Part shown: positions 1 through 64,000 of the stretch, in pieces
Position numbering within the stretch: the first letter of the stretch is position 1
How the letters are laid out: the number at the start of each line of letters is the position of its first letter
DNA from: Nostoc carneum NIES-2107
GTDB lineage: Bacteria > Cyanobacteriota > Cyanobacteriia > Cyanobacteriales > Nostocaceae
Reading direction: 5' to 3'
Assembly (NCBI GenBank): GCA_002368155.1
Contig: AP018180.1
Coordinates: forward strand, 2,934,899-2,998,898
DNA: 64,000 bases
Made by a program: the position numbers and the translations under genes
The notes under the pieces: model-generated
The model's database searches: none
Seen by the model: the letters and a program-made list of their open reading frames with translations, nothing else
What the model was told of the DNA's origin: nothing

Positions 1-508
1 CTCGTTGATTATCTGTTGTCAGGGCGATTGCATTTACCCAGCTACTATGACCTGTAAGGGTGCGGATTAATCGTCCCCCTGGTGGCGTTAAGCTTGGGGT
101 TAAGGGACACAGCCAAGGGGTAGTTGGCTGTTGCTGAATTTGTCTCAATAATGCCTGAATATCCTTTGGCATTTTCTCATGTAGTAACCTGCCGTGCAAT
201 TGACTCGCTAATTGCTGCTTATCTGTTACTAAAACATGGGCTGATAGTCTTAATGCGTCTTGAAGCAACTTGAGTGTTTTGACTTTCTCAGAGGTTTCAG
301 CACCATCAATCAAATCATAATCTTCAATTAATGACTGCACCCCAAACTCAGGATGGTTAATTTTGGCATTAATGAAATCAAAATCAGTCAGGGTTTGATA
401 ATACTTTTCTAAATTTCCGGAATTGACTAGATTATAAGGATACCTGCCCAGATAAGCTTTGACTTGGTAAGACTTTTTAGATAAAGATTTATCAGTTGTT
501 TCGACCAT
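1..508 (-). CDS. WD40-repeat protein, N-terminal part (cut by window edge)
   Basis: An open frame on the minus strand starts at an ATG (506-508) and runs off the window. Its first ~130 residues are helical, with motifs such as LVNSGNLEKYYQTLTDFDF and SLIEDYDLIDG. These resemble the helical segment that follows the NACHT ATPase in cyanobacterial NACHT-WD40 proteins. It then enters a WD40 blade (LIRTLTGHSSWVNAIAL). The gene lies directly downstream of the NACHT gene (640-2241, same strand), and no clear Shine-Dalgarno precedes its ATG. Together the two genes look like one STAND-type signalling ATPase split in two, with this half carrying the WD40 ligand-sensing propeller. The assignment to WD40 proteins is solid. 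The split-gene reading is inference. Confidence 0.75.
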   Translation of the reverse strand, partial: MVETTDKSLSKKSYQVKAYLGRYPYNLVNSGNLEKYYQTLTDFDFINAKINHPEFGVQSLIEDYDLIDGAETSEKVKTLKLLQDALRLSAHVLVTDKQQLASQLHGRLLHEKMPKDIQALLRQIQQQPTTPWLCPLTPSLTPPGGRLIRTLTGHSSWVNAIALTTDNQR

Positions 509-530
509 TTCATTTTATATTTTTAAATCT

Positions 531-637
531 GTAGGTTGGGTTGAGGAACGAAACCCAACAATCAACAACTTTTTCTCTAACACTAATCATCAAAAAAGAA
601 TTAAGGTGCGTTAGCCTGCGGCATAACACACCCTACC
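531..637. repeat. Palindromic intergenic repeat pair between NACHT and WD40 genes
   Basis: The gap holds two repeat motifs. One is a hairpin-like stretch at 531-560 in which a GTTGGGTT arm pairs with AACCCAAC. The other is at about 602-637 (GGTGCGTTAG ... CACCCTACC). The outer ends, GTAGGTTGGG and CACCCTACC, are imperfectly inverted, as in a miniature inverted-repeat element. Related GTGCGTTA-type hairpins occur at about 32,490 and at 48,308-48,338. Confidence 0.6.
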
Positions 638-639
638 TC

Positions 640-2241
640 CTATGAATATTTAATATTCTTTTCCCAGTAATCAACAATGCGTTGATTTACCTCTGTAAAT
701 AGCTGTCGCTTGGCTTGTAATGCTCTTTGTGCTTGGATAAAATCTAAAAAGCTAGCGTGATAGATGCTATAACAATCATCTCCGTCTATATTCTGTTTTT
801 TCAAATACTCTAACCAGTCATCTAAAACTTTTTGTACTTCAAACTCATCCTTACCAGCAATATCCGCAATCATTTCACAAGGTATGGGCGTGCCAATCTC
901 CACTAAAATAAACAAAATAATTACTTTAATTTCTTCACCTTTCTTATTCATCCCCATCCTTGCCCAGTGGGTCTGATAATATTGCTGAAGACCCTCTGGT
1001 AATTCTTTTAAACTCAAGTCATTATAAAAGCCCCGCGCAATCCCTGGTAAAACATAGCGCAGATACATAAAGTTATTTTCACTTTTCTCTGCTACCTGCT
1101 CAATAAAAGTTTCATCAGCAATATTTCTTTCTTGTATCCATTCTCTCAAACCATCTTTCCACTCTGTATCATGGTTAAGAATGAAGCGAATATATGCTTG
1201 AATATCATCGCGACTTAATTCAATATACTGATTTGCTGTTAAATTTAACTCTACTTGCTCGACACCTTCAGTATATAACCGCTTTTTACTAGGTTCATAG
1301 CGTCGCCTCGTCAGCAAAAAATAAACTTTATCTGGTAGAGTCTTAGGCAAATATAAAATATTTTCTCCGCCTGGTTCTTGTTCTACTTCATCCAAAGCAT
1401 CAACCACAATCACCAAGTTCTCACCATCAGGAATTTTGCTACTAGCTTTAACTAATAAAGCTGATAAATCATCACTCTCAGCATTTTCTAAGTTGTAGCT
1501 ATTAATTAGCTGTTGACGAATGCTTTTAAGAAATAATTCCGGGCGATTACGTCCATCTTGCAAGACATTAAAATAACAAATCGCTTTATTATCATCAACA
1601 TACTTGGCTGCGATCGCACTTTTCCCCATCCCTGCATCACCAATCACGGTAAAATAACCCTTGGGATATTTATTGAGGAAAGCTGCAAACTCTTTAAATA
1701 CAAATTCCCGCCCACAAAACGAGCGAATTTTTTCTTTAATTAGCGGTTCAAACTCTGAATTATCATGTGTTTGAGTTTTATTAGGAGCATTCAAAGTGCT
1801 TAATTCTTTATCTCTTAAAACTTCCGCAGGCGTGCGAGTGCGTTTAGCAACACTAATAAAAACTTGCCAAAATTCTGCAAATTCTTGACGAGGGTTAATC
1901 TGCAAATCACGGATTTCATCACCCAATGTATGCCAATCTAGAAAATGTTCGACATCTCGAGGCAAAACAGAAGGATTATCTGCATTAAACTCCCGCCAAA
2001 AAGCAGTTTTAATTTCCTTCTCTAGAAAAAGTTTGAGTAGTGGTTCCGGTTTAAATACTCCATACTCTACCAGCGCATAAGCATAAACCCCATCCAAATC
2101 ATCAGGCGGTTGTGCTGGGTCAAGCTTTAAATATTTTAATACTTGAATTACAGTTTGATTACGTAAAGCTGGCTTAGTAGCGAGAGCAGCAGCCGTGGGA
2201 GCAAGCTTAGTGATAGCAGGAATTACAGAGTCAATGATCAT
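640..2241 (-). CDS. NACHT-domain STAND NTPase
   Basis: This 533-residue protein has a central P-loop NTPase. Walker A is GDAGMGKS at about residues 201-208 and Walker B is LVIVVDALDE at about 276-285, with NACHT-type acidic residues after it. The N-terminal ~150 residues are helical (PAITKLAPTAAALATKPALR; VYAYALVEYGVGKPEP-like segment) and resemble effector-associated helical domains found on cyanobacterial NACHT proteins. The C-terminal part (YHASFLDFIQ near residue 500) is the usual winged-helix end of the NACHT module. The protein stops there, without a sensor repeat domain. The next gene on the same strand (1-508) begins with the expected helical linker and WD40 repeats. STAND ATPases of this sort act in signalling or defence, but the effector here is not identified. 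Confidence 0.8.
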   Translation of the reverse strand: MIIDSVIPAITKLAPTAAALATKPALRNQTVIQVLKYLKLDPAQPPDDLDGVYAYALVEYGVFKPEPLLKLFLEKEIKTAFWREFNADNPSVLPRDVEHFLDWHTLGDEIRDLQINPRQEFAEFWQVFISVAKRTRTPAEVLRDKELSTLNAPNKTQTHDNSEFEPLIKEKIRSFCGREFVFKEFAAFLNKYPKGYFTVIGDAGMGKSAIAAKYVDDNKAICYFNVLQDGRNRPELFLKSIRQQLINSYNLENAESDDLSALLVKASSKIPDGENLVIVVDALDEVEQEPGGENILYLPKTLPDKVYFLLTRRRYEPSKKRLYTEGVEQVELNLTANQYIELSRDDIQAYIRFILNHDTEWKDGLREWIQERNIADETFIEQVAEKSENNFMYLRYVLPGIARGFYNDLSLKELPEGLQQYYQTHWARMGMNKKGEEIKVIILFILVEIGTPIPCEMIADIAGKDEFEVQKVLDDWLEYLKKQNIDGDDCYSIYHASFLDFIQAQRALQAKRQLFTEVNQRIVDYWEKNIKYS

Positions 2242-2340
2242 CTTCGCTAAGAGCTAGCATAATTTTTATACTTGTAACTTATCCTAGCGAAAGACAAAGA
2301 AATTTAGCCCGTGTAAAGCCATATTACAGCTAAAGTTTCC

Positions 2341-2434
2341 TCTTACTTCTTCCTCCGCTTCCTCTGCGTCCTCTGCGGTTCGATTTTACAGAGATATTTT
2401 TGTCTCACGCAAAGGCGCAGAGGCGCAAAGAAGA
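2341..2434. repeat. CTCTGCG / GGCGCAGAGGCGC inverted-type intergenic repeat
   Basis: Two facing copies of a low-complexity motif (CCTCTGCGTCCTCTGCGG and CGCAAAGGCGCAGAGGCGC) flank a short AT-rich centre. Similar motifs recur at about 4684-4715 and in the start of the URC4 gene (about 8680-8712), so this is a dispersed repeat family. Confidence 0.5.
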
Positions 2435-2501
2435 ACAAGAGAGGTGTTGCAATGGTGACATTTCGACTGACAAACACCAAACTTCAGCTTCTGAACCGCA
2501 A

Positions 2502-2732
2502 CGTTCTCGCTTGAAACCGAAACATTCTCGTTTCAAACCCCAACGTTCTCGTTTCAACCCAGAACATTTTCATTTCAACCCAGAACATTTTCATTTCAAC
2601 TCAGAACATTCTCGTTTCAACCCAGAACATTCTCATTTCAACCCAGAACGTTTTCGTTTCAACCCAGAACATTCTCATTTCAACCCAGAACATTCTCATT
2701 TCAACCCAGAACGTTCTCGTTTTAGAGCCGAA
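2502..2732. repeat. 21-bp minisatellite, 11 units
   Basis: Eleven consecutive units of 21 bp follow the pattern CRTTYTCRTTTCAACCCAGAA. Units 3-10 differ only at a few purine/purine or pyrimidine/pyrimidine positions; the outermost units are degenerate. Each junction creates AGAACGTTCT or AGAACATTCT, a perfect or near-perfect 10-bp palindrome. Because 21 is divisible by 3, one plus-strand frame (2400-2798) stays open and would encode heptapeptides of the FNPEHSH type. That frame begins in a noncoding-type repeat and overlaps the 3' end of the ABC permease gene, so I treat it as repeat DNA and not as a gene. Confidence 0.9.
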
Positions 2733-2751
2733 GCTTCAAGTATCAGAGGTG

Positions 2752-3558
2752 TTAATCCTCTTGTTCAACTGCGCTTTCGTGCCATTTACTTAAAATAAAG
2801 TCCGATAAAGCACTCAAGCTGACGAAAATTAACACACCCAACCCCGTAGTCAAGAATAATGCGGCGAACATTCGCGGAATTTGCAGGTTATAGCTGGAAA
2901 TGAGAATGCGATAGGCGATACCGGATTTTTCCCCGCCAGTTCCTGCGACAAATTCCGCCACAACTGCGCCAATTAAGGCTAACCCACCACTAATTTTTAA
3001 CCCACCTAAGAAGTATGGCATAGCGCTGGGTAAGCGCAAATACAGCAGGGTTTGCCAACGGGAGGCTTTGTAGAGTTGAAATAAGTTCAGTAAATTGCGG
3101 TCTACACTGTTGAGTCCCAAAGTAGTATTAGAGACGATGGGGAAAAAGGCGACAATCCAGGCGCAAACTACTAAGGCGGCGAAGGTATTGTTTTTGAACC
3201 AGAGAATAATTAAAGGTGCGATCGCAACTATGGGAGTTGTCTGTAAAATGACTGCATAGGGAAAGAAGCTGCGCTCAATCCATTTACTTTGGGTAAACAA
3301 TATCGCTATGATTAACCCGGAAATTGCAGCCGCAACAAAGGCGACAACTGTTATTTGTAGGGTAATTAATAAGGATGAGAATAACTCATTCCAATCACTA
3401 ATTAAGGTTTGAAATACTAAGATGGGGCCAGGGAGAATATAGGTTGGTAATTGTGTAATCCGCACGAATATATCCCACAATAGCAACGCGAAAATCCCCA
3501 CTAATACGGGTGCAAAAATATCAGGCGAGAGTGATTTGGGGCGACGTTTAAATAGCAT
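2752..3558 (-). CDS. ABC transporter permease, NMT1/taurine/nitrate family (BPD_transp_1)
   Basis: This 268-residue integral membrane protein has about six hydrophobic segments. The family's cytoplasmic EAA-type loop is recognisable around ASRWQTLLYLRLPSAMPYFLGGLKIS. Length and layout match the SsuC/TauC/NrtB/ThiX permeases. The ATPase (3822-4595) and the binding protein (5480-6544) of the same transporter type lie upstream on the same strand, so the three probably form one importer. A MITE-like repeat (3628-3710) now separates permease and ATPase. The substrate cannot be read from the permease; pyrimidines are favoured by the neighbouring URC genes. Its 3' end is next to the 21-bp minisatellite. 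Confidence 0.88.
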   Translation of the reverse strand: MLFKRRPKSLSPDIFAPVLVGIFALLLWDIFVRITQLPTYILPGPILVFQTLISDWNELFSSLLITLQITVVAFVAAAISGLIIAILFTQSKWIERSFFPYAVILQTTPIVAIAPLIILWFKNNTFAALVVCAWIVAFFPIVSNTTLGLNSVDRNLLNLFQLYKASRWQTLLYLRLPSAMPYFLGGLKISGGLALIGAVVAEFVAGTGGEKSGIAYRILISSYNLQIPRMFAALFLTTGLGVLIFVSLSALSDFILSKWHESAVEQED

Positions 3559-3627
3559 CCTTTTCTAAGTGGGTTTTGCAATTAAAGATAACTCGTTAGG
3601 GTTTTCATATGAAGCTGCATAGAATTC

Positions 3628-3710
3628 GATCCCCCCTAACCCCCCTTAATAAGGGGAGAACCGGAATAATTTATCAAAGTCCCCCTTTTTAAGGGGGATT
3701 TAGGGGGATC
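3628..3710. repeat. MITE-like inverted repeat
   Basis: The element begins GATCCCCCCTAACCCCCC and ends GGGGGATTTAGGGGGATC, so its ends are inverted copies of each other. Internal CCTTAATAAGGGG and CCCCCTTTTTAAGGGGG hairpins are also present. It has no coding capacity. It sits in the gap between the ABC ATPase and permease genes. Confidence 0.75.
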
Positions 3711-3821
3711 TAGATATTTGCAACTTCACATTAAATTGGTATTGGTCATTTGTCATTGGTAAAGGTTTTAGGTTTATTGATATTTCGTGATGCGGTTTAT
3801 TTCTTTGCCTTTTTTACTTAT

Positions 3822-4595
3822 TCAAAATGCCACCTTGGGGGAATAACTCATCGCTATTTCTAGAGATTGGGAAACCTGGCGACAATATTCGTTATACAAA
3901 GATGAAGTACGAAACTCCTCGCTACGGGGGTAAGGTGCAGCAATTTCAATATCTGCAATCATCCGTCCAGGGTTTGTCCCCATCACTACTACCCGATTTG
4001 ATAAATACACTGCTTCGTAAATATTATGAGTAACAAAAACCACTGTCCAATGGTGTTGATACCATAAATTTAGTAAGTCACTGTTAAGTTTACTACGGGT
4101 GATTTCATCTAAAGCCCCAAATGGTTCATCCATTAACAGAATATTTGGTTGCGTCACTAAAGCACGCGCAATTGATACCCGCATTTTCATTCCCCCAGAT
4201 AACTCACGGGGGTAACTACGCTCACATTTTTCTAATCCTACTAATGCTAATGTTTGCTGCACTAAACTATTAGTTTCTTTTTGAGAAATTCCCGCTAGTT
4301 TTAACGGTAGGCGGACATTTTCTTTCACATTTGCCCAAGGCATCAGTGCAGCATCTTGAAACACAAAGGCGAGTTTGCGTGCTTGGGGAGACAAACCCCA
4401 GTCAATAGTACCAGAACTGATGCGCCCTAGTCCGGCAATTAATTTGAGGACTGTACTTTTACCACACCCAGAAGGGCCGACGATGCTGATAAATTGTGAT
4501 TCTGGGATAGCTAAATTCAAGTCTTGCAGCGCCACTGTGCCATTGTTGTAGACTTTGCTAATGTGGCTGAGTTGAATAGCGGGAGGGTTATTCAT
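3822..4595 (-). CDS. ABC transporter ATP-binding protein (SsuB/TauB/NrtD type)
   Basis: Complete ABC ATPase: Walker A GPSGCGKST, Q-loop FVFQDAALMPWANV, signature LSGGMKMR, Walker B ILLMDEPFGALDE and switch histidine in VFVTHNIYEAV. The MPWANV and PFGALDE patterns are typical of the nitrate/sulfonate/taurine/HMP importer subfamily. I place the start at the ATG at 4593-4595 (MNNPPAIQLSHISKVY), because the conserved domain begins there; the frame is open to an upstream ATG at 4628. It energises the importer formed with the permease at 2752-3558 and the lipoprotein at 5480-6544. Confidence 0.9.
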   Translation of the reverse strand: MNNPPAIQLSHISKVYNNGTVALQDLNLAIPESQFISIVGPSGCGKSTVLKLIAGLGRISSGTIDWGLSPQARKLAFVFQDAALMPWANVKENVRLPLKLAGISQKETNSLVQQTLALVGLEKCERSYPRELSGGMKMRVSIARALVTQPNILLMDEPFGALDEITRSKLNSDLLNLWYQHHWTVVFVTHNIYEAVYLSNRVVVMGTNPGRMIADIEIAAPYPRSEEFRTSSLYNEYCRQVSQSLEIAMSYSPKVAF

Positions 4596-4842
4596 TAGAA
4601 ACAGGTAGAGAATAGCCTGCGATCGCATTAATTATGGTAAACCCTATCGCCACTCTCAAGCATTTCTCAACCTTGATTTTTCTTCTCTCTGCGCCTTCTG
4701 CGTCTCTGCGGTTGATTTACAATCACAAATTTATCCGCGTTTATCTGCGTTTATCCTCTTCCATTCCTGCGGAACGCTACGCGAACAGCGGTTAATTTTT
4801 TATTTCTGTACCTCACCAATATAAGAATCGCCATAACTTTAA

Positions 4843-5046
4843 TTAATCATCAGGAAATTGCCACGAAGAAATACTTTCAACATCTTGGCTATTGCATTGA
4901 GTACAAGTAGCATCAAATCTTGAATCCATCCATTCATACCCGCAAGCACGACAATGACAGAAAATATTGTTGCGGTTGGCATCTTTTAATCCTTGATACC
5001 ATTGCTGTAGTTCTTCAGCAGTTTTAAAAGGAGAATTATTAGACAT
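4843..5046 (-). CDS. Small zinc-ribbon protein, unknown function
   Basis: This 67-residue protein has two cysteine knuckles, CHCRACGYEW and CTQC. This is a C-x2-C ... C-x2-C arrangement expected to bind one zinc ion. The C-terminus is acidic (FPDD). A purine-rich AAAAGGAG-type stretch is encoded near its start. It lies between the ATPase gene and the binding-protein gene of the ABC importer, on the same strand. I do not recognise a named family. Rubredoxin-like zinc ribbons of this size are often accessory or regulatory proteins. Confidence 0.6.
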   Translation of the reverse strand: MSNNSPFKTAEELQQWYQGLKDANRNNIFCHCRACGYEWMDSRFDATCTQCNSQDVESISSWQFPDD

Positions 5047-5157
5047 TTACATCAGCCTTGACAACGAAGTAAGTCAGTAAAAATAAACCAAACTCTTACC
5101 AATGACAAATGACTAAGAACAAATGACATCCCTAGCCAATTATCTTTAACCCACCGC

Positions 5158-5421
5158 TCAAATTAAAGCATTATCAAAGCCAACAATTTGGCGATCGCCT
5201 CCTTGAGTATCATAGAACTCATAAGGCGGATAATCTGGCGAAGTAATCAATGTCAGCGTATCTTTGCCTACAGATGAAGCTGCATTCAGAGAATGGCTTT
5301 GACCTGTGATGATACTTATTACAACCATTGCTGCAAACAGCAAGGTTAATATTTTTCGTTTAGGGAATCGGTAATTGGTAATGGGTAATTGGTAATTGCA
5401 ATTTCTCTTTTGCTTCCTCAT
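5158..5421 (-). pseudogene. Truncated polar amino-acid ABC binding protein
   Basis: The frame encodes a hydrophobic signal peptide (RKILTLLFAAMVVISII ... LNA) followed by the start of a bacterial extracellular solute-binding protein family 3 domain: LTLITSPDYPPYEFYD, then IVGFD. It then stops after GFDNALI. The family is normally about 250 residues or more, so roughly 200 residues are missing. No continuation is visible downstream before the zinc-ribbon gene. The 5' side is filled with 7-bp repeats. I read this as a remnant of a glutamine/histidine-type binding protein gene. Confidence 0.75.
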
Positions 5422-5479
5422 CCCCCTCATCTCCCTCATCCTCCCAGTCCCCAGTCCCCAGTCCCCAATCCCCAATCCC
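5350..5479. repeat. STRR tract (GGTAATT / CCCCAGT / CCCCAAT heptamers)
   Basis: Runs of 7-bp repeats (GGTAATT, CCCTCAT, CCCCAGT, CCCCAAT) fill the space between the stop codon of the ABC binding protein and the signal-peptide part of the truncated gene, and overlap the latter's possible 5' end. Confidence 0.85.
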
Positions 5480-6544
5480 TCACGCTCTGTAATACTCTAC
5501 ACCTTTATTGACAAATCGCAGGGTAAATGCGTCTTGATACTTAACATTGGACTGAGTAATTCCAGACTGTACCATGTTGTCAAATACTAACTTCCATCTA
5601 GCCTCACTCATAGCACCAATTCCAAGTTTTTCTGCAGTATCAGAAATCACAATTCCATATTCTTTGAGTTTGGTAAGACTATAAGCTAACTGCTCATCTG
5701 TCATTTCTGGATTCGCTTTCTTGATTAAATCATTACCAGGTTGAGGATTTTCTAAGTAACTATACCAGCCCTTAATGGAGGCATCAACAAAGCGTGTCAC
5801 TAAGTCGGGATTTTTGTCTAAGAATTCTCTCTTGGTCTCAATTGTAGTTGCGTATGTGGGATAACCATAATCTGCTAGTAAAAACACTATCGGTTTAATA
5901 CCACCTTGCTTTTCAACCGCGAATGGTTCTGAAGTGATATACCCTTGTTGCGCTGAGGTTTTGTCAGCCAAAAAGGGAGCAGGATTGAAGTTGTAAGGGC
6001 GTTTTTGTGCGTCGGTAAAACCATACTTAGCTTTTAGCAGTGGCCAATAAGTAACGTTTGCAGCAGCAGATACATAAATCGGTTTGCCTTTGAGGTCGGC
6101 AAGGGTTTTAATTGCTGTGTTGGGATGGGTAATGATACATTGAGGGTCTTTTTGAAAAATTGCTGCTACGGTAATTTTGGGAATGCTTTGTGCTACTGCA
6201 TTGATAGCATCAATACCAAAACCCATGAAAAAATCTACTGCACCACCCATCAATAACTGGGTACCACTAGGTACTTGCGGGCCACCCATTTTAATGGTGA
6301 CATCAAGACCGTGGTTTTTGTAAATTCCAGTTGCGATCGCCTGATAAAATCCGCCGTGTTCTGCTTGTGCTAACCAATTTGTACCAAAGGTTACTTTATT
6401 TAACCCAGAAGGTGCAATTTTTTCAGAGTTGCTATTAGCACAGGCACTAATGATGCTACTACCTATACATAAAGAAGCATACTGAAGAAATTGGCGGCGA
6501 TTCAGGTTATCAAATGTTGCTGATGCGGATGGCGGCTGATTCAT
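5480..6544 (-). CDS. ABC substrate-binding Tat lipoprotein, NMT1/THI5-like
   Basis: This 354-residue protein has a twin-arginine signal (NRRQFLQYAS, residues ~15-24) followed by a lipobox ending in cysteine (SIISAC), so it is a Tat-exported lipoprotein. The mature part has the NMT1/THI5 fold (FGTNWLAQAEHGGFYQAIA near the start, GGAVDFFMGFG, SEPFAVEKQGG). Proteins with the NWLAQAEHGGFYQA motif are commonly annotated as binding components for hydroxymethylpyrimidine, pyrimidines or related compounds. The uracil-catabolism genes that follow divergently at 7343 make a pyrimidine ligand plausible. It works with the permease and ATPase downstream. Confidence 0.85.
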   Translation of the reverse strand: MNQPPSASATFDNLNRRQFLQYASLCIGSSIISACANSNSEKIAPSGLNKVTFGTNWLAQAEHGGFYQAIATGIYKNHGLDVTIKMGGPQVPSGTQLLMGGAVDFFMGFGIDAINAVAQSIPKITVAAIFQKDPQCIITHPNTAIKTLADLKGKPIYVSAAANVTYWPLLKAKYGFTDAQKRPYNFNPAPFLADKTSAQQGYITSEPFAVEKQGGIKPIVFLLADYGYPTYATTIETKREFLDKNPDLVTRFVDASIKGWYSYLENPQPGNDLIKKANPEMTDEQLAYSLTKLKEYGIVISDTAEKLGIGAMSEARWKLVFDNMVQSGITQSNVKYQDAFTLRFVNKGVEYYRA

Positions 6545-6578
6545 GGGATAAAATAAGGACTCTATTTACTGGGGTGTT

Positions 6579-7049
6579 TTAGCTGATTCTGAATGTACAT
6601 TCCAGAATTAACTTTTGGTTCACCAGTGAATAGGGTTGAATGGCTAAAGCACGCTGAAAAGCTTGAATTGCTTCAACATATTTGCCTAAAGCTGCATAAC
6701 ATAACCCCATACCGTGAAGTGCGCCAAAATGTACAGGATTGAGATTCACAACCATCTGACAATCTGCTAAGGACTTTTGATAATTACCCATGCTGTAGTA
6801 AAGAAAAGCACGACGATTCCAAGCTTCAGCAAAATCTGGTTGTTCGTTGATTAATCTTGTTAGCACTGTTTCAGCTTCAGTAGTTTCCCCAGCATCCAAT
6901 AATTTCTGGCTGTGGTCAATTTTCTCCAGCCCATAAATGCCTTTTTGCTGAAACCAGATGCGCCAGATTTTCTTAGTCGCTTGTTCCCGGACTGTAGCAT
7001 CTGAATTTTTCAAATCTTCAAGTAAAGAGCTGATAGATAAAGAATCCAT
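6579..7049 (-). CDS. TPR-repeat protein
   Basis: This 156-residue protein has an N-terminal helical segment (~50 residues) and about three tetratricopeptide repeats (AETVLTRLINEQPDFAEAWN, then YYSMGNYQKSLADCQMVVNL, then CYAALGKYVEAIQAFQRALA). There is no signal peptide, so it is likely cytoplasmic. It ends 34 bp upstream of the ABC binding-protein gene on the same strand, so it may be the first gene of that transcript. TPRs mediate protein contacts; the partner is unknown. Confidence 0.75.
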   Translation of the reverse strand: MDSLSISSLLEDLKNSDATVREQATKKIWRIWFQQKGIYGLEKIDHSQKLLDAGETTEAETVLTRLINEQPDFAEAWNRRAFLYYSMGNYQKSLADCQMVVNLNPVHFGALHGMGLCYAALGKYVEAIQAFQRALAIQPYSLVNQKLILECTFRIS

Positions 7050-7182
7050 AAATTCGGTCTAGGTAAATGTATGTATATATCAACTGTCGCACAAAAATCT
7101 CTACTTAAACATATTTAAAGTCATCTTTAAATTCTCTTAATTAGAGTTACAAATTTAACGTTTTCAGTGTTACATTTTTTAT

Positions 7183-7223
7183 GTATTCAGTAATACTATT
7201 GGTACTGGTTTTTAGCGTAAAAT
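7183..7223 (+). promoter_or_regulatory. Putative NtcA-activated promoter of the URC operon
   Basis: GTATTCAGTAATAC at 7183-7196 fits the NtcA consensus GTA-N8-TAC exactly. After 21 nt comes TAAAAT (7218-7223), which fits the -10 box TAN3T. This box-to--10 spacing is close to the 20-24 nt seen at nitrogen-regulated cyanobacterial class II promoters such as glnA. It lies about 120 bp before the URC1 start codon and faces the URC genes. The site is palindromic, so it could also affect the divergent TPR/ABC genes. Confidence 0.7.
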
Positions 7224-7342
7224 TTATAGATAATTAGTCATTAGGACATCATAAATTTAAAAATAGCAGCTGACTTTTGGTAGTTGACAAAACAAGTTAA
7301 CTAACAGTTGATAAAAACATCACAAAAAAAACCAAGTAATCT

Positions 7343-8602
7343 ATGCCAAAGCCAAATAGTGTTTCCAGGCATATTGTTCTCACATCCCATCCCAATAGTT
7401 TTGGCCCCAAACCTATCCCCATTCATTGGGGAGTAGCCGAGCCGATGGAACGTGGCCCGATTATCGCCACTTTGACCAAGCAAGCACACCGAAATGTGAT
7501 TGGCACCCATTCCGGTAGTTATGCTGTCTATCGTGCTTTAGCGGTGGCTAGCGGGGCTTTACAGTCAGATCATCGCGCCGATTTGACTAACACCTCGCCA
7601 GTTACCCATATTGGCCCCCATCCCAGTTGGGCTGATCCTGATAAAATTGTGTCCCTAGACCCCTTTGGGGCGGTAGCTAGTGAGGTGTTTGCTTCCTATT
7701 ACGCCCAAGGCTATGACATCCGCCCGACAATTGCGATTACTCAGGCTCATATTAATATGCCGGAACTGCAAGAAGCAGTTGATAAAGGGCGGTTGCGGGT
7801 GGATGGCAAAATCATGAAACCAGGTGGTGATTTGGTCGTTACCAAGGCGGCGATTGAACCAGTTTGGTATTTACCAGGAATTGCCAAGCGGTTTGGCATT
7901 AAAGAAACAGATTTACGCCGCGCTTTATTTGAACAAACTGGGGGGATGTTCCCAGAACTGGTAACACGTTCTGATTTGGAAGTCTTTTTACCACCGATTG
8001 GCGGTGTCACAGTTTACATTGTCGGTGATTTAGCTGCGATCGCAGATCCCAATAAACCGCTAGCTGTGCGGGTACATGATGAATGTAACGGTTCTGATGT
8101 CTTTGGTTCCGATATCTGTACCTGTCGCCCTTATTTAGTACATGGGATTGAAGTCTGCGTCCAAACTGCACAGGAAGGCGGTGTGGGTGTAATTGTTTAC
8201 TGTCGTAAAGAAGGACGTGCTTTAGGAGAAGTTACCAAATTCTTAGTTTACAATGCCAGGAAGCGACAAGAAGGAGGCGATCGCGCTGATGCTTACTTTG
8301 CCCGTACAGAATGCGTGGCGGGTGTGCAAGATATGCGCTTTCAAGAATTGATGCCCGATGTGTTGCATTGGTTGGGTATTACCCGTATCGACCGCATGGT
8401 GTCAATGAGTAATATGAAATACAACGCCATCACCCAAGCGGGGATTGAAATTGTCGAACGGGTACCCATCCCAGAAGATTTGATTCCTCAAGATGCACGG
8501 GTGGAAATTGAGGCGAAGAAGGCGGCTGGCTACTATACCACAGGTGATGTGTTAGATGCGGAAAGTTTAGGTGAGGTGAAAGGGCGAGATTTGGAAGGAT
8601 GA
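7343..8602 (+). CDS. URC1: GTP cyclohydrolase II-like uracil-catabolism protein URC1
   Basis: This 419-residue protein has a C-terminal half related to GTP cyclohydrolase II (RibA). The zinc motif C-x10-C-x-C is intact (C248, then GSDICTC with C259 and C261), and the YCRKEGRALG segment matches the family's RxEGRG loop. The N-terminal ~220 residues (HWGVAEPMERGP, GTHSGSYAVYRALAVA, THIGPHPSWADP) are not found in riboflavin RibA. They mark the URC1 subfamily, shown in the yeast Lachancea kluyveri to act in a uracil breakdown route that passes through UMP. It is followed by URC4 (8668) and upp (10,016), the expected companions. It is unlikely to be the riboflavin enzyme, since no ribB domain or rib genes are nearby. 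Confidence 0.88.
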   Translation: MPKPNSVSRHIVLTSHPNSFGPKPIPIHWGVAEPMERGPIIATLTKQAHRNVIGTHSGSYAVYRALAVASGALQSDHRADLTNTSPVTHIGPHPSWADPDKIVSLDPFGAVASEVFASYYAQGYDIRPTIAITQAHINMPELQEAVDKGRLRVDGKIMKPGGDLVVTKAAIEPVWYLPGIAKRFGIKETDLRRALFEQTGGMFPELVTRSDLEVFLPPIGGVTVYIVGDLAAIADPNKPLAVRVHDECNGSDVFGSDICTCRPYLVHGIEVCVQTAQEGGVGVIVYCRKEGRALGEVTKFLVYNARKRQEGGDRADAYFARTECVAGVQDMRFQELMPDVLHWLGITRIDRMVSMSNMKYNAITQAGIEIVERVPIPEDLIPQDARVEIEAKKAAGYYTTGDVLDAESLGEVKGRDLEG

Positions 8603-8612
8603 AGTATTAAGG

Positions 8613-8647
8613 ATGAAGTATGAAGGTGTTAAGTCTTGATACTTCAT
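8613..8647 (+). repeat. Hairpin between URC1 and URC4
   Basis: ATGAAGTAT (8613-8621) and ATACTTCAT (8639-8647) form a 9-bp perfect stem with a 17-nt loop. No U-run follows, so a strong terminator is unlikely; it may be an mRNA processing or stability element. Confidence 0.5.
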
Positions 8648-8654
8648 TCTTATG

Positions 8655-8670
8655 TAGGAGGTGAAGAGTG
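8655..8670 (+). promoter_or_regulatory. Ribosome binding site fixing the GTG start of URC4
   Basis: AGGAGG at 8655-8660 lies 7 nt before GTG at 8668-8670. This strong Shine-Dalgarno supports initiation at the GTG, although the first ~18 codons look repeat-derived. Confidence 0.7.
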
Positions 8671-9921
8671 GATAGACGAACCGCGAAGGCGCGAAGTACA
8701 CAAAGAGAAGAGGGGGAAGAAGAGATTGTGAGATATCTTCGTTCTCCGGAGGCGATTCGAGAAAGGTGTGGGCAATTATTTTCTTGGGTATGTGAGGGTA
8801 ACTCAAAGAATTTTGCTTGCGATTTGACGCAGTTGGGCAAAGTTGCGGATTATGTGATTGAGGTAATTCGCACAGAGTACCCAAATTTAGATATTCCGTT
8901 TCATAGCCGTTGGCGACATTTTGAAGTTGGAGGTGTAAGGCGAGTCGCGAATTTAGATCCTCAATTGGTGGGATTATCACCTGCGGATAAGGCGGCGGCT
9001 AAGTTTGATTTGGCGATTGTGAGTGTATTGTTAGATGCCGGTGCTGGGGATAAGTGGCATTATGATGAGCTGGAAACTGGCTTGAGGTTGGGGCGTTCGG
9101 AAGGCTTGGCTGTGGCTAGTTTCCGGATGTTTTGTGAAGGCAATTTTGCACTTAATAGCTTACCCCAGGCTGATGCTTATCGCTTACAAAGATTAACTGA
9201 GGTAGAATTAGCAACTGGTTTTCAAGTCAATGCGGAAAATCCCTTAGTGGGAATTACCGGAAGATTGAATTTATTACAAAAGTTAGGACAAGTCATAGTT
9301 ACTTTCCCCCATTTGTTTGGATATCACAATCCTCGTCCGGGGAATTTAGTTAATTATCTGTTGGGTAAGTCAGAAAATCGACAGTTAGCTGCTGCTACTG
9401 TATTAGATGCAATCCTAGAAGGGCTGAGTGATATTTGGCCGGGAAGATTAGAGATAGCTGGGGTAAATTTAGGTGATGTCTGGCAACATCCAGCAATTAA
9501 TGATGATGGATTAGTGCCTTTTCACAAATTATCTCAGTGGTTGACATATTCTTTATTAGAACCACTCCAAGAACTGGGTATAACAATTACTGGTTTAGAT
9601 CAACTCACTGGTTTACCAGAATATCGCAATGGGGGATTATGCGTTGATTTGGGACTTATTACTGTAAAAAACCCTGAGATTTTCTGTACTTCTCACTCCG
9701 TAGCATCAGAAATTATCGTTGAATGGCGCGCTTTGACGGTGATTCTTCTAGATTTGATTGCTACGACAGTGCGCGACAAGTTGGGTATGAGTAGCGAAGA
9801 ACTCCCATTAGTCAAAATCCTCCAAGGGGGAACTTGGACAGCCGGACGCAAAATTGCTGCTGAACTCAGAACAGGTGGGATACCCCCCATACAAATAGAA
9901 AGTGATGGCACGGTATTCTAG
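8668..9921 (+). CDS. URC4: DUF1688 uracil-catabolism protein URC4
   Basis: This 417-residue protein belongs to DUF1688, the URC4 family. The conserved start VRYLRSPEAIRERCGQLF and the block LDIPFHSRWRHFEVGGV are clear, as are GRSEGLAVASFRMF and GDVWQH further on. URC4 is required with URC1 and uracil phosphoribosyltransferase for the URC uracil-degradation pathway in yeast; its reaction is not settled. Translation probably starts at GTG 8668, given the AGGAGG just before it. The first ~18 residues (DRRTAKARSTQREEGEEE) are encoded by a dispersed GCGAAGGCGCGAAG-type repeat and are not part of the family. The gene is 65 bp after URC1 and precedes upp on the same strand. Confidence 0.88.
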   Translation: MDRRTAKARSTQREEGEEEIVRYLRSPEAIRERCGQLFSWVCEGNSKNFACDLTQLGKVADYVIEVIRTEYPNLDIPFHSRWRHFEVGGVRRVANLDPQLVGLSPADKAAAKFDLAIVSVLLDAGAGDKWHYDELETGLRLGRSEGLAVASFRMFCEGNFALNSLPQADAYRLQRLTEVELATGFQVNAENPLVGITGRLNLLQKLGQVIVTFPHLFGYHNPRPGNLVNYLLGKSENRQLAAATVLDAILEGLSDIWPGRLEIAGVNLGDVWQHPAINDDGLVPFHKLSQWLTYSLLEPLQELGITITGLDQLTGLPEYRNGGLCVDLGLITVKNPEIFCTSHSVASEIIVEWRALTVILLDLIATTVRDKLGMSSEELPLVKILQGGTWTAGRKIAAELRTGGIPPIQIESDGTVF

Positions 9922-10015
9922 GGGACTGGGGATTGGGGAGAAGGGGACAAGGGGACAAGGAGATAAATTCCCATTACCAATTACCAATTACCCATTACCA
10001 AACACCAAATGACAA
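9922..10015. repeat. STRR tract before upp
   Basis: GGGGACTGGGGATT units, then ATTACCA and finally AAATGAC heptamers fill the URC4-upp gap. The last AAATGAC copy supplies the ATG of upp. Confidence 0.85.
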
Positions 10016-10651
10016 ATGACAAATCAAGTTACTTTAATTGAACATCCATTGATTCAGCACAAGCTAACGCTAATGCGTCGGGCGGAGACGAGTACAACGA
10101 AATTTCGGAATCTCGTTAAAGAAGTTAGTTTGTTATTGGCTTATGAGGTAACGCGGGATTTACCTGTGAAATACGAAGAGATTCAAACACCTCTCGCCGC
10201 TATGAATGCGCCTGTGCTTGCGCCGGATAAAAAGCTGGTGTTAGTTTCCATTATGCGGGCGGGACAGGGTATTTTAGATGGGATGTTGGAGTTAATTCCT
10301 TCAGCTAGGGTGGGACACGTGGGTTTATATCGTGACCCGAAAACGCTGATTCCTGTAGAGTATTATTTTAAGGTTCCCCATGATGTCGAACACCGAGACA
10401 TGATTGTTGTCGATCCGATGTTAGCAACGGGTAATTCGGCGGTGGCGGCGGTGGAAAGGTTGAAATCTACTAATCCGTTATCGATTAAGTTTGTCTGCTT
10501 ACTAGCTGCACCGGAAGGGATTAAGCATTTCTGTGAGGTACATCCAGATGTGCCTTTATATACGGCTGCTATTGATGACTATTTGGATGAACATGGCTAT
10601 ATTATCCCCGGTTTAGGAGATGCAGGCGATCGCTTGTTTGGCACAAAATAA
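10016..10651 (+). CDS. upp: Uracil phosphoribosyltransferase
   Basis: This 211-residue protein is full length for UPRT. It converts uracil and PRPP to UMP and pyrophosphate in the cytoplasm. The N-terminus ([15 protein letters not shown]) and the PRPP loop ([12 protein letters not shown]) are typical. The C-terminal uracil-binding segment [12 protein letters not shown] is intact. It is the third gene of the URC1-URC4-upp run. In the yeast URC pathway the same enzyme forms the UMP needed for catabolism, so here it may serve both salvage and breakdown. The start ATG lies in a 7-bp repeat (AAATGAC)n. Alternative ATGs in that repeat are out of frame, and no separate Shine-Dalgarno is obvious. Confidence 0.95.
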
Positions 10652-10677
10652 AGAAAATGCCCCATGCCCAATAACAA

Positions 10678-11613
10678 TTAATCTGAATGGCGATTTTCTC
10701 CAAAGTAAGCAGTACCTAGGGCTTTAGGCGGTGTCGATTTCCCGGCTAATCCTACCAATGCGAATAAAGCGATCGCATAAGGTAGCATGACTAAAAATTG
10801 GTAAGGTATATTTGCCCCTAAGGCTTGAATTCGCAGTTGCAAAGCTTCCGTAGCGCCAAATAGCAAACAAGCTAAAGCACTACCTACAGGATGCCATCTG
10901 CCAAAGATTAAAGCCGCGATCGCAATAAATCCTTTACCTGCACTCATTCCCTCGGCAAAAAATCTCACCTGTACTAAGGTTAAATAAGCACCTCCCAAAC
11001 TAGCAAGACAACCGCTGATAACTACAGCTAGGTAACGTACCCTAGGAACCGAAATTCCAGCCGTGTCAGCAGCTTGCGGCGATTCACCCACAGCCCGCAA
11101 TGTAAGCCCAAAGCTGGTTTGAAATAATATATATGTTGTGAAAATAACTAATATTAATAGTAAATATACTAAAATATCTTGCTGAAATAACAACTTCCCA
11201 ATCACGGGAAGATTCGCCAAACTAGGAGTAATTATTGCCCCAATTCCTGGTAATTGTTGTGTACTACCACCAAATACCAACCTTCCCAGAAATGATGTTA
11301 ACCCAGCGGTGACAAGATTAATCGCTAGTCCAGAGACTAATTGATCAATCCGCAAAGTTACACATAAAAAGGCGTGGAGTAACCCTACCAATCCGCCAGC
11401 AATCAAAGCTGCTATGACACCCAGCCAAGGATTTCCACTGTAGAAAGTAGCAACAGCGCTTGTAAAAGCCCCAGTCAATAACATACCTTCTAAGGCGATA
11501 TTTAACACTCCCGAACGTTCCGAATACAATCCCCCTAAAGCAGCAAATCCCAAGGGTACAGCTAGGCGCAATGTTGCTACCAAGTAATCAGAGAAAAAAT
11601 TGAGATTATTCAT
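10678..11613 (-). CDS. Nucleoside-type ABC transporter permease (YufQ/NupC-like)
   Basis: This 311-residue permease of the branched-chain/ribose superfamily has about eight to nine hydrophobic segments. It begins LRLAVPLGFAALGGLYSERSGVLNIALEGMLL, the signature of the second permease in BmpA-type nucleoside importers; AVGESPQAADTAGISV is the conserved cytoplasmic loop. It is paired with the first permease (11,679-12,728) on the same strand, 65 bp apart. The matching ATPase and BmpA-like binding protein are not in the window. Known relatives import nucleosides, which fits the adjoining upp and URC genes. Confidence 0.85.
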   Translation of the reverse strand: MNNLNFFSDYLVATLRLAVPLGFAALGGLYSERSGVLNIALEGMLLTGAFTSAVATFYSGNPWLGVIAALIAGGLVGLLHAFLCVTLRIDQLVSGLAINLVTAGLTSFLGRLVFGGSTQQLPGIGAIITPSLANLPVIGKLLFQQDILVYLLLILVIFTTYILFQTSFGLTLRAVGESPQAADTAGISVPRVRYLAVVISGCLASLGGAYLTLVQVRFFAEGMSAGKGFIAIAALIFGRWHPVGSALACLLFGATEALQLRIQALGANIPYQFLVMLPYAIALFALVGLAGKSTPPKALGTAYFGENRHSD

Positions 11614-11678
11614 AGAGCTATTGTGAAACGCAAAGGTTCGCTGAGGAAAGCGTAAAGTATCGCAGAGTTTTCTTGGCG

Positions 11679-12728
11679 TTACTCTGCGTTAACCTTGGCG
11701 TGACTCTGCGTTTTTACTCTGATTGCTCTTTCCACTGCCAAACTAATAGCAATAAACAATACCGCTAAACCCTGAATCGCGTATACCACAGTTACTGGCA
11801 CACCTGCACTACGCTGCATCACATTCGCACCACTACGCAGCGCCGCAAAAAATAGCGAAGTTAACACTACACCGACCACACTACCACGACTGAGAAATGC
11901 GATCGCAATGGCATCAAATCCATAACCTGGTGAAACTTGTTCAAATAAACGATATTTTAATCCCATTACTTCACAACTACCAGCTAAACCCGCTAAACCT
12001 CCCGCTAACGCCATTACCAGCATAATGGTACGTTCTACCAACATTTGAGCATAACGAGCGGCGATGGGGTTAAATCCCACGGCGGTGATTTGGTATCCTA
12101 AAGGCGATCGCCCTAACAACACCCACAATATCCCAGCAGCAAGTAAAGCTAATAAAATCCCAGCATGGGCGAGGCTTTGTGGTAGTATAATCGTTAGGCG
12201 GGCGGTCTTGGCTATTAAGGGCGAGTAAGGACTAGGCGCGCCTGGTGCCATTAAAGGATTCTGTACGAGGTAACTAACTAAATTCACAGCAATGTAATTT
12301 AGCAATAACGTAGTGATTACCTCATTTACTCCCCGTAAAGCTTTGAGATAACCAGGAATCCAACCCCAAACCGCACCAAACAGAAATCCGGCGAACAGTG
12401 CTAAAGGGATATGAATGACAGCAGGTAATCCCCGCACGTATAAGCCTATTAAAGTACTTCCCAACGCACCTAAGTAAATTTGTCCTTCGCCACCGATATT
12501 AAATTGCCCAGCCCGTAATGCTACTAATACCCCCAAGCTGGTGAACAATAGCGGTGTCATTTTGGTGAGGGTGTTACCAAAACCAAAGTAGCTGGAAAGA
12601 GATTCTTGAAATAAAGCTGTGTATGCGGTGAGGGGATTTGCCCCAGCTAGGAGGATGAGGATAGCACCAACGAGTAGAGCAGATGTAATAGCAATTAGCG
12701 GTGATAGGATTGGGAACAGAAATTTCAT
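11679..12728 (-). CDS. Nucleoside-type ABC transporter permease (YufP/NupB-like)
   Basis: This membrane protein of about 349 residues belongs to the same superfamily. It shows TLTKMTPLLFTSLGVLVALRAGQFNIGGEGQI and the loop TAVGFNPIAARYAQM, typical of the first permease of BmpA-dependent nucleoside importers. I place the start at ATG 12,726-12,728 (MKFLFPILSPL), because the frame upstream to 12,812 is not conserved-looking. It is upstream of the second permease. A small GCGTTAACC-type repeat lies in the gap between the two (11,640-11,700). It probably forms a heterodimeric channel with the second permease. Confidence 0.85.
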   Translation of the reverse strand: MKFLFPILSPLIAITSALLVGAILILLAGANPLTAYTALFQESLSSYFGFGNTLTKMTPLLFTSLGVLVALRAGQFNIGGEGQIYLGALGSTLIGLYVRGLPAVIHIPLALFAGFLFGAVWGWIPGYLKALRGVNEVITTLLLNYIAVNLVSYLVQNPLMAPGAPSPYSPLIAKTARLTIILPQSLAHAGILLALLAAGILWVLLGRSPLGYQITAVGFNPIAARYAQMLVERTIMLVMALAGGLAGLAGSCEVMGLKYRLFEQVSPGYGFDAIAIAFLSRGSVVGVVLTSLFFAALRSGANVMQRSAGVPVTVVYAIQGLAVLFIAISLAVERAIRVKTQSHAKVNAE

Positions 12729-13027
12729 GCGATTATTTGCGATCGTTTTGTCATCTTTGCCAACCCTCAGCCTCAGAAATGAGTATAAAATAATATCTCG
12801 ATTAGAAACCATGAAAAAACTTTTGCTATGAATACCTCAACAGCGAAGTTTTGCCATGACTAGCAATACTATTCCTCACAATGATATTGGCTTAAACCTC
12901 TACAGAATTACTACTAGGAAGCATTGATTTTAGCTGTGCAATTGATTTAGTGTATCAGGTTATAACTTTTGAGCGTCAAGATTAGTGAGACACAGCTATT
13001 GTCTATTATGACTGTAGGACAATTAAA

Positions 13028-13222
13028 TTAGGCTTTACTTTCAATACGCTGTTGATTCTGAATAGTGACAATCTCATCAGCAGTTAAAGTTACGACTTTA
13101 CCGTCTTTCATAATACTAATTGATTGTCCAAGTTGGCGATGTCTTTCAATCGCTAATGCAATTGCTGCTTTGACTCCAACATCAATTTTGCTATGTAGCT
13201 TTTTCATTTCTTCTTCAGTCAT
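13028..13222 (-). CDS. Small protein paired with zeta-like kinase (possible antitoxin)
   Basis: This 64-residue protein is mostly helical and charged (MTEEEMKKLHSKIDVGVKAA ... IERHRQLG), with a C-terminal ISIMKDGKVVTLTADEI segment. Its ATG is one nucleotide after the stop of the zeta-like gene, so the two are translationally coupled. The position suggests a partner or antitoxin, but it does not look like the classical epsilon antitoxin. Confidence 0.6.
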   Translation of the reverse strand: MTEEEMKKLHSKIDVGVKAAIALAIERHRQLGQSISIMKDGKVVTLTADEIVTIQNQQRIESKA

Positions 13223-13223
13223 T

Positions 13224-13790
13224 TTATACCTCTATAATTTTGTTCCAAATCTCATTGTTATAAACAATAGGCTGTTGATTAATAATGCGTTCAGCAACAA
13301 AAATGGGATATGAGCTAGAGTTATCATAGATCATCCAACCATCACACAAAGGTAAATATAAAGAAATCAAATTTTTTTGACCCTGTTGGTAGCGTCTACG
13401 AATGACATTTTCTGGAATCGAGTGTCCACCACTAGCAACCCTAGCTGCTACTCGTTCTATAGCTAGTTCAATGCTTTGTAACCAAAAGTATATTAAGTTA
13501 ATTGTGTAGCCTTTTGCTTTACAAGCATTCACAAAAGGTACAAAAGTTCTAGCCGCTAAGGTAGTTTCAAAAGCAAAATCGCTACCTGAATTAGATAAAG
13601 TTCGTAGTCGCATAATCATTAATCTTCCTGCTTCTATAGCCATTGAATCTGGATTTAATGGAGATAGTCCAGCAGCAATAGCATCTGCATTTACGTACTC
13701 AAAGCAGTTTAGAAAATTCGGCAACAAATTCATTGCAACAGTAGTTTTTCCTGAACCATTTGCACCCCCAATAATGTAAAGACTTGGCAT
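13224..13790 (-). CDS. Zeta-toxin-like P-loop kinase
   Basis: This protein of about 188 residues starts at ATG 13,788-13,790 (MPSLYIIGGANGSGKTT), directly at its Walker A motif; the open frame extends to 13,847. It has the zeta-toxin hallmarks: GANGSGKTT, YVNADAIAAGLSP, the substrate region FAFETTLAARTF and RVASGGHSIPENVIRRRY. Zeta toxins phosphorylate UDP-N-acetylglucosamine and block cell-wall synthesis. Chromosomal cyanobacterial relatives are common and their targets are mostly untested. It is co-transcribed with the small gene at 13,028-13,222. Toxin-first order is unusual for epsilon/zeta. Confidence 0.8.
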   Translation of the reverse strand: MPSLYIIGGANGSGKTTVAMNLLPNFLNCFEYVNADAIAAGLSPLNPDSMAIEAGRLMIMRLRTLSNSGSDFAFETTLAARTFVPFVNACKAKGYTINLIYFWLQSIELAIERVAARVASGGHSIPENVIRRRYQQGQKNLISLYLPLCDGWMIYDNSSSYPIFVAERIINQQPIVYNNEIWNKIIEV

Positions 13791-13999
13791 ACCAATACTC
13801 TCTCTTTGCTGCACCTTCTGGTTCAGAGATGGCTCTATTATTATCAACCATCAATCAGCCAATATTTTTTCTGTGCTATATCCATAAATAGTGACAAATC
13901 TATCACTATGATTACAGCGTAAACAAAACTATTTATTATAGAATTTTTACATATCTTTAAAGTTATCTATTAATCCTAATATTATCCCAAATCATGCTA

Positions 14000-14653
14000 T
14001 TAGGAATTTGTTGTTACTTCTCTTTTGATAAATAAAGCCCGATAAACTGGCTCACCTTTGTTTTGAGTAGCTGTTTCTCTTTCTGTAGATACTGGTAAAG
14101 GATTTTCTGTCAGCCATTCTTCAGCACTCAATTTCTGAAATGCTGGATTTTCGGCGAACAGATTCCGCATTTCTAGGGCTAAAAACTCTATATCTGATTG
14201 CAAAAATACAACCCCGCCAACAGCTAAATAATTTGCTAACTCTGCCACTAATTCTGGCTGCACTATTCGCCGTTTCGCATGGCGAGTTTTAAACCAAGGA
14301 TCGGGAAATTGAATTGTGACACGTTGTAAGATACCTGGTGGCAATGCAGATAAAAGTGGCTGTAAAGATTTATTTACATTGCAAAATAAATAATGCAGGT
14401 TCGTTAAACCTAAATCTGTAGATAAATGATTTGCCTCTACCACTAAGGGTTCTCGAATTTCTAAACCGAGAAAATTCCACTCAGGTTCTATTTTTGCCAT
14501 ATTCAACAAAAACCTTCCCCTAGCACAGCCAATATCTAAATGTAATGGTTGGTAAGGCTGGGTATATACTTTCTCCCAATCAAGAGTACTGATTGCTTTT
14601 TGATACCTTTGGGCAAGGGGATTAACATGTTGACGTACTCGCACAGCGGCCAA
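14000..14653 (-). CDS. trmB: tRNA (guanine-N7-)-methyltransferase
   Basis: This 217-residue protein transfers a methyl group from SAM to G46 in the variable loop of tRNAs. SAM motif I is LDIGCARGRFLLNMA. The TrmB-specific motif VTIQFPDPWFKTRHAKRR, which holds the catalytic aspartate region, is present, and the C-terminal PVYRALFIKRE is typical. Full length for the cyanobacterial family. It is monocistronic, with long noncoding flanks. Confidence 0.93.
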   Translation of the reverse strand: MAAVRVRQHVNPLAQRYQKAISTLDWEKVYTQPYQPLHLDIGCARGRFLLNMAKIEPEWNFLGLEIREPLVVEANHLSTDLGLTNLHYLFCNVNKSLQPLLSALPPGILQRVTIQFPDPWFKTRHAKRRIVQPELVAELANYLAVGGVVFLQSDIEFLALEMRNLFAENPAFQKLSAEEWLTENPLPVSTERETATQNKGEPVYRALFIKREVTTNS

Positions 14654-15389
14654 AATAGATACTCCTTCACACTATGATCTCAAATAACAAGGTTGTAATT
14701 GCTTGATTATAATTAGCAATTAACCAATATTTTATCTTAAACAAGAATACTCGAGAAAAGAGCAACAGCAATTTGTCGAAAAATTTGTTTGCTCTTGATC
14801 ATCTATATTTGAATAGCTCTAACATTATGAATGGCAGATGCCAGACAATCTACTTTATATTTCATTGATATAATTGCCTCATCAGCTAAAAAATCAATAA
14901 AGATTTAGCAAAATATCGGGATTGGTGATTAGTAAACATCAAAAAAAACAGCGGACAGCATTGGCTGCATCTATAACATAATTAAAAGTATTTCTTCTAT
15001 CGGAGAATTTTTTACTATAGACTTCACAGCGATAAGAACTACTGGCTGTAGGACTTTCATCAGTAACACTCATCAACTATATTCACAAAGACTGATGAAA
15101 AGTTTGATCCTTGGTGTCTACTCTACTCTAATAACTACCACAAGCGACGTAAAACCACCTTGAAGGGTTCCACAACAACCCTAAATCTGCAAAAATGGTT
15201 CTGGTAAAATCAGTCTGTTAAATAGCATATATGCCTGATTTTTAAGATAAATCTCATGTCGTTATCGGCAACGATTAATGTGTAGAAATGTTAAGGCTTG
15301 ACGCTTCAAAGCAGGTTAACAAAGCACAAGTTATACTCTTGGGAAAAGGCTTGTTTTAAACCCTAATTTAATAAACTATCGTGAAATCA
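14654..15389. other. Noncoding gap between trmB and metallophosphoesterase
   Basis: About 730 bp of AT-rich sequence separates two divergent genes. I see no ORF of note, no tRNA fold and no STRR. It presumably holds both promoters; an unannotated small RNA cannot be excluded. Confidence 0.5.
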
Positions 15390-16496
15390 ATGGCTCTAAA
15401 TTTTCGGTTTGCCATAGTTAGCGATTTACATATCGCACTAACCCACACAATTTGGGATCATCCCAGCCGCTTTCATCTAGTGGAAGTTAGCATCCCTGCT
15501 TTTGAAAGCATATTAGAACATTTAACACAACTCGACTTAGATTTTCTCTTAATCCCAGGAGATTTAACCCAACATGGCGAACCAGAAAACCACGCTTGGT
15601 TACAACAACGTTTAGCTAAATTACCTTTTCCTGCCTATGTTGTGCCTGGAAATCACGACGTACCTGTGTTGATGGCGGATGAACAATCGATCGCATTTGC
15701 TGATTTTCCCTACTACTACCGCAAGTTTGGTTATGACAATCCCCAGCAACCTTATTACACAACTGAGTTACTACCTGGAGTCAGGCTAATTGGCTTAAAT
15801 TCTAATACTTTTAACGAACAAGGTCAGCAAATAGGGCGTTTAGATGATCAACAGTTCCAGTGGTTAGAAGAAGTACTAGCAAAAGTCAAAGATGAATTAG
15901 TTTTGGTGATGGTGCATCACAATGTAGTTGAGCATCTACCCGATCAATTACGCCATCCGATGGCAAATCGTTATATGTTGGAGAATGCTAGAGAATTAGT
16001 GCAATTGCTCAAACGCTACAAAGTAAATTTAGTATTTACTGGGCATTTACACGTACAGGATGTTGCTTGCTCTGAAGGGGTATATGATATTACTACAGGT
16101 TCTTTAGTTAGTTATCCACACCCCTATCGTACACTAGAGTACCATCGTGATAATTACGGTAGGCAATGGTTACAAATTTTATCTCATAGAGTGGAAGCAG
16201 TACCAGATTTTCCCAATTTGCAACAATTATCTAAAGAGTGGATGGGCGATCGCTCTTTTCCCTTCCTCATCAAGTTACTAACTTTACCACCTTTAAACTT
16301 GCCCATTGACCAGGCAAAAGAACTAGCTCCTAGTTTACGTGACTTTTGGGCAACAATTGCCGATGGCGATGCTTTATTAGACTTTCCCCAGTTTCCTCAC
16401 AAAGTCCGCCACTACATTCAAAAATACGGTGCGATCGCCAATAGTGGTACTCCCACATTGATTGATAATAACAGCACAATTTTGTTGCCGAGGTGA
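15390..16496 (+). CDS. Calcineurin-like metallophosphoesterase (CpdA-like)
   Basis: This protein of about 368 residues contains all metal-binding motifs of the calcineurin-like fold in order: VSDLHIAL, IPGDLTQHGEPENH, VPGNHDVP, MVHHN and FTGHLHVQD. The pattern is that of class III cyclic-nucleotide phosphodiesterase or related phosphoesterases. The C-terminal ~100 residues are less conserved. I prefer ATG 15,390 (MALNFRFAIVSD); an in-frame GTG at 15,381 is possible. No signal peptide, so it is cytoplasmic. The stop lies at the edge of a long STRR tract. Confidence 0.85.
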   Translation: MALNFRFAIVSDLHIALTHTIWDHPSRFHLVEVSIPAFESILEHLTQLDLDFLLIPGDLTQHGEPENHAWLQQRLAKLPFPAYVVPGNHDVPVLMADEQSIAFADFPYYYRKFGYDNPQQPYYTTELLPGVRLIGLNSNTFNEQGQQIGRLDDQQFQWLEEVLAKVKDELVLVMVHHNVVEHLPDQLRHPMANRYMLENARELVQLLKRYKVNLVFTGHLHVQDVACSEGVYDITTGSLVSYPHPYRTLEYHRDNYGRQWLQILSHRVEAVPDFPNLQQLSKEWMGDRSFPFLIKLLTLPPLNLPIDQAKELAPSLRDFWATIADGDALLDFPQFPHKVRHYIQKYGAIANSGTPTLIDNNSTILLPR

Positions 16497-16684
16497 GGGA
16501 TTGGGGATTGGGGACTGGGGACTGGGGACTGGGGATTGGGGACTGGGGATGAGGGAGATGAGGGAGACAAGGGGAAAAATTCCCATTACCAATTACCAAT
16601 TACCAATTACCAATTACCAATTACCAATTACCAATTACCAATTACCAATTACCCATGCCCAATGCCCAATGCCCAATGCCCCTA
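16497..16684. repeat. Composite STRR tract
   Basis: Three heptamer families lie back to back: about eight GGGGATT/GGGGACT units, nine perfect AATTACC units (16,591-16,653), then about four AATGCCC units. Open frames through it (for example 16,462-16,722) are artefacts of 7-bp periodicity. Confidence 0.95.
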
Positions 16685-16686
16685 TT

Positions 16687-17901
16687 TTAAATATCCAACG
16701 CCCGACAAATCCCAAATACTGAGGTGTAACCATGTAAGAAGGTGCTACCAGCAACGGGGCCGATTTCGCCGTTACAGAAAAAACCGCCTACAGGGATATC
16801 TTTGATGTAGCGTCGAAATAACTCAGAATCAAAATTGGGTTTGCCATAAAGTCCTTCGCCGCGTCCTACGCAAGCAAACATTAAAGCGGCGGTGGCTGAG
16901 GCTTCATCAGGGTGTTGACTTTGATACTGTTCTAGGAGAAATTCTAAATCGGTAGCAGAAGTTTCAGCATCTCGTAGGTGAAATTGTAGCCTTTGACCGG
17001 GACGCACGCGATCGCCAATTGCGATCGCACCTGCTGAAGGATCTACTCCCAAAATCCCGCGAATTAAAAAGTCTCCCTGCTGCAAAGAAGGCTTAAACCC
17101 ATCCATTGCTACACCTACAAACAGAGAATGTTGTGCTAACATTCGTTCTGTTTCCGTGAGGTTGGCAATCACTTCGCGCAATACTACTAAAGGTACTTGC
17201 TCATCTAGTTCCAAAATAATATTGCGTTCGGCTTTCGTTACCTGCATTGGTTCACCAATTGGCCTGCATCCTTGCGCCACAATGGTTTCCAGCACAATAT
17301 TGCCACTCAAAGCCAATCCTACTGTACCTTCTCGATAGAGGCGATCGTTACAAAATAGCGCCAAACGACCACTCATACCCCCAGCACTAGCCTGTCCGCC
17401 GATTGTCACCGATCCCGGATAAGCAAAATCTAGCCCTTGTAATAAATCGTTGATTCCTGATGAAAAGGAACCGGATAGCAAAATAAACTGGGGTGTCGGT
17501 GAAGGTGGGACACCAATTAAATCGATCCAAGCATCTGGTGAACTATCTAAGTCTGGTAATTCTTCTGCCACAACGTGAAAGACGCTCAAATCCACCCCTG
17601 GTAAATGTGCCAAAGTTAAACTTAAAGCTGCTTCCGCTTCTAGTTCTTGGGTTTGTCCCATGTCTGTAGTGCCAATTACCCCACCACCACTGCAACCAAT
17701 TAGCACAGGTACAGAAAGTTTCTCTGCTAGCAAAGGCAAAAGTCGGGAATACTCACTCCCAAAAGCCGAAGAAATAAATACCAGCCCCAGATCCGGGGGC
17801 GCTGTTAACGAAGAGACAGCCCTTTCTACCACCTCTGTGATTGCTGCTTCCAAGGAAGGACGGGTTGATAGGGCGTTCGCCCACTGCATTTGGTCTGCCA
17901 T
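16687..17901 (-). CDS. FIST-domain signalling protein
   Basis: This protein of about 404 residues begins MADQMQWANALSTRPSLEAAI, which I take as the true start (ATG 17,899-17,901; the frame is open to 18,006). It contains an N-terminal FIST domain (VFISSAFGSEYSRLLPLL, IGCSGGGVIG, ILLSGSFSSGINDLLQGLD) and a C-terminal FIST domain (FACVGRGEGLYG, VGGFFCNGEIGP, FLHGYTSVFGI). FIST proteins are thought to sense small ligands, perhaps amino acids, and in some bacteria are fused to signalling domains. Here it stands alone and no effector is attached. It is convergent with the phosphoesterase across the STRR tract. Confidence 0.85.
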   Translation of the reverse strand: MADQMQWANALSTRPSLEAAITEVVERAVSSLTAPPDLGLVFISSAFGSEYSRLLPLLAEKLSVPVLIGCSGGGVIGTTDMGQTQELEAEAALSLTLAHLPGVDLSVFHVVAEELPDLDSSPDAWIDLIGVPPSPTPQFILLSGSFSSGINDLLQGLDFAYPGSVTIGGQASAGGMSGRLALFCNDRLYREGTVGLALSGNIVLETIVAQGCRPIGEPMQVTKAERNIILELDEQVPLVVLREVIANLTETERMLAQHSLFVGVAMDGFKPSLQQGDFLIRGILGVDPSAGAIAIGDRVRPGQRLQFHLRDAETSATDLEFLLEQYQSQHPDEASATAALMFACVGRGEGLYGKPNFDSELFRRYIKDIPVGGFFCNGEIGPVAGSTFLHGYTSVFGICRALDI

Positions 17902-18282
17902 GAGTTTTAGGCTTTTTTCTCTCGTTGGGCTGGTTTTTTGAGTTTTGTTCCTGGATATAATTTCATCCGACAAGAGTTGAAGGCAATTAAATTTATCTGG
18001 CTTCAATGACCTGCCTATTCCAGAAAGCTAGGGTTGCTATTCCCTATTAGATTTATGCAATCTATTGTATGATTATACTTTTGTAGTACTGGCTATACAA
18101 AATCTTAAAAGATAAATATAGGTTTAGTATATCTGCCAGCGTTTATTGTATTAGTTATGGATCACCAGGCTAAAACACTAACTTAACAGCTCAGTGGTTA
18201 GAATGGTGAAGTTAGCACAAAAAACTGCCATTTTTGACATTTTTCTATACTGGTATTAACACCACACAACGAGACTAAAGCT

Positions 18283-18504
18283 ATGAGCGACATTCAAGAA
18301 AAAATCCAAGAAGAAGTAGAACAAGCCCGTACTGTCTGTGACATCTCAGGTAGCAATTCTGCCGAATGTGCCGCAGCTTGGGATGCAGTCGAAGAATTAC
18401 AAGCAGAAGCTTCTCACCAACGTCAAAATAAACAAAAAAATTCTTTAGAACAGTACTGTGACGACAATCCAGAAGCAGCAGAATGTCGTCTTTATGATGA
18501 CTAA
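18283..18504 (+). CDS. cp12: CP12, Calvin-cycle regulator
   Basis: This 73-residue, largely disordered protein bridges GAPDH and phosphoribulokinase into an inactive complex in the dark. Both redox cysteine pairs are present: C19/C29 (CDISGSNSAEC) and C59/C68 (YCDDNPEAAECRLYDD). The central AAAWDAVEELQAEASHQR matches the AWD_VEEL core. The C-terminal pair with YDD is the GAPDH-binding tail. Length is typical of the stand-alone form. It is monocistronic with ~280 bp of promoter region upstream. Thioredoxin control is expected from the conserved disulfides. Confidence 0.96.
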   Translation: MSDIQEKIQEEVEQARTVCDISGSNSAECAAAWDAVEELQAEASHQRQNKQKNSLEQYCDDNPEAAECRLYDD

Positions 18505-18937
18505 AAAGTGAGTTGCTAAATTTTTTTCCTCTGACAGACAAGCAACCAAGACCTATTTACGGTTATCTTGTACCTTTACGCCAAACCCTCTCTAATGTTA
18601 CGCCACTTGATATTTAATCGGCTGCTCCTGAAATTCAGGATAATTAGCGATTGATAGTGAGGCGTAGCAATTAAGAAGTTTTGTTCCTCAGCAAAAACTT
18701 CTACTAAAAATTAGGGATTTATGGGGGTGTAGCCGCCTTTAATCTTCAGGTATGTGTTAAAACTCTGCCAAAGATAGCTACAGGCTGGTAAAAGATAAAA
18801 GTTAAGGATCTTTGAGTTGCTTGTTTTTTTATTAGCTATCATGTGACAGTTATTAGCTAGTTAATAACTTATTAGATATCCTCAATATGGGTCATGATTC
18901 TTAGTTATGACATTAGATTTATATTCTGGTAAAAAAT
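18505..18937. other. Noncoding gap after cp12
   Basis: About 430 bp without a plausible gene. A T-rich stretch (18,519-18,527) shortly after the stop may end the cp12 transcript, though no strong stem precedes it. Confidence 0.5.
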
Positions 18938-19534
18938 ATGGGAAATGATGTTTGGTTCCGCTCGTTTGTTTGGCTAGATTTCAGACTAGCGCTGATTTTT
19001 ATGGTGATTATTCCGCTAATTCTGTTAATTTGGGCCTTTGTGCAGAAAGCAGAAGGGATACAACGCCTATTAACCATTTATTGGCGAGTATCTAGTGTGT
19101 TAGCGGTTACTGTTTACTTAATGATTGGGGGATTTGGAGTCAGTTTTCTCTCAGGATTGATGGGTCGGATTTTGATCCCCATTTCTTTATGGTTCTGGGT
19201 AGACCTCAATGATGAAGTTGAGTATCAAGCCAGCGGAGCATTAAAATTAGTTTTTACCTCCTGGCGTTGGGCAATGACAATTTATGGTATTCTCGGCACG
19301 ATCGCCTTTATACCTTTTTTGGGTTGTGCTTTTTCTGAGGCTACCTTCAAAAGTTCATATTGTCGCGTTTGGTTAGAAGCCCCATTACTCTTTAAAGAAT
19401 ATTTCCATGCTAATAGTAAACCTGCGTTCCTCGGCTTTTTGGGGATCATGGGCTTAGTCTTTTACGTTCTCTACTTAAGCTACTTTGTATTAGTTAAGCT
19501 AGGTAAACAAGGACGTTCCGCTACACAACAGTAA
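18938..19534 (+). CDS. Cyanobacterial integral membrane protein (DUF3177-like)
   Basis: This 198-residue protein has about five hydrophobic segments (LIFMVIIPLILLIWAFV, LAVTVYLMIGGFGVSFLSG, an amphipathic region, AMTIYGILGTIAFIPFLG, FLGIMGLVFYVLYLSYFVLV). It has no enzymatic motif. The layout and length resemble the cyanobacterium-specific DUF3177 family, whose function is unknown. Likely in the thylakoid or plasma membrane. It is a single gene, followed by an STRR tract. Confidence 0.65.
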   Translation: MGNDVWFRSFVWLDFRLALIFMVIIPLILLIWAFVQKAEGIQRLLTIYWRVSSVLAVTVYLMIGGFGVSFLSGLMGRILIPISLWFWVDLNDEVEYQASGALKLVFTSWRWAMTIYGILGTIAFIPFLGCAFSEATFKSSYCRVWLEAPLLFKEYFHANSKPAFLGFLGIMGLVFYVLYLSYFVLVKLGKQGRSATQQ

Positions 19535-19640
19535 TTACAGAAAGCATCAAGGATGAAGGAAAATATACATATACAGCAGATTCGATGTGTATGAGGTACA
19601 GCAACTAATTGAAAAAAGTAATGAGTAATAAGTAAATTTC

Positions 19641-19690
19641 CTACTCATTACTCATTACTCATTACTCATTACTCATTACTCATTACTCAT
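19641..19690. repeat. STRR tract (ACTCATT)n
   Basis: About seven copies of the heptamer ACTCATT lie just upstream of the gene at 19,755. Confidence 0.9.
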
Positions 19691-19754
19691 GATCTACCTC
19701 ACCTACTTCAAAAGTGCTGTATAGTCCACTTTCATCCTCGATCCGTCAGACTAG

Positions 19755-20054
19755 ATGAAAAATTCCATTGGCAAGCGACTGGAACAATATACTATTAAAC
19801 GACCTCAAGAAGTCTTACTTGTAACGGTGGAAGTTGACAACGAGGAAGACCAAATTGCTATATTTAAAGGCTTTTCTAGTTCCTTAATGCGCCCAACCGC
19901 TTTTGATCCTGATATACCTGTGCTGCCAGACGACGCTAAAATTATCAGCATTGATCGAGTAGCTAACCCTTACAATCCAGAGTCGCCTCGTTATATTCAA
20001 CAAGGCCTATCCTGGGAAGATATGCAAGCTGTATTATTAAAAGTAGGAATTTAA
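19755..20054 (+). CDS. Conserved cyanobacterial hypothetical protein
   Basis: This soluble protein of 99 residues has a beta-rich start (RPQEVLLVTVEVDNEEDQIAIF), a FKGFSSSLMRPTAFDPD motif and a C-terminal SWEDMQAVLLKVGI helix. It has no signal peptide or membrane segment. The pattern looks like a conserved cyanobacterial family also seen in plastids, but I cannot assign a function. It is monocistronic, between an STRR tract and cbiD. Confidence 0.7.
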   Translation: MKNSIGKRLEQYTIKRPQEVLLVTVEVDNEEDQIAIFKGFSSSLMRPTAFDPDIPVLPDDAKIISIDRVANPYNPESPRYIQQGLSWEDMQAVLLKVGI

Positions 20055-20084
20055 TTTACAATTCGTAAATATTCATTCACAATT

Positions 20085-20119
20085 CGTTACGGTTGGGGTT
20101 TGCATCCCTAACCGTAACG
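20085..20119. repeat. Hairpin repeat (GTTACGGTT stem)
   Basis: CGTTACGGTTGGGG and CCCTAACCGTAACG form a stem of about 13 bp with one wobble and a short loop. No U-run follows. It resembles the dispersed hairpins found elsewhere in the window. Confidence 0.6.
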
Positions 20120-20246
20120 CCGCTGTCTCTATTTGATTGGGAAATTTTACCCAACCTATCCAAGAGATTTAGCACAAACTTTGACTCGCTATTGCTGTAA
20201 TTACGAATTACGAATTACGAATTCATAACTATTCTTGACTTTTCCC

Positions 20247-21362
20247 ATGATCCGTTCTGGATACACACTCCCCGTCTTTGCTTGTGCTTCTGCCGTTGCA
20301 GCTTTACATTGGTTACGTAATCATCAACCTGTCAATGTAGTTTCAGTAGATTTGATTGAACCAGCCGAAATCGCTGAAATTCCCATTGAACAGGTAGCGG
20401 GATTATCAGAAAACATGGCTTTAGCAATTACCCGCAGCGATCCGGGTGATAATCTCGATTTGACTAAAAATACTCCAATTTGGGCATTGGTGGAATGGCA
20501 CCAAGGAGAGGGTGAGAGAGTAATAATAAAAGGAGGAGAAGGAATTGGCAAACAGTTAAATGCTGATGGTAAAGCGGCGATTTATGGTTACGCGCAGAAA
20601 CTCTTGCAAGAGAACTTAAGCCGACTATTAGCACTAGAAGAAAAAATTACAGTCACGATAATTTTACCTGCTGGGCGATCGCTTGCTGCTCGCACTTCTA
20701 ATTCTGCTTTTGGGGTAGTAGAAGGACTTTCGCTATTAGGAACTACAGGAATTTCTCAACCTTTAAGTTCTCCTGAACAATTGACAGCTTTTTTGGCAGA
20801 TTTACGCCAGAAAGCCAGCCAATTTGACAGTTTGGTATTTTGTATTGGCGAGAATGGCTTAGACTTGGCACGCCAAATCGGTATAAATCCCGAACAGCTA
20901 GTAAAAACCGCTAACTGGATTGGGCCAATGTTAGTGGAAGCCGATAATTTGGGTGTTAAAGAAATCTTATTGTTTGGGTATCATGGAAAACTAATGAAAT
21001 TGGCAGGGGGGATTTTTCATACCCATCATCATCTTGCTGATGGACGCAGAGAAATTCTCAGTACCTACTGTAGTTTAGCTGGATTGTCGCAGCCAGATAT
21101 ACAAACAATTTTTGCTAGCCCAACTGCAGAAGCTGCACTTACTTACCTGCGTCACCTAGATGCGACAACCGGGAGTGATTGGGTAAATCAAGTTTACAGC
21201 GCGATCGCAGAAGCTATCGACTCTCGTTCCCAAGAATATATCCGCAGTCACAGCAGTAGAGATACATCAGCTACAGCCTGTGGATCGGTACTTTTTGACC
21301 GCGATCGCAAAATTATCGTAAAGAGCAAAACTGCTTGTATGTTATCCGGAAAATTATGTTAA
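20247..21362 (+). CDS. cbiD: Cobalt-precorrin-5B C1-methyltransferase
   Basis: This protein of about 371 residues methylates C1 of cobalt-precorrin-5B in the anaerobic (early cobalt) cobalamin pathway. Family motifs include the opening IRSGYTLPVFACASAVAALHW, AITRSDPGDNLDLTKNTPIW, GGEGIGKQLN and the C-terminal HTHHHLADGRREI. The ATG at 20,247 fits the usual MxRSGYTLP start; an upstream TTG (20,235) is less likely. It lies 228 bp upstream of guaA on the same strand. No other cobalamin gene is in the window and no cobalamin riboswitch was seen upstream. Confidence 0.9.
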   Translation: MIRSGYTLPVFACASAVAALHWLRNHQPVNVVSVDLIEPAEIAEIPIEQVAGLSENMALAITRSDPGDNLDLTKNTPIWALVEWHQGEGERVIIKGGEGIGKQLNADGKAAIYGYAQKLLQENLSRLLALEEKITVTIILPAGRSLAARTSNSAFGVVEGLSLLGTTGISQPLSSPEQLTAFLADLRQKASQFDSLVFCIGENGLDLARQIGINPEQLVKTANWIGPMLVEADNLGVKEILLFGYHGKLMKLAGGIFHTHHHLADGRREILSTYCSLAGLSQPDIQTIFASPTAEAALTYLRHLDATTGSDWVNQVYSAIAEAIDSRSQEYIRSHSSRDTSATACGSVLFDRDRKIIVKSKTACMLSGKLC

Positions 21363-21589
21363 CTTAATATGAATAATCATTAATAATCCAAATAAATAAC
21401 TTTTTCGGTATCAACTCTAGGGTATTTTTTTCTTTTTAATACCAAGCCAAATTCATCGGCTAAACAGACACGCTATTTAAGCGTATCTGTGCGGGATTTA
21501 TTTACCATTACAAACCTAGAACGGGCAGAAATAATGGTAGTTCTTAGACCACAGCGCGACTTACTCCTAACAGACACACTCTCGCCATC

Positions 21590-23212
21590 ATGAATACAGC
21601 GGTGACTCTACTAACAGAACAAGCACCCCAATCCACTGAAACCTGGGGACAGCTTAATCGCCAAATAATTGTAATTTTAGACTTCGGCTCGCAATATTCG
21701 GAGCTAATTGCCCGTCGCATCCGTGAGACGCAGGTATACTCCGAAGTCCTGTCCTATCGTACTTCAGCTGAACAGTTACGGCAACTCAATCCGAAAGGAA
21801 TTATTCTCTCTGGTGGCCCAAGTTCAGTTTATGGAGAGCACGCACCCCATTGTGACCCAGAAATTTGGAATTTAGGTGTTCCTATTTTGGGAGTCTGCTA
21901 TGGAATGCAATTGATGGTAAACCAGCTAGGTGGGTTGGTAGAAAAGGCTGATCGCGGTGAGTATGGCAAGGCATCACTATATATAGATGATCCCACAGAT
22001 TTACTAACTAACGTGGAAGAAGGCACCACAATGTGGATGAGTCATGGCGACTCAGTCACAAAAATGCCTCCTGGATTTGAACTTTTAGCCCATACAGAAA
22101 ATACTCCCTGTGCAGCGATTGCTGACCATGAAAGAAAACTGTATGGCGTGCAGTTCCATCCAGAAGTAGTGCATTCTTTAGGTGGGTTGGCATTAATTCG
22201 CAACTTTGTTTACCATATCTGCGACTGCGAACCAACCTGGACTACAGCGGCGTTTGTAGAAGAAGCTGTACGCGAAATTCGTGCCAGAGTAGGTGATAAG
22301 CGAGTGCTGTTAGCGCTTTCTGGTGGAGTAGATTCTTCTACCTTAGCTTTCTTATTACATAAAGCCATTGGCGATCAACTCACCTGTGTGTTTATCGATC
22401 AAGGCTTTATGCGGAAGTATGAGCCAGAAAGATTAGTGAAGCTATTCCAAGAGCAATTTCATATTCCTGTAGAGTATGTTAACGCGCGCGATCGCTTCCT
22501 CAACATGATGGAAGGTGTCACCGATCCCGAAGAAAAGCGTCGCCGCATCGGTCATGAATTTATTCGCGTATTTGAAGAAACATCTAAACGCCTAGGTCAC
22601 TTTGATTATTTAGCTCAAGGTACTCTATATCCCGACGTGATTGAATCGGCTGATACCAACGTCGATCCTCAAACTGGCGAACGAGTAGCCGTCAAAATTA
22701 AGAGTCATCACAATGTGGGCGGATTACCCAAAGATTTACGCTTCAAACTAGTAGAACCATTGCGGAAACTCTTTAAAGATGAAGTCCGCAAAGTTGGGCG
22801 TTCTATTGGTTTACCTGAAGAAATCGTCCAACGCCAACCTTTCCCCGGCCCTGGTTTAGCAATTCGCATTCTCGGTGAAGTGACATCCGAAAGATTAAAT
22901 ATCTTGCGCGATGCGGATTTAATTGTGCGGCAAGAAATTAATCAACGTGGTTTGTACAATCAAGTTTGGCAAGCATTTGCAGTGTTGCTACCAATTCGTA
23001 GCGTCGGCGTAATGGGTGATAAACGTACCTACGCTTACCCCATCGTCTTACGGATTGTCACCAGCGAAGATGGAATGACAGCCGATTGGGCGCGCATACC
23101 TTACGATGTCTTAGAAGTAATTTCTAACCGCATTGTCAATGAAGTTAAAGGTGTCAACCGAGTGGTGTATGACATCACCTCCAAGCCGCCTGGAACCATC
23201 GAGTGGGAATAA
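21590..23212 (+). CDS. guaA: GMP synthase (glutamine-hydrolysing)
   Basis: This 540-residue enzyme aminates XMP to GMP using glutamine and ATP. It has an N-terminal class I glutamine amidotransferase domain with the nucleophile in ILGVCYGMQ and the catalytic His/Glu in GVQFHPEV. The ATP-pyrophosphatase domain follows with its P-loop ALSGGVDSS at about residue 240. The C-terminal dimerisation domain ends KPPGTIEWE, as in all GuaA. Full length. It is followed by a strong bidirectional terminator shared with the convergent CDF gene. Confidence 0.97.
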
Positions 23213-23230
23213 GTCAGCGCTGAGTTGGAG

Positions 23231-23250
23231 AGACGCGATTAATCGCGTCT
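23231..23250. repeat. GACGCGAT palindrome
   Basis: A 20-bp perfect palindrome (AGACGCGATT/AATCGCGTCT) followed by GTACAAG. It is a single copy of the CTTGTAGAGACGCGAT repeat family seen at 56,071 and 57,324. Confidence 0.8.
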
Positions 23251-23257
23251 GTACAAG

Positions 23258-23304
23258 AGTGATGAGTTTGTAGTTGAAATAACTACAAACTCATCACTTT
23301 GTTT
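23258..23304. terminator. Bidirectional terminator between guaA and CDF gene
   Basis: An 18-bp perfect stem (AGTGATGAGTTTGTAGTT, loop GAAAT, inverted copy 23,281-23,298) is followed by TTGTTTT. It sits between the convergent guaA and cation-efflux genes. Confidence 0.88.
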
Positions 23305-23348
23305 TGGGAAATTCATCGGCGTGTATCAGCGGTGAATTTTCTCTACAT

Positions 23349-24254
23349 TCATCCTTTCAATTCAGATTCAAAAGTAATTGTCTCAGACTGGTAAGCAGGG
23401 GGTTCGACATGAATGAGAATCCTTACCGGACGGAAACGTTCTTCTAGTCGCCTTTCTACTTCTTCGGTGATGCGGTGGGCGGTTTCTACATCTGTAGCAT
23501 CGACAATTAAATGCATTTCCATAAAGACTTGACGACCGAGAACCCCACGGGAAGCGATGTCATGACAATTAATTACACCCGGAACCGAAAGCGCGATCGC
23601 ATGGATTGCTTCTGGTGCGATCGCCATTTCATCTACTAAAGAAGGTAAGTTATCTTTTAAAACTGACCAACCACTCCAAAAAACTAATAAAGCTACAGGA
23701 AAAGCTAAGACTACATCTAACCATTGGTAACCTAACCACACGCCAATCAAACCGCCAATCACAGTAATGGTTACCCACACATCACTCATGGTATGTGTAG
23801 CATCAGCAATTAAAATTGGGCTACCTACTCGCTTCCCTTCATTGCGTTCGTAGAAAGTCACAAAAATATTCACACCCAGCACAATTAGTAATAACCATAA
23901 TTCTGCTGCTGATATGGTTACAGGTTGACCACCTTTGAGAATTCTCTCAACTGCGCCTTGGAGAATTTCAAAACAAGCAATTCCTAAAAAAGCAGAAATT
24001 CCCAAAGCACCTACAGCTTCAAACTTTTGGTGTCCATAGGGATGTTCGCGATCGGGTTTTGGGGAAGAAAACTTACTAGTAACCAACCCTAAAACATTGT
24101 TGGCGCTATCAGTCACACTATGTAAAGCATCGGCTAATAAGCTTAAAGAACCTGTAGAGTAACCCACTACTGCTTTCAATGCCATCACAAACAGGTTTAG
24201 CAGTAGGGTAATAATTAAAACCTTTCGCACCACTGCGCGATTATCGTAAGTCAT
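23349..24254 (-). CDS. Cation diffusion facilitator (CDF) metal exporter
   Basis: This 301-residue protein has six predicted membrane segments and the two metal-site motifs DALHSVTD and DATHTMSD in segments II and V, typical of zinc/iron CDF exporters (FieF/MamM-like). A cytoplasmic ferredoxin-like domain of ~90 residues follows, with the GHD-type segment GVINCHDIASRGVLG and the MEMHLIVD strand. It uses the proton gradient to export divalent metal. Which metal cannot be told; Zn2+, Fe2+ or Mn2+ are possible. Single gene on the minus strand. Confidence 0.9.
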   Translation of the reverse strand: MTYDNRAVVRKVLIITLLLNLFVMALKAVVGYSTGSLSLLADALHSVTDSANNVLGLVTSKFSSPKPDREHPYGHQKFEAVGALGISAFLGIACFEILQGAVERILKGGQPVTISAAELWLLLIVLGVNIFVTFYERNEGKRVGSPILIADATHTMSDVWVTITVIGGLIGVWLGYQWLDVVLAFPVALLVFWSGWSVLKDNLPSLVDEMAIAPEAIHAIALSVPGVINCHDIASRGVLGRQVFMEMHLIVDATDVETAHRITEEVERRLEERFRPVRILIHVEPPAYQSETITFESELKG

Positions 24255-24769
24255 AAATAATTTTTACATGAGATTCTACGTTTTATCATTAAAACTTAAA
24301 ACACAAGTAATAAGTATCAAACTATTACCCAGTAAGAAATACATCTCTCTATAGACTAAATTTTCTAAATAATTTTATTGAGATTCTTTCTAATTAAGAT
24401 TTGCCAAAAGCTTGATATTTATGATGATTTTTTATTTGTTTAGTAGCTAATAATTGGCATCTAAAAATTTTTATATTTTTTTCTTCTATGACTTTTTGAG
24501 TAGTCAAGCAATTTTGGATTTTGGATTAGCCCGACTAGTCGCTGATGGTAGGGTTACGCCACAATACAGTTTGATTGATTTGTCAGTTGTGGAAACAGCT
24601 AGCTTAATTGGGGGATTCTCCCCCAAACCCCCGATTGGGTGACGGTTGCGTCCCCCAAACCCCCTCCAAAATTATTGTTTTTGTTGTCAATTTATTTTTT
24701 TAATTGAACTGTATTGGGTTATGCCATTGCAAAAATGCCAATCAATTTATAAATTTGGCAGGTTAGCTA
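24255..24769. other. Noncoding gap with C-rich repeats
   Basis: An AT-rich stretch followed by repeated CCCCCAAACCCC motifs (about 24,610-24,665). A 62-codon frame (24,454-24,642) is interrupted by these repeats and has no convincing start or homology. I see no real gene here. Confidence 0.5.
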
Positions 24770-24802
24770 AGATTCTCGACTTTTTGAACAAGTCGAGAAT
24801 CT
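24770..24802. terminator. Hairpin downstream of SH3 gene
   Basis: AGATTCTCGACTT, a 7-nt loop, and AAGTCGAGAATCT form a 13-bp perfect stem just past the stop of the gene at 24,819 (minus strand). It is a sequence cousin of the hairpin at 44,007 and may be both terminator and dispersed repeat. Confidence 0.6.
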
Positions 24803-24818
24803 GATTTTCGCTCAGGTA

Positions 24819-25361
24819 TTAAGAACAACTGGTCAAAGCTGCACCACATTGGTCTTCTCTTACCAACCAACCGTTAACACCTTTATATTGCACCAGCGCC
24901 CAGCCTCCCTGACAGCCTAATAATTTGACGCTGGTGTTAGGGGGAACTCTAACTATGACTTGACTTTTGGAACTAGTTTTGGCGTACAGTTTCACGCCCT
25001 TAGTACCGTAACCTCTGGTTGATAAGCCTAACTTGGGCAAAGATACCCAACCAGTTCCTTTAAAACCGCTACTAGCATTGGTAATCTTGGCCCAATTTCC
25101 TAATACAGCCACAACCTGAACAGTCTCATTAACAGGCACTTGTCCTAAAATTTTATTGTTGGTGCTGGTTCCACTCCGCACGTTTAAAGTTTGCCCATCT
25201 GAGACATCAACGTAGGCAAAGAAATTACACTTTGTCGGATTTTTCGATTTAGCTAAGGCTATTTGAGCAGCTATACCAGTGTTGATAGCTACAGTAGTAC
25301 ACATAAGTGCTAAACCTGTAGCTAGCTTCAATACTTGATTTTTCACTTTATTTATCCTCAT
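24819..25361 (-). CDS. Secreted protein with two bacterial SH3 domains
   Basis: This 180-residue protein has an N-terminal signal peptide (LKLATGLALMCTTVAINTG, cleavage near ALA) followed by two SH3b modules: DGQTLNVRSGTSTNNKILGQV ... GWVSL at ~55-110 and GVKLYAKTSSKSQVIVRV ... GWLVRE at ~120-175. SH3b domains usually bind cell-wall peptides. No catalytic domain is attached. Two cysteine pairs (including the C-terminal QCGAALTSC) may form disulfides in the periplasm. Single gene. Confidence 0.82.
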   Translation of the reverse strand: MRINKVKNQVLKLATGLALMCTTVAINTGIAAQIALAKSKNPTKCNFFAYVDVSDGQTLNVRSGTSTNNKILGQVPVNETVQVVAVLGNWAKITNASSGFKGTGWVSLPKLGLSTRGYGTKGVKLYAKTSSKSQVIVRVPPNTSVKLLGCQGGWALVQYKGVNGWLVREDQCGAALTSCS

Positions 25362-25620
25362 CTGTTTCGGTTTGAGGGCACCAATATTAACACGGGTGTC
25401 CTATTAATAGCTCACATCTTAACTGATAAATTTCAGATGTAATTAACGACTACAAAGCTTAAATTACAGTTAATTTCGCTAACTTTAATTTATATGAATT
25501 CTCCTTACCTCTTCGCTAGCAAGTGCAATAAGCTAGTTAGCTTTGAGCAAGCCAATTTCTGTCAAAAGCATAATTTTTAGTGAAAATCAAGAATAAGTTA
25601 CTCAATTTGGATTAATTATT

Positions 25621-26502
25621 ATGAACATCAAAATCCAACCAATCTCAAACAGCATAGGTCAACAAATTATTAATACTGGCAATCACAGTATTTGGGAATT
25701 ATCAAGGGAGGAAATTATTAGTTTATTTAAAGAGTATGGGGCGTTGCTGTTTAGAGAATTCGCAACTAATGCCGAAATTTTTAAAGAATTTAGCAACTCA
25801 TTAAGTACTAATTTTATGGATTATGCTGGCGGAGTATTTCAACGCCGAATTATTAATGGTGACAAGACAGTTTTAAGCGTTAACAATTTTAAATCGGCGA
25901 TTAAATTACATGGCGAGATGTATTATCAAAAGCATATCCCGCTAATGTTGTGGTTTTTCTGCGCTCATCCAGCTTCAGAAAAGGGAGAAACAACAATATG
26001 TGATGGTAGACAATTCTATAATGAACTTAGTAGCGCTACCAAAGATTTATTTAGCAAAAATCATATCAAGTTTACTACCCATCTATCTGAAGCAGAATGG
26101 CAGAAACAATACAAAACAGAGGATGTGAATCAAGTAGCAGCAATATGTGAACTTAATGATATGCGTTTAACTATTTACCAAGATAATTCCATAGTAACTG
26201 AGTATATTCGTCCAGCAATTATACCGAGTAGCTGCGGTAAACATCAGGTATTTATTAATAGTCTATTACCTGGTAAACATTTATATCCTGAACGGATAAG
26301 ATTTGCTGATGATTCAGATATATCCGATACAGTGATGTCTGAACTTAATGAAATAGCTGAGAGATTAACTACGGAAATTTCTTGGCAGCAAGGAGATATT
26401 TTAATGATTGATAATACAAGAATTCTTCATGGTAGAAGAGCTTTTGATGATGAGAAGCGAGATGTTTATGTAAGGCTATGTGCCCCAGCTTTTTCATTCT
26501 AA
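25621..26502 (+). CDS. TauD/clavaminate-synthase-like Fe(II)/2-oxoglutarate dioxygenase
   Basis: This 293-residue protein has the TauD-type fold. The start shows ALLFREFAT, the proximal iron ligands are H97 and E99 (LHGEMYY) and the distal histidine is at about residue 270 (LHGRRAF). The arginine in GRRAF is placed to bind 2-oxoglutarate. Having Glu rather than Asp in H-x-E is shared with clavaminate synthase and SyrP-like hydroxylases of peptide biosynthesis. No NRPS or PKS gene is nearby, so the substrate is unknown. It is monocistronic with an AT-rich upstream region. Confidence 0.8.
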   Translation: MNIKIQPISNSIGQQIINTGNHSIWELSREEIISLFKEYGALLFREFATNAEIFKEFSNSLSTNFMDYAGGVFQRRIINGDKTVLSVNNFKSAIKLHGEMYYQKHIPLMLWFFCAHPASEKGETTICDGRQFYNELSSATKDLFSKNHIKFTTHLSEAEWQKQYKTEDVNQVAAICELNDMRLTIYQDNSIVTEYIRPAIIPSSCGKHQVFINSLLPGKHLYPERIRFADDSDISDTVMSELNEIAERLTTEISWQQGDILMIDNTRILHGRRAFDDEKRDVYVRLCAPAFSF

Positions 26503-26673
26503 AGCCAAGCAATCCGCTCATTTAGCATATCGGTAAAAATATTTACCGACTAAACTGTCAACAAATTATCAAATTTGTAAAATAGACCAGCTAAGGAATC
26601 TTGAAAAGTCAATTCTCGATCAAGATTGTGGGATATTGTTAAATAGGTTAGAGATTCGCCAAATAAATTAAGA

Positions 26674-27840
26674 ATGAAGCTGGCAGCAAGAGTAAGTCAG
26701 GTAACACCCTCTTTAACCTTAGCGATCGCAGCTAAAGCTAAGGCAATGAAAGCAGAGGGTGTGGACGTTTGTAGTTTTAGCGCTGGAGAACCAGATTTTG
26801 ACACTCCAGCCCATATCAAAGCAGCAGCAGTAAAGGCTTTGGATGAAGGCAAAACCAAATATGGCCCAGCCGCAGGAGAACCAAAGTTAAGGGAAGCGAT
26901 CGCCCATAAGCTGAAAGCTGATAATGGTCTAGATTATAAAGCAGAAAATGTCATCGTCACCAATGGCGGTAAGCATTCTCTCTACAATTTGATTGTGGCT
27001 TTAATCGATCCGGGTGATGAAGTCATTATCCCTGCTCCCTACTGGCTAAGTTATCCCGAAATGGTAACTTTGGTAGGTGGAGTTCCGGTTATTGTGACCA
27101 CAGATGCTTCGACGGGTTATAAAATTACGCCGGAACAACTGCGGAAGTCGATTACGCCCAAAACGAAGCTATTTGTCCTCAACTCTCCATCTAACCCCAC
27201 TGGGATGGTGTACACGCCAGCAGAAATTAAAGCGCTGGCGGAAGTAGTAGTTGATGCAGATATCTTTGTAGTTTCTGACGAGATTTACGAAAAAATTCTC
27301 TACGACGGTGCAGAACATATCAGCATTGGTTCTTTAGGGAAGGAAATTTTTGCGCGTACCTTGATCAGCAACGGCTTTGCCAAAGCTTACTCCATGACAG
27401 GGTGGCGACTTGGCTATTTAGCGGGGCCAGTGGAAATTATCAAAGCCGCAAGCACCATCCAAGGGCATAGTACATCTAACGTTTGTACCTTTGCTCAATA
27501 TGGGGCGATCGCAGCTTTAGAAAGTTCTCAAGACTGCGTAGAAGAAATGCGCCAAGCCTTCGCCAAACGGCGACAGGTAATGTTAGACAGACTCAACGCT
27601 ATTCCCGGTTTGAGTTGTCCTAAACCTGACGGTGCTTTTTATCTTTTCCCCGACATCAGCAAAACTGGTCTAAAATCCCTAGAATTCTGTGATGCACTGA
27701 TTGAAGAACATCAAGTAGCAGTAATTCCAGGTATTGCTTTTGGTGCTGATAAGAACATTCGCCTTTCCTACGCCACTGACATGGCCACCATTGAAAAGGG
27801 AATGGACAGATTGGAGAAATTTGTACGGAGTCGGATTTAG
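26674..27840 (+). CDS. aspC: Aspartate aminotransferase, class I
   Basis: This 388-residue PLP enzyme interconverts aspartate and 2-oxoglutarate with oxaloacetate and glutamate. The start [23 protein letters not shown] and the block [19 protein letters not shown] are typical of the Ib subgroup. Further motifs are [25 protein letters not shown] and the PLP-lysine segment [19 protein letters not shown]. The substrate-carboxylate arginine is in KNIRLSYA near the end. The class Ib enzymes may also act on prephenate; this cannot be decided here. Followed by STRRs. Confidence 0.92.
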
Positions 27841-27841
27841 A

Positions 27842-28005
27842 ATTGGGCATGGGGCATTGGGCATTGGGCATGGGGTAATGAGTAATGAGTAATGAGTAAT
27901 GAGTAATGAGTAATGAGTAATGAGTCATTGGTAATTACTTTTTCCCTCATCCCCCTCATCCCCCTCATCTTCCTCATCCCCCCAACTCAGCACTCACCAC
28001 TCAGC
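27842..28005. repeat. STRR tract (GGGCATT, GAGTAAT, CCCTCAT families)
   Basis: Short runs of GGGCATT, about seven GAGTAAT units and several CCCCTCAT units fill the gap between the convergent aspC and glycosyltransferase genes. Confidence 0.9.
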
Positions 28006-28006
28006 A

Positions 28007-29194
28007 CTAAATCAACCCCATCTCTTGCAAACCCTGGCGGAGTCTCTTGGCTTCTTCGGGGTTATGCTGTTGGTGTAGGGCGATCGCATTTTTAAATGCT
28101 GTGACGCTAGCTTGAACATTCCCCACTTTGAGTTGCACTACTCCTAAATTTTGATAAGCTTCAGCATAGCTGGGGTGTAGCTTGATGGCTTTTTGGTAAC
28201 AGGCGATCGCATCTGTAAATAAGCCTAAAGCCTTAAATGTCATTCCTAAGTTATAATGTCCGCTAGCAAAATTTGGGTCAATTTTTAAGGTTGTTTCGTA
28301 AGCTTTTCTGGCATTTTTTAAATCTCCTGCTGCTTTGAGTAAGTTACCCAGATTGTTATATGCTCCCAATTTTAAAATTGGATAAATTGGTAATTTAATT
28401 GCAGCTTGATAGTGGGCGCTAGCTTGTTGCGGATTTTGTAAGCGATTGTAGGCAATGCCTAAATGATAATGGAGTTCGTATAAAATTTCGTAGTTTTCTT
28501 CACTTGCCCTCACGCCTCTTCTGAGTAATTCTATACCTTCTTTAATTTTGCCAGTTTCTATATACAAGGCTCCCAATTTACTGCAAACGTAGGGGTCATA
28601 AGGATGAGCTTTGAAAAACTCTTCCATTGCTGCTTGGGCTTTGGCGTATTTGTTACCTTGGGCGATCGCAGTTTTTTGATATCCCTTATGTAAAATTGCT
28701 ACTCCTTGTAAATAGCCAATTTGCCAGTGCGGTTCTTTCTTGATAATTTCTGATACACTATCATCAACTAGCGCATGATATGGACGGGAAAACTGAATAT
28801 CTGGATGTTTACGAAATAGTCTAGAAACTAACGAATAAGGAGACTGTTCTGCGCCTACTTCATTTCGCACAAGGTTAATTAATAAGTATTCTTCGCTTTG
28901 GATTGCTGAGTGAATTTGCGGTACAATTTCTGGCGTTAGTGTTTCATCTGCATCTAACACTAAAATCCAATCGCCTGTGACATATTTTAAAGCTTCATTG
29001 CGGGCAATGCTGAAGTTATTGTTCCATTGAAAATGATGTACTTTTGCACCATGTGCTTTAGCGATTTCTGGAGTGCGATCGCTAGAACCTGTATCTAAAA
29101 CTACAATTTCATTAACGACATCTTTCACACTGCTAAGACATTTAGGCAGTGTTGCTGCTTCATTTTTGACGATCATGCACAGGCTCAAATTCAT
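28007..29194 (-). CDS. Family 2 glycosyltransferase fused to TPR repeats
   Basis: This 395-residue protein has an N-terminal GT-A domain of ~200 residues starting MNLSLCMIVKNEAATLPKCLSSV. It contains DTGSSDRTPEIAKAHGA and the DxD-type LVLDADE. A C-terminal block of about five tetratricopeptide repeats follows (for example KAYETTLKIDPNFASGHYNLG, then AIACYQKAIKLHPSYAEAYQN). The combination is common in cyanobacteria and other bacteria and likely acts in cell-surface glycan or protein glycosylation. Sugar and acceptor are unknown. Single gene. Confidence 0.88.
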   Translation of the reverse strand: MNLSLCMIVKNEAATLPKCLSSVKDVVNEIVVLDTGSSDRTPEIAKAHGAKVHHFQWNNNFSIARNEALKYVTGDWILVLDADETLTPEIVPQIHSAIQSEEYLLINLVRNEVGAEQSPYSLVSRLFRKHPDIQFSRPYHALVDDSVSEIIKKEPHWQIGYLQGVAILHKGYQKTAIAQGNKYAKAQAAMEEFFKAHPYDPYVCSKLGALYIETGKIKEGIELLRRGVRASEENYEILYELHYHLGIAYNRLQNPQQASAHYQAAIKLPIYPILKLGAYNNLGNLLKAAGDLKNARKAYETTLKIDPNFASGHYNLGMTFKALGLFTDAIACYQKAIKLHPSYAEAYQNLGVVQLKVGNVQASVTAFKNAIALHQQHNPEEAKRLRQGLQEMGLI

Positions 29195-29269
29195 AATTCA
29201 AATTACAGCAGTCTAATGATTTCAGAATTCTGACATATCTTGCTAGCGACTGTGTAATTTTGAAGGTAA

Positions 29270-29350
29270 AAGTCAAGAGTCAAGAGTCAAGAGTCAAAAG
29301 TTATTTATTCCTAGTCCCCAGTCCCCAGTCCCCAGTCCCTAGTCCCCATT
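29270..29350. repeat. STRR tract (AGTCAAG and CCCCAGT)
   Basis: About four AGTCAAG units are followed by about four CCCCAGT units, just downstream of the pentapeptide-repeat gene. Confidence 0.85.
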
Positions 29351-29351
29351 T

Positions 29352-29921
29352 TTATAAATGAATAAAACCATCAGGCATGATAGTTCCTGTCAAAAATGTT
29401 TCGCTCATGTCTGTGGCATAGAGATTAGCTCCGGTTAAGTTTGCTTCACTCAAATTGGCTTCACTTAAATCGGCTCCTGTTAAATCTGCCCACTGCAAAT
29501 CTGCTTTCCACATCCTTACTCCACCCATTTTGGCTCCACTCAAATTAGCACCTTGTAAATTGGCTGCACTCAGTGATGCCATGTGCAAATTAGCATCACA
29601 CAAGTCTGCATCATTGAGAGACGCGCCACTGAGATCCGATTCATTTAAATTTGCAGTTGTCAGTGCTGCTTGGCGTAAATCAGCGCCACTGAGAATAACT
29701 TCCGATAAATTCGCTCTATGTAGTTTTGCTCCTCTAAGATTCGCCTGGCTCAAATTAGCACCACTCAAAGATGCACCTGTGAGATTAGCGCCACTCAGGT
29801 TAACTCTGCCAAAGTCTACACCACCTAAATTAGCTCCCCGCAGATCTGCTTCTGGCAATTCTATGCCGTGAAAGCTTCTTTCTCCGGCTGCATACCTAGC
29901 TAGAAGTTCTTTAACATCCAT
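29352..29921 (-). CDS. Pentapeptide-repeat protein
   Basis: This 189-residue protein is built almost wholly from A(D/N)LxG-type pentapeptides (ANLGGVDFGRVNLSGANL and so on) from about residue 25 to 175, giving some 30 units of a right-handed quadrilateral beta-helix. The short N-terminal helix MDVKELLARYAAGERSF is frequent in cyanobacterial members. No signal peptide, so it is cytoplasmic. Some relatives protect DNA gyrase, but most cyanobacterial ones have no known role and none can be assigned here. Confidence 0.92.
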   Translation of the reverse strand: MDVKELLARYAAGERSFHGIELPEADLRGANLGGVDFGRVNLSGANLTGASLSGANLSQANLRGAKLHRANLSEVILSGADLRQAALTTANLNESDLSGASLNDADLCDANLHMASLSAANLQGANLSGAKMGGVRMWKADLQWADLTGADLSEANLSEANLTGANLYATDMSETFLTGTIMPDGFIHL

Positions 29922-31082
29922 GATTTTCGGTTTTCAGTAATTTAATGGGAACACTTAGTTTATTAGCGAAAAATCTTGTATTCTAACCACTACCATAAGG
30001 TTAAATTACTTAGCATAATTCACTTCATTATCGTTACCAAAAGAGTTGGAAAATTTTAGTTGTCAGAGAAAATAAAGCTAATCTGTGTAATTATTTTACA
30101 ACTAGAAATCATGTCTTAACATTGACATTTTGCAGAGAACCACTAACTTAATATTGCTTAATCGAATAACAATTAGCTTGTCTATTGATTTAAGCAATAC
30201 CAGCATTTTAGTAAATAGTAGTTAATCAAAATTAACCAAAAATCCCCTATTTCGGTAACCAGATTTGCTAGGCGAGTATATGCAATTAAATGAATAATAG
30301 CATTTTGCAATGGTTATAGAATAACTATGGAGAAGATAATACTAAATTATGATGATAGCTATTATGTAATTGCAATATTCTGTAAAAGATGCCAATATTA
30401 ATTTCTTAAATATACCAATTTATTAAATCGACTTGACAATTACTCTGATTTTTGTAGACATCTAAAACTTGATAATACAGGGTATTTTAAATTAGCAAAT
30501 CTTACGTGTTAGCATTAACCCTACTGATGCTGAATGCAGCTATGTCACAGTATTGACACAGCATTCACACAGAATAGACATAAGATTGCAATACAAATTT
30601 AATAGGTGTAAAAGCTCACAAAAAACTCAGATGCTATTGATTGCTACTTCACAAGTGCAAATAAACTAGTTCTGAGCATCTATCTTAAGACAGGGCTATT
30701 TGATGTTAAGTGGAGAATAGTGAGAAAATGATAAATACCTAGAGAGCTAGTATTGTATTTTAGTAAATACTGCTATGGAAACCATATATGATTTCTGGAA
30801 AGCTAGGTACAGTTTATATCCTTATATCTCTGTTCCACGTTATTTTTCAATGCAAATATTTTCACTAATCAAACTGGATAGCTATATCATAAAATCAGCT
30901 ATTGTTATTTTTAATACTAGCAATACAAGTCAATTATCTATCTTCACATCAATCGCTAACAGGTGTAAACTCAGAATAAATAGTTTATGTAATCTGCCAA
31001 AAGCTACTAGCAATATTTTGTCATAATTACTTATTACTATAGTTGGTAGCTAATCTTAGTACCTTGACTCAATATATAGAAA
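29922..31082. other. Long AT-rich noncoding gap upstream of pxcA
   Basis: About 1.16 kb without a credible gene. An 83-codon frame at 30,775-31,026 has unlikely composition (rich in Ile, Ser, Asn) and no recognisable motif. No STRR, tRNA fold or large inverted repeat was seen. It probably contains the pxcA promoter; a regulatory RNA is possible but unsupported. Confidence 0.5.
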
Positions 31083-32378
31083 ATGTCTGCAATGAAATCC
31101 TCATTCATTACCAAAAATGCAGGTTTATTACGCCAAAAAATTAGAGACTATATCCTAACAGTAAAGCAATGGTTTGTCTCAACACCAGAAAGGGCACTTT
31201 TAGAAGCTTACGAAGCTGCTCAGATAATTAGAAACATTGAAATTGAGCATTTTGGTGGTCAAAAAATTTCTGCTTCTTCAGGAAATTACACCGCAAATGT
31301 AATGTCTTACTGGGAAGGATACTTAAATAAGAATTTAACTATTATCAATATCAAATTAGCAGAGTTCCGTGTCAGCCGTTCAATGTTGGAGATGGCTAAT
31401 AGTACAATCTTAGAAAAGCTGCAATTTATTGATGATGTCATAGCTAAGTATACTCCTAGAACTGAACAAATTAATAGTAGTGATGTTGTCAAAATTTCTG
31501 AGCCACTGGCTATTGATAATAATATAGCGCCTCAACCAGTCAAACCATCTAATAATAGAGTTAAGCAAGCTTCTGAAGTAAGCCAAAAGACAGGAATATT
31601 ACCTAGGTCTTTAGGCAGAACAATTAACAAAATAAAAACTGATTTATCACCACAAGCAGAATCAGAATTTGTGAGAAATTATCAGCGTTCTAGAAATAGG
31701 ACTAGAACTGCACTGAGATTTTTTCTAATTTTAATTCTTGTGCCTCTATTAACCCAGCATTTCTCGAAACAGCTATTAATAAATCCTTTAGTTGAAAGAG
31801 CTAGAGTAGAAGGCACAACTCAGATTTTTCTTAACTCTGAAATGGAGGAAAAAGCTTTACATGAATTGAAGAGTTTTGAAAGCAAACTGAAATTTGAAAG
31901 TTTATTACAGGAAGCTCCAGCACTTTCACCTGAGGGAGTCAGAGAAAAAATTCAAGAAAAAGCGATTGAGATAGCAGAGGAATTTAACCATGAAAGTAAT
32001 AGCGCTATCAGTAATGTATTTGCTGATTTAATCTCACTAGTTGCTTTTGCTATTGTAGTTGCTACAAGCAAAAGAGAAATTGCCATTGTTAAGTCTTTTA
32101 TAGACGATATTGTTTATGGACTTAGCGATAGTGCTAAGGCTTTTTTAATTATTTTGTTTACCGATATATTTGTCGGATTTCACTCACCACATGGCTGGGA
32201 AGTTCTCCTAGAAGGCTTTGCAGAACATTTAGGATTACCAGCTAATGAAAGTGCAATATATTTATTTATTGCTACATTTCCAGTGATTTTGGATACGATA
32301 TTTAAATACTGGATATTCAGATATCTGAGTCGCCTGTCTCCTTCAGCACTAGCTACGATGAAAGAAATGAATGAGTAG
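31083..32378 (+). CDS. pxcA: Proton extrusion protein PcxA (CemA family)
   Basis: This 431-residue protein is the cyanobacterial relative of chloroplast CemA, needed for light-dependent proton extrusion and inorganic-carbon uptake. The N-terminal ~200 residues are soluble and helical (ALLEAYEAAQIIRNIEIEHFGG, NLTIINIKLAEFRVSRSMLE). The CemA domain follows with a first membrane helix (ALRFFLILILVPLLTQHF), a charged loop and three further membrane helices near the C-terminus (FADLISLVAFAIVVATSK, SAKAFLIILFTDIFVGFHSPHGWE, IYLFIATFPVILDTIFKYWIF). Start at 31,083 (an ATG nine bases later is also possible). It is a single gene after a long noncoding region. Confidence 0.92.
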   Translation: MSAMKSSFITKNAGLLRQKIRDYILTVKQWFVSTPERALLEAYEAAQIIRNIEIEHFGGQKISASSGNYTANVMSYWEGYLNKNLTIINIKLAEFRVSRSMLEMANSTILEKLQFIDDVIAKYTPRTEQINSSDVVKISEPLAIDNNIAPQPVKPSNNRVKQASEVSQKTGILPRSLGRTINKIKTDLSPQAESEFVRNYQRSRNRTRTALRFFLILILVPLLTQHFSKQLLINPLVERARVEGTTQIFLNSEMEEKALHELKSFESKLKFESLLQEAPALSPEGVREKIQEKAIEIAEEFNHESNSAISNVFADLISLVAFAIVVATSKREIAIVKSFIDDIVYGLSDSAKAFLIILFTDIFVGFHSPHGWEVLLEGFAEHLGLPANESAIYLFIATFPVILDTIFKYWIFRYLSRLSPSALATMKEMNE

Positions 32379-32827
32379 TAACCTAATCCACTTATAAATT
32401 GCATAAGAACTTGTAGTGATTGTTGACTGTTGACTGTTAAAGGTCAACAGCCGAAAGCTAACGCACTTGTGAATTGTTAATTATGTGTCGGTGCGTTACG
32501 CTATCGCTAACTTTATAAATCATCTTTTATTTAAAGCATCTATATAAAGATAGAGATAGAGCTTATATCTTGAGACATAAATATATTCAGAACTGATTTT
32601 TGAATATGAATATTTTGATAGAAAGCTTTAATGAGAGTATATTCAATGCTTCAAAATAAAATTTGATTTAATCGGAGAAAATTAGCATATACAAAATCAT
32701 AAATGATTGAAAAATCTATCAATTTATATCTATCTTCTGGCTGTAGCTTTTCCTTCAAGTGGTAGAAACATTTGTGAGTTTTTCTGGATAAATTGAATAT
32801 AAACCAGATGACTTTTGTGAGGAACTC
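32379..32827. other. Noncoding gap with GTGCGTTA repeat
   Basis: About 450 bp between pxcA and the GlsB-like gene. It has a TTGTTGACTGTTGACTG direct repeat, a TTGACTGTTAAAGGTCAACAG near-palindrome (about 32,423-32,450) and a GTGCGTTACGC repeat (about 32,490). The remainder is AT-rich; no gene was seen. Confidence 0.5.
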
Positions 32828-33106
32828 ATGAATATTATTGCTTGGGTAATATTAGGACTTCTAGCTGGTGCGATCGCAAAAGCAATTTATCCAGGTTATC
32901 AAGGTGGCGGAATTCTCTCGACGATGGTATTAGGTATTGTCGGCGCTTTCATTGGTGGGAGTCTGTACACACTTTTGCAAACAGGAACTCTACAACTTAC
33001 CGCTGCTGGTGCTGGTTTCAGTCTTACAGGTCTATTTATAGCTGTAATTGGTGCAATTATTGCTATTTATTTATGGGGACTATTGAGCAGAAGCAGTAGA
33101 GTCTAA
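32828..33106 (+). CDS. GlsB/YeaQ/YmgE family membrane protein
   Basis: This 92-residue protein has three hydrophobic segments and the glycine-rich motifs of the transglycosylase-associated family (WVILGLLAGAIAKAIYPG, STMVLGIVGAFIGG, GLFIAVIGAIIAIYLWGLL). Members are small stress-induced membrane proteins; no enzymatic activity is established. The next gene is a manganese catalase, which fits a stress context, though the ~200 bp gap leaves co-transcription uncertain. Confidence 0.88.
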   Translation: MNIIAWVILGLLAGAIAKAIYPGYQGGGILSTMVLGIVGAFIGGSLYTLLQTGTLQLTAAGAGFSLTGLFIAVIGAIIAIYLWGLLSRSSRV

Positions 33107-33302
33107 TTAAAATCCTCAGGACAATCATTTTGTTGATTTACTAGGTCTGAGGCATAATCACAATTCGTTGCGAAATTACGGCGCAATTTAGATTTTAAGG
33201 TGTGAGTTTGTAGCTTGCTTGTAGGAATTTGTATCAGTGGTAGCTGGTAATAATTCTAAATCAATCCATTGACCAAATCATTGTTTCAGGAAGCAGGGAA
33301 AA

Positions 33303-33992
33303 ATGTTTTTTCATAAAAAAGAACCGATTCATGCAGTAAACGTTAGTGAGGCTAATCCTAGGTTTGCTCAATTACTTCTAGAACAGTTTGGTGGGGCAAC
33401 AGGAGAACTTACAGCTGCACTACAATACTGGGTGCAATCTTTTCATGTCGAAAATGCTGGCATTAAAGATATGCTCCAAGATATTGCTATCGAAGAGTTT
33501 AGCCATTTAGAAATGGTGGGTAAACTCATCGAAGCTCACACCAAAAATACCGATCAAACTGAGGTTTATAAAAGTACTCTGTTTGCAATTCGAGGCATTG
33601 GCCCGCACTTTTTAGATAGTCAAGGTAGCGCTTGGACTGCAAATTACATCAATGAAGGTGGAGATGTAGTGCGTGACTTGCGAGCTAATATTGCTGCGGA
33701 AGCGGGAGCGCGTCAGACTTACGAAGAGTTAATTAAGTTAGCCACAGATGATGGTACTAAGCAAACTTTAGTACATCTATTAACCAGAGAAATTTCTCAT
33801 ACGCAAATGTTTATGAAAGCGTTAGATTCTCTGGGTAAATTGACAGATCCCATCTTCGGTAATATTCAACCGGATGAAACTGTTGCTCTTTACTACAACT
33901 TATCTACAAATGGTAGTCAAGATGAGCGTGGCCCTTGGAATTCTGAGCCAACATTCAAATATATTGCCGATCCGCTTAAAAAGCATTCCTAA
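33303..33992 (+). CDS. Manganese catalase
   Basis: This 229-residue protein of the non-haem dimanganese catalase family dismutes hydrogen peroxide in the cytoplasm. The four-helix bundle ligands are visible: a Glu in GGATGELTAALQYW (~36), Glu and His in IAIEEFSHLEMVG (~65-70), a Glu in NIAAEAGARQTYE and a His in TREISHTQMF (~180). Length matches the short cyanobacterial form (KatA/KatB of Anabaena). It is followed by a strong hairpin terminator and so is probably transcribed alone. Confidence 0.92.
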   Translation: MFFHKKEPIHAVNVSEANPRFAQLLLEQFGGATGELTAALQYWVQSFHVENAGIKDMLQDIAIEEFSHLEMVGKLIEAHTKNTDQTEVYKSTLFAIRGIGPHFLDSQGSAWTANYINEGGDVVRDLRANIAAEAGARQTYEELIKLATDDGTKQTLVHLLTREISHTQMFMKALDSLGKLTDPIFGNIQPDETVALYYNLSTNGSQDERGPWNSEPTFKYIADPLKKHS

Positions 33993-34014
33993 TGCACTAA
34001 TTTAGGAACATAAG

Positions 34015-34051
34015 ATGAGCCAGTCAGAAGTAAATTCACTGGCTCATTTTT
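34015..34051 (+). terminator. Rho-independent terminator of manganese catalase
   Basis: ATGAGCCAGT and ACTGGCTCAT form a 10-bp perfect stem (34,015-34,024 with 34,038-34,047), followed by a T-run, 22 bp past the stop codon. Confidence 0.85.
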
Positions 34052-34089
34052 CCGGAAAAATTACAATTAAGTATATGGAGAATTAACTG

Positions 34090-34818
34090 GTGATTGTTAA
34101 TGCTACACAAAATGGTTGGGAAGTGATTTATCATCGCGCTCATGCTTTATTAGCAGCGCAATTAGCAGGACAATGGCGACGCAAAAATGCTCCTGAAAGG
34201 TTATATGAAACCCTAGCCGCAATTTCCCATCATGATGATTTAGAAAAAGAATGGGAAGAAGATATTTTGACAGAAAGTGGTGCGCCACTAGACTTTACTC
34301 TCAGTACAGAGACTGATGTCACAAAAATTGCTAATCTTGTCAAAAATGCCCGCTATCGGGGAAGGTGGGTAGCTTTATTAATTTCTAAACATATGAGTCG
34401 GTTAAATGGAGCAAAACGCGGTGAATCTCCTGAACTCGATAAGTTTCTAGATGAGCAATTAGAAAACCAGGAACTTTGGCGTAAGGAATTAGGAATTGAC
34501 AAGCAAGATGTAGATGCTGCTTATGCATTTATGCAATGGTGCGATCGCTTATCTTTAATTCTCTGCCAGCAAGAACTCCCGGCTGATGAGCGCTGGTTAG
34601 AAATTAGCAAGGGGCCTGAAGATCAGCGTTATGACATTATGCAACGCAGCGATAATTTGGTGACTGTTAATCCTTGGCCGTTTGAGGATGAGAAATTTAC
34701 AGTTAATATTGAAGCCTGCGATTTATCACAGTTGAAGTTCAAAAGCAGTGCTGAACTATCCCAAGCACTCCAAAAAGCGCCAATCAAAATATTGGAATGG
34801 ACTTTTGTCAAGGGTTGA
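34090..34818 (+). CDS. DUF3891 family protein
   Basis: This 242-residue soluble protein starts at GTG 34,090. It is recognised as DUF3891 by the opening ATQNGWEVIYHRAHALLAAQLAG, ISHHDDLEKEW, LISKHMSRLNG and MQWCDRLSLILCQQELP. The His and Asp residues in HHDD, KHMSR and WCDRLS resemble a metal-binding HD-like helical domain, but the function is not known. It is 80 bp upstream of the multi-GAF kinase on the same strand and could be co-transcribed with it. Confidence 0.85.
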   Translation: MIVNATQNGWEVIYHRAHALLAAQLAGQWRRKNAPERLYETLAAISHHDDLEKEWEEDILTESGAPLDFTLSTETDVTKIANLVKNARYRGRWVALLISKHMSRLNGAKRGESPELDKFLDEQLENQELWRKELGIDKQDVDAAYAFMQWCDRLSLILCQQELPADERWLEISKGPEDQRYDIMQRSDNLVTVNPWPFEDEKFTVNIEACDLSQLKFKSSAELSQALQKAPIKILEWTFVKG

Positions 34819-34898
34819 TGAAAAATTTCCGATTTATTTAATATTTGATTGACCCAAGGGAACAATGAAACTAAGAATTTCATTATTCCCTGAAATCT

Positions 34899-37800
34899 AT
34901 GACATCAAATGATCATGAAGCATCTGTGCGCTTGCAAGAATGTCAACAACAGTTACAACTTGCTGTTCAGTATCAAAAAATATTAGCAAGAATTCTTGCT
35001 AAGAGTCGGGCATCGGTAAATTTAGAATCTCTGTGTGCGACTTCTTGTCAAGATATTGGTCGGCAATTAAAGATTGAACGAGTAGCAATTTACCGTTTTA
35101 ATCCTGACTGGAGTGGCAGTTTTATTAATCGTTTAGGCTTTGCCGAATCACCCTGGAATACACTCGATGCTTTTGGACAAGATTTGGTTTGGGGAGATTC
35201 ACATTTACAAGAAACTCAGGGAGGACGATATCGCAAAAATGAGCCGTTTGCTGTTGATGACATTTACGAAGCAGGACACGCTCGTTGTCATATTGAAGTC
35301 TTAGAACAATTTCAAATTCGCGCCTATGCGATCGCCCCAATTTTCGTAGGTGCAAAACTGTGGGGATTGTTGGCAGCTTATCAACACTCTGCACCCCGCA
35401 AATGGCATTATAGCGAAGTAGAATTCCTCGCCCAAGCTGGCACCTATTTTGGTGTGGCAATGCAGCAGGTAGAAATTATCTCAGAAACCAAACAACGCAC
35501 TACCGAACTGCAAGATGCGATCGCGCGTCAACGAGCATTAACAGAAGTGGTGGGCAATATTCGCTCTTCTCTTGATATCAACATAATTTTAGATACTGCT
35601 TGTCAGGAATTATGTAAACTTTTGAAGTTAGAGCGGGCAGCAATTTATCGCTTTCATCCAGATTGGAGTGGTGAGTTTGTCAGCCAATTTGGGATGGTAG
35701 AACCGCAGTGGAATAGAATTAATGCTTTTGGCAAAAATCTAGTTTGGGAAGATACTCACCTGCAAGAAACCAAAGGTGGGCGCTACCGTAATAACGAAAG
35801 TTTTGCCGTTAACGATATTTACCAAGCTGGACATTCTCGCTGTCATATCGACATTCTCGAACAATTTAAGATTCGCGCCTATGTTTTGGCACCGATTTTC
35901 ATAGGTTCAAAACTTTGGGGATTAATAGCAGCCTATCAACATTCTACGCCGCGTCAATGGGTAGATTACGAAGTTGAATTTCTCGGGCAGGTGGGCGCAC
36001 AATTAGGAGTAGCAATTCAGCAAGCCGAAAATTTAACGCAATCAAAACAGCAGACAGCGGCGTTTCAAGATGCGATCGCACGTCAACGGGCGTTAACTGA
36101 AGTAGTAGGCAAAATTCGCTCCTCTTTAGATATTGATTTAATCCTCAGAACCACTTGTCAAGAAGTTTGTAAACTCCTAAAAGTTGAACGTGTCGGTGTT
36201 TATCGTTTTAATGCTGACTGGAGTGGACAATTTGTCGGTCATTTCGGCATTGCAGAACCACATTGGGACAGTATCACTCCCTTTGGCAAAAATTTAGTTT
36301 GGGAAGATACTCACCTACAAGAAACTAAAGGTGGACGCTACCGTAATAATGAAAATTATGCTGTTAACGACATTTACCAAGCTGGACATTCACGCTGTCA
36401 CCTCGATATTTTAGAGCAGTTTAAAATTCGTGCCTATGTGTTGACTCCGATTTTTGTCGGGCGTAATCTGTGGGGCTTGCTGGCTGCTTACCAACATTCT
36501 GCACCTCGTAACTGGGATAGCGTAGAAGTGGAATTTTTGGGACAGGTTGCCAGCCAACTGGGAGTAGCCTTGCAAAATTCGCAAATGATGGTTCAAGTTC
36601 AGACTCGTGCTGATGAACTACACAAATCAGCTGAACAGCGGCGAATTTTATTTGATTTGGTGGTGAAAATTCGGGAATCGCTGGATTTGGAGACCATCTT
36701 TAAAAGCACAGTCCAAGAAGTCAGGCGATCGCTGATTGCAGATCGTGTAGGTGTCTTTCGCTTTGACCCTGATGTCAATTTTTGTAGTGGGGAATTTATC
36801 GCTGAAGACGTGTTACCTCATTTCGATGCGGCTTTAGCTATCAAGGTACAAGATTATAGTTTTGGCGATCAGTATGCAGCACAATATCAGCAAGGGAAAG
36901 TGCAAGTCATCTCTGATGTCAACCGTGGAGGCTCCAAAATCCCTCATTTTGATATAGTTGAGCGATTTCAAGTCAAAGCACAGATTGTTGTGCCAGTGAT
37001 GGAAGGAGATGATCTGTGGGGCTTGTTTTGTATTCATCAATGCACCCATACACGTGATTGGGAAGAAGCGGAATTAGAATTTGTCACCCAAGTAGCCGCA
37101 CAACTGAGTGTAGCTTTGCGTCAAGCCAACTTGTTCCAACAATCAAGTTTGCTGGGTCAAACTCGTGAAGAAGCAAATCAACTTGCTCAGGCCCTCAATG
37201 AGTTACGTACTGCCCAAATGCAAATTATCCACGCCGAAAAAATGGCTAGCTTAGGGCAATTAGTAGCGGGAGTCGCCCATGAGATTAATAACCCAATTAA
37301 TTTTATTCACGGTAACTTAGAACACGCCCACCAATATACCCAAGAATTGCTGCGCTGTGTGGAGCTTTATCGAGAACATCATCCCTACGCCGCCCAAGAG
37401 ATTCAAGAATTTTGGCGCAAAGCCGAGATTGAGTTTTTATTCGACGATTTACCCAAATTATTTCAGTCCATGCAGGTGGGTACTAATCGCATTCGGGAAA
37501 TTGTCACATCTTTGCGTAATTTCTCGCGCTTGGATGAAGCTGACTTCAAGTCCGCAGATATTCATGAGGGTATTGACAGTACATTGATGATTTTACAAAA
37601 TCGCTTGAAGTCTTCAGCAGGTAGTCCAATTATTCATGTTACTAAAGACTACGATCGCTTACCGCTCATCGAATGCTATCCCGGTCAATTAAATCAAGTA
37701 TTTATGAATTTGCTCTCTAATGCTATTGATGCTTTAGAAGAACGCAACGCCCAGGCTACTCCGGAAGCGATCGCCACTCACCCCAGCGAAATCCGCATTT

Positions 37801-38063
37801 CTACTTCGATGCTGAATCAAGACTGGGTTGCCATTCGCATTGCTGATAATGGTCTTGGCATCGATCAACAGGTACTTTCTCGGCTATTCGATCCATTTTT
37901 TACCACGAAGGTTGTTGGTAAAGGCACAGGCTTAGGGCTTTCTATTAGCTATCAAATTGTCACAGATAAACATAATGGCAAGATATATTGTCAATCTGAA
38001 CCAGGTAAAGGCTCAGAATTTGTCGTAGAACTGCCAATTCATCAAGTGACACATAAAAAATAG
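34899..38063 (+). CDS. Multi-GAF sensor histidine kinase with three tandem CBCR-like GAF domains
   Basis: This protein of 1054 residues has four GAF domains, a HisKA dimerisation helix with H794 (GVAHEINNP) and an HATPase domain ([16 protein letters not shown]). GAF1-3 are near copies. Their Cys-His pairs fall at 130/131, 315/316 and 500/501, an exact 185-residue (555-bp) spacing. All carry DIYxAGHxRCHxxxLEQFxIRAY, the motif around the bilin cysteine of cyanobacteriochromes, but none has a DXCF cysteine (DSHL/DTHL instead). GAF4 has DYSF and PHFDIV and lacks both cysteines. No response regulator is adjacent. Bilin binding is inferred; it could also be a non-bilin sensor. Confidence 0.88.
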   Translation: MTSNDHEASVRLQECQQQLQLAVQYQKILARILAKSRASVNLESLCATSCQDIGRQLKIERVAIYRFNPDWSGSFINRLGFAESPWNTLDAFGQDLVWGDSHLQETQGGRYRKNEPFAVDDIYEAGHARCHIEVLEQFQIRAYAIAPIFVGAKLWGLLAAYQHSAPRKWHYSEVEFLAQAGTYFGVAMQQVEIISETKQRTTELQDAIARQRALTEVVGNIRSSLDINIILDTACQELCKLLKLERAAIYRFHPDWSGEFVSQFGMVEPQWNRINAFGKNLVWEDTHLQETKGGRYRNNESFAVNDIYQAGHSRCHIDILEQFKIRAYVLAPIFIGSKLWGLIAAYQHSTPRQWVDYEVEFLGQVGAQLGVAIQQAENLTQSKQQTAAFQDAIARQRALTEVVGKIRSSLDIDLILRTTCQEVCKLLKVERVGVYRFNADWSGQFVGHFGIAEPHWDSITPFGKNLVWEDTHLQETKGGRYRNNENYAVNDIYQAGHSRCHLDILEQFKIRAYVLTPIFVGRNLWGLLAAYQHSAPRNWDSVEVEFLGQVASQLGVALQNSQMMVQVQTRADELHKSAEQRRILFDLVVKIRESLDLETIFKSTVQEVRRSLIADRVGVFRFDPDVNFCSGEFIAEDVLPHFDAALAIKVQDYSFGDQYAAQYQQGKVQVISDVNRGGSKIPHFDIVERFQVKAQIVVPVMEGDDLWGLFCIHQCTHTRDWEEAELEFVTQVAAQLSVALRQANLFQQSSLLGQTREEANQLAQALNELRTAQMQIIHAEKMASLGQLVAGVAHEINNPINFIHGNLEHAHQYTQELLRCVELYREHHPYAAQEIQEFWRKAEIEFLFDDLPKLFQSMQVGTNRIREIVTSLRNFSRLDEADFKSADIHEGIDSTLMILQNRLKSSAGSPIIHVTKDYDRLPLIECYPGQLNQVFMNLLSNAIDALEERNAQATPEAIATHPSEIRISTSMLNQDWVAIRIADNGLGIDQQVLSRLFDPFFTTKVVGKGTGLGLSISYQIVTDKHNGKIYCQSEPGKGSEFVVELPIHQVTHKK

Positions 38064-38105
38064 CAATTAGGGCGGTGTAATTAAAGATAGTTGGTAAGGG
38101 CTGTC

Positions 38106-38163
38106 ATTAGTCATTAGTCATTGGTCATTCCTATTGACCCTTGACTCTTGACTCTTGACTCTT
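38106..38163. repeat. STRR tract at aspartoacylase 3' end
   Basis: GTCATTA and GACTCTT heptamers lie between the convergent kinase and aspartoacylase genes. The GACTCTT units extend into the last nine codons of the aspartoacylase. Confidence 0.85.
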
Positions 38164-39054
38164 AAGTCCTATTTTTATTTCTAAATCCCTTTTCTCAGTA
38201 ATACACATTGCAATTCCCTTTTCGTAATAAGCTGCCTCATTAATAAAAACTGGATAGACAATTGAGTCACCTTCATAGGGAATTTCTTGACCATTAAAGG
38301 TTAAAAAAATCGGCTCGCCCGGATGCAGTGGTTGATAATCTCTAAATTGCAATCGCGGATGAATCATTGCCTGAATTTCGCCCAATTCATTTCGGGGATA
38401 GTCTATTGATCCAAGGTTGTGATAAGCGGTGAGAGTGTCATTTATTAGAGGAGCTTTTCCCTGATTGTAATCTGCTAAATAATCTAAAATTGCATGAATA
38501 ATTGCTTCAGTTTCCTCAAATAAAGCAGCATCCAAAACACCTTGAGCAACTGCGCCAACTTCCAGGGTACAGCCAAATTGACAAATTGAATCAAGATGAG
38601 ACCTTTCTTGATTTTTGGTTGTGGAATAAAGTACTCTAACTTTGGGATTTATTGAGGCAAGATAAGCGGCTAATTGAATATTTAATAGATTCTCATTACC
38701 TAAAATAATAGACAGTCCCATATTGGCAGTAGAACTGTGTAAATCGATGACAAAATCTGCTTGCTGGCTACCTGTAAAACCAAAGGTTTGATAAATTACC
38801 TTAGCGCGTTGGGCTTCATAACTAGACAAATGAGGGTTTTCTAAATCTTGCGGGAGGAAACAGCGATTGAGGTCAGTGTCAGTATAGCGTCTGCCAATTG
38901 CATAGGCTTTAGGATTAGCAATTAGTGTCAGGGTTTCAAAACTTGAGCGCTGAATCAAATCAGGCGATCGCTCAAATTTTTTCACTAAATAAATTCCCGT
39001 AAGTTCATTTCCGTGCGTTCCACCAACAATCACAACACGTTTGATTTGACTCAT
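38131..39054 (-). CDS. Aspartoacylase / AstE-AspA family deacylase
   Basis: This 307-residue zinc amidohydrolase has the aspartoacylase pattern: ligands H14 and E17 in GGTHGNELTG, substrate-binding YTDTDLNRCF and a third ligand in DLHSSTANMG. The catalytic Glu lies in LEVGAVAQG. Such enzymes hydrolyse N-acetyl-aspartate or related N-acyl amino acids in the cytoplasm. The last residues (SQESRVKGQ) are encoded by a 7-bp repeat and are unlikely to belong to the fold. It is divergent from a LysR regulator with a shared 141-bp promoter region, suggesting control by it. Confidence 0.85.
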   Translation of the reverse strand: MSQIKRVVIVGGTHGNELTGIYLVKKFERSPDLIQRSSFETLTLIANPKAYAIGRRYTDTDLNRCFLPQDLENPHLSSYEAQRAKVIYQTFGFTGSQQADFVIDLHSSTANMGLSIILGNENLLNIQLAAYLASINPKVRVLYSTTKNQERSHLDSICQFGCTLEVGAVAQGVLDAALFEETEAIIHAILDYLADYNQGKAPLINDTLTAYHNLGSIDYPRNELGEIQAMIHPRLQFRDYQPLHPGEPIFLTFNGQEIPYEGDSIVYPVFINEAAYYEKGIAMCITEKRDLEIKIGLKSQESRVKGQ

Positions 39055-39141
39055 ATTTATAGCGATTACCCTGATAGCCTGATATTAATTTTGCACAATA
39101 GCCCTTGTTTGTGACTATAAGCGAAAGCAACTATATTTAAG

Positions 39142-39165
39142 ATACTTTTTTAACAACTAAAGTAT
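39142..39165. promoter_or_regulatory. Candidate LysR operator
   Basis: ATACTTT-N10-AAAGTAT is a perfect 7-bp inverted repeat of the T-N11-A type bound by LysR regulators. It sits between the divergent aspartoacylase and lysR-type genes, 31 bp before the latter's start. Confidence 0.6.
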
Positions 39166-39195
39166 ATTTTAAAAATATAGTAGTTCTGGCAAGCA

Positions 39196-40083
39196 ATGGA
39201 ACTTCGACATTTGCGGTACTTTATTGCTGTGGCTGAAGAAAAGAACTTTAGCTATGCAGCGCAACGTTTACATATTGCACAACCTCCCCTCAGTCAGCAG
39301 ATTAGCGCCCTGGAAGCAGAAATTGGTGTCAAACTCTTCGATCGCAAAAAACGTCCACTGCAACTCACATCTGCAGGACAAGTATTTTTAGCTGAAGCCA
39401 GGTTAGTTTTAACTCAAGTTGAACATGCAATTATTCAAACACAACGCGCCAGTCGCGGCGAAATTGGCGAATTGGTAGTAGGTACAAATAGTTCTATTGC
39501 CAATAGTCTACTTCCTGATATGCTGCGAATATTCCGCGATCGCTTTCCCCATGTCAAGCTAGTATTAAGGGAACTCACCGCAGCACAGCAAATTCAAGAA
39601 CTACAAAATCGCCGTCTAGATATCGCCTTTGATCGCTTACTCAATTCTTATCAACAGAATACTGAGTTGTGTTATCTACCAATTGGGCGTGAGTCTTTGG
39701 TGATTGCATTACCAAAAACACATCCTTTCGCTTCTCAGCCAGAAATCCCTCTGCAAGACCTAGCAAATGAACCTTTTGTATTACCTTCTACAGAATTAGT
39801 TCCTTCCTATACTGAGATTATTCACCTTTGTGAACAAGCTGGTTTTTTCCCCAATGTCGTTCAAGAAGCCACCTGGATGATTACAGTTCTCAGCTTAGTT
39901 GCAGGTGGTGTGGGAGTAGCACTTTTACCCAGCAATGTCCAAAATCTTCAGCGTCAAGGTGTTGTTTATAAACCTATCCAAGGCGCAAATCTCACCAGAG
40001 AGATTGTAGTTCTGTGGCGACAAGAAGATACTTCACCCGTTTTGCACGAGTTTCTCAAAGTAATTCAAGAATTAACAAATTGA
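39196..40083 (+). CDS. LysR-family transcriptional regulator
   Basis: This 295-residue protein has the winged helix-turn-helix at residues 1-60 (MELRHLRYFIAVAEEKNFSYA, LHIAQPPLSQQISALEAEIG) and a periplasmic-binding-like effector domain (ELVVGTNSSIANSLLPDML, GGVGVALLPSN). The LRYF..VAEE..F..AA pattern resembles the BenM/CatM/TfdT branch, which responds to small organic acids. It is divergent from the aspartoacylase and a likely operator lies between them, so it may regulate that gene and itself. A strong terminator overlaps its stop codon. Confidence 0.92.
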   Translation: MELRHLRYFIAVAEEKNFSYAAQRLHIAQPPLSQQISALEAEIGVKLFDRKKRPLQLTSAGQVFLAEARLVLTQVEHAIIQTQRASRGEIGELVVGTNSSIANSLLPDMLRIFRDRFPHVKLVLRELTAAQQIQELQNRRLDIAFDRLLNSYQQNTELCYLPIGRESLVIALPKTHPFASQPEIPLQDLANEPFVLPSTELVPSYTEIIHLCEQAGFFPNVVQEATWMITVLSLVAGGVGVALLPSNVQNLQRQGVVYKPIQGANLTREIVVLWRQEDTSPVLHEFLKVIQELTN

Positions 40084-40114
40084 AAAACTCCATCCCCTTG
40101 TGGGTGGAGTTTTT
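40083..40114 (+). terminator. Terminator of LysR gene
   Basis: AAAAACTCCATCC and GGGTGGAGTTTTT form a 13-bp stem (one G-T wobble) with loop CCTTGT and a terminal T-run. It starts at the last base of the stop codon. Confidence 0.88.
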
Positions 40115-40362
40115 GGGCATAGGAAATGGGGCATAGGGCATGAGAAAGATGTTGCTGTGTCCCGCCACAACTCCAAGGTAATACCAATTTTAAAAAAAGA
40201 ATGTGACAGATTGTAGGGGCAAGGCAATGCCTTGCCATCTAGAATATATTGATAAAAATTATTTGAATTGGTATAAATATTCCCAAGAATAAACAATCTT
40301 TAGGGGCGCACAACTGCGCCCCTAAATATCCACTTCATTTAGTAGAAAAAGTTATTGAATTA

Positions 40363-40692
40363 CTACCACCAAACGCGGTTGCCGTTTTCGTCAACTCTTG
40401 CTTGACGAATTACATCAGAAATTTCTTCAGCGTCTTTAACGTGGTGAAGTGCTTTCTTCTCACCATTTGGTTCATCAACAACAAAGTATGTAGGAACTGT
40501 AATGTGATCGCCTGTAATGTCTGGCGAATCTACAGCAACTTGTTTAGCCTTCTCTTCTACTGACTGAGGTTCGTCAGCAATTCTATCTCCGGGATTGGCT
40601 GTTAAGTTTCTTTCTTTTACATTTGGCTCATCTTGAGAATGCCAATCTTCGCTTACAGGTTGTCTAATTTGCTCGTTTGGTTCATTAGTCAT
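40363..40692 (-). CDS. Hypothetical hydrophilic protein
   Basis: This 109-residue acidic, proline- and asparagine-rich protein probably has a disordered N-terminal half (MTNEPNEQIRQPVSEDWHSQ) and a more ordered C-terminal part (TVPTYFVVDEPNGEKKALHH, RQARVDENGNRVWW). It has no signal peptide or membrane segment. I recognise no family. It lies alone between a LysR gene and mntC, and codon use looks like its neighbours. Confidence 0.65.
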   Translation of the reverse strand: MTNEPNEQIRQPVSEDWHSQDEPNVKERNLTANPGDRIADEPQSVEEKAKQVAVDSPDITGDHITVPTYFVVDEPNGEKKALHHVKDAEEISDVIRQARVDENGNRVWW

Positions 40693-40934
40693 AACTATTG
40701 CGGTGATTTAAAACTATTCATTTACTAACATCAATTTAAAGAATAAAAGGCCGCAAGAGTTCTTTCTCTAGAGAGAGTTTGAGAATATTAATTCAAGGCA
40801 GATGTCTTAGGTTATATATTCATGGCAATATTTATGAAAAACTTCTTGCCTGAGAAATAGTTAATATGAATTTTTTTCTCAGAAGTATGGTGTGTTATTG
40901 CTGAGAATGCAACATTTTTCACAAACTGCTGAAT

Positions 40935-42134
40935 TTATTTTTTTTGTTGAAAAGGCGTATATTTGCCACCCAAGGCTTCTACAATCGTACGAGTGTTGGC
41001 TGTCATCATTTTGATATATGTATCGCCTTCACTCCCCTTTGCACCGATGGAGTCTGAGTAAAGTTGACGTGGGGCGAGGTTGACTTTAGCTTCTTCGGCT
41101 ACCGTCTTAATTAAAGCAGGATTAATTGTTGTTTCTGCAAAAATGGCATTAACGCCGATTTTCTTAATTGATTCCACCAATCGTTGTACAGTTTGGGCGC
41201 TGGGTTGTTCTTCGGTACTGATGCCGATTAGTGTACCTGCGATCGCAATTTTATAAGCTTGTCCATAATATTGAAAAGCATCATGGGTAGTAACAAGTTT
41301 GCGTTTATCTGCGGGAATGGTTTGAATTTGCTGATTAATCCAACTGTGCAACTGCTTTAATTCATTGGTAAGTTGCGTTGCATTCTCAGTAAATTCTGCT
41401 TGATCTTCCGGTGATAACTCAATCAAACCATCCCGAATTGCATTTACCATTGCGATCGCATTTTCTGCACTACCCCACACATGAGGATCGGGAACGGTTT
41501 CGCCTTTACCTTTATCTAACTGCAAAGGTTTAACAACTTCTCCCACCGCTAACCGCTTCACACCTCCACCCGCAGCATTCATTAACTTAATTAGTCCGGG
41601 TTCTAGGTTGTAACCGTTATATAAAATCAAATTCGCTTTTTCCATCACCCGACTATCTGCTGGTACTGGTTCATAAACGTGAGGATCTGTACCAGGCTTG
41701 AGAATTCCTCTTACCTGAATTTCATCGCCGCCAATCTCTTCAGTTAAATCAGCAATGATAGTGCTAGTTGCTACAACTTGCGGTTTCCCATCACTTTGAG
41801 AATTACTACCGCTATTCGACTGACTACAACCGAATAAAGCTAAAGGTAGAAGTATTCCTAAGCATATCTGCGAAAGAATGTTTTTGGGTTGGGGAATGGG
41901 GAAGGGGGACTGGGGACTGGGGAACTCGGGGCCCCCACGACCGCAGGGAGTGGGGATTAGGGGTAATGGGGACTGGGTAATGGGTAATGGGTAATTGGTA
42001 ATTGGGTGTTTTCTCCTCATTTTCCTCATCTCCTCAATGACGGCAGTTGCTACAACGCGGGTTTCCCGCGCAACGCACTGCCTCCCCAATGCCCTATGCC
42101 CCATGCCCTTTTCTTTCTTAAGTATTAGTTTCAT
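40935..42134 (-). CDS. mntC: Manganese ABC transporter binding lipoprotein
   Basis: Cluster A-I (ZnuA/MntC) metal-binding protein. The four ligands are in GTDPHVYEP, PDPHVWGS, FAETTINP and YSDSIG (His-His-Glu-Asp), and there is no histidine-rich loop, which favours Mn over Zn. The lipoprotein signal (ILSQICLGILLPLALFGC) has its lipidated cysteine at residue 103 of this frame. Residues ~8-83 before it are encoded by STRR DNA (PITNYPLPITQ, PSPQSPFPIPQ) and no ATG, GTG or TTG lies in frame close to the signal. Possible starts are ATG 42,134 (MKLILKK) or ATG 42,020, preceded by GAGGAG. Divergent from mntA-mntB. Confidence 0.85.
   Translation of the reverse strand: MKLILKKEKGMGHRALGRQCVARETRVVATAVIEEMRKMRRKHPITNYPLPITQSPLPLIPTPCGRGGPEFPSPQSPFPIPQPKNILSQICLGILLPLALFGCSQSNSGSNSQSDGKPQVVATSTIIADLTEEIGGDEIQVRGILKPGTDPHVYEPVPADSRVMEKANLILYNGYNLEPGLIKLMNAAGGGVKRLAVGEVVKPLQLDKGKGETVPDPHVWGSAENAIAMVNAIRDGLIELSPEDQAEFTENATQLTNELKQLHSWINQQIQTIPADKRKLVTTHDAFQYYGQAYKIAIAGTLIGISTEEQPSAQTVQRLVESIKKIGVNAIFAETTINPALIKTVAEEAKVNLAPRQLYSDSIGAKGSEGDTYIKMMTANTRTIVEALGGKYTPFQQKK
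41889..42104. repeat. STRR and GGGGCCCC repeats inside the 5' part of mntC
   Basis: GGGGACTGGGG, GGGTAAT and GGTAATT heptamers, a GGGAACTCGGGGCCCCC motif (also found at about 54,317-54,342) and a CGCGGGTTTCCCGCG palindrome lie in frame between the first codons and the lipoprotein signal of mntC. Confidence 0.85.
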
Positions 42135-42224
42135 TTATCTACAACATTACTTCTCTCTATAGATTTTTTCATATTTCTCTCATTTTTATAGTAAGCTCAA
42201 GAAATAAAATATGAAAGCACAGTT

Positions 42225-43052
42225 ATGAAAAGTGTCTCTTTTTACAAAAAATTCAGTTTAGTACCGAGAGAAATTTGGGGAAGTCCTGCACAAGTTATAC
42301 AAAACCATGAAATGAGATCTACAGAAGGCATTTATATCTCCCATCTGGGGGTACACTACCGCACGCAAGAAGCATTGCGAGACGTTAATTGCATCATTGA
42401 ACCAGGTAAACTCACAGGTATTTTTGGCCCGAATGGTGCTGGTAAAAGTACTTTAATGAAGGCTATGTTGGGTTTAGTTGCTAAAAGTAGTGGTAATGCT
42501 TTATACCAAAACAAGCCATTAATGCAGCAACTAGAGAAAGTTGCTTATGTACCCCAGCGTAGCCAAATTGATTGGACTTACCCGGCTACAGTTTGGGATG
42601 TAGTGATGATGGGACGGGTAAAAAAAACGGGATGGTTGCGTAGTTTTTCCGCAGTTAGCCGTCAGGTAGCAAATAATGCCTTAGAAAGAGTGGGGATGAA
42701 AAATTATTGCGATCGCCCCATTGGAGAACTCTCTGGAGGACAACAGCAGCGAGTATTTTTAGCCCGTGCTTTAGCCCAGCAAGCAGAAATTTTCTGTTTT
42801 GATGAACCATTAGTAGGTATCGATCAAAAAACTCAAACAGTAATTTTTGAAGTCTTTCATGAACTCGCAAACGCAGGCAAAATCGTTTTAGTAGTTAACC
42901 ACGACTTAGGCGAATCTATCACCCATTTTGATGATTTAATATTATTAAACCGAGAATTAATAGCCACAGGTTCACGCCAGCAAGTACTCACCGAAGAAAA
43001 CTTACAACGTGCCTATGGTGGCAAAGTAGTTTACTTTTCTGATGCAGCTTAA
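42225..43052 (+). CDS. mntA: Manganese ABC transporter ATPase
   Basis: This 275-residue ABC ATPase of the metal-importer (MntA/ZnuC) family shows Walker A GPNGAGKST, Q-loop YVPQRSQIDWTYP, signature LSGGQQQR and Walker B IFCFDEPLVGID. The RSQIDWTYP motif is typical of the Mn/Zn/Fe importers. The first ~35 residues (MKSVSFYKKFSLVPREIWG) precede the conserved domain, so an internal ATG at MRSTEGIYISHLGV may be the true start. It is divergent from mntC and 74 bp upstream of mntB, so transporter genes share one promoter region. Confidence 0.9.
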   Translation: MKSVSFYKKFSLVPREIWGSPAQVIQNHEMRSTEGIYISHLGVHYRTQEALRDVNCIIEPGKLTGIFGPNGAGKSTLMKAMLGLVAKSSGNALYQNKPLMQQLEKVAYVPQRSQIDWTYPATVWDVVMMGRVKKTGWLRSFSAVSRQVANNALERVGMKNYCDRPIGELSGGQQQRVFLARALAQQAEIFCFDEPLVGIDQKTQTVIFEVFHELANAGKIVLVVNHDLGESITHFDDLILLNRELIATGSRQQVLTEENLQRAYGGKVVYFSDAA

Positions 43053-43054
43053 AT

Positions 43055-43124
43055 GGTAATAGGTAATGGGTAATGGGTAATTGGTAATTGGTAATTTAAC
43101 AAACAACAAATGACAAATGACAAA
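43055..43124. repeat. STRR tract between mntA and mntB
   Basis: GGTAATGGGTAATTGGTAATT heptamers followed by AAATGACAAATGACA units, as in front of upp; the mntB ATG follows directly. Confidence 0.8.
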
Positions 43125-43126
43125 CT

Positions 43127-43984
43127 ATGTTCCAAGCATTAATTGAGCCATTGCAATATGGCTTTATGCAGCGATCGCTGGTGATTGCAATATTAGTCGG
43201 GTTGTTGTGTGCAGTCGTTGGTAGCTATTTGATGGTACAACGATTGGCACTGCTGGGAGATGCAATTAGTCACTCCGTTTTACCAGGACTAGCGATCGCC
43301 TTTATGGTGGGAGGTAATATTTTTGTTGGGGCTTTTATTGCTGGCGTTGTGAGTACAATGGCGATCGCACTCATTAGAACGCGATCGCCAATTAAAGAAG
43401 ATGCTGCAATGGGCATAGTTTTCTCTGCATTTTTTGCCCTGGGTATCACCTTAATTACTGTTATTCAAAAAGATAATAAAATTGACCTGAATCACTTTTT
43501 ATTCGGTAATATTCTCGGCGTAACTATTGAGGAAGTAAGAGACACTGCTATCATTGCGGCGATTGTTTTATTAGTGGTAGTTTTACTCTACAAAGAACTA
43601 TTATTTTACACCTTCGACCCTTTAGGCGCACAAGCCGCAGGTTTACCAGTCAATCGGCTGAACTTTGGATTAATGCTGCTGATTGCCTTAACTATTGTCG
43701 CTAGTATGAAAGCGGTAGGTGTAATTCTTGTTCTTTCATTATTAATTACTCCTGGGGCGACAGCTTATTTATTAGTTAAACGCCTTAATCAAGTAATGAT
43801 TTTGGGTGCAGTTATTGGCGTAATTTCTAGTATCAGCGGTATGTATTTGAGCTACTTTTATAATTTACCCTCAGGCCCAGCGATTGTATTAGTAGTATCG
43901 GGATTATTTGTCTTAGCATTATTATTTAGTCCGCGACACGGGATATTTGTACCGCAGCAGAAGCAGGAAATTATAGAAAAGTAA
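43127..43984 (+). CDS. mntB: Manganese ABC transporter permease
   Basis: This 285-residue permease of the ABC-3 family (MntB/ZnuB) has about eight membrane segments. Conserved family stretches are GLLCAVVGSYLMVQRLALLGDAISHSVLPG, SPIKEDAAMGIVFSAFFALG, LLFYTFDPLGAQAAGL and KAVGVILVLSLLITPGATA. It forms the membrane channel for MntC-delivered manganese, needed for photosystem II and superoxide protection. The order is mntA-mntB with mntC divergent, unlike the mntCAB order of Synechocystis. A 15-bp perfect hairpin follows the stop. Confidence 0.92.
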   Translation: MFQALIEPLQYGFMQRSLVIAILVGLLCAVVGSYLMVQRLALLGDAISHSVLPGLAIAFMVGGNIFVGAFIAGVVSTMAIALIRTRSPIKEDAAMGIVFSAFFALGITLITVIQKDNKIDLNHFLFGNILGVTIEEVRDTAIIAAIVLLVVVLLYKELLFYTFDPLGAQAAGLPVNRLNFGLMLLIALTIVASMKAVGVILVLSLLITPGATAYLLVKRLNQVMILGAVIGVISSISGMYLSYFYNLPSGPAIVLVVSGLFVLALLFSPRHGIFVPQQKQEIIEK

Positions 43985-44006
43985 ATCTAGTTAATGCGTG
44001 TTGTTC

Positions 44007-44039
44007 AGATCCCCGACTTTTTGGAAAAGTCGGGGATCT
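44007..44039. terminator. Hairpin between mntB and hypothetical gene
   Basis: AGATCCCCGACTTTT and AAAAGTCGGGGATCT form a 15-bp perfect stem with a 3-nt loop between convergent genes. It is related to the hairpin at 24,770 and is probably a dispersed repeat that can act as a bidirectional terminator. Confidence 0.75.
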
Positions 44040-44070
44040 ATTTGTTCGGGAGGCGATCGCATTCATCAAG

Positions 44071-44586
44071 TTACTGATTATACAAACCAAAAGATGACTT
44101 TACTTCCCATAAATCTTTCATTCTTTCCAGATAAACTATACTGCCATACTGAGGAGGCCCGGCGGGACAATGGGCGTATATTTGAATCAATGCTTGGGAA
44201 AAATCAACAGAAAACCCTGGTCGAGTCAACCAATAAAAAACAGACCACCGATAATCATCATTATCACAAAGTTGCTGACACTGTTGTTCAGAGATGAGAG
44301 TGAGTTGATCGCTAATCAGCAATGGAGTTAATAAGCTAGTTTGATGATTGCTCACTACCCAATCGTCATAAGTCTCTTTTTTGACATTGTATGCAATGTC
44401 AAAAAATGAACCACAGGGTGAAAGTTGCAAAAACTTGATGTTGTCCCAGGGGATAACTTCTCCTTTAGCAGTTGGAGAAAAAATCGCTGCAGAGTATGTA
44501 ATCAGGTATTCTCCAGCCATCCTGTAATCTTGAATTACAGCAGAAAAAACCTGTGATTCATGTTGCGATCGCATTTTTTCTCTCAT
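44071..44586 (-). CDS. Hypothetical protein
   Basis: This 171-residue soluble protein has several aromatic-rich strands (GEYLITYSAAIFSP, IPWDNIKFLQLSPCGSFFDI, YRWSVFYWLTRPGFSVDF, GPPQYGSIVYLER). No motif of a known enzyme and no signal peptide are visible. It resembles orphan cyanobacterial proteins and I cannot name a family. The start may be the second ATG (MRSQHES). It is convergent with mntB across the hairpin. Confidence 0.65.
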   Translation of the reverse strand: MREKMRSQHESQVFSAVIQDYRMAGEYLITYSAAIFSPTAKGEVIPWDNIKFLQLSPCGSFFDIAYNVKKETYDDWVVSNHQTSLLTPLLISDQLTLISEQQCQQLCDNDDYRWSVFYWLTRPGFSVDFSQALIQIYAHCPAGPPQYGSIVYLERMKDLWEVKSSFGLYNQ

Positions 44587-44755
44587 CTACTAACTAAGAC
44601 AATCACCAGTGTATTTCCTAGTTTTAACTTATTACTATTGTTATTTTTAGAACTTATATTATTGCTGTAACAATGAGCGCGATCGCATGATGCAGCCAAT
44701 CTGAGCGTCAGCAATATAATGTATAATCCCGGACAGTTGAACTCGCTTCACGGGA

Positions 44756-45469
44756 ATGAGTATGGATAGAGCGCTCATAGATAGGCTGATAGAGACTGTT
44801 CATCAAGAGTTAATTCCTAAATTACAGATTGAAAGCATAGCTCCCCACGATCCAGTAAAAATCAGCTATCTTCCCTATCCTTGGCAAAAACTGGGAGCAG
44901 GAAATTACGCTGCAGTAGTCTATCACCCAGATTACCCCAACTGGGTTGTCAAGATTTATGCACCCGGACGGCCAGGTTTTGAAGAAGAGGTAGAAGTTTA
45001 CCACCGTTTGGGTTCTCACCCAGCTTATTCGGAATGTCTATATGCTAAAGATGGCCTTTTAATTCTGAAGCGGTTATACGGGGTGACTCTTTATGACTCT
45101 ATTCAAAGTGGATTGCGTATCCCCAAGCAAGTTATCCAAGATATCGATGAAGCTTTAGAGTATGCGCGGAAGCGGGGATTATATCCTCATGATGTACATG
45201 GGCGGAATGTGATGATGTATGAAGGAAGGGGATTAGTGGTAGATATTTCCGACTTTCTCCATGAAGACAGATGTGCCAAATGGGACAACCTCAAAAGAGC
45301 ATACTATTGGTTATATCGCCCCATCCTCGCCCCATTGCGGCTAAAAATTCCTTACTTTTTGCTAGATGCTGTTCGCAAAACTTATCGCTTCTTCTCTAAA
45401 TTAAAAAAATCTGCCGACGGTATTTTGTCTAAAACTTCGAGAAAAAACAACAAAAAAACATATTTATAA
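44756..45469 (+). CDS. Atypical protein-kinase-like protein
   Basis: This 237-residue protein has a reduced kinase fold. A glycine-rich loop LGAGNYAAVVYHP with a lysine shortly after (WVVKIY) is followed by a hinge LILKRLYGV, catalytic loop HDVHGRNVM and metal-binding VVDISDF in place of DFG. The HGxN loop resembles RIO, ABC1 and aminoglycoside-kinase-type enzymes rather than Hanks kinases. The basic C-terminal tail (KTSRKNNKKTYL) is unstructured. It is 72 bp before holA on the same strand. Substrate unknown. Confidence 0.75.
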   Translation: MSMDRALIDRLIETVHQELIPKLQIESIAPHDPVKISYLPYPWQKLGAGNYAAVVYHPDYPNWVVKIYAPGRPGFEEEVEVYHRLGSHPAYSECLYAKDGLLILKRLYGVTLYDSIQSGLRIPKQVIQDIDEALEYARKRGLYPHDVHGRNVMMYEGRGLVVDISDFLHEDRCAKWDNLKRAYYWLYRPILAPLRLKIPYFLLDAVRKTYRFFSKLKKSADGILSKTSRKNNKKTYL

Positions 45470-45541
45470 ATCCCCCAATCCCCAGACCCCAATCCCCAAT
45501 CTAGTGATACCTTGAAACAAGAGGAGAACTGAGGCTTTTCC

Positions 45542-46537
45542 ATGCCAATTTACGTTTACTGGGGTGAAGATGATTTTGCCATAGAAAAGGCGGTGGCTGC
45601 ATTATGCGATCGCGTCCTCGATCCCCTATGGACAAGTTTTAACTACAGTTCCTTGCTTCCAGATCAAGCTGATGCGGTGATTCAGGGATTAAATGAAGTG
45701 ATGACTCCCAGTTTTGGCGCTGGTGGAAGGTTAGTTTGGCTAGTCAATACTACTTTGTGTCAGCATTGTCCAGATAATGTGTTAGCGGAACTAACGCGCA
45801 CCTTACCTGTGATTCCCGAAAATTCATTTTTATTACTCACCAGTCGCAACAAACCTGACGAACGCTTAAAATCGACAAAATTTTTAAAACAACAAGCTAC
45901 TGAGTTTCGAGAATTTCCCCTGATTCCCCCCTGGAAAACAGAGTTACTTGTGCAAGCAGTACATCAAGCTGCTCATAGCACGGGTGTAAAACTCACAGCT
46001 AAGGCGATGGAAGTAATTGCAGAATCCGTAGGCAACGATACTCGCCTCCTCTACAATGAAATGGAGAAATTGCGGCTCTATGGTGCGGCTAGCAATCAGC
46101 CTCTAGATGTAGATAGTGTTACCAAGTTAGTCAGAAATACTACGCAAAATAGTTTACAATTAGCAGCAGCCATCAGAAATGGGGATACAGCTCAAGCTTT
46201 AGCTACCTTAAGCGATTTGATCAATGCTTCCGAGCCTGGTTTACGCATAGTAGCTACCTTGATTGGTCAATTTCGCACTTGGCTATGGGTAAAAATTATG
46301 ATGGAAAGTGGCGAACGCAATCCGCAAGAGATTGCAAAAGCTGCGGAAATCGGTAACCCCAAACGTATTTACTTTTTACAGCAGGAAGTAAAATTCCTTT
46401 CTGTACAGCAACTCATCTCGATTTTACCTCTGCTCCTAGACTTAGAAGTTAGTCTGAAGCAAGGTTATTCTGATATGACTACAATGCAGACAAAGGTGAT
46501 AGAACTTTGTCAAGTGGCTAGAGGAAGCAGAGCATAA
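45542..46537 (+). CDS. holA: DNA polymerase III subunit delta
   Basis: This 331-residue clamp-loader subunit opens the beta clamp. It begins PIYVYWGEDDFAIEKAV, the expected degenerate P-loop region. It also shows LLLTSRNKPDERLKSTKFLK, LIPPWKTELLVQAVHQAA and the C-terminal clamp-loader collar (RNTTQNSLQLAAAIRNGD, LIGQFRTWLWVKIMMESG). Full length for cyanobacteria. AGGAG (45,521-45,525) precedes the ATG by about 15 nt. It follows the kinase-like gene and may share its transcript. Confidence 0.92.
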   Translation: MPIYVYWGEDDFAIEKAVAALCDRVLDPLWTSFNYSSLLPDQADAVIQGLNEVMTPSFGAGGRLVWLVNTTLCQHCPDNVLAELTRTLPVIPENSFLLLTSRNKPDERLKSTKFLKQQATEFREFPLIPPWKTELLVQAVHQAAHSTGVKLTAKAMEVIAESVGNDTRLLYNEMEKLRLYGAASNQPLDVDSVTKLVRNTTQNSLQLAAAIRNGDTAQALATLSDLINASEPGLRIVATLIGQFRTWLWVKIMMESGERNPQEIAKAAEIGNPKRIYFLQQEVKFLSVQQLISILPLLLDLEVSLKQGYSDMTTMQTKVIELCQVARGSRA

Positions 46538-46639
46538 ATATAAAAATTTAATGGATTAAGAACTTTCTGGAACTTCTTACTTCTAAAATAATTCACAGTC
46601 ATTATCATATTGCTACTCTAGTTCTGTGTCATACACCGT

Positions 46640-47119
46640 ATGAAAAACATTGCTGATTTCTGTTTCCCAGTAAGCTGGCAAAAAATACTTTCTCAAAGTC
46701 TGTCTTACAGTGCGATCGCTACTGCTAGTTTGGTCGCTAGTATTTTAATGGTAAGTGGTAAAGTTAATGCTCAAACCCCACAACCAGTAAATAATGATGA
46801 AGTTAATAATTATGCTCAAGCCGTACTAGCAATGGAGCCGGCTCGTCAACAAGCCTTTGACGAAATTAAAAAGATTATCGGTGGAAGTGAAATTCCCAAG
46901 ATAATTTGTAATGACTCCAAAACTATTAGTGGTCTGCCAAAAAAAGCGCAAGATGTTGCAGTAAATTACTGTACTCGCTCTCAAAAAATAGTTGAAGATA
47001 ATGGGTTAACTATTATACGCTTCAACCAAATTACTGTTAACATCCAAAGTGACGAAAACTTAAAACGGCAGATTTACAATCGATTATTAATTATCCAAAA
47101 TTCTGCCAAACCTCGTTGA
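46640..47119 (+). CDS. Secreted DUF4168 protein
   Basis: This 159-residue protein has a signal peptide (YSAIATASLVASILMVSGKVNA, cleavage after VNA) and a helical DUF4168 domain (VNNYAQAVLAMEPARQQAFDEIKKI, ITVNIQSDENLKRQIYNRLL). Two cysteines (CNDSK, NYCTRS) may pair in the periplasm. The family occurs across bacteria and has no known function. Single gene, about 100 bp after holA. Confidence 0.85.
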   Translation: MKNIADFCFPVSWQKILSQSLSYSAIATASLVASILMVSGKVNAQTPQPVNNDEVNNYAQAVLAMEPARQQAFDEIKKIIGGSEIPKIICNDSKTISGLPKKAQDVAVNYCTRSQKIVEDNGLTIIRFNQITVNIQSDENLKRQIYNRLLIIQNSAKPR

Positions 47120-47355
47120 AAACACACTCATTAATCCTCAAAAATAGCAAATGCAAAGTTCGTAATTAGGCAAAATATTAGTGCTAGTTATATGTTTGGC
47201 TGACATAAATATTGATATTTGAATTGCTGAATAACTGTTAATTCATGACTCAATATACTAATTTATTAGTGGAATTTATGCGAAATCCTAATTCCTAAAT
47301 TGCTAAACAAGTGGATTGATCCTTAGGGTCAATCCCAGAATCTCTATTTTTACAA

Positions 47356-47970
47356 CTACTCTTGCGTTTCCAAAAATGCTTGTCTTTTGGCGTGGATATT
47401 TTTCATGTGCTTCTTGACAGTATTCACCGTAATATACAACTTAGTAGCAATATCTTTATAGCTATATTTTCCTCGATAAAGAGACCAAATTTCTGCTTCT
47501 CTTGGTGTCAAATCATATTTTTTAACTTCAGCGATCGCAATATTTTTAAGAGATTGATATTGATTCTCAATCGTGACCAAGAAATAAGGCATTTGCATAC
47601 TATTTAAATTTAGCCATCTTACCCGAATCCGAAAAACTGTAGTTTGATTAAATACAATTTCATCTGACAGTATCAGCCGTTGATTATCTGTAAAACTGCG
47701 ACTGTCAATTAAAGATTGGCAAAGCTGCTGGATAACTGGATGAATAAATTTTTCATGGCAATTTTCTAGATTCAACTGCGAACAAATTTGTTCGGCGGAT
47801 GCGTTGGCGTGCAATAGTTCACCCGTCTCATTTAAAATTAAAATTCCATCTTCTAAGTTCTCAATTACTGCTTGAAAAAAATATACTTGTATTAAGTCAG
47901 GATAATTGAGAATTTCTGGCTTTTGTACTTTAGTTTTTGGTGTAGTAGCAGTTTGGGTGAGAGTAGTCAT
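47356..47970 (-). CDS. LuxR-type regulator with PAS-like sensor
   Basis: This protein of about 204 residues starts at ATG 47,968-47,970 (MTTLTQTATTPKTK); the frame is open to 48,084. A PAS-like domain spans ~30-140 (AVIENLEDGILILNETGELLHANASAEQ). It is followed by a LuxR helix-turn-helix (LTPREAEIWSLYRGKYSYKDI, LYITVNTVKKHMKNIHAKR). The family is common in Nostocales; target genes are unknown. It has no receiver domain, so it probably senses a ligand directly. Single gene. Confidence 0.85.
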   Translation of the reverse strand: MTTLTQTATTPKTKVQKPEILNYPDLIQVYFFQAVIENLEDGILILNETGELLHANASAEQICSQLNLENCHEKFIHPVIQQLCQSLIDSRSFTDNQRLILSDEIVFNQTTVFRIRVRWLNLNSMQMPYFLVTIENQYQSLKNIAIAEVKKYDLTPREAEIWSLYRGKYSYKDIATKLYITVNTVKKHMKNIHAKRQAFLETQE

Positions 47971-48084
47971 AGAGTAATGAATCTTAAAAGGATGTTTTAT
48001 GTAATAAATTGCAGGATATATTTGCATATTGCTAAAAGCCCTATGCATATATAGCCAAATATTGAGTTTTATTGATAGCAGCAA

Positions 48085-48455
48085 TAGTGATAGTGCTACT
48101 CACTAGAAAGTACTAATTGCTGAGTTATTAGTAAAAATACTATTTTCAGTAATTAGTGAGCAATACACTTATCTGCAACATAATTTACATACAACACTTT
48201 AATTATGAATTTCGGATGAAGTTGATATTTGCTTGAGTGTTGGGTGTTTGGTACTTGTGATTTCTCGGCTGACGCATCTATGTTTGTAGGCTGCGTTAGC
48301 AGTTTGTAGGATGCGTTAGCCATAGCGTAACGCATCCTGCTTATCTACCATTGAACGTAAAATCATACCCATAGAATCACCCTAGGGATGATTAATAACA
48401 ATAGACAATCCTACTAAACTGGCAAGGAAAAACTAATTTTTGATACATATTATTT
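48085..48455. other. Noncoding gap with GATGCGTTA hairpin
   Basis: About 370 bp between divergent genes. It holds an 11-bp perfect hairpin AGGATGCGTTA/TAACGCATCCT (48,308-48,338), a member of the dispersed GCGTTA repeat family. The rest is AT-rich and presumably holds both promoters. Confidence 0.6.
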
Positions 48456-49754
48456 ATGGTAGACACTTATATTCTTGACCTATTGGTCATTGGTCTACTT
48501 TTGTTGATAGTTACATTAGGCTCTGGCTGGATTTCGCGTTTACCTCTTTCCTTTGCTCTCATCTATCTAGTGGTTGGTATTTTCTTAGGGCCTTATGGCT
48601 TTGGACTGATTCAATTGCGGCGAGATGATGTATTTAATGCTGAATTTCTCGAACGCATCACAGAACTGGTAGTGATTATTTCTGTATTTAGTTGTGGATT
48701 AAAAATAGTCCGACCACTGAAATTAGGAATTTGGGATATTACAGCTCGCTTGATTGGCTTTTTAATGCCAATTTCTATTTTTGCCTTAGCTGCTGTGGGT
48801 AAATTTTTTTTGGGGATGACTTGGGGAGAAGCAATTTTATTAGGCGCAATTCTCGCACCTACAGATCCGGTATTAGCCTCAGAAGTTCAGCTAACAGATG
48901 TCAATGACCAAGATGAGTTACGCTTTGGTTTAACTTCCGAAGGTGGGTTAAATGATGCTTTAGCATTTCCCTTCGTTTATTTTGGCATTTATGCCATCAA
49001 AGATAGTAATTGGGATAACTGGTTAAAGAGTTGGTTATTAGTCGATGTCATTTGGGCGATCGCATCTGGTATAGTCATGGGAATTATTGTTGCCAAAGCT
49101 GTAGTTTGGATTGATAAAAAAGTCCAAAAACGCCGCCGCGCCGATGAGTTGATGGAAGACTTTATCGCTATCAGTATAATTTTTCTGACTTATTCTTTAA
49201 CAGAAATTGTTAATGGCTATGGATTTTTAGCAGTATTTGTGGCTGGTTTAGTTGCTCAACGCAGTTACCAAGATCCAGAAAAACCTCTAGCACAATTGGG
49301 GTTTGTAGAAAAATTAGAAAAGCTCTTAGAAGTAGGAACGATTTTAATACTGGGAACGATATTGCTGGTACAACCAATGCTCAATTATGCGTTCCAATCT
49401 TTAATGGTAATAGTGTTATTATTTTTCGTCATCCGACCCGTAGGCGTTTGGATTAGCACCATAGGTAAACGTCCTTTAGATTCCCCTCGCCGCACTTTAC
49501 ATTCCGGAACTCGCTGGTTATTGGGTTGGTTTGGTATTCGTGGAGTTGGTTCTTTATATTATCTTGCTTATGCATTTGGTAATGGCGTAAAAGGTGAACC
49601 AGCTGAACAAATTTCTTGGATAACTTACACCACAATTGTTGTCTCTGTAATTTTGCATGGAATTACCTCAACTCCCTTAATGAAGTGGTATGAAAAACAT
49701 ATTGCTAGTAGACAAAAACCTCATATCCCAGCAACAATTGATGAATTTGAATGA
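48456..49754 (+). CDS. Na+/H+ (cation:proton) antiporter, CPA1/NhaP type
   Basis: This 432-residue membrane protein has about twelve hydrophobic segments and the CPA1 ion-binding motifs: LGAILAPTDPVLASEV (the TDP unwound helix) and the following SEGGLNDALAFPF, where the ND/LAFP carries the conserved acidic residue. The first segments (LPLSFALIYLVVGIFLGPYG) are typical. It exchanges Na+ or K+ for protons across the plasma membrane and supports pH and salt homeostasis. The short C-terminal tail lacks regulatory domains. Single gene; the stop is followed by a very long STRR tract. Confidence 0.9.
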   Translation: MVDTYILDLLVIGLLLLIVTLGSGWISRLPLSFALIYLVVGIFLGPYGFGLIQLRRDDVFNAEFLERITELVVIISVFSCGLKIVRPLKLGIWDITARLIGFLMPISIFALAAVGKFFLGMTWGEAILLGAILAPTDPVLASEVQLTDVNDQDELRFGLTSEGGLNDALAFPFVYFGIYAIKDSNWDNWLKSWLLVDVIWAIASGIVMGIIVAKAVVWIDKKVQKRRRADELMEDFIAISIIFLTYSLTEIVNGYGFLAVFVAGLVAQRSYQDPEKPLAQLGFVEKLEKLLEVGTILILGTILLVQPMLNYAFQSLMVIVLLFFVIRPVGVWISTIGKRPLDSPRRTLHSGTRWLLGWFGIRGVGSLYYLAYAFGNGVKGEPAEQISWITYTTIVVSVILHGITSTPLMKWYEKHIASRQKPHIPATIDEFE

Positions 49755-49755
49755 T

Positions 49756-49994
49756 TTGGCATTTGTCATTTGTCATTTGTCATTTGTCATTTGTCATTTG
49801 TCATTTGTCATTTGTCATTTGTCATTTGTCATTGGGTAATTGGTAATTGGTAATTGGTAATTGGTGTTTGTTATTTTTCCCCCCTGCTTTTTCCCAATCC
49901 CCAATCCCCAGTCCCCAATCCCCAGTCCCCAGTCCCCAGTCCCCAGTCCCCAGTCCCCAATCCCCAGTCCCCAGTCCCCAATCCCCAATCCCCA
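49756..49994. repeat. Composite STRR tract, three heptamer families
   Basis: Ten perfect ATTTGTC units (49,761-49,830), about four TAATTGG units, a unique 30-bp spacer, then 14 units of CCCAATC or CCCAGTC (49,893-49,990). It separates the convergent antiporter and hybrid-kinase genes. Confidence 0.95.
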
Positions 49995-52289
49995 TTACTC
50001 AATTTCCGAAATTACCTCATGCAAAGTATTCAACAAAACCTGCGCTGTAAAAGGTTTGGCTAAGAATTCTCGGATACCAAGGATCTGTTTTTGCTCGTGA
50101 GGCTCATAGGCCATTAGTCCACTCATGGCAATAATTTGGACATCTGGATTCATACGCTGTAACATCTGTATCGTTTGTGAACCATCCATGACGGGCATCA
50201 TCATATCTATTAACACGACGCTGATGTCATCTATATACTGGGCATATAGCGCTAAAGCTCCAATACCATCGCTAGCGGTTAAAACTCTGTAATTATGGGT
50301 TTCTAAGGTAGTTTTAGCAATCTCGCAAATGGAAACTTCGTCATCTACTACCAAAATTAATTCGTTATTGCCACTTGGTAGGTTGGTATGGACGACTGCA
50401 TTGGTTTCTGTGGCTTCTCTACTAGGTAAGTAAACCTTAAAACTGCTTCCCTGTCCTACTTCACTGTGTACAGTGACAAAACCATTGTGGCTTTGAATTA
50501 TGCTCATGACAGTAGAAAGCCCTAAACCTGTGCCTTTTCCGACTTCTTTAGTAGTAAAAAACGGTTCAAAGATGTGGTCAATAATTTCTGAGGGAATACC
50601 TGTTCCTGTATCAGCAATAGTGATGACAACATAAAAACCTGCTTCGGAATCCCCATACATTTGAGCATAATTTTCATCAATCCACAGATTTTCAGCAGTA
50701 ATGCTGAGAATACCACCATCGGGCATGGCATCACGGGCATTTACACAGAGATTCATCAGTACTTGATGCAGTTGCGTTGCATCGGCAAAAACTGTCCACA
50801 GACTAGGATTGATATCAGTTTTGGTTTCAATAGATTTGGGAAAAGTTCTGTGAGCAACTTGGGCGATATCGGAGAGCAAATGTCTGACTTGCACCAGTGT
50901 GCGGCTTCCTTCCACTCCGCGAGTAAAAGAGAGAATTTGCTGCACTAAATCAGCACCTCGCCTTGCACTACTTTCTAATATCTCTAATAGTTGCTGACTG
51001 TTTTCATCTAAATTGGGAAATTTCGCGGGTAGTAGTTGAGCAGTTGCCAAGATGGGCGTAAGGATATTGTTGAAATCATGAGCAATACCGCTAGCGAGGC
51101 TACCCAAGCTTTCTAATCTTTGAGTGCGGAGAAATTGCGCCTCTAGTTGCTTTTTTTGGGTGATATCGGTACTGACTTTGAGAATAGATTTGGGGTTACC
51201 AGCTTCATCACGCATCAGCGTCCAGCGGCTTTCAACGATGATATCTTTACCATCTTTGGTGACTTGCTGCAGTTCACCTTGCCATTTCCCTTCTTTGGCT
51301 AAAATTGCCTGTATTTCTGCGAATGATGGCGAAGTTTCCCCATTTTTCCTTAAAAGGAAAGTAGCATTTCTGCCGACGATTTCTGCTGTCGTCCATCCGT
51401 AAAGCCTTTCTGCGCCTTTATTCCAAAAGAGGATATGATTTTTTAAGTTACAAACTGCGATCGCATCTATGGAGATATCCAATAAAGCTGCTTGTTCGTA
51501 GATTTTTTGTGCTGCTTGTTTGCGATCGGTAATATCTTCAAATGTACCAACATGGCCTAAAAATCGTCTTTCTGTGGAATACATTGGGCTAGCTAATGCC
51601 CGTACCCAGCGAATTTCATCTTGGGGGGTAAGTAGCCTATATTCGTCAACCCAAGTGCTTTGTTCTAAGACTGTTCTTTGCCAGTCCTGAGAAACTTCAA
51701 CTCTATCTTCTGGGTGAACGGCTTGAATCCAACCGTAGCCTACACTCTGCTGTTCGCTAAAGCCGGAAATGTCATACCATAAAGGGTTGCTATATATCAG
51801 ATGTCCGTCGGCATCCGTTTGAAAGATAGCTAGAGGAGCCGAAGCACAAAGCGTACGGAAGCGGTCTTCACTTTCTCGAAAAGCCTGTTCTGCACTATGC
51901 CTTTTATATCGTTCCTGTGCCTCTCGCAACTCTCGCTCTACCGCAGGCACTAGGCGGGCCATATTACCTTTGATTATATAGTCGTGTGCCCCAGCTTTCA
52001 TGGCCGCAACCGCAATATCCTCGCCAATGGTGCCGGAAACAATAATAAATGGTAAATCCAGCTTTTGGCTTTGCAGGAGTTCTAGGGCTGCTAAACCACT
52101 AAAGGCAGGTAGGCTGTAATCTGCAATGATGATGTCCCATAATTGTTGATTGAGCGCTGCCTGCATAGAGGCTGCAGTATCAACACGCACATATTCAACA
52201 TGGTATCCACCCCGACGCAACTCTCTTAAAACTAAGAGAGTATCATCTTCAGAATCCTCAACAATTAGAACACGCAGGTGGGGTTTCAT
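49995..52289 (-). CDS. Hybrid histidine kinase, REC-PAS-PAS-HisKA-HATPase-REC
   Basis: This protein of about 764 residues starts at ATG 52,287-52,289 ([16 protein letters not shown]). It has an N-terminal receiver domain (phosphoacceptor in [12 protein letters not shown]), PAS domains at ~145-270 and ~275-395 ([36 protein letters not shown]), HisKA with [10 protein letters not shown], HATPase ([17 protein letters not shown]) and a C-terminal receiver ([21 protein letters not shown]). The HDFNN motif is the HPK4-type box. It is the third gene of an operon, following the Rcp1-like regulator (gap ~13 bp) and the cyanobacteriochrome-like kinase. Confidence 0.9.
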
Positions 52290-52302
52290 TGTCACTGACT
52301 TC

Positions 52303-52746
52303 CTAAACAGGCGGTGTCTCGTTCATTAGGAGCCAGTACATTCCAAGTTGCCGGACTGCTTCTGTAAACTGGATAAAATCTACAGGTTTGCGAATATAAC
52401 TGTTGCAACCCAAACTATAACTATTGAGTAAATCTTGTTCTTCGCTAGAAGTGGTGAGAATTACTACAGGTAATAAGCTAGTGCGTTTGTCTTCTCGCAA
52501 GCGACGCAATACTTCCATCCCATCAACGCGGGGTAGCTTGAGATCTAACAAAATCACAGTCGGTTTAATATTAATATCTCGACCAGCATGAACTCCAGTC
52601 CCAAATAGATAATCTAGCGCTTCCACTCCATCACGAGCCACTACTATCTCATTGCTGATGTGATTGCGTCTGAGTGCCCGAATAGCTAAAGCCTCGTCAT
52701 CAGGATTATCTTCCACCAACAGAATCATCTTATTGCTTATGGTCAT
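52303..52746 (-). CDS. Rcp1-like single-domain response regulator
   Basis: This protein of about 147 residues starts at ATG 52,744-52,746 (MTISNKMILLVEDNPDD), which overlaps the TGA of the upstream kinase by four bases (ATGA). Single receiver domain: acidic EDNPDD, phosphoacceptor Asp in VILLDLKLPRVDG, Thr/Ser in ILTTSS and Lys in YIRKPVDF. The NPDD and LLDLKLPR pattern with the long alpha-4/beta-5 region is typical of Rcp1, the partner of cyanobacterial phytochrome Cph1. The coupling strongly suggests it receives phosphate from the kinase at 52,743-54,167. Confidence 0.9.
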   Translation of the reverse strand: MTISNKMILLVEDNPDDEALAIRALRRNHISNEIVVARDGVEALDYLFGTGVHAGRDINIKPTVILLDLKLPRVDGMEVLRRLREDKRTSLLPVVILTTSSEEQDLLNSYSLGCNSYIRKPVDFIQFTEAVRQLGMYWLLMNETPPV

Positions 52747-54167
52747 CCACCCACCTCCTCTGCTACTAATGTAAAGTAAAAAGTAGCGCCCTGTTCCACA
52801 ATTCCTTCTGCCCACACCCGGCCACCATGCCGATGTACAATGCGTTGCACTATGGCAAGCCCAATGCCTGTGCCAGGAAATTCATCTATTCTGTGTAGCC
52901 GTTGAAAGGGGCTAAATAACTTGTTGGCGTAAGCCATATCAAAGCCAGCACCATCATCGCGAATAAAGTAAACGGGAATGCCACTTGCTTGAGTGATAGC
53001 ACCAAGCTCAATTCTGGCTTGAGTATGCTTGCTGGTGAATTTCCATGCATTATCTATTAAGTTTGTCAATAGCATCTGCAAAAGTCGGCTATCTCCTCGA
53101 CCCATCAGTCCTGGTTGAATAATGTACTCAACCTGTTGTCCTGGATGACTTTCTTGCATTTCTGTGCAGATTTGCCTAGCTAATGCACTTAAATCTACAG
53201 ATTCCATCTGCATCTCGCTACGCATCAACCGGGATAAGTTCAGCAAATCATCAATTAATTGCCCCATCCTCTGAGTCGCTGACCGAATCCGCCGGAGGTA
53301 GTCTTGGGCTGTATCATCCAATTCTCCTTCGTAGTCTTCCAGCAGGGCTTGGCTGAAGCCATCAATACTACGTAATGGGGCGCGTAGGTCATGGGAGACT
53401 GAGTAGCTAAAAGCCTCTAATTCCCTATTTACTGCTTGTAGTTCAATAATTGCTCGTTGCAATCCTTGGTTGAGGCTCAGAACTGCTTGTTCTGCTTGCT
53501 GGCGTTCTTCTACTTCTGCTTGGACATCGGCTAATAGTTCGGCGTGCTGTAAAGCCACAGCTAGATGATTGGCAATTTGGGTAGCAAACTCAATTTCTGT
53601 ATTGTGCCATGTTCGGGAAGTACGACATTGATGTACACACAGCAATCCCCAGAGGTTATTACCTTGTAACAGCGGTACTACTAAGTTAGCTTTGATGTGA
53701 AATTGAGCTAGTACCTCAATATGGCAATCACTTAGCCCACAATTGTAAATATCCGCAGCTGCTTGTACCCGTCCCTGCTGATATTGAACTGCAAACTGCT
53801 CACCAAAGCAATGGTCGTGGATTCTTTGCGCCATCGCTGATGGAAAAGCTGGGTCTACATCCTCAGAAACAAATTCCCCATCATCCCAGCCGGAATCGGG
53901 ATAGAAACGAAACATCCCTACTCTATCTGCTAGCAAAAGTTGGCGCACTTCTGTAGCTGTGGCTTGAAAAATCGTTTCTAAGTCGATTGGTTCCCGCAGC
54001 CGGCTAATTACACGAAATAATGTTTTTTGACGCTCAATGAGAAAATTGGCTTGATTAAGTTCATCATGTAAGGATTGGGCTTCTTCTGTGAAAATCTGCT
54101 GGATATTTTGAAATAGGGCTTCATCTCGGCATAAATCCCGCAGTCTTGCCAATCTCTCTGGGTTCAT
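52743..54167 (-). CDS. Cyanobacteriochrome-like GAF histidine kinase
   Basis: This 474-residue kinase has an N-terminal helix, a GAF domain (~55-210), a coiled coil, HisKA with H259 (SYSVSHDLRAPLRSIDGF) and an HATPase domain (FPGTGIGLAIV). The GAF domain has the cyanobacteriochrome signature: EDVDPAFPS, DHCF at 118-121 (DXCF form), QQGRVQAAADIYNCGLSDCH and FHIKANLVVPLL. C120 and C148 are 28 residues apart, as I recall for the dual-cysteine TePixJ type. It is thus a candidate photoreceptor that binds a bilin at C148. Its stop overlaps the Rcp1-like regulator gene. The absorption colour is not predictable from this alone. Confidence 0.88.
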   Translation of the reverse strand: MNPERLARLRDLCRDEALFQNIQQIFTEEAQSLHDELNQANFLIERQKTLFRVISRLREPIDLETIFQATATEVRQLLLADRVGMFRFYPDSGWDDGEFVSEDVDPAFPSAMAQRIHDHCFGEQFAVQYQQGRVQAAADIYNCGLSDCHIEVLAQFHIKANLVVPLLQGNNLWGLLCVHQCRTSRTWHNTEIEFATQIANHLAVALQHAELLADVQAEVEERQQAEQAVLSLNQGLQRAIIELQAVNRELEAFSYSVSHDLRAPLRSIDGFSQALLEDYEGELDDTAQDYLRRIRSATQRMGQLIDDLLNLSRLMRSEMQMESVDLSALARQICTEMQESHPGQQVEYIIQPGLMGRGDSRLLQMLLTNLIDNAWKFTSKHTQARIELGAITQASGIPVYFIRDDGAGFDMAYANKLFSPFQRLHRIDEFPGTGIGLAIVQRIVHRHGGRVWAEGIVEQGATFYFTLVAEEVGG

Positions 54168-54349
54168 TCTTTTTATTTGGGTGCTGGTAGTGGTGTTTGG
54201 AGAAAGGGAACAGGAAGAGTTAGTAGCGATGAGAGTATTGTAGGCGATCGCATAGCTCTAAGTGCTGAGTGCTGAGTAAAAATACCAGTCCCCAGCCCCC
54301 AATCCCCATTACCCCTTATCCCCAGAGGGGGCCCCGAGTTCCCCAATCC

Positions 54350-54919
54350 CTACTTTGATGCTGAATTAGCCGCCTGTGACGCTTTGGCATTTGCTGGCGT
54401 ACCACCCATGCGAATCTCAGATGAGAAAGAAGCCATACTAAAGCCATCTTTGCCTTTGACGACACTTACCCGCATCCGTAAGTTAGGGCTAGCAAACCAT
54501 AGGCGTTCTTCAGACCACATGGTTTCAGACTCAGTAGTTAAGGTTAAGGCTTCATCACTGCCTAGCTTATAACGTCCAGTGAGTAAGGACTTGTCTCCAC
54601 CACTCATTTTGTGCAGTAACTTACCTTCGTTAGATTTATCTTCATCTGGTACTAAAACCAACACTGAAGAGCCACTATATTTTTCTCCCTTAATTTCCTT
54701 AGTACCGTTCCAAGTAACTTTAGCACCACAGGAAGCTTTACTAGAGATAACTTCGTGCTGTTCGCACAGTTTGATTACCTCTGGATGGTCTGCTGGCAAA
54801 AACTCAAAGATAATATCTGATTTATTACCTTCGGATTTTTGTGTAGCTACAAAGTGACTAGTACGATGAGAAAACCATTTACCAGCACTCAACTCCAAAA
54901 ACTCTTCTATATTCATCAT
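54350..54919 (-). CDS. CpcS/CpeS-family phycobiliprotein lyase
   Basis: This 189-residue protein attaches phycocyanobilin to the central cysteine of phycobiliproteins (CpcS/CpeS type, lipocalin fold). Family motifs: [68 protein letters not shown] and [15 protein letters not shown]. The last ~15 residues ([14 protein letters not shown]) are a nonconserved tail. It is near nblB and downstream of the photoreceptor operon, but has its own noncoding 5' region. Whether it is the CpcS or CpeS subtype cannot be settled here. Confidence 0.9.
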
Positions 54920-55025
54920 TAAAACTGCCCTGCATCAAAATGCCGAAAATCCCACTTATTAAAAGGTAGCAGGAGGCGTTACTAAACAAGTCTGAAGTCT
55001 ATCAATTTTGGATTTTAGATTTTGC

Positions 55026-55068
55026 GAAAAGTTGCGTGCGGGGGTTTCCCCCGTTGAGCAAACTTTTC
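55026..55068. repeat. Hairpin repeat with GGGGGTTTCCCCC centre
   Basis: GAAAAGTTGCGTGCGGGGG and CCCCCGTTGAGCAAACTTTTC form an interrupted stem around TTT, downstream of nblB-lyase intergenic sequence. A dispersed hairpin type. Confidence 0.6.
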
Positions 55069-55126
55069 AAGACAGATTTTCAATTGACCCCGTACCCTTA
55101 GTAACTACCTCAAGATAATTCACCCT

Positions 55127-55801
55127 TTACCCTTGATTGGCTTCAAGTCTTTGTAGAGAATAGCTTGCAGCTGCAGCAACGTTGGGATTGCTATCTTTTT
55201 CTAGGTATTTCAAAGCAGAAATACTCTTGGGAGTGGGAAGATTGCCTAAGGCTTCTGCTAGACGTTGCCGCACTAACCAATCATCTGCCTGGGCAAAGCG
55301 TAAGATGAGATCTACAGATTCAATATCTTTAATTTCTCCCAGTGCTGCGATCGCAGCTTGATGTAATATCACTTCATCACTGTCTAAGGCTTTAATTAAA
55401 ACCTCATGGGCGCGGGGGTCTTTAATATTACCCAAGGAGACTGCTACGCTAAAGCGCACTAACCAATCTGTATCTTCATAAAATGTCCGTGACAGCACTT
55501 CAAAGGCTCTCGCATCGCCCAAATAGCCTAAAGCGCCTGCAGCATCAGCACGAATGCCATAATCTGGGTCATTTTCCAAAATTTTTACCAAAAGTGGGTA
55601 AGATTCTGGGGTTTGCTTAATTCCTAAAGCAAATATTGCCATTGAGCGCAATTGCAGCGATTCATCATTCAATACCTTTTTAATTAAAGGTAAAGCATCC
55701 TCTGCTGGAACATCGCGCAGATTAGCCAAGGCTACCATGCGATCGCGCAGGTTGGGGCTTTCTAACTGGTCAGAAATTTCCTTTAAGCTGAGAGCAACCA
55801 T
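55127..55801 (-). CDS. nblB: HEAT-repeat phycobilisome degradation protein NblB
   Basis: This 224-residue protein is composed of about six HEAT-like repeats (LNDESLQLRSMAIFALGI, NDPDYGIRADAAGALGYLGD, EDTDWLVRFSVAVSLGNIKD, DDWLVRQRLAEALGNL). Length and order match NblB, a relative of the CpcE/CpcF lyases that takes part in dismantling phycobilisomes under nutrient stress. It may also be a paralogue involved in bilin attachment. Its place beside a CpcS/CpeS lyase supports a phycobiliprotein role. There are about 200 bp between the two genes, and both are on the minus strand. Confidence 0.82.
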   Translation of the reverse strand: MVALSLKEISDQLESPNLRDRMVALANLRDVPAEDALPLIKKVLNDESLQLRSMAIFALGIKQTPESYPLLVKILENDPDYGIRADAAGALGYLGDARAFEVLSRTFYEDTDWLVRFSVAVSLGNIKDPRAHEVLIKALDSDEVILHQAAIAALGEIKDIESVDLILRFAQADDWLVRQRLAEALGNLPTPKSISALKYLEKDSNPNVAAAASYSLQRLEANQG

Positions 55802-56070
55802 TTAGATTAAAAGAATTTGTTTACTTATCTTTACTTTACAAAAGAAATTCTCATAAAGCCCATTTTCCCATTGGCGGTTATCCGAAGAGGCAGAGGAGCA
55901 GGGAGCAGGGGGACAAGGGGAATCAATACTTGTCGGTTAAGGGCAAAAGGGGAAGGGGAAAAGGAGCAAGAAAAAACCTTTAACCCTTACCCTTTCACCT
56001 TTTCCCCAAACCCAATTCCGAGTTGAAAATGCTTAACCGAGCAGTATTGCAAGGGGAATAATTTTTAAAT

Positions 56071-56139
56071 CTTGTAGAGACGCGATTCATCGCGTCTCTG
56101 CAATTCTCGTAAATACGCGATGAATCGCGTCTCTACAAG
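56071..56139. repeat. Inverted repeat element with 25-bp perfect arms
   Basis: CTTGTAGAGACGCGATTCAT plus CGCGT at 56,071-56,095 is exactly inverted at 56,115-56,139, with a 19-nt centre. The left arm also contains its own AGAGACGCGAT/ATCGCGTCTCT palindrome. The arms match the ends of the element at 57,324 and the single copy at 23,231. Confidence 0.9.
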
Positions 56140-56147
56140 TCAGCAAT

Positions 56148-56561
56148 TTACTCAAGGACGGGTTTTCTGGCTAATTTAATGAGTTTTCGCTTAGTTTTAC
56201 TTTCCAGGCGCTTTTTTTGAGAACTGCGAGTTGGTTTAGTAGGTCGGCGTTTTTTCTTGATGACAACGACGCTGTTAATGAGTTCTTGGAGTCTTTGTAG
56301 AGCCTCTTCCCGGTTTTGTTCTTGACTGCGGTGTTCTTGAGCCTTGATGACAACGACTCCGTCTTGGTTAATACGTTTGTCGTTGAGCTTGAGAAGTTGC
56401 TCTTTATAGTAAGTCGGTAATGATGAAGCCTCAATATCAAAGCGTAAGTGGATAGCTGTAGAAACCTTGTTAACGTTTTGACCACCTGCTCCTTGTGAGC
56501 GAATCGCGCTAATTTCGATTTCGCTATCGGGGATGATGATATTGTGAGAAATTTGTAGCAT
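56148..56561 (-). CDS. arfB: Peptidyl-tRNA hydrolase ArfB (ribosome rescue)
   Basis: This 137-residue protein with a class I release-factor domain frees peptides from ribosomes stalled without a stop codon. The catalytic GGQ is in [20 protein letters not shown] (near residue 28) and [19 protein letters not shown] is the conserved helix. The basic C-terminal tail ([20 protein letters not shown]) is the extension that enters the mRNA channel. There is no stop-codon recognition domain, as expected. Single gene bounded by repeats. Confidence 0.92.
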
Positions 56562-56679
56562 AACTTAATATATAGCATCCAAATCGCGTAGCGGTAGCCT
56601 GTTGTAGACATCGCCCTACACTGATTCATTGAAAGCGGCGGGGCTGCTATCCCCTTGTAGGTGCAGAGGGATAGCAGCC

Positions 56680-56765
56680 CCGCCGCTTGGGGCATAGGGC
56701 ATAGGGCATGGGCATTGGTATTTTCTTCCCCATGCGCCATGCCCAATTCCCCATGCCCTATGCCC
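56680..56765. repeat. STRR tract (GGGCATA / CCCATGC)
   Basis: Short heptamer runs GGGCATAGGGCATAGGGCAT and related CCCATGCC units lie between the genes at 56,561 and 56,769, beside a GCGGCGGGGCTGCTATCCC inverted repeat (56,634-56,684). Confidence 0.75.
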
Positions 56766-56768
56766 GAT

Positions 56769-57260
56769 TTAAATATTTAAATCGCGCAAAGCCAGACGAA
56801 TTTGCTCTACACGCCTGCGATTGACACCCAAATCTGAATCGCCCAAGCGAGATGCTGAACGCACATGAATTACTGGCTCATTGGGAGGTAGATAAAACTC
56901 TACATCATCAACAAATTTGAAAATGCGGCTTTTAGAAAGAGCATGGATGTAATTATCTGTCTGTTCGACAATTTCTGTGCGGGGAACAACACCAAGAACC
57001 TTGATTAAGACTTCTCGCGCTTTGTCCCGGTCTAAATGATACGGAATTGGTTCAATGGCGTGTTTTGCATCAGCATCTTGGCTGACAACACAGTTAGGGG
57101 AAGCCGGACAAGAACTCAGATGACCATTATTCACTCCCAAAGCAGAAGCAGCAGCCCAAGAAGCGGTAGGAAGGATAAAACTCATCATCAGAGTTAAGAA
57201 TATTGCCAAAGTAATACTCCGCAAGCGTTGCGGCGTGAAAGCTATTAGCAGACGATGCAT
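56769..57260 (-). CDS. DUF1499 secreted protein
   Basis: This protein of about 163 residues starts at ATG 57,258-57,260 (MHRLLIAFTP) with GAGGA some 11 nt upstream. It has a signal peptide (ITLAIFLTLMMSFILPTASWAAA) and a DUF1499 domain: LSSCPASPNCVVSQ, DRDKAREVLIKVLG, YIHALSKSRIFKFVDDVEFYL and IHVRSASRLGDSDLGVNRRR. The two cysteines in CPASPNC are the family mark. Likely periplasmic or lumenal. The function is unknown. Confidence 0.85.
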   Translation of the reverse strand: MHRLLIAFTPQRLRSITLAIFLTLMMSFILPTASWAAASALGVNNGHLSSCPASPNCVVSQDADAKHAIEPIPYHLDRDKAREVLIKVLGVVPRTEIVEQTDNYIHALSKSRIFKFVDDVEFYLPPNEPVIHVRSASRLGDSDLGVNRRRVEQIRLALRDLNI

Positions 57261-57323
57261 GATGAATTTATTCCTCAAGGATTGAATAGCACTAAATTAT
57301 TGTCCCTCATTTGGTGCGATCGC

Positions 57324-57467
57324 CTTGTAGAGACGCGATGAATCAAAGACGCGATGAATCAAAGACCGATGAATCAAAGACGCGATGAATCAAAGACGCG
57401 ATGAATCAAAGACCGATGAATCAAAGACGCGATGAATCAAAGACGCGATGAATCGCGTCTCTACAAG
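57324..57467. repeat. GACGCGATGAATCAAA tandem array inside a palindromic repeat
   Basis: The element starts CTTGTAGAGACGCGATGAATC and ends with the inverted GATGAATCGCGTCTCTACAAG. Between them the unit GACGCGATGAATCAAA (16 bp) repeats, with every third unit shortened to GACCGATGAATCAAA (15 bp). The order 16-16-15-16-16-15-16 shows a higher-order 47-bp period. Confidence 0.92.
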
Positions 57468-57730
57468 GACGGGGAAATTATCGCTTTTAAAATTGGTTCA
57501 TTTCAGTTCTGAAATACTTAATTATCTTGTAGGTTATTCTGGTTTACCGAACCTCTAAATTCGAGTAGACCGTACTTATTTAAGCTGTTTTATTGAGTGC
57601 GGTAATCATCAAATCTTAAGTGATAAAAACCGAATTTACAGTTATAGTTGCTATTCATATTATGAATATGTAAGCGAAAAGCGAACCGCAAAATAAACAA
57701 ATAAAGAGAAAGTATTCAAGAGGAAAATTT
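57468..57730. other. Upstream region of hsp20
   Basis: About 260 bp of AT-rich sequence containing the presumed hsp20 promoter. No CIRCE element (TTAGCACTC-N9-GAGTGCTAA) was found. AAGAGGAAAA 7 nt before the ATG is a likely ribosome binding site. Confidence 0.5.
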
Positions 57731-58183
57731 ATGACAGTAGTTCGTTGGAATCCCTGGAGAGAAATTGACACCCTACAACGTCAACTCAATGACCTTTTTG
57801 AAGAAACTAGAGTTCCATCTGCTGGGGTTGAAAGAGGCGGAGTTAGACTTCCTGCGGCTGAATTACAAGAAACTGAAAATGCTATTCTGCTGAAGCTAGA
57901 ACTTCCAGGTATGGAAGCTAAAGACCTGGATGTGCAAGTAACAGAGAAAGCTGTTTATATTAGCGGTGAACGCAAGCAAGAAACCAAAACTGAAGAAAAA
58001 GGCACTACCAGAAGCGAATTTTACTATGGTAAATTCCAACGTTTAATTCCTTTACCTGCAAGAGTGCAAAACACTAGCGTTACCGCAGATTATAAAAATG
58101 GAATTTTGCATTTGACACTACCCAAAGTAGAAGCAGAAAAAAATAAAGTCGTCAAAATCAACTTAGACCAAGTATCTGCGTAA
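57731..58183 (+). CDS. hspA: Hsp20 small heat-shock protein
   Basis: This 150-residue alpha-crystallin-type chaperone begins with the family motif MTVVRWNPWREIDTLQRQLN, followed by an alpha-crystallin domain (~45-140) with ILLKLELPGMEAKDLDVQV and the GILHLTLPKVE strand (the A-x-x-x-G-I-L-x-L pattern as ADYKNGILHLTLPK). A C-terminal IXI-like VVKINL is present. It prevents aggregation of unfolded proteins and, in cyanobacteria, protects thylakoids and phycobilisomes. Monocistronic with a strong terminator. Confidence 0.93.
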   Translation: MTVVRWNPWREIDTLQRQLNDLFEETRVPSAGVERGGVRLPAAELQETENAILLKLELPGMEAKDLDVQVTEKAVYISGERKQETKTEEKGTTRSEFYYGKFQRLIPLPARVQNTSVTADYKNGILHLTLPKVEAEKNKVVKINLDQVSA

Positions 58184-58246
58184 ATCTAATTCCAACGAAT
58201 GCACAGTTTTAATGTCTTTGCGCGTTTAGTGATGTAATTTAAATCC

Positions 58247-58283
58247 AAGCTCAGTTGTATTTAGACAACTGAGCTTTTTTTAT
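58247..58283 (+). terminator. Rho-independent terminator of hsp20
   Basis: AAGCTCAGTTGT and ACAACTGAGCTT form a 12-bp perfect stem with a 6-nt loop, followed by T6 (58,277-58,281 onward). Confidence 0.9.
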
Positions 58284-58443
58284 AGGCGATGTTTTGGGTT
58301 TTGGGTTTGGTGTTTGGTGTTTGTATCTATTACCCATTACCAATTACCAATTACCCATTCCCCATCCCAATGTCTAACTTGTTGCGGATGACAAGCATGG
58401 CTAACAATTGTTGGAATAAAGCTAGTTTTGCCCAGCAGTAATT

Positions 58444-59574
58444 ATGACAAACCGCGTTTTAATTTTGGGAGGAAGGGGGAGAATTGGTAGCAGTGTTGCT
58501 CAAGATATCGCCACCCACACCCAAGCAAAAATTACGATTACCGGACGTTCTCCAGGAAATGAAGGGGATGTAGACGCGAGGTGGCTAACTACCAAACAGG
58601 ACTGGAATTTGGGAACAGAGGTAGAGTTTTTGGTGTTGGACTTAGCGGAAGTTGATAGACTGCAAGCAGCGATCGCAAATTCCGATTTGGTTATCCACTG
58701 TGCTGGCCCCTTTCACTACCGAGATACTCAGGTTCTAGAAATCTGTATAGCACAAGGTGTTAACTATTTAGATGTCAGCGACCATCGGTCTTATACTAGT
58801 AAAGCTTTAAATTTGGATGAACAGGCTGCGGCTGCTAATGTCACAGCAATTATTAATACGGGGATTTTTCCTGGTATTTCTAACAGCATGGTGCGTCAAT
58901 GTGTCGAGCAGTTTGATCAACCAGAAAAAATTCACTTAAGTTATTTAGTATCCGGTTCTGGTGGTGCTGGTATCACTGTGATGCGAACAACTTTTTTAGG
59001 TTTACAGCATCAGTTTGAAGCTTGGATTGACGGCAATTGGCAATTAGTTAAACCATACAGTGAAAGAGAAACTGTTAATTTTGCATCCCCCTATGGACGT
59101 ACTGGAGTTTACTGGTTTGATATGCCAGAAACTTTTACGATGCCTCATTCTTTCCCTTCTGTGAAAACTGTAATTACAAAATTTGGTTCAGTCCCCGATT
59201 TTTATAATCACATGACTTGGATAGCGGCGCATATTTTCCCGAAATGGTTAATGCAGCGTCGTGCCATGATTGAATTCCTATCTCATGTCAGTCATTTTAT
59301 GACAGATGTGACTAATCCTTTCACTGGAATTGGGGTAGCAGTGCGCGCTGAAGTTACAGGGCAAAAAGATGGTAAAACAGCCGTTTATTGCGCCGATTTA
59401 TTGCATGAAAATACTGCTCTAGCTTCGGGTTGTGGTACAGGTAGCATTGCTCAATTGCTATTAGAAGGTAAATTGAAAAAACCAGGAGTTTCACCTGTAG
59501 AAGAAGCATTACCTACAGATTTATTTTTGGAAACTATGAATAGTAGGGGGATTGAAATTGTTCGTAATTGGTAG
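58444..59574 (+). CDS. Saccharopine-dehydrogenase-like NAD(P)-binding protein
   Basis: This 376-residue protein has an N-terminal Rossmann fold (RVLILGGRGRIGSSVAQDIA) and the saccharopine dehydrogenase NADP-binding pattern (SDLVIHCAGPFHYRDTQVLE, YLDVSDHRSYT). A typical GIFPGISN motif follows, and the C-terminal part is larger and less conserved. Members act on varied substrates or have lost activity; the true reaction is not clear and lysine metabolism should not be assumed. Single gene between the hsp20 terminator and an STRR tract. Confidence 0.82.
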   Translation: MTNRVLILGGRGRIGSSVAQDIATHTQAKITITGRSPGNEGDVDARWLTTKQDWNLGTEVEFLVLDLAEVDRLQAAIANSDLVIHCAGPFHYRDTQVLEICIAQGVNYLDVSDHRSYTSKALNLDEQAAAANVTAIINTGIFPGISNSMVRQCVEQFDQPEKIHLSYLVSGSGGAGITVMRTTFLGLQHQFEAWIDGNWQLVKPYSERETVNFASPYGRTGVYWFDMPETFTMPHSFPSVKTVITKFGSVPDFYNHMTWIAAHIFPKWLMQRRAMIEFLSHVSHFMTDVTNPFTGIGVAVRAEVTGQKDGKTAVYCADLLHENTALASGCGTGSIAQLLLEGKLKKPGVSPVEEALPTDLFLETMNSRGIEIVRNW

Positions 59575-59752
59575 GGAATAGGGATTGGGGACTGGGGACT
59601 GGGGATTGGGGATTGAGTAATGAGTAATGAGTAATGAGTAATGAGTAATGAGTAATGAGTAATGGGGAAAAACACCAAATGACAAATGACAAATGACAAA
59701 TTACCAATTACCAATTACCCAATGACAAATGACAAATAACAAACACCCAAAT
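59575..59752. repeat. Composite STRR tract
   Basis: GGGGACTGGGGATT units, about seven GAGTAAT units, AAATGAC units and ATTACCA units follow one another between the convergent genes. Confidence 0.92.
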
Positions 59753-59757
59753 CTTTT

Positions 59758-62700
59758 TTAATTTTTTACTTCTAAAAGTTGTTTAATTCTGGTTGTTAGT
59801 TGATTGAGTTTGATGGGTTTGGGGATATAGTCGTTTGCGCCGGCTGCTAAACATTTTTCTCTATCACCTGGCATGGTTAAAGCTGTGAGGGCAATGATGG
59901 GAATGCTGAGAAAATTTTGCTCTAGTCGGATTTGCTTGATTGCTTCTATGCCATCCATTCCCGGCATTTGAATATCCATCAGAATTAAGTCGGGAAGTTC
60001 GGTTTTGGTGATGGCGATCGCTTCTTGGCCGTTTTTTGCCAAAATTATCTGGTAGCCTTTTGCCTGTAAATAACTAGAGATTGTCAAAACATTAGCTTCG
60101 TTATCTTCTGCTAGTAAAATTAGGGGTGAATTTGCTACTGTTTCGTTGACGGTAAAATCTAGTTCAGCTGAGACTTGGTTTGCTGGTTCAAAAGAATATT
60201 CGCAGAAGTTGCTACAGGGTAAATCAACAGTAAAGCAACTTCCTACACCCAGTTCGCTAGTCACCCCTACTTTACCACTATGTAATTCTACAATCCGCTT
60301 GGTGAGAGCTAGCCCTAATCCTGTACCAGCGTATTGACGGTTTAAAGCACCATCAATTTGGATGAAGGGTTTAAACAGTTTTTTGATATTTTCTGGGGCA
60401 ATACCAATACCTGTATCAATGATGGCAATGCGAATGAAACCTGGCGGGGATATCTTCTCTACTTCTAAAGCTTGACAGCTAACTTCTAAGGTAATTCGCC
60501 CGCCTTCTGATGTGAATTTCACAGCATTATTGAGGAGGTTAATCAAAACTTGGCGGATGCGTCGTTCATCGAGCAATAGTTTTGGTAGCTGTGGCGGAAT
60601 TTTTACTTCTAACTTGATGCGTTTTTGGACTGCTTGCTGTTTAATAAACGCCAAACTGGATTCGCAAAGCTGACGGATAGCTATGGGAGCGTAGCTTAAT
60701 TCTAGCTGTCCTGCTTCAATTTTGGATAAATCCAGGATGTCGTTAATTAATTCCAATAAGTGTTCTCCACTGCGCTCAATGGTTTGCAAACTATGTCTTT
60801 GCTTGTCATTAATTGCTCCCAATATCTCGTCTTGCAACACTTCCGACATACCCAAAATGGCATTGAGGGGGGTGCGTAATTCATGACTCATGTTGGCGAG
60901 AAATTCATCTTTTAGGCGGGTAGCGCGGGCGAGTTCGGCATTAGATGTAGCAAGTTGTTCGTTTGTGAGGTGCAGTTGAGCTTCTGCTAGTTTGCGTGCA
61001 GTGACATCGCGATCCATACCGCGATAGCCGCGAAATTCTTTATTGGCATCAAAAATAGGAACTCCGCTCGTTTCTAAAGTAACTAATCGTCCATCTTTAT
61101 GGCGATTAGTATTTTCTAAACATTGAAAAGGAGCGTGCACAGATAGAAATTTCATAAACTCCTGAGATACCCGTAATGCTTCTTCTGGTGGCATTAAATC
61201 AAATGGAGTTTTGCCGATAATTTCTTCTGGTGAATATCCCAAAACATTGATGATTTGAGGACTAGCATAGGTGTAAACTCCAAATTCATTAATTTCCCAC
61301 ACCCAATCACTAGATGTTTCTACAAGATTCTGAAAGCGTTCTTTGCTGTGCTGCAAATCCAATTCTAATTGTTTGAGAGCAGTAATATTTCTGGCTGTGC
61401 CTACTAGGGCATAAACTTCTCCATTTTCACGTTTTAATGGCACCTTAATAGTATCGAAAGTATTAATATTGCCTGAAAAATTAAGAGTTTCTTGGATGCG
61501 TAACAATTTTCCGGAGTCAAATACTTGCTGATTTTGTTGGGCAAAATAATCAGCAGATTGGGGTGGAAAAATTTCAAATACAGTTTTTCCTTCTATTTGC
61601 TCACGAGTTTGCTGAAAGACTCCTTGAGCATAGCTATCGTTACAGTAGATATTCCGCATTTCCTGACGATCTACAACAAATAAATAGTCGGGAATTGCAT
61701 CAATAACAGCTCGCAATTCGGCGGTACGCTGGGTAACTTCTTCCTCTAAAGTCTGATTTTGTTTTGCTAAAATTTCTAAGAGGCGATCGCGCTCTTGTTG
61801 TGTTTGTTTGCGCTCTGTAACATCTTCCCCAATGGCACCAAGGCGATAAGTTTTCCCAGTAATATCTTTGATGGGGAAGCATCTGCCCCAGATCCACCGA
61901 ATCGAGCCATCCGGTCGAATAATCCGGTACTCTTCACTAAAAAATCCCTTGCCACTTGCGGCTTCATAAGCAACAGCAATGCGCGGCACATCATCTGGAT
62001 GCATAGCAGCCATCCAAGAGTCAGGATTTGCATACAAGCTTTCTCTGGTTTGTCCCCAAACTTCCTCATAAGTAGGGTTGGCATAAAGTAACTCTCCCGA
62101 GTCAACTTGACGCAGTAACATGACTTGGCGGCTGTTTTCGGCAAACTGGCGAAATTTCTCCTCACTATCCCTGAGTGCATTCTCAGATTTTTTGCGTTCG
62201 GTGATGTTTTGCGCCATGAAGATACCCGCAATCACATTACCTTGTTCATCTCGCACCGGCAGATGATGTGTGAGGTAGAATTTATCTTGATAAGGAACCT
62301 CTGCAATTACCGATTCTCCAGCCAGTGCTTGTTTCATTCGCGGCACGGTGATTTCACATACTTCTGGTAAACAGATTTCCCAAATTGTTTTTCCTTCCAT
62401 TTCGGCTTTGTTCAAACCTACACTAGCAAGTTCTAAGCCGCCAACTAGCAGGTAGCGCAAGTCATGGTCAAATAGGATGACGGCACCATTAGGAAAGTTA
62501 TCTACTAAGGTGCGATAAAGTTGTTGGCTGCGGCGCAAAGCTGCTTCTGCTTGCTTGCTAGGGTTGATATTAGTAGTTGTGCCGACATAACCAGTAACCC
62601 TACCTTCGGGATCGGTTTCGGGGACGGCTTGCCCAAATACCCAAGTTTCAGCGCCATCCGGTTGCAAAAATCGATATTCTAAACACAACCTTTCGCCTGT

Positions 62701-64000
62701 TTGCATAAGGCGATGCCATTGGGACTGTACTAGTTCTCTATCTTCTGGGTGCAGCGCTACTAACCATCCGCACCCTAAAGCTGCTTGGAGAGTTAAGCCT
62801 GTTTCTTGACACCAGCGTTCATTGACATACAAACAATTTCCTTGAGCATCTGCACGGTAAATGCCAACGGGGGCTGATGCGGCTAGAGTGGCGTAGCGTC
62901 GTTCGCTTTTCTGTAATGCTTGCTCAATTTCCTTGCGTTCTGTAATGTCTTCATAGCTGGCTACAACGCCAATAATTTCACCCTCAGCGTTGTGTAATGG
63001 TATTTTATTCGTGCGTAACCATCTGTAAATATTACCGATTCTGGTAAATGGTTCTTCAATATTAAATTTAGCCTGACCAGATTCCATAACGATGCGATCG
63101 TCTGCTTGATAAAGTGGTGCTTGCTCTCGCCACACCATATCAAAGTCTGTTTTGCCAATAATTTCTTGAATAGATGAATGTCCGCTATCTAAAAGTAATT
63201 GACGGTTACAACCCAGATAACGGCAGTTTCTATCTTTCCAAAAGATAGCTATGGGTAGGCTATCCATGACAACTTGCAAAAGAATTTGGTTTTCTTGAAG
63301 TGCCTTTTGTGCTTTTTTGTGTTCGCTAATATCTCGCCCTTCGGGAATCAGCATAACTACTTTGCCTGATTCATCTTTCACGGGACGAATAGAAAAGTCT
63401 ATGGTGACTATTTGACCTTCTGCACTTAAAACTTCTACTTCATAGCGGATAAATTCACCTTGGGCTGCACGGGCGATCGCTTGTTTTAATTGGTTCGGAG
63501 TTGCGGGAGAAACTGTCCACCAGTCGGTTTCCCAAAACGGGCGATTGATCACATCTTCTAATTGCAATCCCCGAAACTCTAAAGCTGTTTGGTTAACCTC
63601 CAGTACAATTCCTTCAGTTGTTAACAGCCCTGCAAATTGAAAACTGTGATTGAAAATAGCCCGAAATCTCTGCTCGCTCGCTTGCAGTTGTTCTGTTCGT
63701 TCTTGTATTTTCTGCTCTAAAGAGGTGTTGAGATTTTGCAGTTGTTCATACAGTTCTGCCTGTTGGATGGCTACAGCCAGCTGCACAGCAAGTTGTTGGA
63801 GTAAGTCAAGTTCATTTTTTTGCCACTCACGAGTATTGCTGCACTGATGGGCAATCAGTAACCCCCAAAGTTGATTAGCAGCTCCCTGGTCTTTTGCTTC
63901 TGTGTTTAGCAAAATTGGTACAACCAGATTAGCTTTAACTGCCAATTGTTCTAAAAATTCGATATGACAGGCTGTAAATCCAGCTTGATGAATATCAGAA
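59758..64000 (-). CDS. Hybrid sensor kinase, GAF-PAS(x7)-HisKA-HATPase-REC (5' end outside window)
   Basis: The frame is open to the window edge, so the methionine near 63,945 is not the start. The visible ~1413 residues begin inside a GAF domain with a Cys-His pair (HQAGFTACHIEFLEQ, then VKANLVVPIL), as in cyanobacteriochromes. Then come a coiled coil and seven PAS domains (for example FRAIFNHSFQFAGLLTTEG; YATLAASAPVGIYRADAQG; FQNLVETSSDWVWEINEFG). After these are HisKA (LANMSHELRTPLNAILGM), HATPase (GTGLGLALTKRIVEL) and a receiver (LLAEDNEANV, LILMDIQMPGMDG). A membrane segment is absent in the visible part. Its partner is unknown. Confidence 0.88.
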   Translation of the reverse strand, partial: SDIHQAGFTACHIEFLEQLAVKANLVVPILLNTEAKDQGAANQLWGLLIAHQCSNTREWQKNELDLLQQLAVQLAVAIQQAELYEQLQNLNTSLEQKIQERTEQLQASEQRFRAIFNHSFQFAGLLTTEGIVLEVNQTALEFRGLQLEDVINRPFWETDWWTVSPATPNQLKQAIARAAQGEFIRYEVEVLSAEGQIVTIDFSIRPVKDESGKVVMLIPEGRDISEHKKAQKALQENQILLQVVMDSLPIAIFWKDRNCRYLGCNRQLLLDSGHSSIQEIIGKTDFDMVWREQAPLYQADDRIVMESGQAKFNIEEPFTRIGNIYRWLRTNKIPLHNAEGEIIGVVASYEDITERKEIEQALQKSERRYATLAASAPVGIYRADAQGNCLYVNERWCQETGLTLQAALGCGWLVALHPEDRELVQSQWHRLMQTGERLCLEYRFLQPDGAETWVFGQAVPETDPEGRVTGYVGTTTNINPSKQAEAALRRSQQLYRTLVDNFPNGAVILFDHDLRYLLVGGLELASVGLNKAEMEGKTIWEICLPEVCEITVPRMKQALAGESVIAEVPYQDKFYLTHHLPVRDEQGNVIAGIFMAQNITERKKSENALRDSEEKFRQFAENSRQVMLLRQVDSGELLYANPTYEEVWGQTRESLYANPDSWMAAMHPDDVPRIAVAYEAASGKGFFSEEYRIIRPDGSIRWIWGRCFPIKDITGKTYRLGAIGEDVTERKQTQQERDRLLEILAKQNQTLEEEVTQRTAELRAVIDAIPDYLFVVDRQEMRNIYCNDSYAQGVFQQTREQIEGKTVFEIFPPQSADYFAQQNQQVFDSGKLLRIQETLNFSGNINTFDTIKVPLKRENGEVYALVGTARNITALKQLELDLQHSKERFQNLVETSSDWVWEINEFGVYTYASPQIINVLGYSPEEIIGKTPFDLMPPEEALRVSQEFMKFLSVHAPFQCLENTNRHKDGRLVTLETSGVPIFDANKEFRGYRGMDRDVTARKLAEAQLHLTNEQLATSNAELARATRLKDEFLANMSHELRTPLNAILGMSEVLQDEILGAINDKQRHSLQTIERSGEHLLELINDILDLSKIEAGQLELSYAPIAIRQLCESSLAFIKQQAVQKRIKLEVKIPPQLPKLLLDERRIRQVLINLLNNAVKFTSEGGRITLEVSCQALEVEKISPPGFIRIAIIDTGIGIAPENIKKLFKPFIQIDGALNRQYAGTGLGLALTKRIVELHSGKVGVTSELGVGSCFTVDLPCSNFCEYSFEPANQVSAELDFTVNETVANSPLILLAEDNEANVLTISSYLQAKGYQIILAKNGQEAIAITKTELPDLILMDIQMPGMDGIEAIKQIRLEQNFLSIPIIALTALTMPGDREKCLAAGANDYIPKPIKLNQLTTRIKQLLEVKN

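Follow-up and report, generated by a model that had tools for sequence, protein, structure and literature searches.

The window analysed here, a stretch of 64,000 nucleotides from Nostoc carneum NIES-2107, carries three complete open reading frames on its forward strand: URC1 (7343–8602, 419 amino acids), URC4 (8668–9921, 417 amino acids, GTG start) and upp (10016–10651, 211 amino acids). A sequence-only reading had described them as a complete and consecutive URC set at 7343–10651, and this is borne out by open reading frames and family profiles. URC is one among the known pyrimidine breakdown routes. The flanking genes considered here lie on the reverse strand and comprise a small TPR protein divergent from URC1 (6579–7049) and components of two ABC transporters. 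The host genome has a size of 9.36 Mb. The nearest named relative among those fetched is Nostoc linckia FACHB-104, and its URC4 is 97% identical.

URC1 belongs to the GTP cyclohydrolase II superfamily and is of the UTP cyclohydrolase type. It contains the Pfam domains GTP_CH_N (298.6 bits) and GTP_cyclohydro2 (65.3 bits), which together make up a full-length two-domain protein. The profile search that had been proposed for it gives 777 bits against the NCBIfam model PRK07198 (cut-off 403), a model whose own description is 'GTP cyclohydrolase II'. Against six RibA/RibBA NCBIfam models URC1 reaches 48–67 bits, all far under the cut-offs, including 60.1 bits for TIGR00505 (cut-off 205.85) and 66.6 for PRK00393 (cut-off 148); by these scores it is not a RibA. 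The intact C-x10-C-x-C zinc-binding site that had been noted is formed by C248, C259 and C261, and this triad is invariant across 50 aligned URC1 proteins (alignment A5, with 49 of 67 URC1 rows and the window's protein). A profile built from 18 URC1 sequences finds the PDB entries 7eev and 7ej3 (E 2.3e-207, profile positions 8–420 of 421), and a structure search gives 70–71% identity across 393–399 alignment columns. The entry titles read UTP cyclohydrolase and the PDB molecule field GTP cyclohydrolase II; the 'UTP' label thus derives from the entry titles and the reference titles. The AlphaFold model of URC1 is poor (pLDDT 66.7) and served only for the titles and identities of PDB matches. 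The accessible part of PMC12507026 cites a 2021 ACS Catalysis paper on UTP cyclohydrolase (Zhang 2021) as a URC-pathway reference, with Andersen 2008 also in its reference list. UTP is more likely than UMP to be the ring-opening substrate of URC1, since UTP cyclohydrolase is the title given to its nearest homologue of solved structure, with 70% identity. The earlier description of the route as running 'via UMP' is therefore doubtful and is better put as 'via uridine nucleotides, probably UTP'.

URC4 was expected to match DUF1688, and it does so over the full length of the Pfam profile (510 bits, E 5.7e-153, positions 1–420 of 420), which places it in the URC4/urg3 family. At the sequence level, URC4 has no useful match in the PDB (best E 0.31). 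A Foldseek search with a model based on alignment A3 (comprising the window's protein and those of 71 of the 80 fetched loci; L055, L079, L083, L089, L101, L103, L106, L120 and L123 left out) links the predicted fold, near full-length, to the queuosine salvage enzyme Qng1/DUF2419. Ranked by Z, the structural neighbours of the model are Qng1 first and DNA glycosylases next; the VIA list re-examines the matches of Foldseek itself. DNA glycosylases and Qng1 are enzymes acting on N-glycosidic bonds, and Qng1, to judge from its PDB titles, is probably an N-glycosidase. The identity between URC4 and Qng1 is 15–18%. K199 and D231 of Qng1, presumably catalytic to judge from the PDB titles of mutant entries, align with K287 and E318 of URC4, with Glu in place of Asp, and K287 and E318 form its putative active site. 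Of three URC4 proteins scanned with Pfam Q_salvage, those of the window and of genome G030 gave no match at E<=10, and that of Azospirillum gave 14.1 bits (E 0.035), under the cut-off of 25. As this cut-off is not reached, URC4 is a distant relative of Q_salvage by fold and no member of the family. Qng1 has been solved with queuosine-5'-monophosphate. URC4 shares its fold but belongs to another Pfam family, and its expected substrate is a small ureido riboside, whereas that of Qng1 is a 7-deazaguanine. The fold match points to an N-glycosidase. The reaction of URC4 had been called unsettled; a metabolic-model paper on Lachancea kluyveri (PMC7530994, in its accessible part) already gives URC4 the step from ribosylurea to urea. 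Among the matches listed for the open-access literature, no publication joins DUF1688/URC4 with DUF2419/Qng1, and no structural basis for the URC4 step was found in that literature.

The genomic context was compared in the best 80 of 563 confirmed relatives, 79 of them cyanobacteria by title, with some contigs ending near the gene and with open reading frames of at least 90 amino acids. URC1 directly precedes URC4 on one strand in 53 of these 80 loci, and the triplet with upp is found in 42; the adjacency is therefore not due to chance. In the same sample, URC1 is present near URC4 in 67 loci, upp in 58, a relative of the TPR protein in 33, a BPD_transp_2 permease in 16, an NMT1-type binding protein in 15 and a complete four-part BMP-type set in 10. 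Rarer neighbours are a PF04115-type gene (12), a cytosine deaminase-like gene (5), labelled from one member that matches solved cytosine deaminases with E 6.6e-35, and an NCS1 permease (3). Three plasmid records, from Azospirillum, Gordonia and Pseudoroseomonas, have the same order URC1-URC4-upp, and the name URC4/urg3 is already used in 9 of the 13 matching plasmid records; the bacterial version is thus less obscure than the 'poorly studied' system of the earlier account. The Azospirillum brasilense plasmid NZ_CP059453.1 (255256–264559) encodes GCHII, URC4/urg3, upp, a BMP protein, an ATPase, two permeases and an amidohydrolase. Unlike the Nostoc locus, all these genes lie on one strand and the transporter is complete inside the operon. 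The same three families, a GCHII-like URC1/urg1, a DUF1688 URC4/urg3 and a uracil phosphoribosyltransferase, are represented by URC1, URC4 and URC6 of L. kluyveri and by urg1-3 of Schizosaccharomyces pombe, according to the accessible parts of PMC2174524, PMC3869809 and PMC7530994. Unlike the yeasts, Nostoc has a prokaryotic operon, ABC transporters nearby and a dedicated second upp. The three-gene set is a real, intact URC operon of a type already known, and the URC assignment and the gene order stand.

Families, synteny, co-occurrence and the fold match are established by computation. A single draw from the phylum, 292 genomes in all, includes 25 with URC4. URC1 (E<=1e-100) is present in 24 genomes, each of which is among these 25, and none of the remaining 267 has it. 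The exception is G039, where URC1 appears as short open reading frames only and URC4 contains a stop. Co-occurrence persists when the genes are unlinked, as in G177, where a 3.05 Mb contig carries one gene at 0.24 Mb and the other at 2.69 Mb. Urease alpha was found in 123 of the 292 genomes, among them every one of the 25 with URC4. Within the class the enrichment with URC4 has p 0.02, which is weak because 121 of 139 genomes of the class, as read from the table, carry urease, and Fisher p values overstate the evidence as the genomes are related.

The third gene had been read as upp, and the equivalog model TIGR01091 agrees with 267.4 bits (cut-off 208.35). It is the second of two upp paralogues in this genome, which are 40% identical. 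At E<=1e-50, upp is present in 248 of the 292 genomes of the phylum. Two copies, as counted by eye from the match column, are carried by 21 of the 25 URC4 genomes (not by G039, G062, G195 and G203) and by 0 of the 267 others, where 223 have one copy and 44 have none. In a tree, a branch with support 100/99 separates the URC-type proteins (20 fetched and the window's own), linked or unlinked, from nine housekeeping-type rows, the remaining 11 of 20 such rows having been dropped by a motif filter. The tree with all rows, in which the G016 row is faulty, shows the same split. Judged from tree and distribution, the gene is a URC-dedicated (private) uracil phosphoribosyltransferase.

Upstream of the operon, an NMT1-type ABC system comprises an NMT1/THI5-like solute-binding protein (5480–6544, reverse strand, identified by Pfam), an ATPase (3822–4628, reverse strand) and a permease (2752–3558, reverse strand), the latter two assigned by profiles with all NCBIfam models shown under cut-off. 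It had been called pyrimidine-type. The nearest named solved relatives of its binding protein bind or make thiamine-precursor pyrimidines, not uracil. Downstream lie two BPD_transp_2 permeases (Pfam), called NupQ-like (10678–11613, reverse strand) and NupP-like (11679–12812, reverse strand); the longest open reading frame of the second extends to 12812 and not to 12,728 as first given. Their substrate class is putative, and a Bmp/PnrA-like binding protein is linked to them in relatives. The label 'nucleoside-type' finds no backing in NCBIfam, where the models closest to each permease are subunits of a 'putative B6 ABC transporter' and score under cut-offs. Self-contained uptake had also been claimed. 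It is true only in part: the NMT1-type system has a binding protein, an ATPase and a permease at 2752–6544, but the second transporter is an incomplete BMP-type set of two permeases with no binding protein or ATPase at the locus. A self-contained second transporter is ruled out, its likely ATPase and Bmp protein being encoded elsewhere in the genome. At about 1.65–1.66 Mb lies an ATPase that shares 80% identity with its linked counterpart in the relative G030, and at 2.26 Mb a Bmp binding protein (73% identity); by this resemblance they are likely partners of the window's permeases. DoxX-like and PF04115-type genes adjoin the remote ATPase. In the relative L056, the trio, the permeases and the ATPase, DoxX-like, PF04115-type and Bmp genes are all together.

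Between the TPR gene and URC1, the forward strand contains an NtcA-type site, GTATTCAGTAATAC, at 7183–7196, followed after 21 nucleotides by a TAN3T -10 box, TAAAAT, at 7218–7223. According to the accessible part of PMC3898017, NtcA-activated promoters combine GTAN8TAC with a TAN3T -10 box 20–24 nucleotides downstream, and the putative promoter of URC1 has this canonical layout. Among the 66 of 67 URC1 loci with 320 bp upstream (one was too short), GTAN8TAC occurs in 26 (shuffles: mean 5.9, maximum 12) and is joined by a correctly spaced -10 box in 13 (shuffles: mean 0.84, maximum 4), counts that are not independent because the loci are related. The site is present in 24 of 32 TPR-flanked loci versus 2 of 34 other loci. 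When 29 upstream regions are aligned (L055, L101, L103 and L123 left out), only the 14-mer block at 7302 (0.79) is better conserved than the site (0.77, median 0.60). Weighing against the site, the 64 kb window contains 19 occurrences of GTAN8TAC and 3 of the full layout, of which one falls within a gene. Scans of 6500–10750 gave 7 sigma-70 promoters (shuffle mean 9.0) and 2 terminators (shuffle mean 3.8), with no excess in either case. From this motif evidence, NtcA probably switches on the operon under nitrogen shortage.

Of the earlier interpretation, the gene identities, their order and the URC assignment have been retained, while the UMP route, the self-contained locus and the obscurity of the bacterial set have not. 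The reading that we consider probable is a nitrogen-scavenging URC operon, for which we infer every reaction, every transport substrate and the regulation. The ABC transporters would import pyrimidines or nucleosides, and the dedicated uracil phosphoribosyltransferase, by its family, would yield UMP. Cellular kinases convert UMP to UTP, and this conversion would feed URC1. URC1, if the name of its homologue is a guide to the substrate, would open the uracil ring of UTP by two Zn-dependent hydrolyses, with a ribosylurea phosphate and an aldehyde acid of three carbons (C3) as products. The Qng1-like URC4, judging from its fold and aligned active-site positions, would cleave ribosylurea-5'-phosphate hydrolytically at its C1'-N bond, yielding urea and ribose-5-phosphate. 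Urease, encoded elsewhere, would then liberate ammonia from the urea, and NtcA, to judge from its site, probably activates the operon at low nitrogen. For nitrogen release the Nostoc genome has urease, whereas L. kluyveri uses urea amidolyase (PMC7530994, accessible part). Counting against the scheme are the low identity of URC4 to Qng1, its Glu where Qng1 has Asp, the two URC4 proteins without a Q_salvage match, the molecule name of 7eev/7ej3, the lack of an NtcA-type site in 8 of 32 TPR-flanked and 32 of 34 other loci, and the weak urease enrichment.

Other explanations can be weighed against this scheme. URC4 might act differently on ribosylurea or its phosphate, e.g., as an amidohydrolase that attacks the carbonyl of the ureido group and yields ammonia and a ribosyl carbamate, with the Qng1 fold recruited for the purpose. 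The same fold is no proof of the same reaction, and the Asp of Qng1 is replaced by Glu; the N-glycosidic-bond enzymes that lead its structural neighbours and the urease of all 25 URC4 genomes, consistent with a urea product, make this improbable. A very unlikely variant is that the PF04115 ureidoglycolate-lyase-like protein is the true urea-releasing enzyme and that URC4 works upstream of it. Such a gene is found at 12 of the 80 loci, and the Nostoc genome has one at a distance of 2.3 kb from its transporter ATPase at 1.65 Mb; at the other 68 loci, considering the loci only, it was not found, whereas URC4 is accompanied by URC1 in 24 of 25 genomes.

Two further explanations concern the operon as a whole. 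The trio could regulate the pyrimidine nucleotide pool or clear surplus or damaged uridine nucleotides instead of supplying nitrogen. UTP, the probable substrate of URC1, is a central metabolite, and in the accessible part of PMC2174524 the S. pombe urg genes are uracil-responsive and a urg1 deletion grows like the wild type with or without uracil. The linked ABC transporters, the cytosine deaminase-like genes and the NtcA-type site point instead to uptake and nitrogen use, and such a role seems quite unlikely. It is hardly credible that URC1 is a GTP cyclohydrolase II of the riboflavin pathway and that the cluster is a riboflavin fragment. The GTP_cyclohydro2 domain and the Cys triad of the Zn site are common to URC1 and RibA, but the genome has a separate RibBA that scores 252 bits to this domain versus 67 for URC1 and shares 31% identity with URC1 across 151 columns. 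With this protein, the profile scores and the identity to UTP cyclohydrolase, RibA was ruled out.

For the URC4 family, a more far-reaching view is one that we regard as fairly likely. URC4/DUF1688 would be a second branch of the Qng1-type nucleotide N-glycosidase superfamily, with a DNA-glycosylase-related fold, which releases urea from ribosylurea-5'-phosphate by means of a Lys/Glu pair (K287, E318), is accompanied by a private upp in cyanobacteria and is NtcA-controlled in some lineages. Its predicted fold matches, over nearly the whole length, that of an enzyme solved with a nucleoside 5'-monophosphate, and with the candidate active-site residues a single protein and a single substrate would suffice to test the reaction of URC4. 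URC4 thereby gains a concrete predicted role, the release of urea as a nitrogen source, and the interest of the operon lies in this testable role, the private upp paralogue and the predicted NtcA switch. If true, the Lys/Glu N-glycosidase reading would settle the chemistry of URC4 in bacteria and fungi, and it is predicted that RNA bases are an NtcA-controlled nitrogen source for some cyanobacterial lineages.

The most conserved 14-mer upstream of URC1 across 29 aligned loci lies at 7302-7315, where the window copy reads TAACAGTTGATAAA and the consensus is TAATAATTGATAAA.

Among the best 80 of 563 confirmed relatives, additional genes accompany the URC cluster. A guanylate/adenylate cyclase-domain gene was detected close to URC4 in 8 of these 80 loci, in Microcoleus-like genomes, at L041:10244-11326 and the cluster 14 loci, and it is mostly positioned between URC1 and URC4. 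An FAD_binding_4 protein (cluster 7; L058:2000-3346) is encoded close to URC1 in 15 of the 80, and none was seen within the annotated part of the window. The cluster is decaying at L054:8949-12183 and at L123, where URC1 consists of short ORFs only and URC4 is broken in two. Genome G213 (locus L026) carries, directly upstream of its full URC4, an extra DUF1688 piece of 41 residues (G213:C6:78164-78286; E 3.4e-5).

Several features were also found near the window transporters. A small P-loop protein resembling Zeta-toxin/AAA_33 (13224-13847, minus strand; Pfam PF06414, 49 bits) adjoins the BPD_transp_2 permeases. The ORF at 2400-2798 contains a tandem array (2494-2722) of about 11 copies of a 21-bp unit, which translates as FNPEHSHF-type repeats. 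Between the genes for the ABC ATPase and the NMT1-type binding protein sits a family-3 solute-binding protein of which just the beginning is left (5158-5475, minus strand; PF00497, E 0.015, below the cut-off), and this piece contains 7-bp repeats.

Of 292 genomes sampled across the phylum, 5 encode true Qng1/Q_salvage, the queuosine salvage enzyme (loci L141-L146). All 5 belong to classes other than that of the window, and in the same survey the enzyme is absent from the window's own genome. URC1-URC4-upp was also found in a MAG labelled Alphaproteobacteria (locus L132; URC4 identity 57%), reflecting either transfer or mis-binning.
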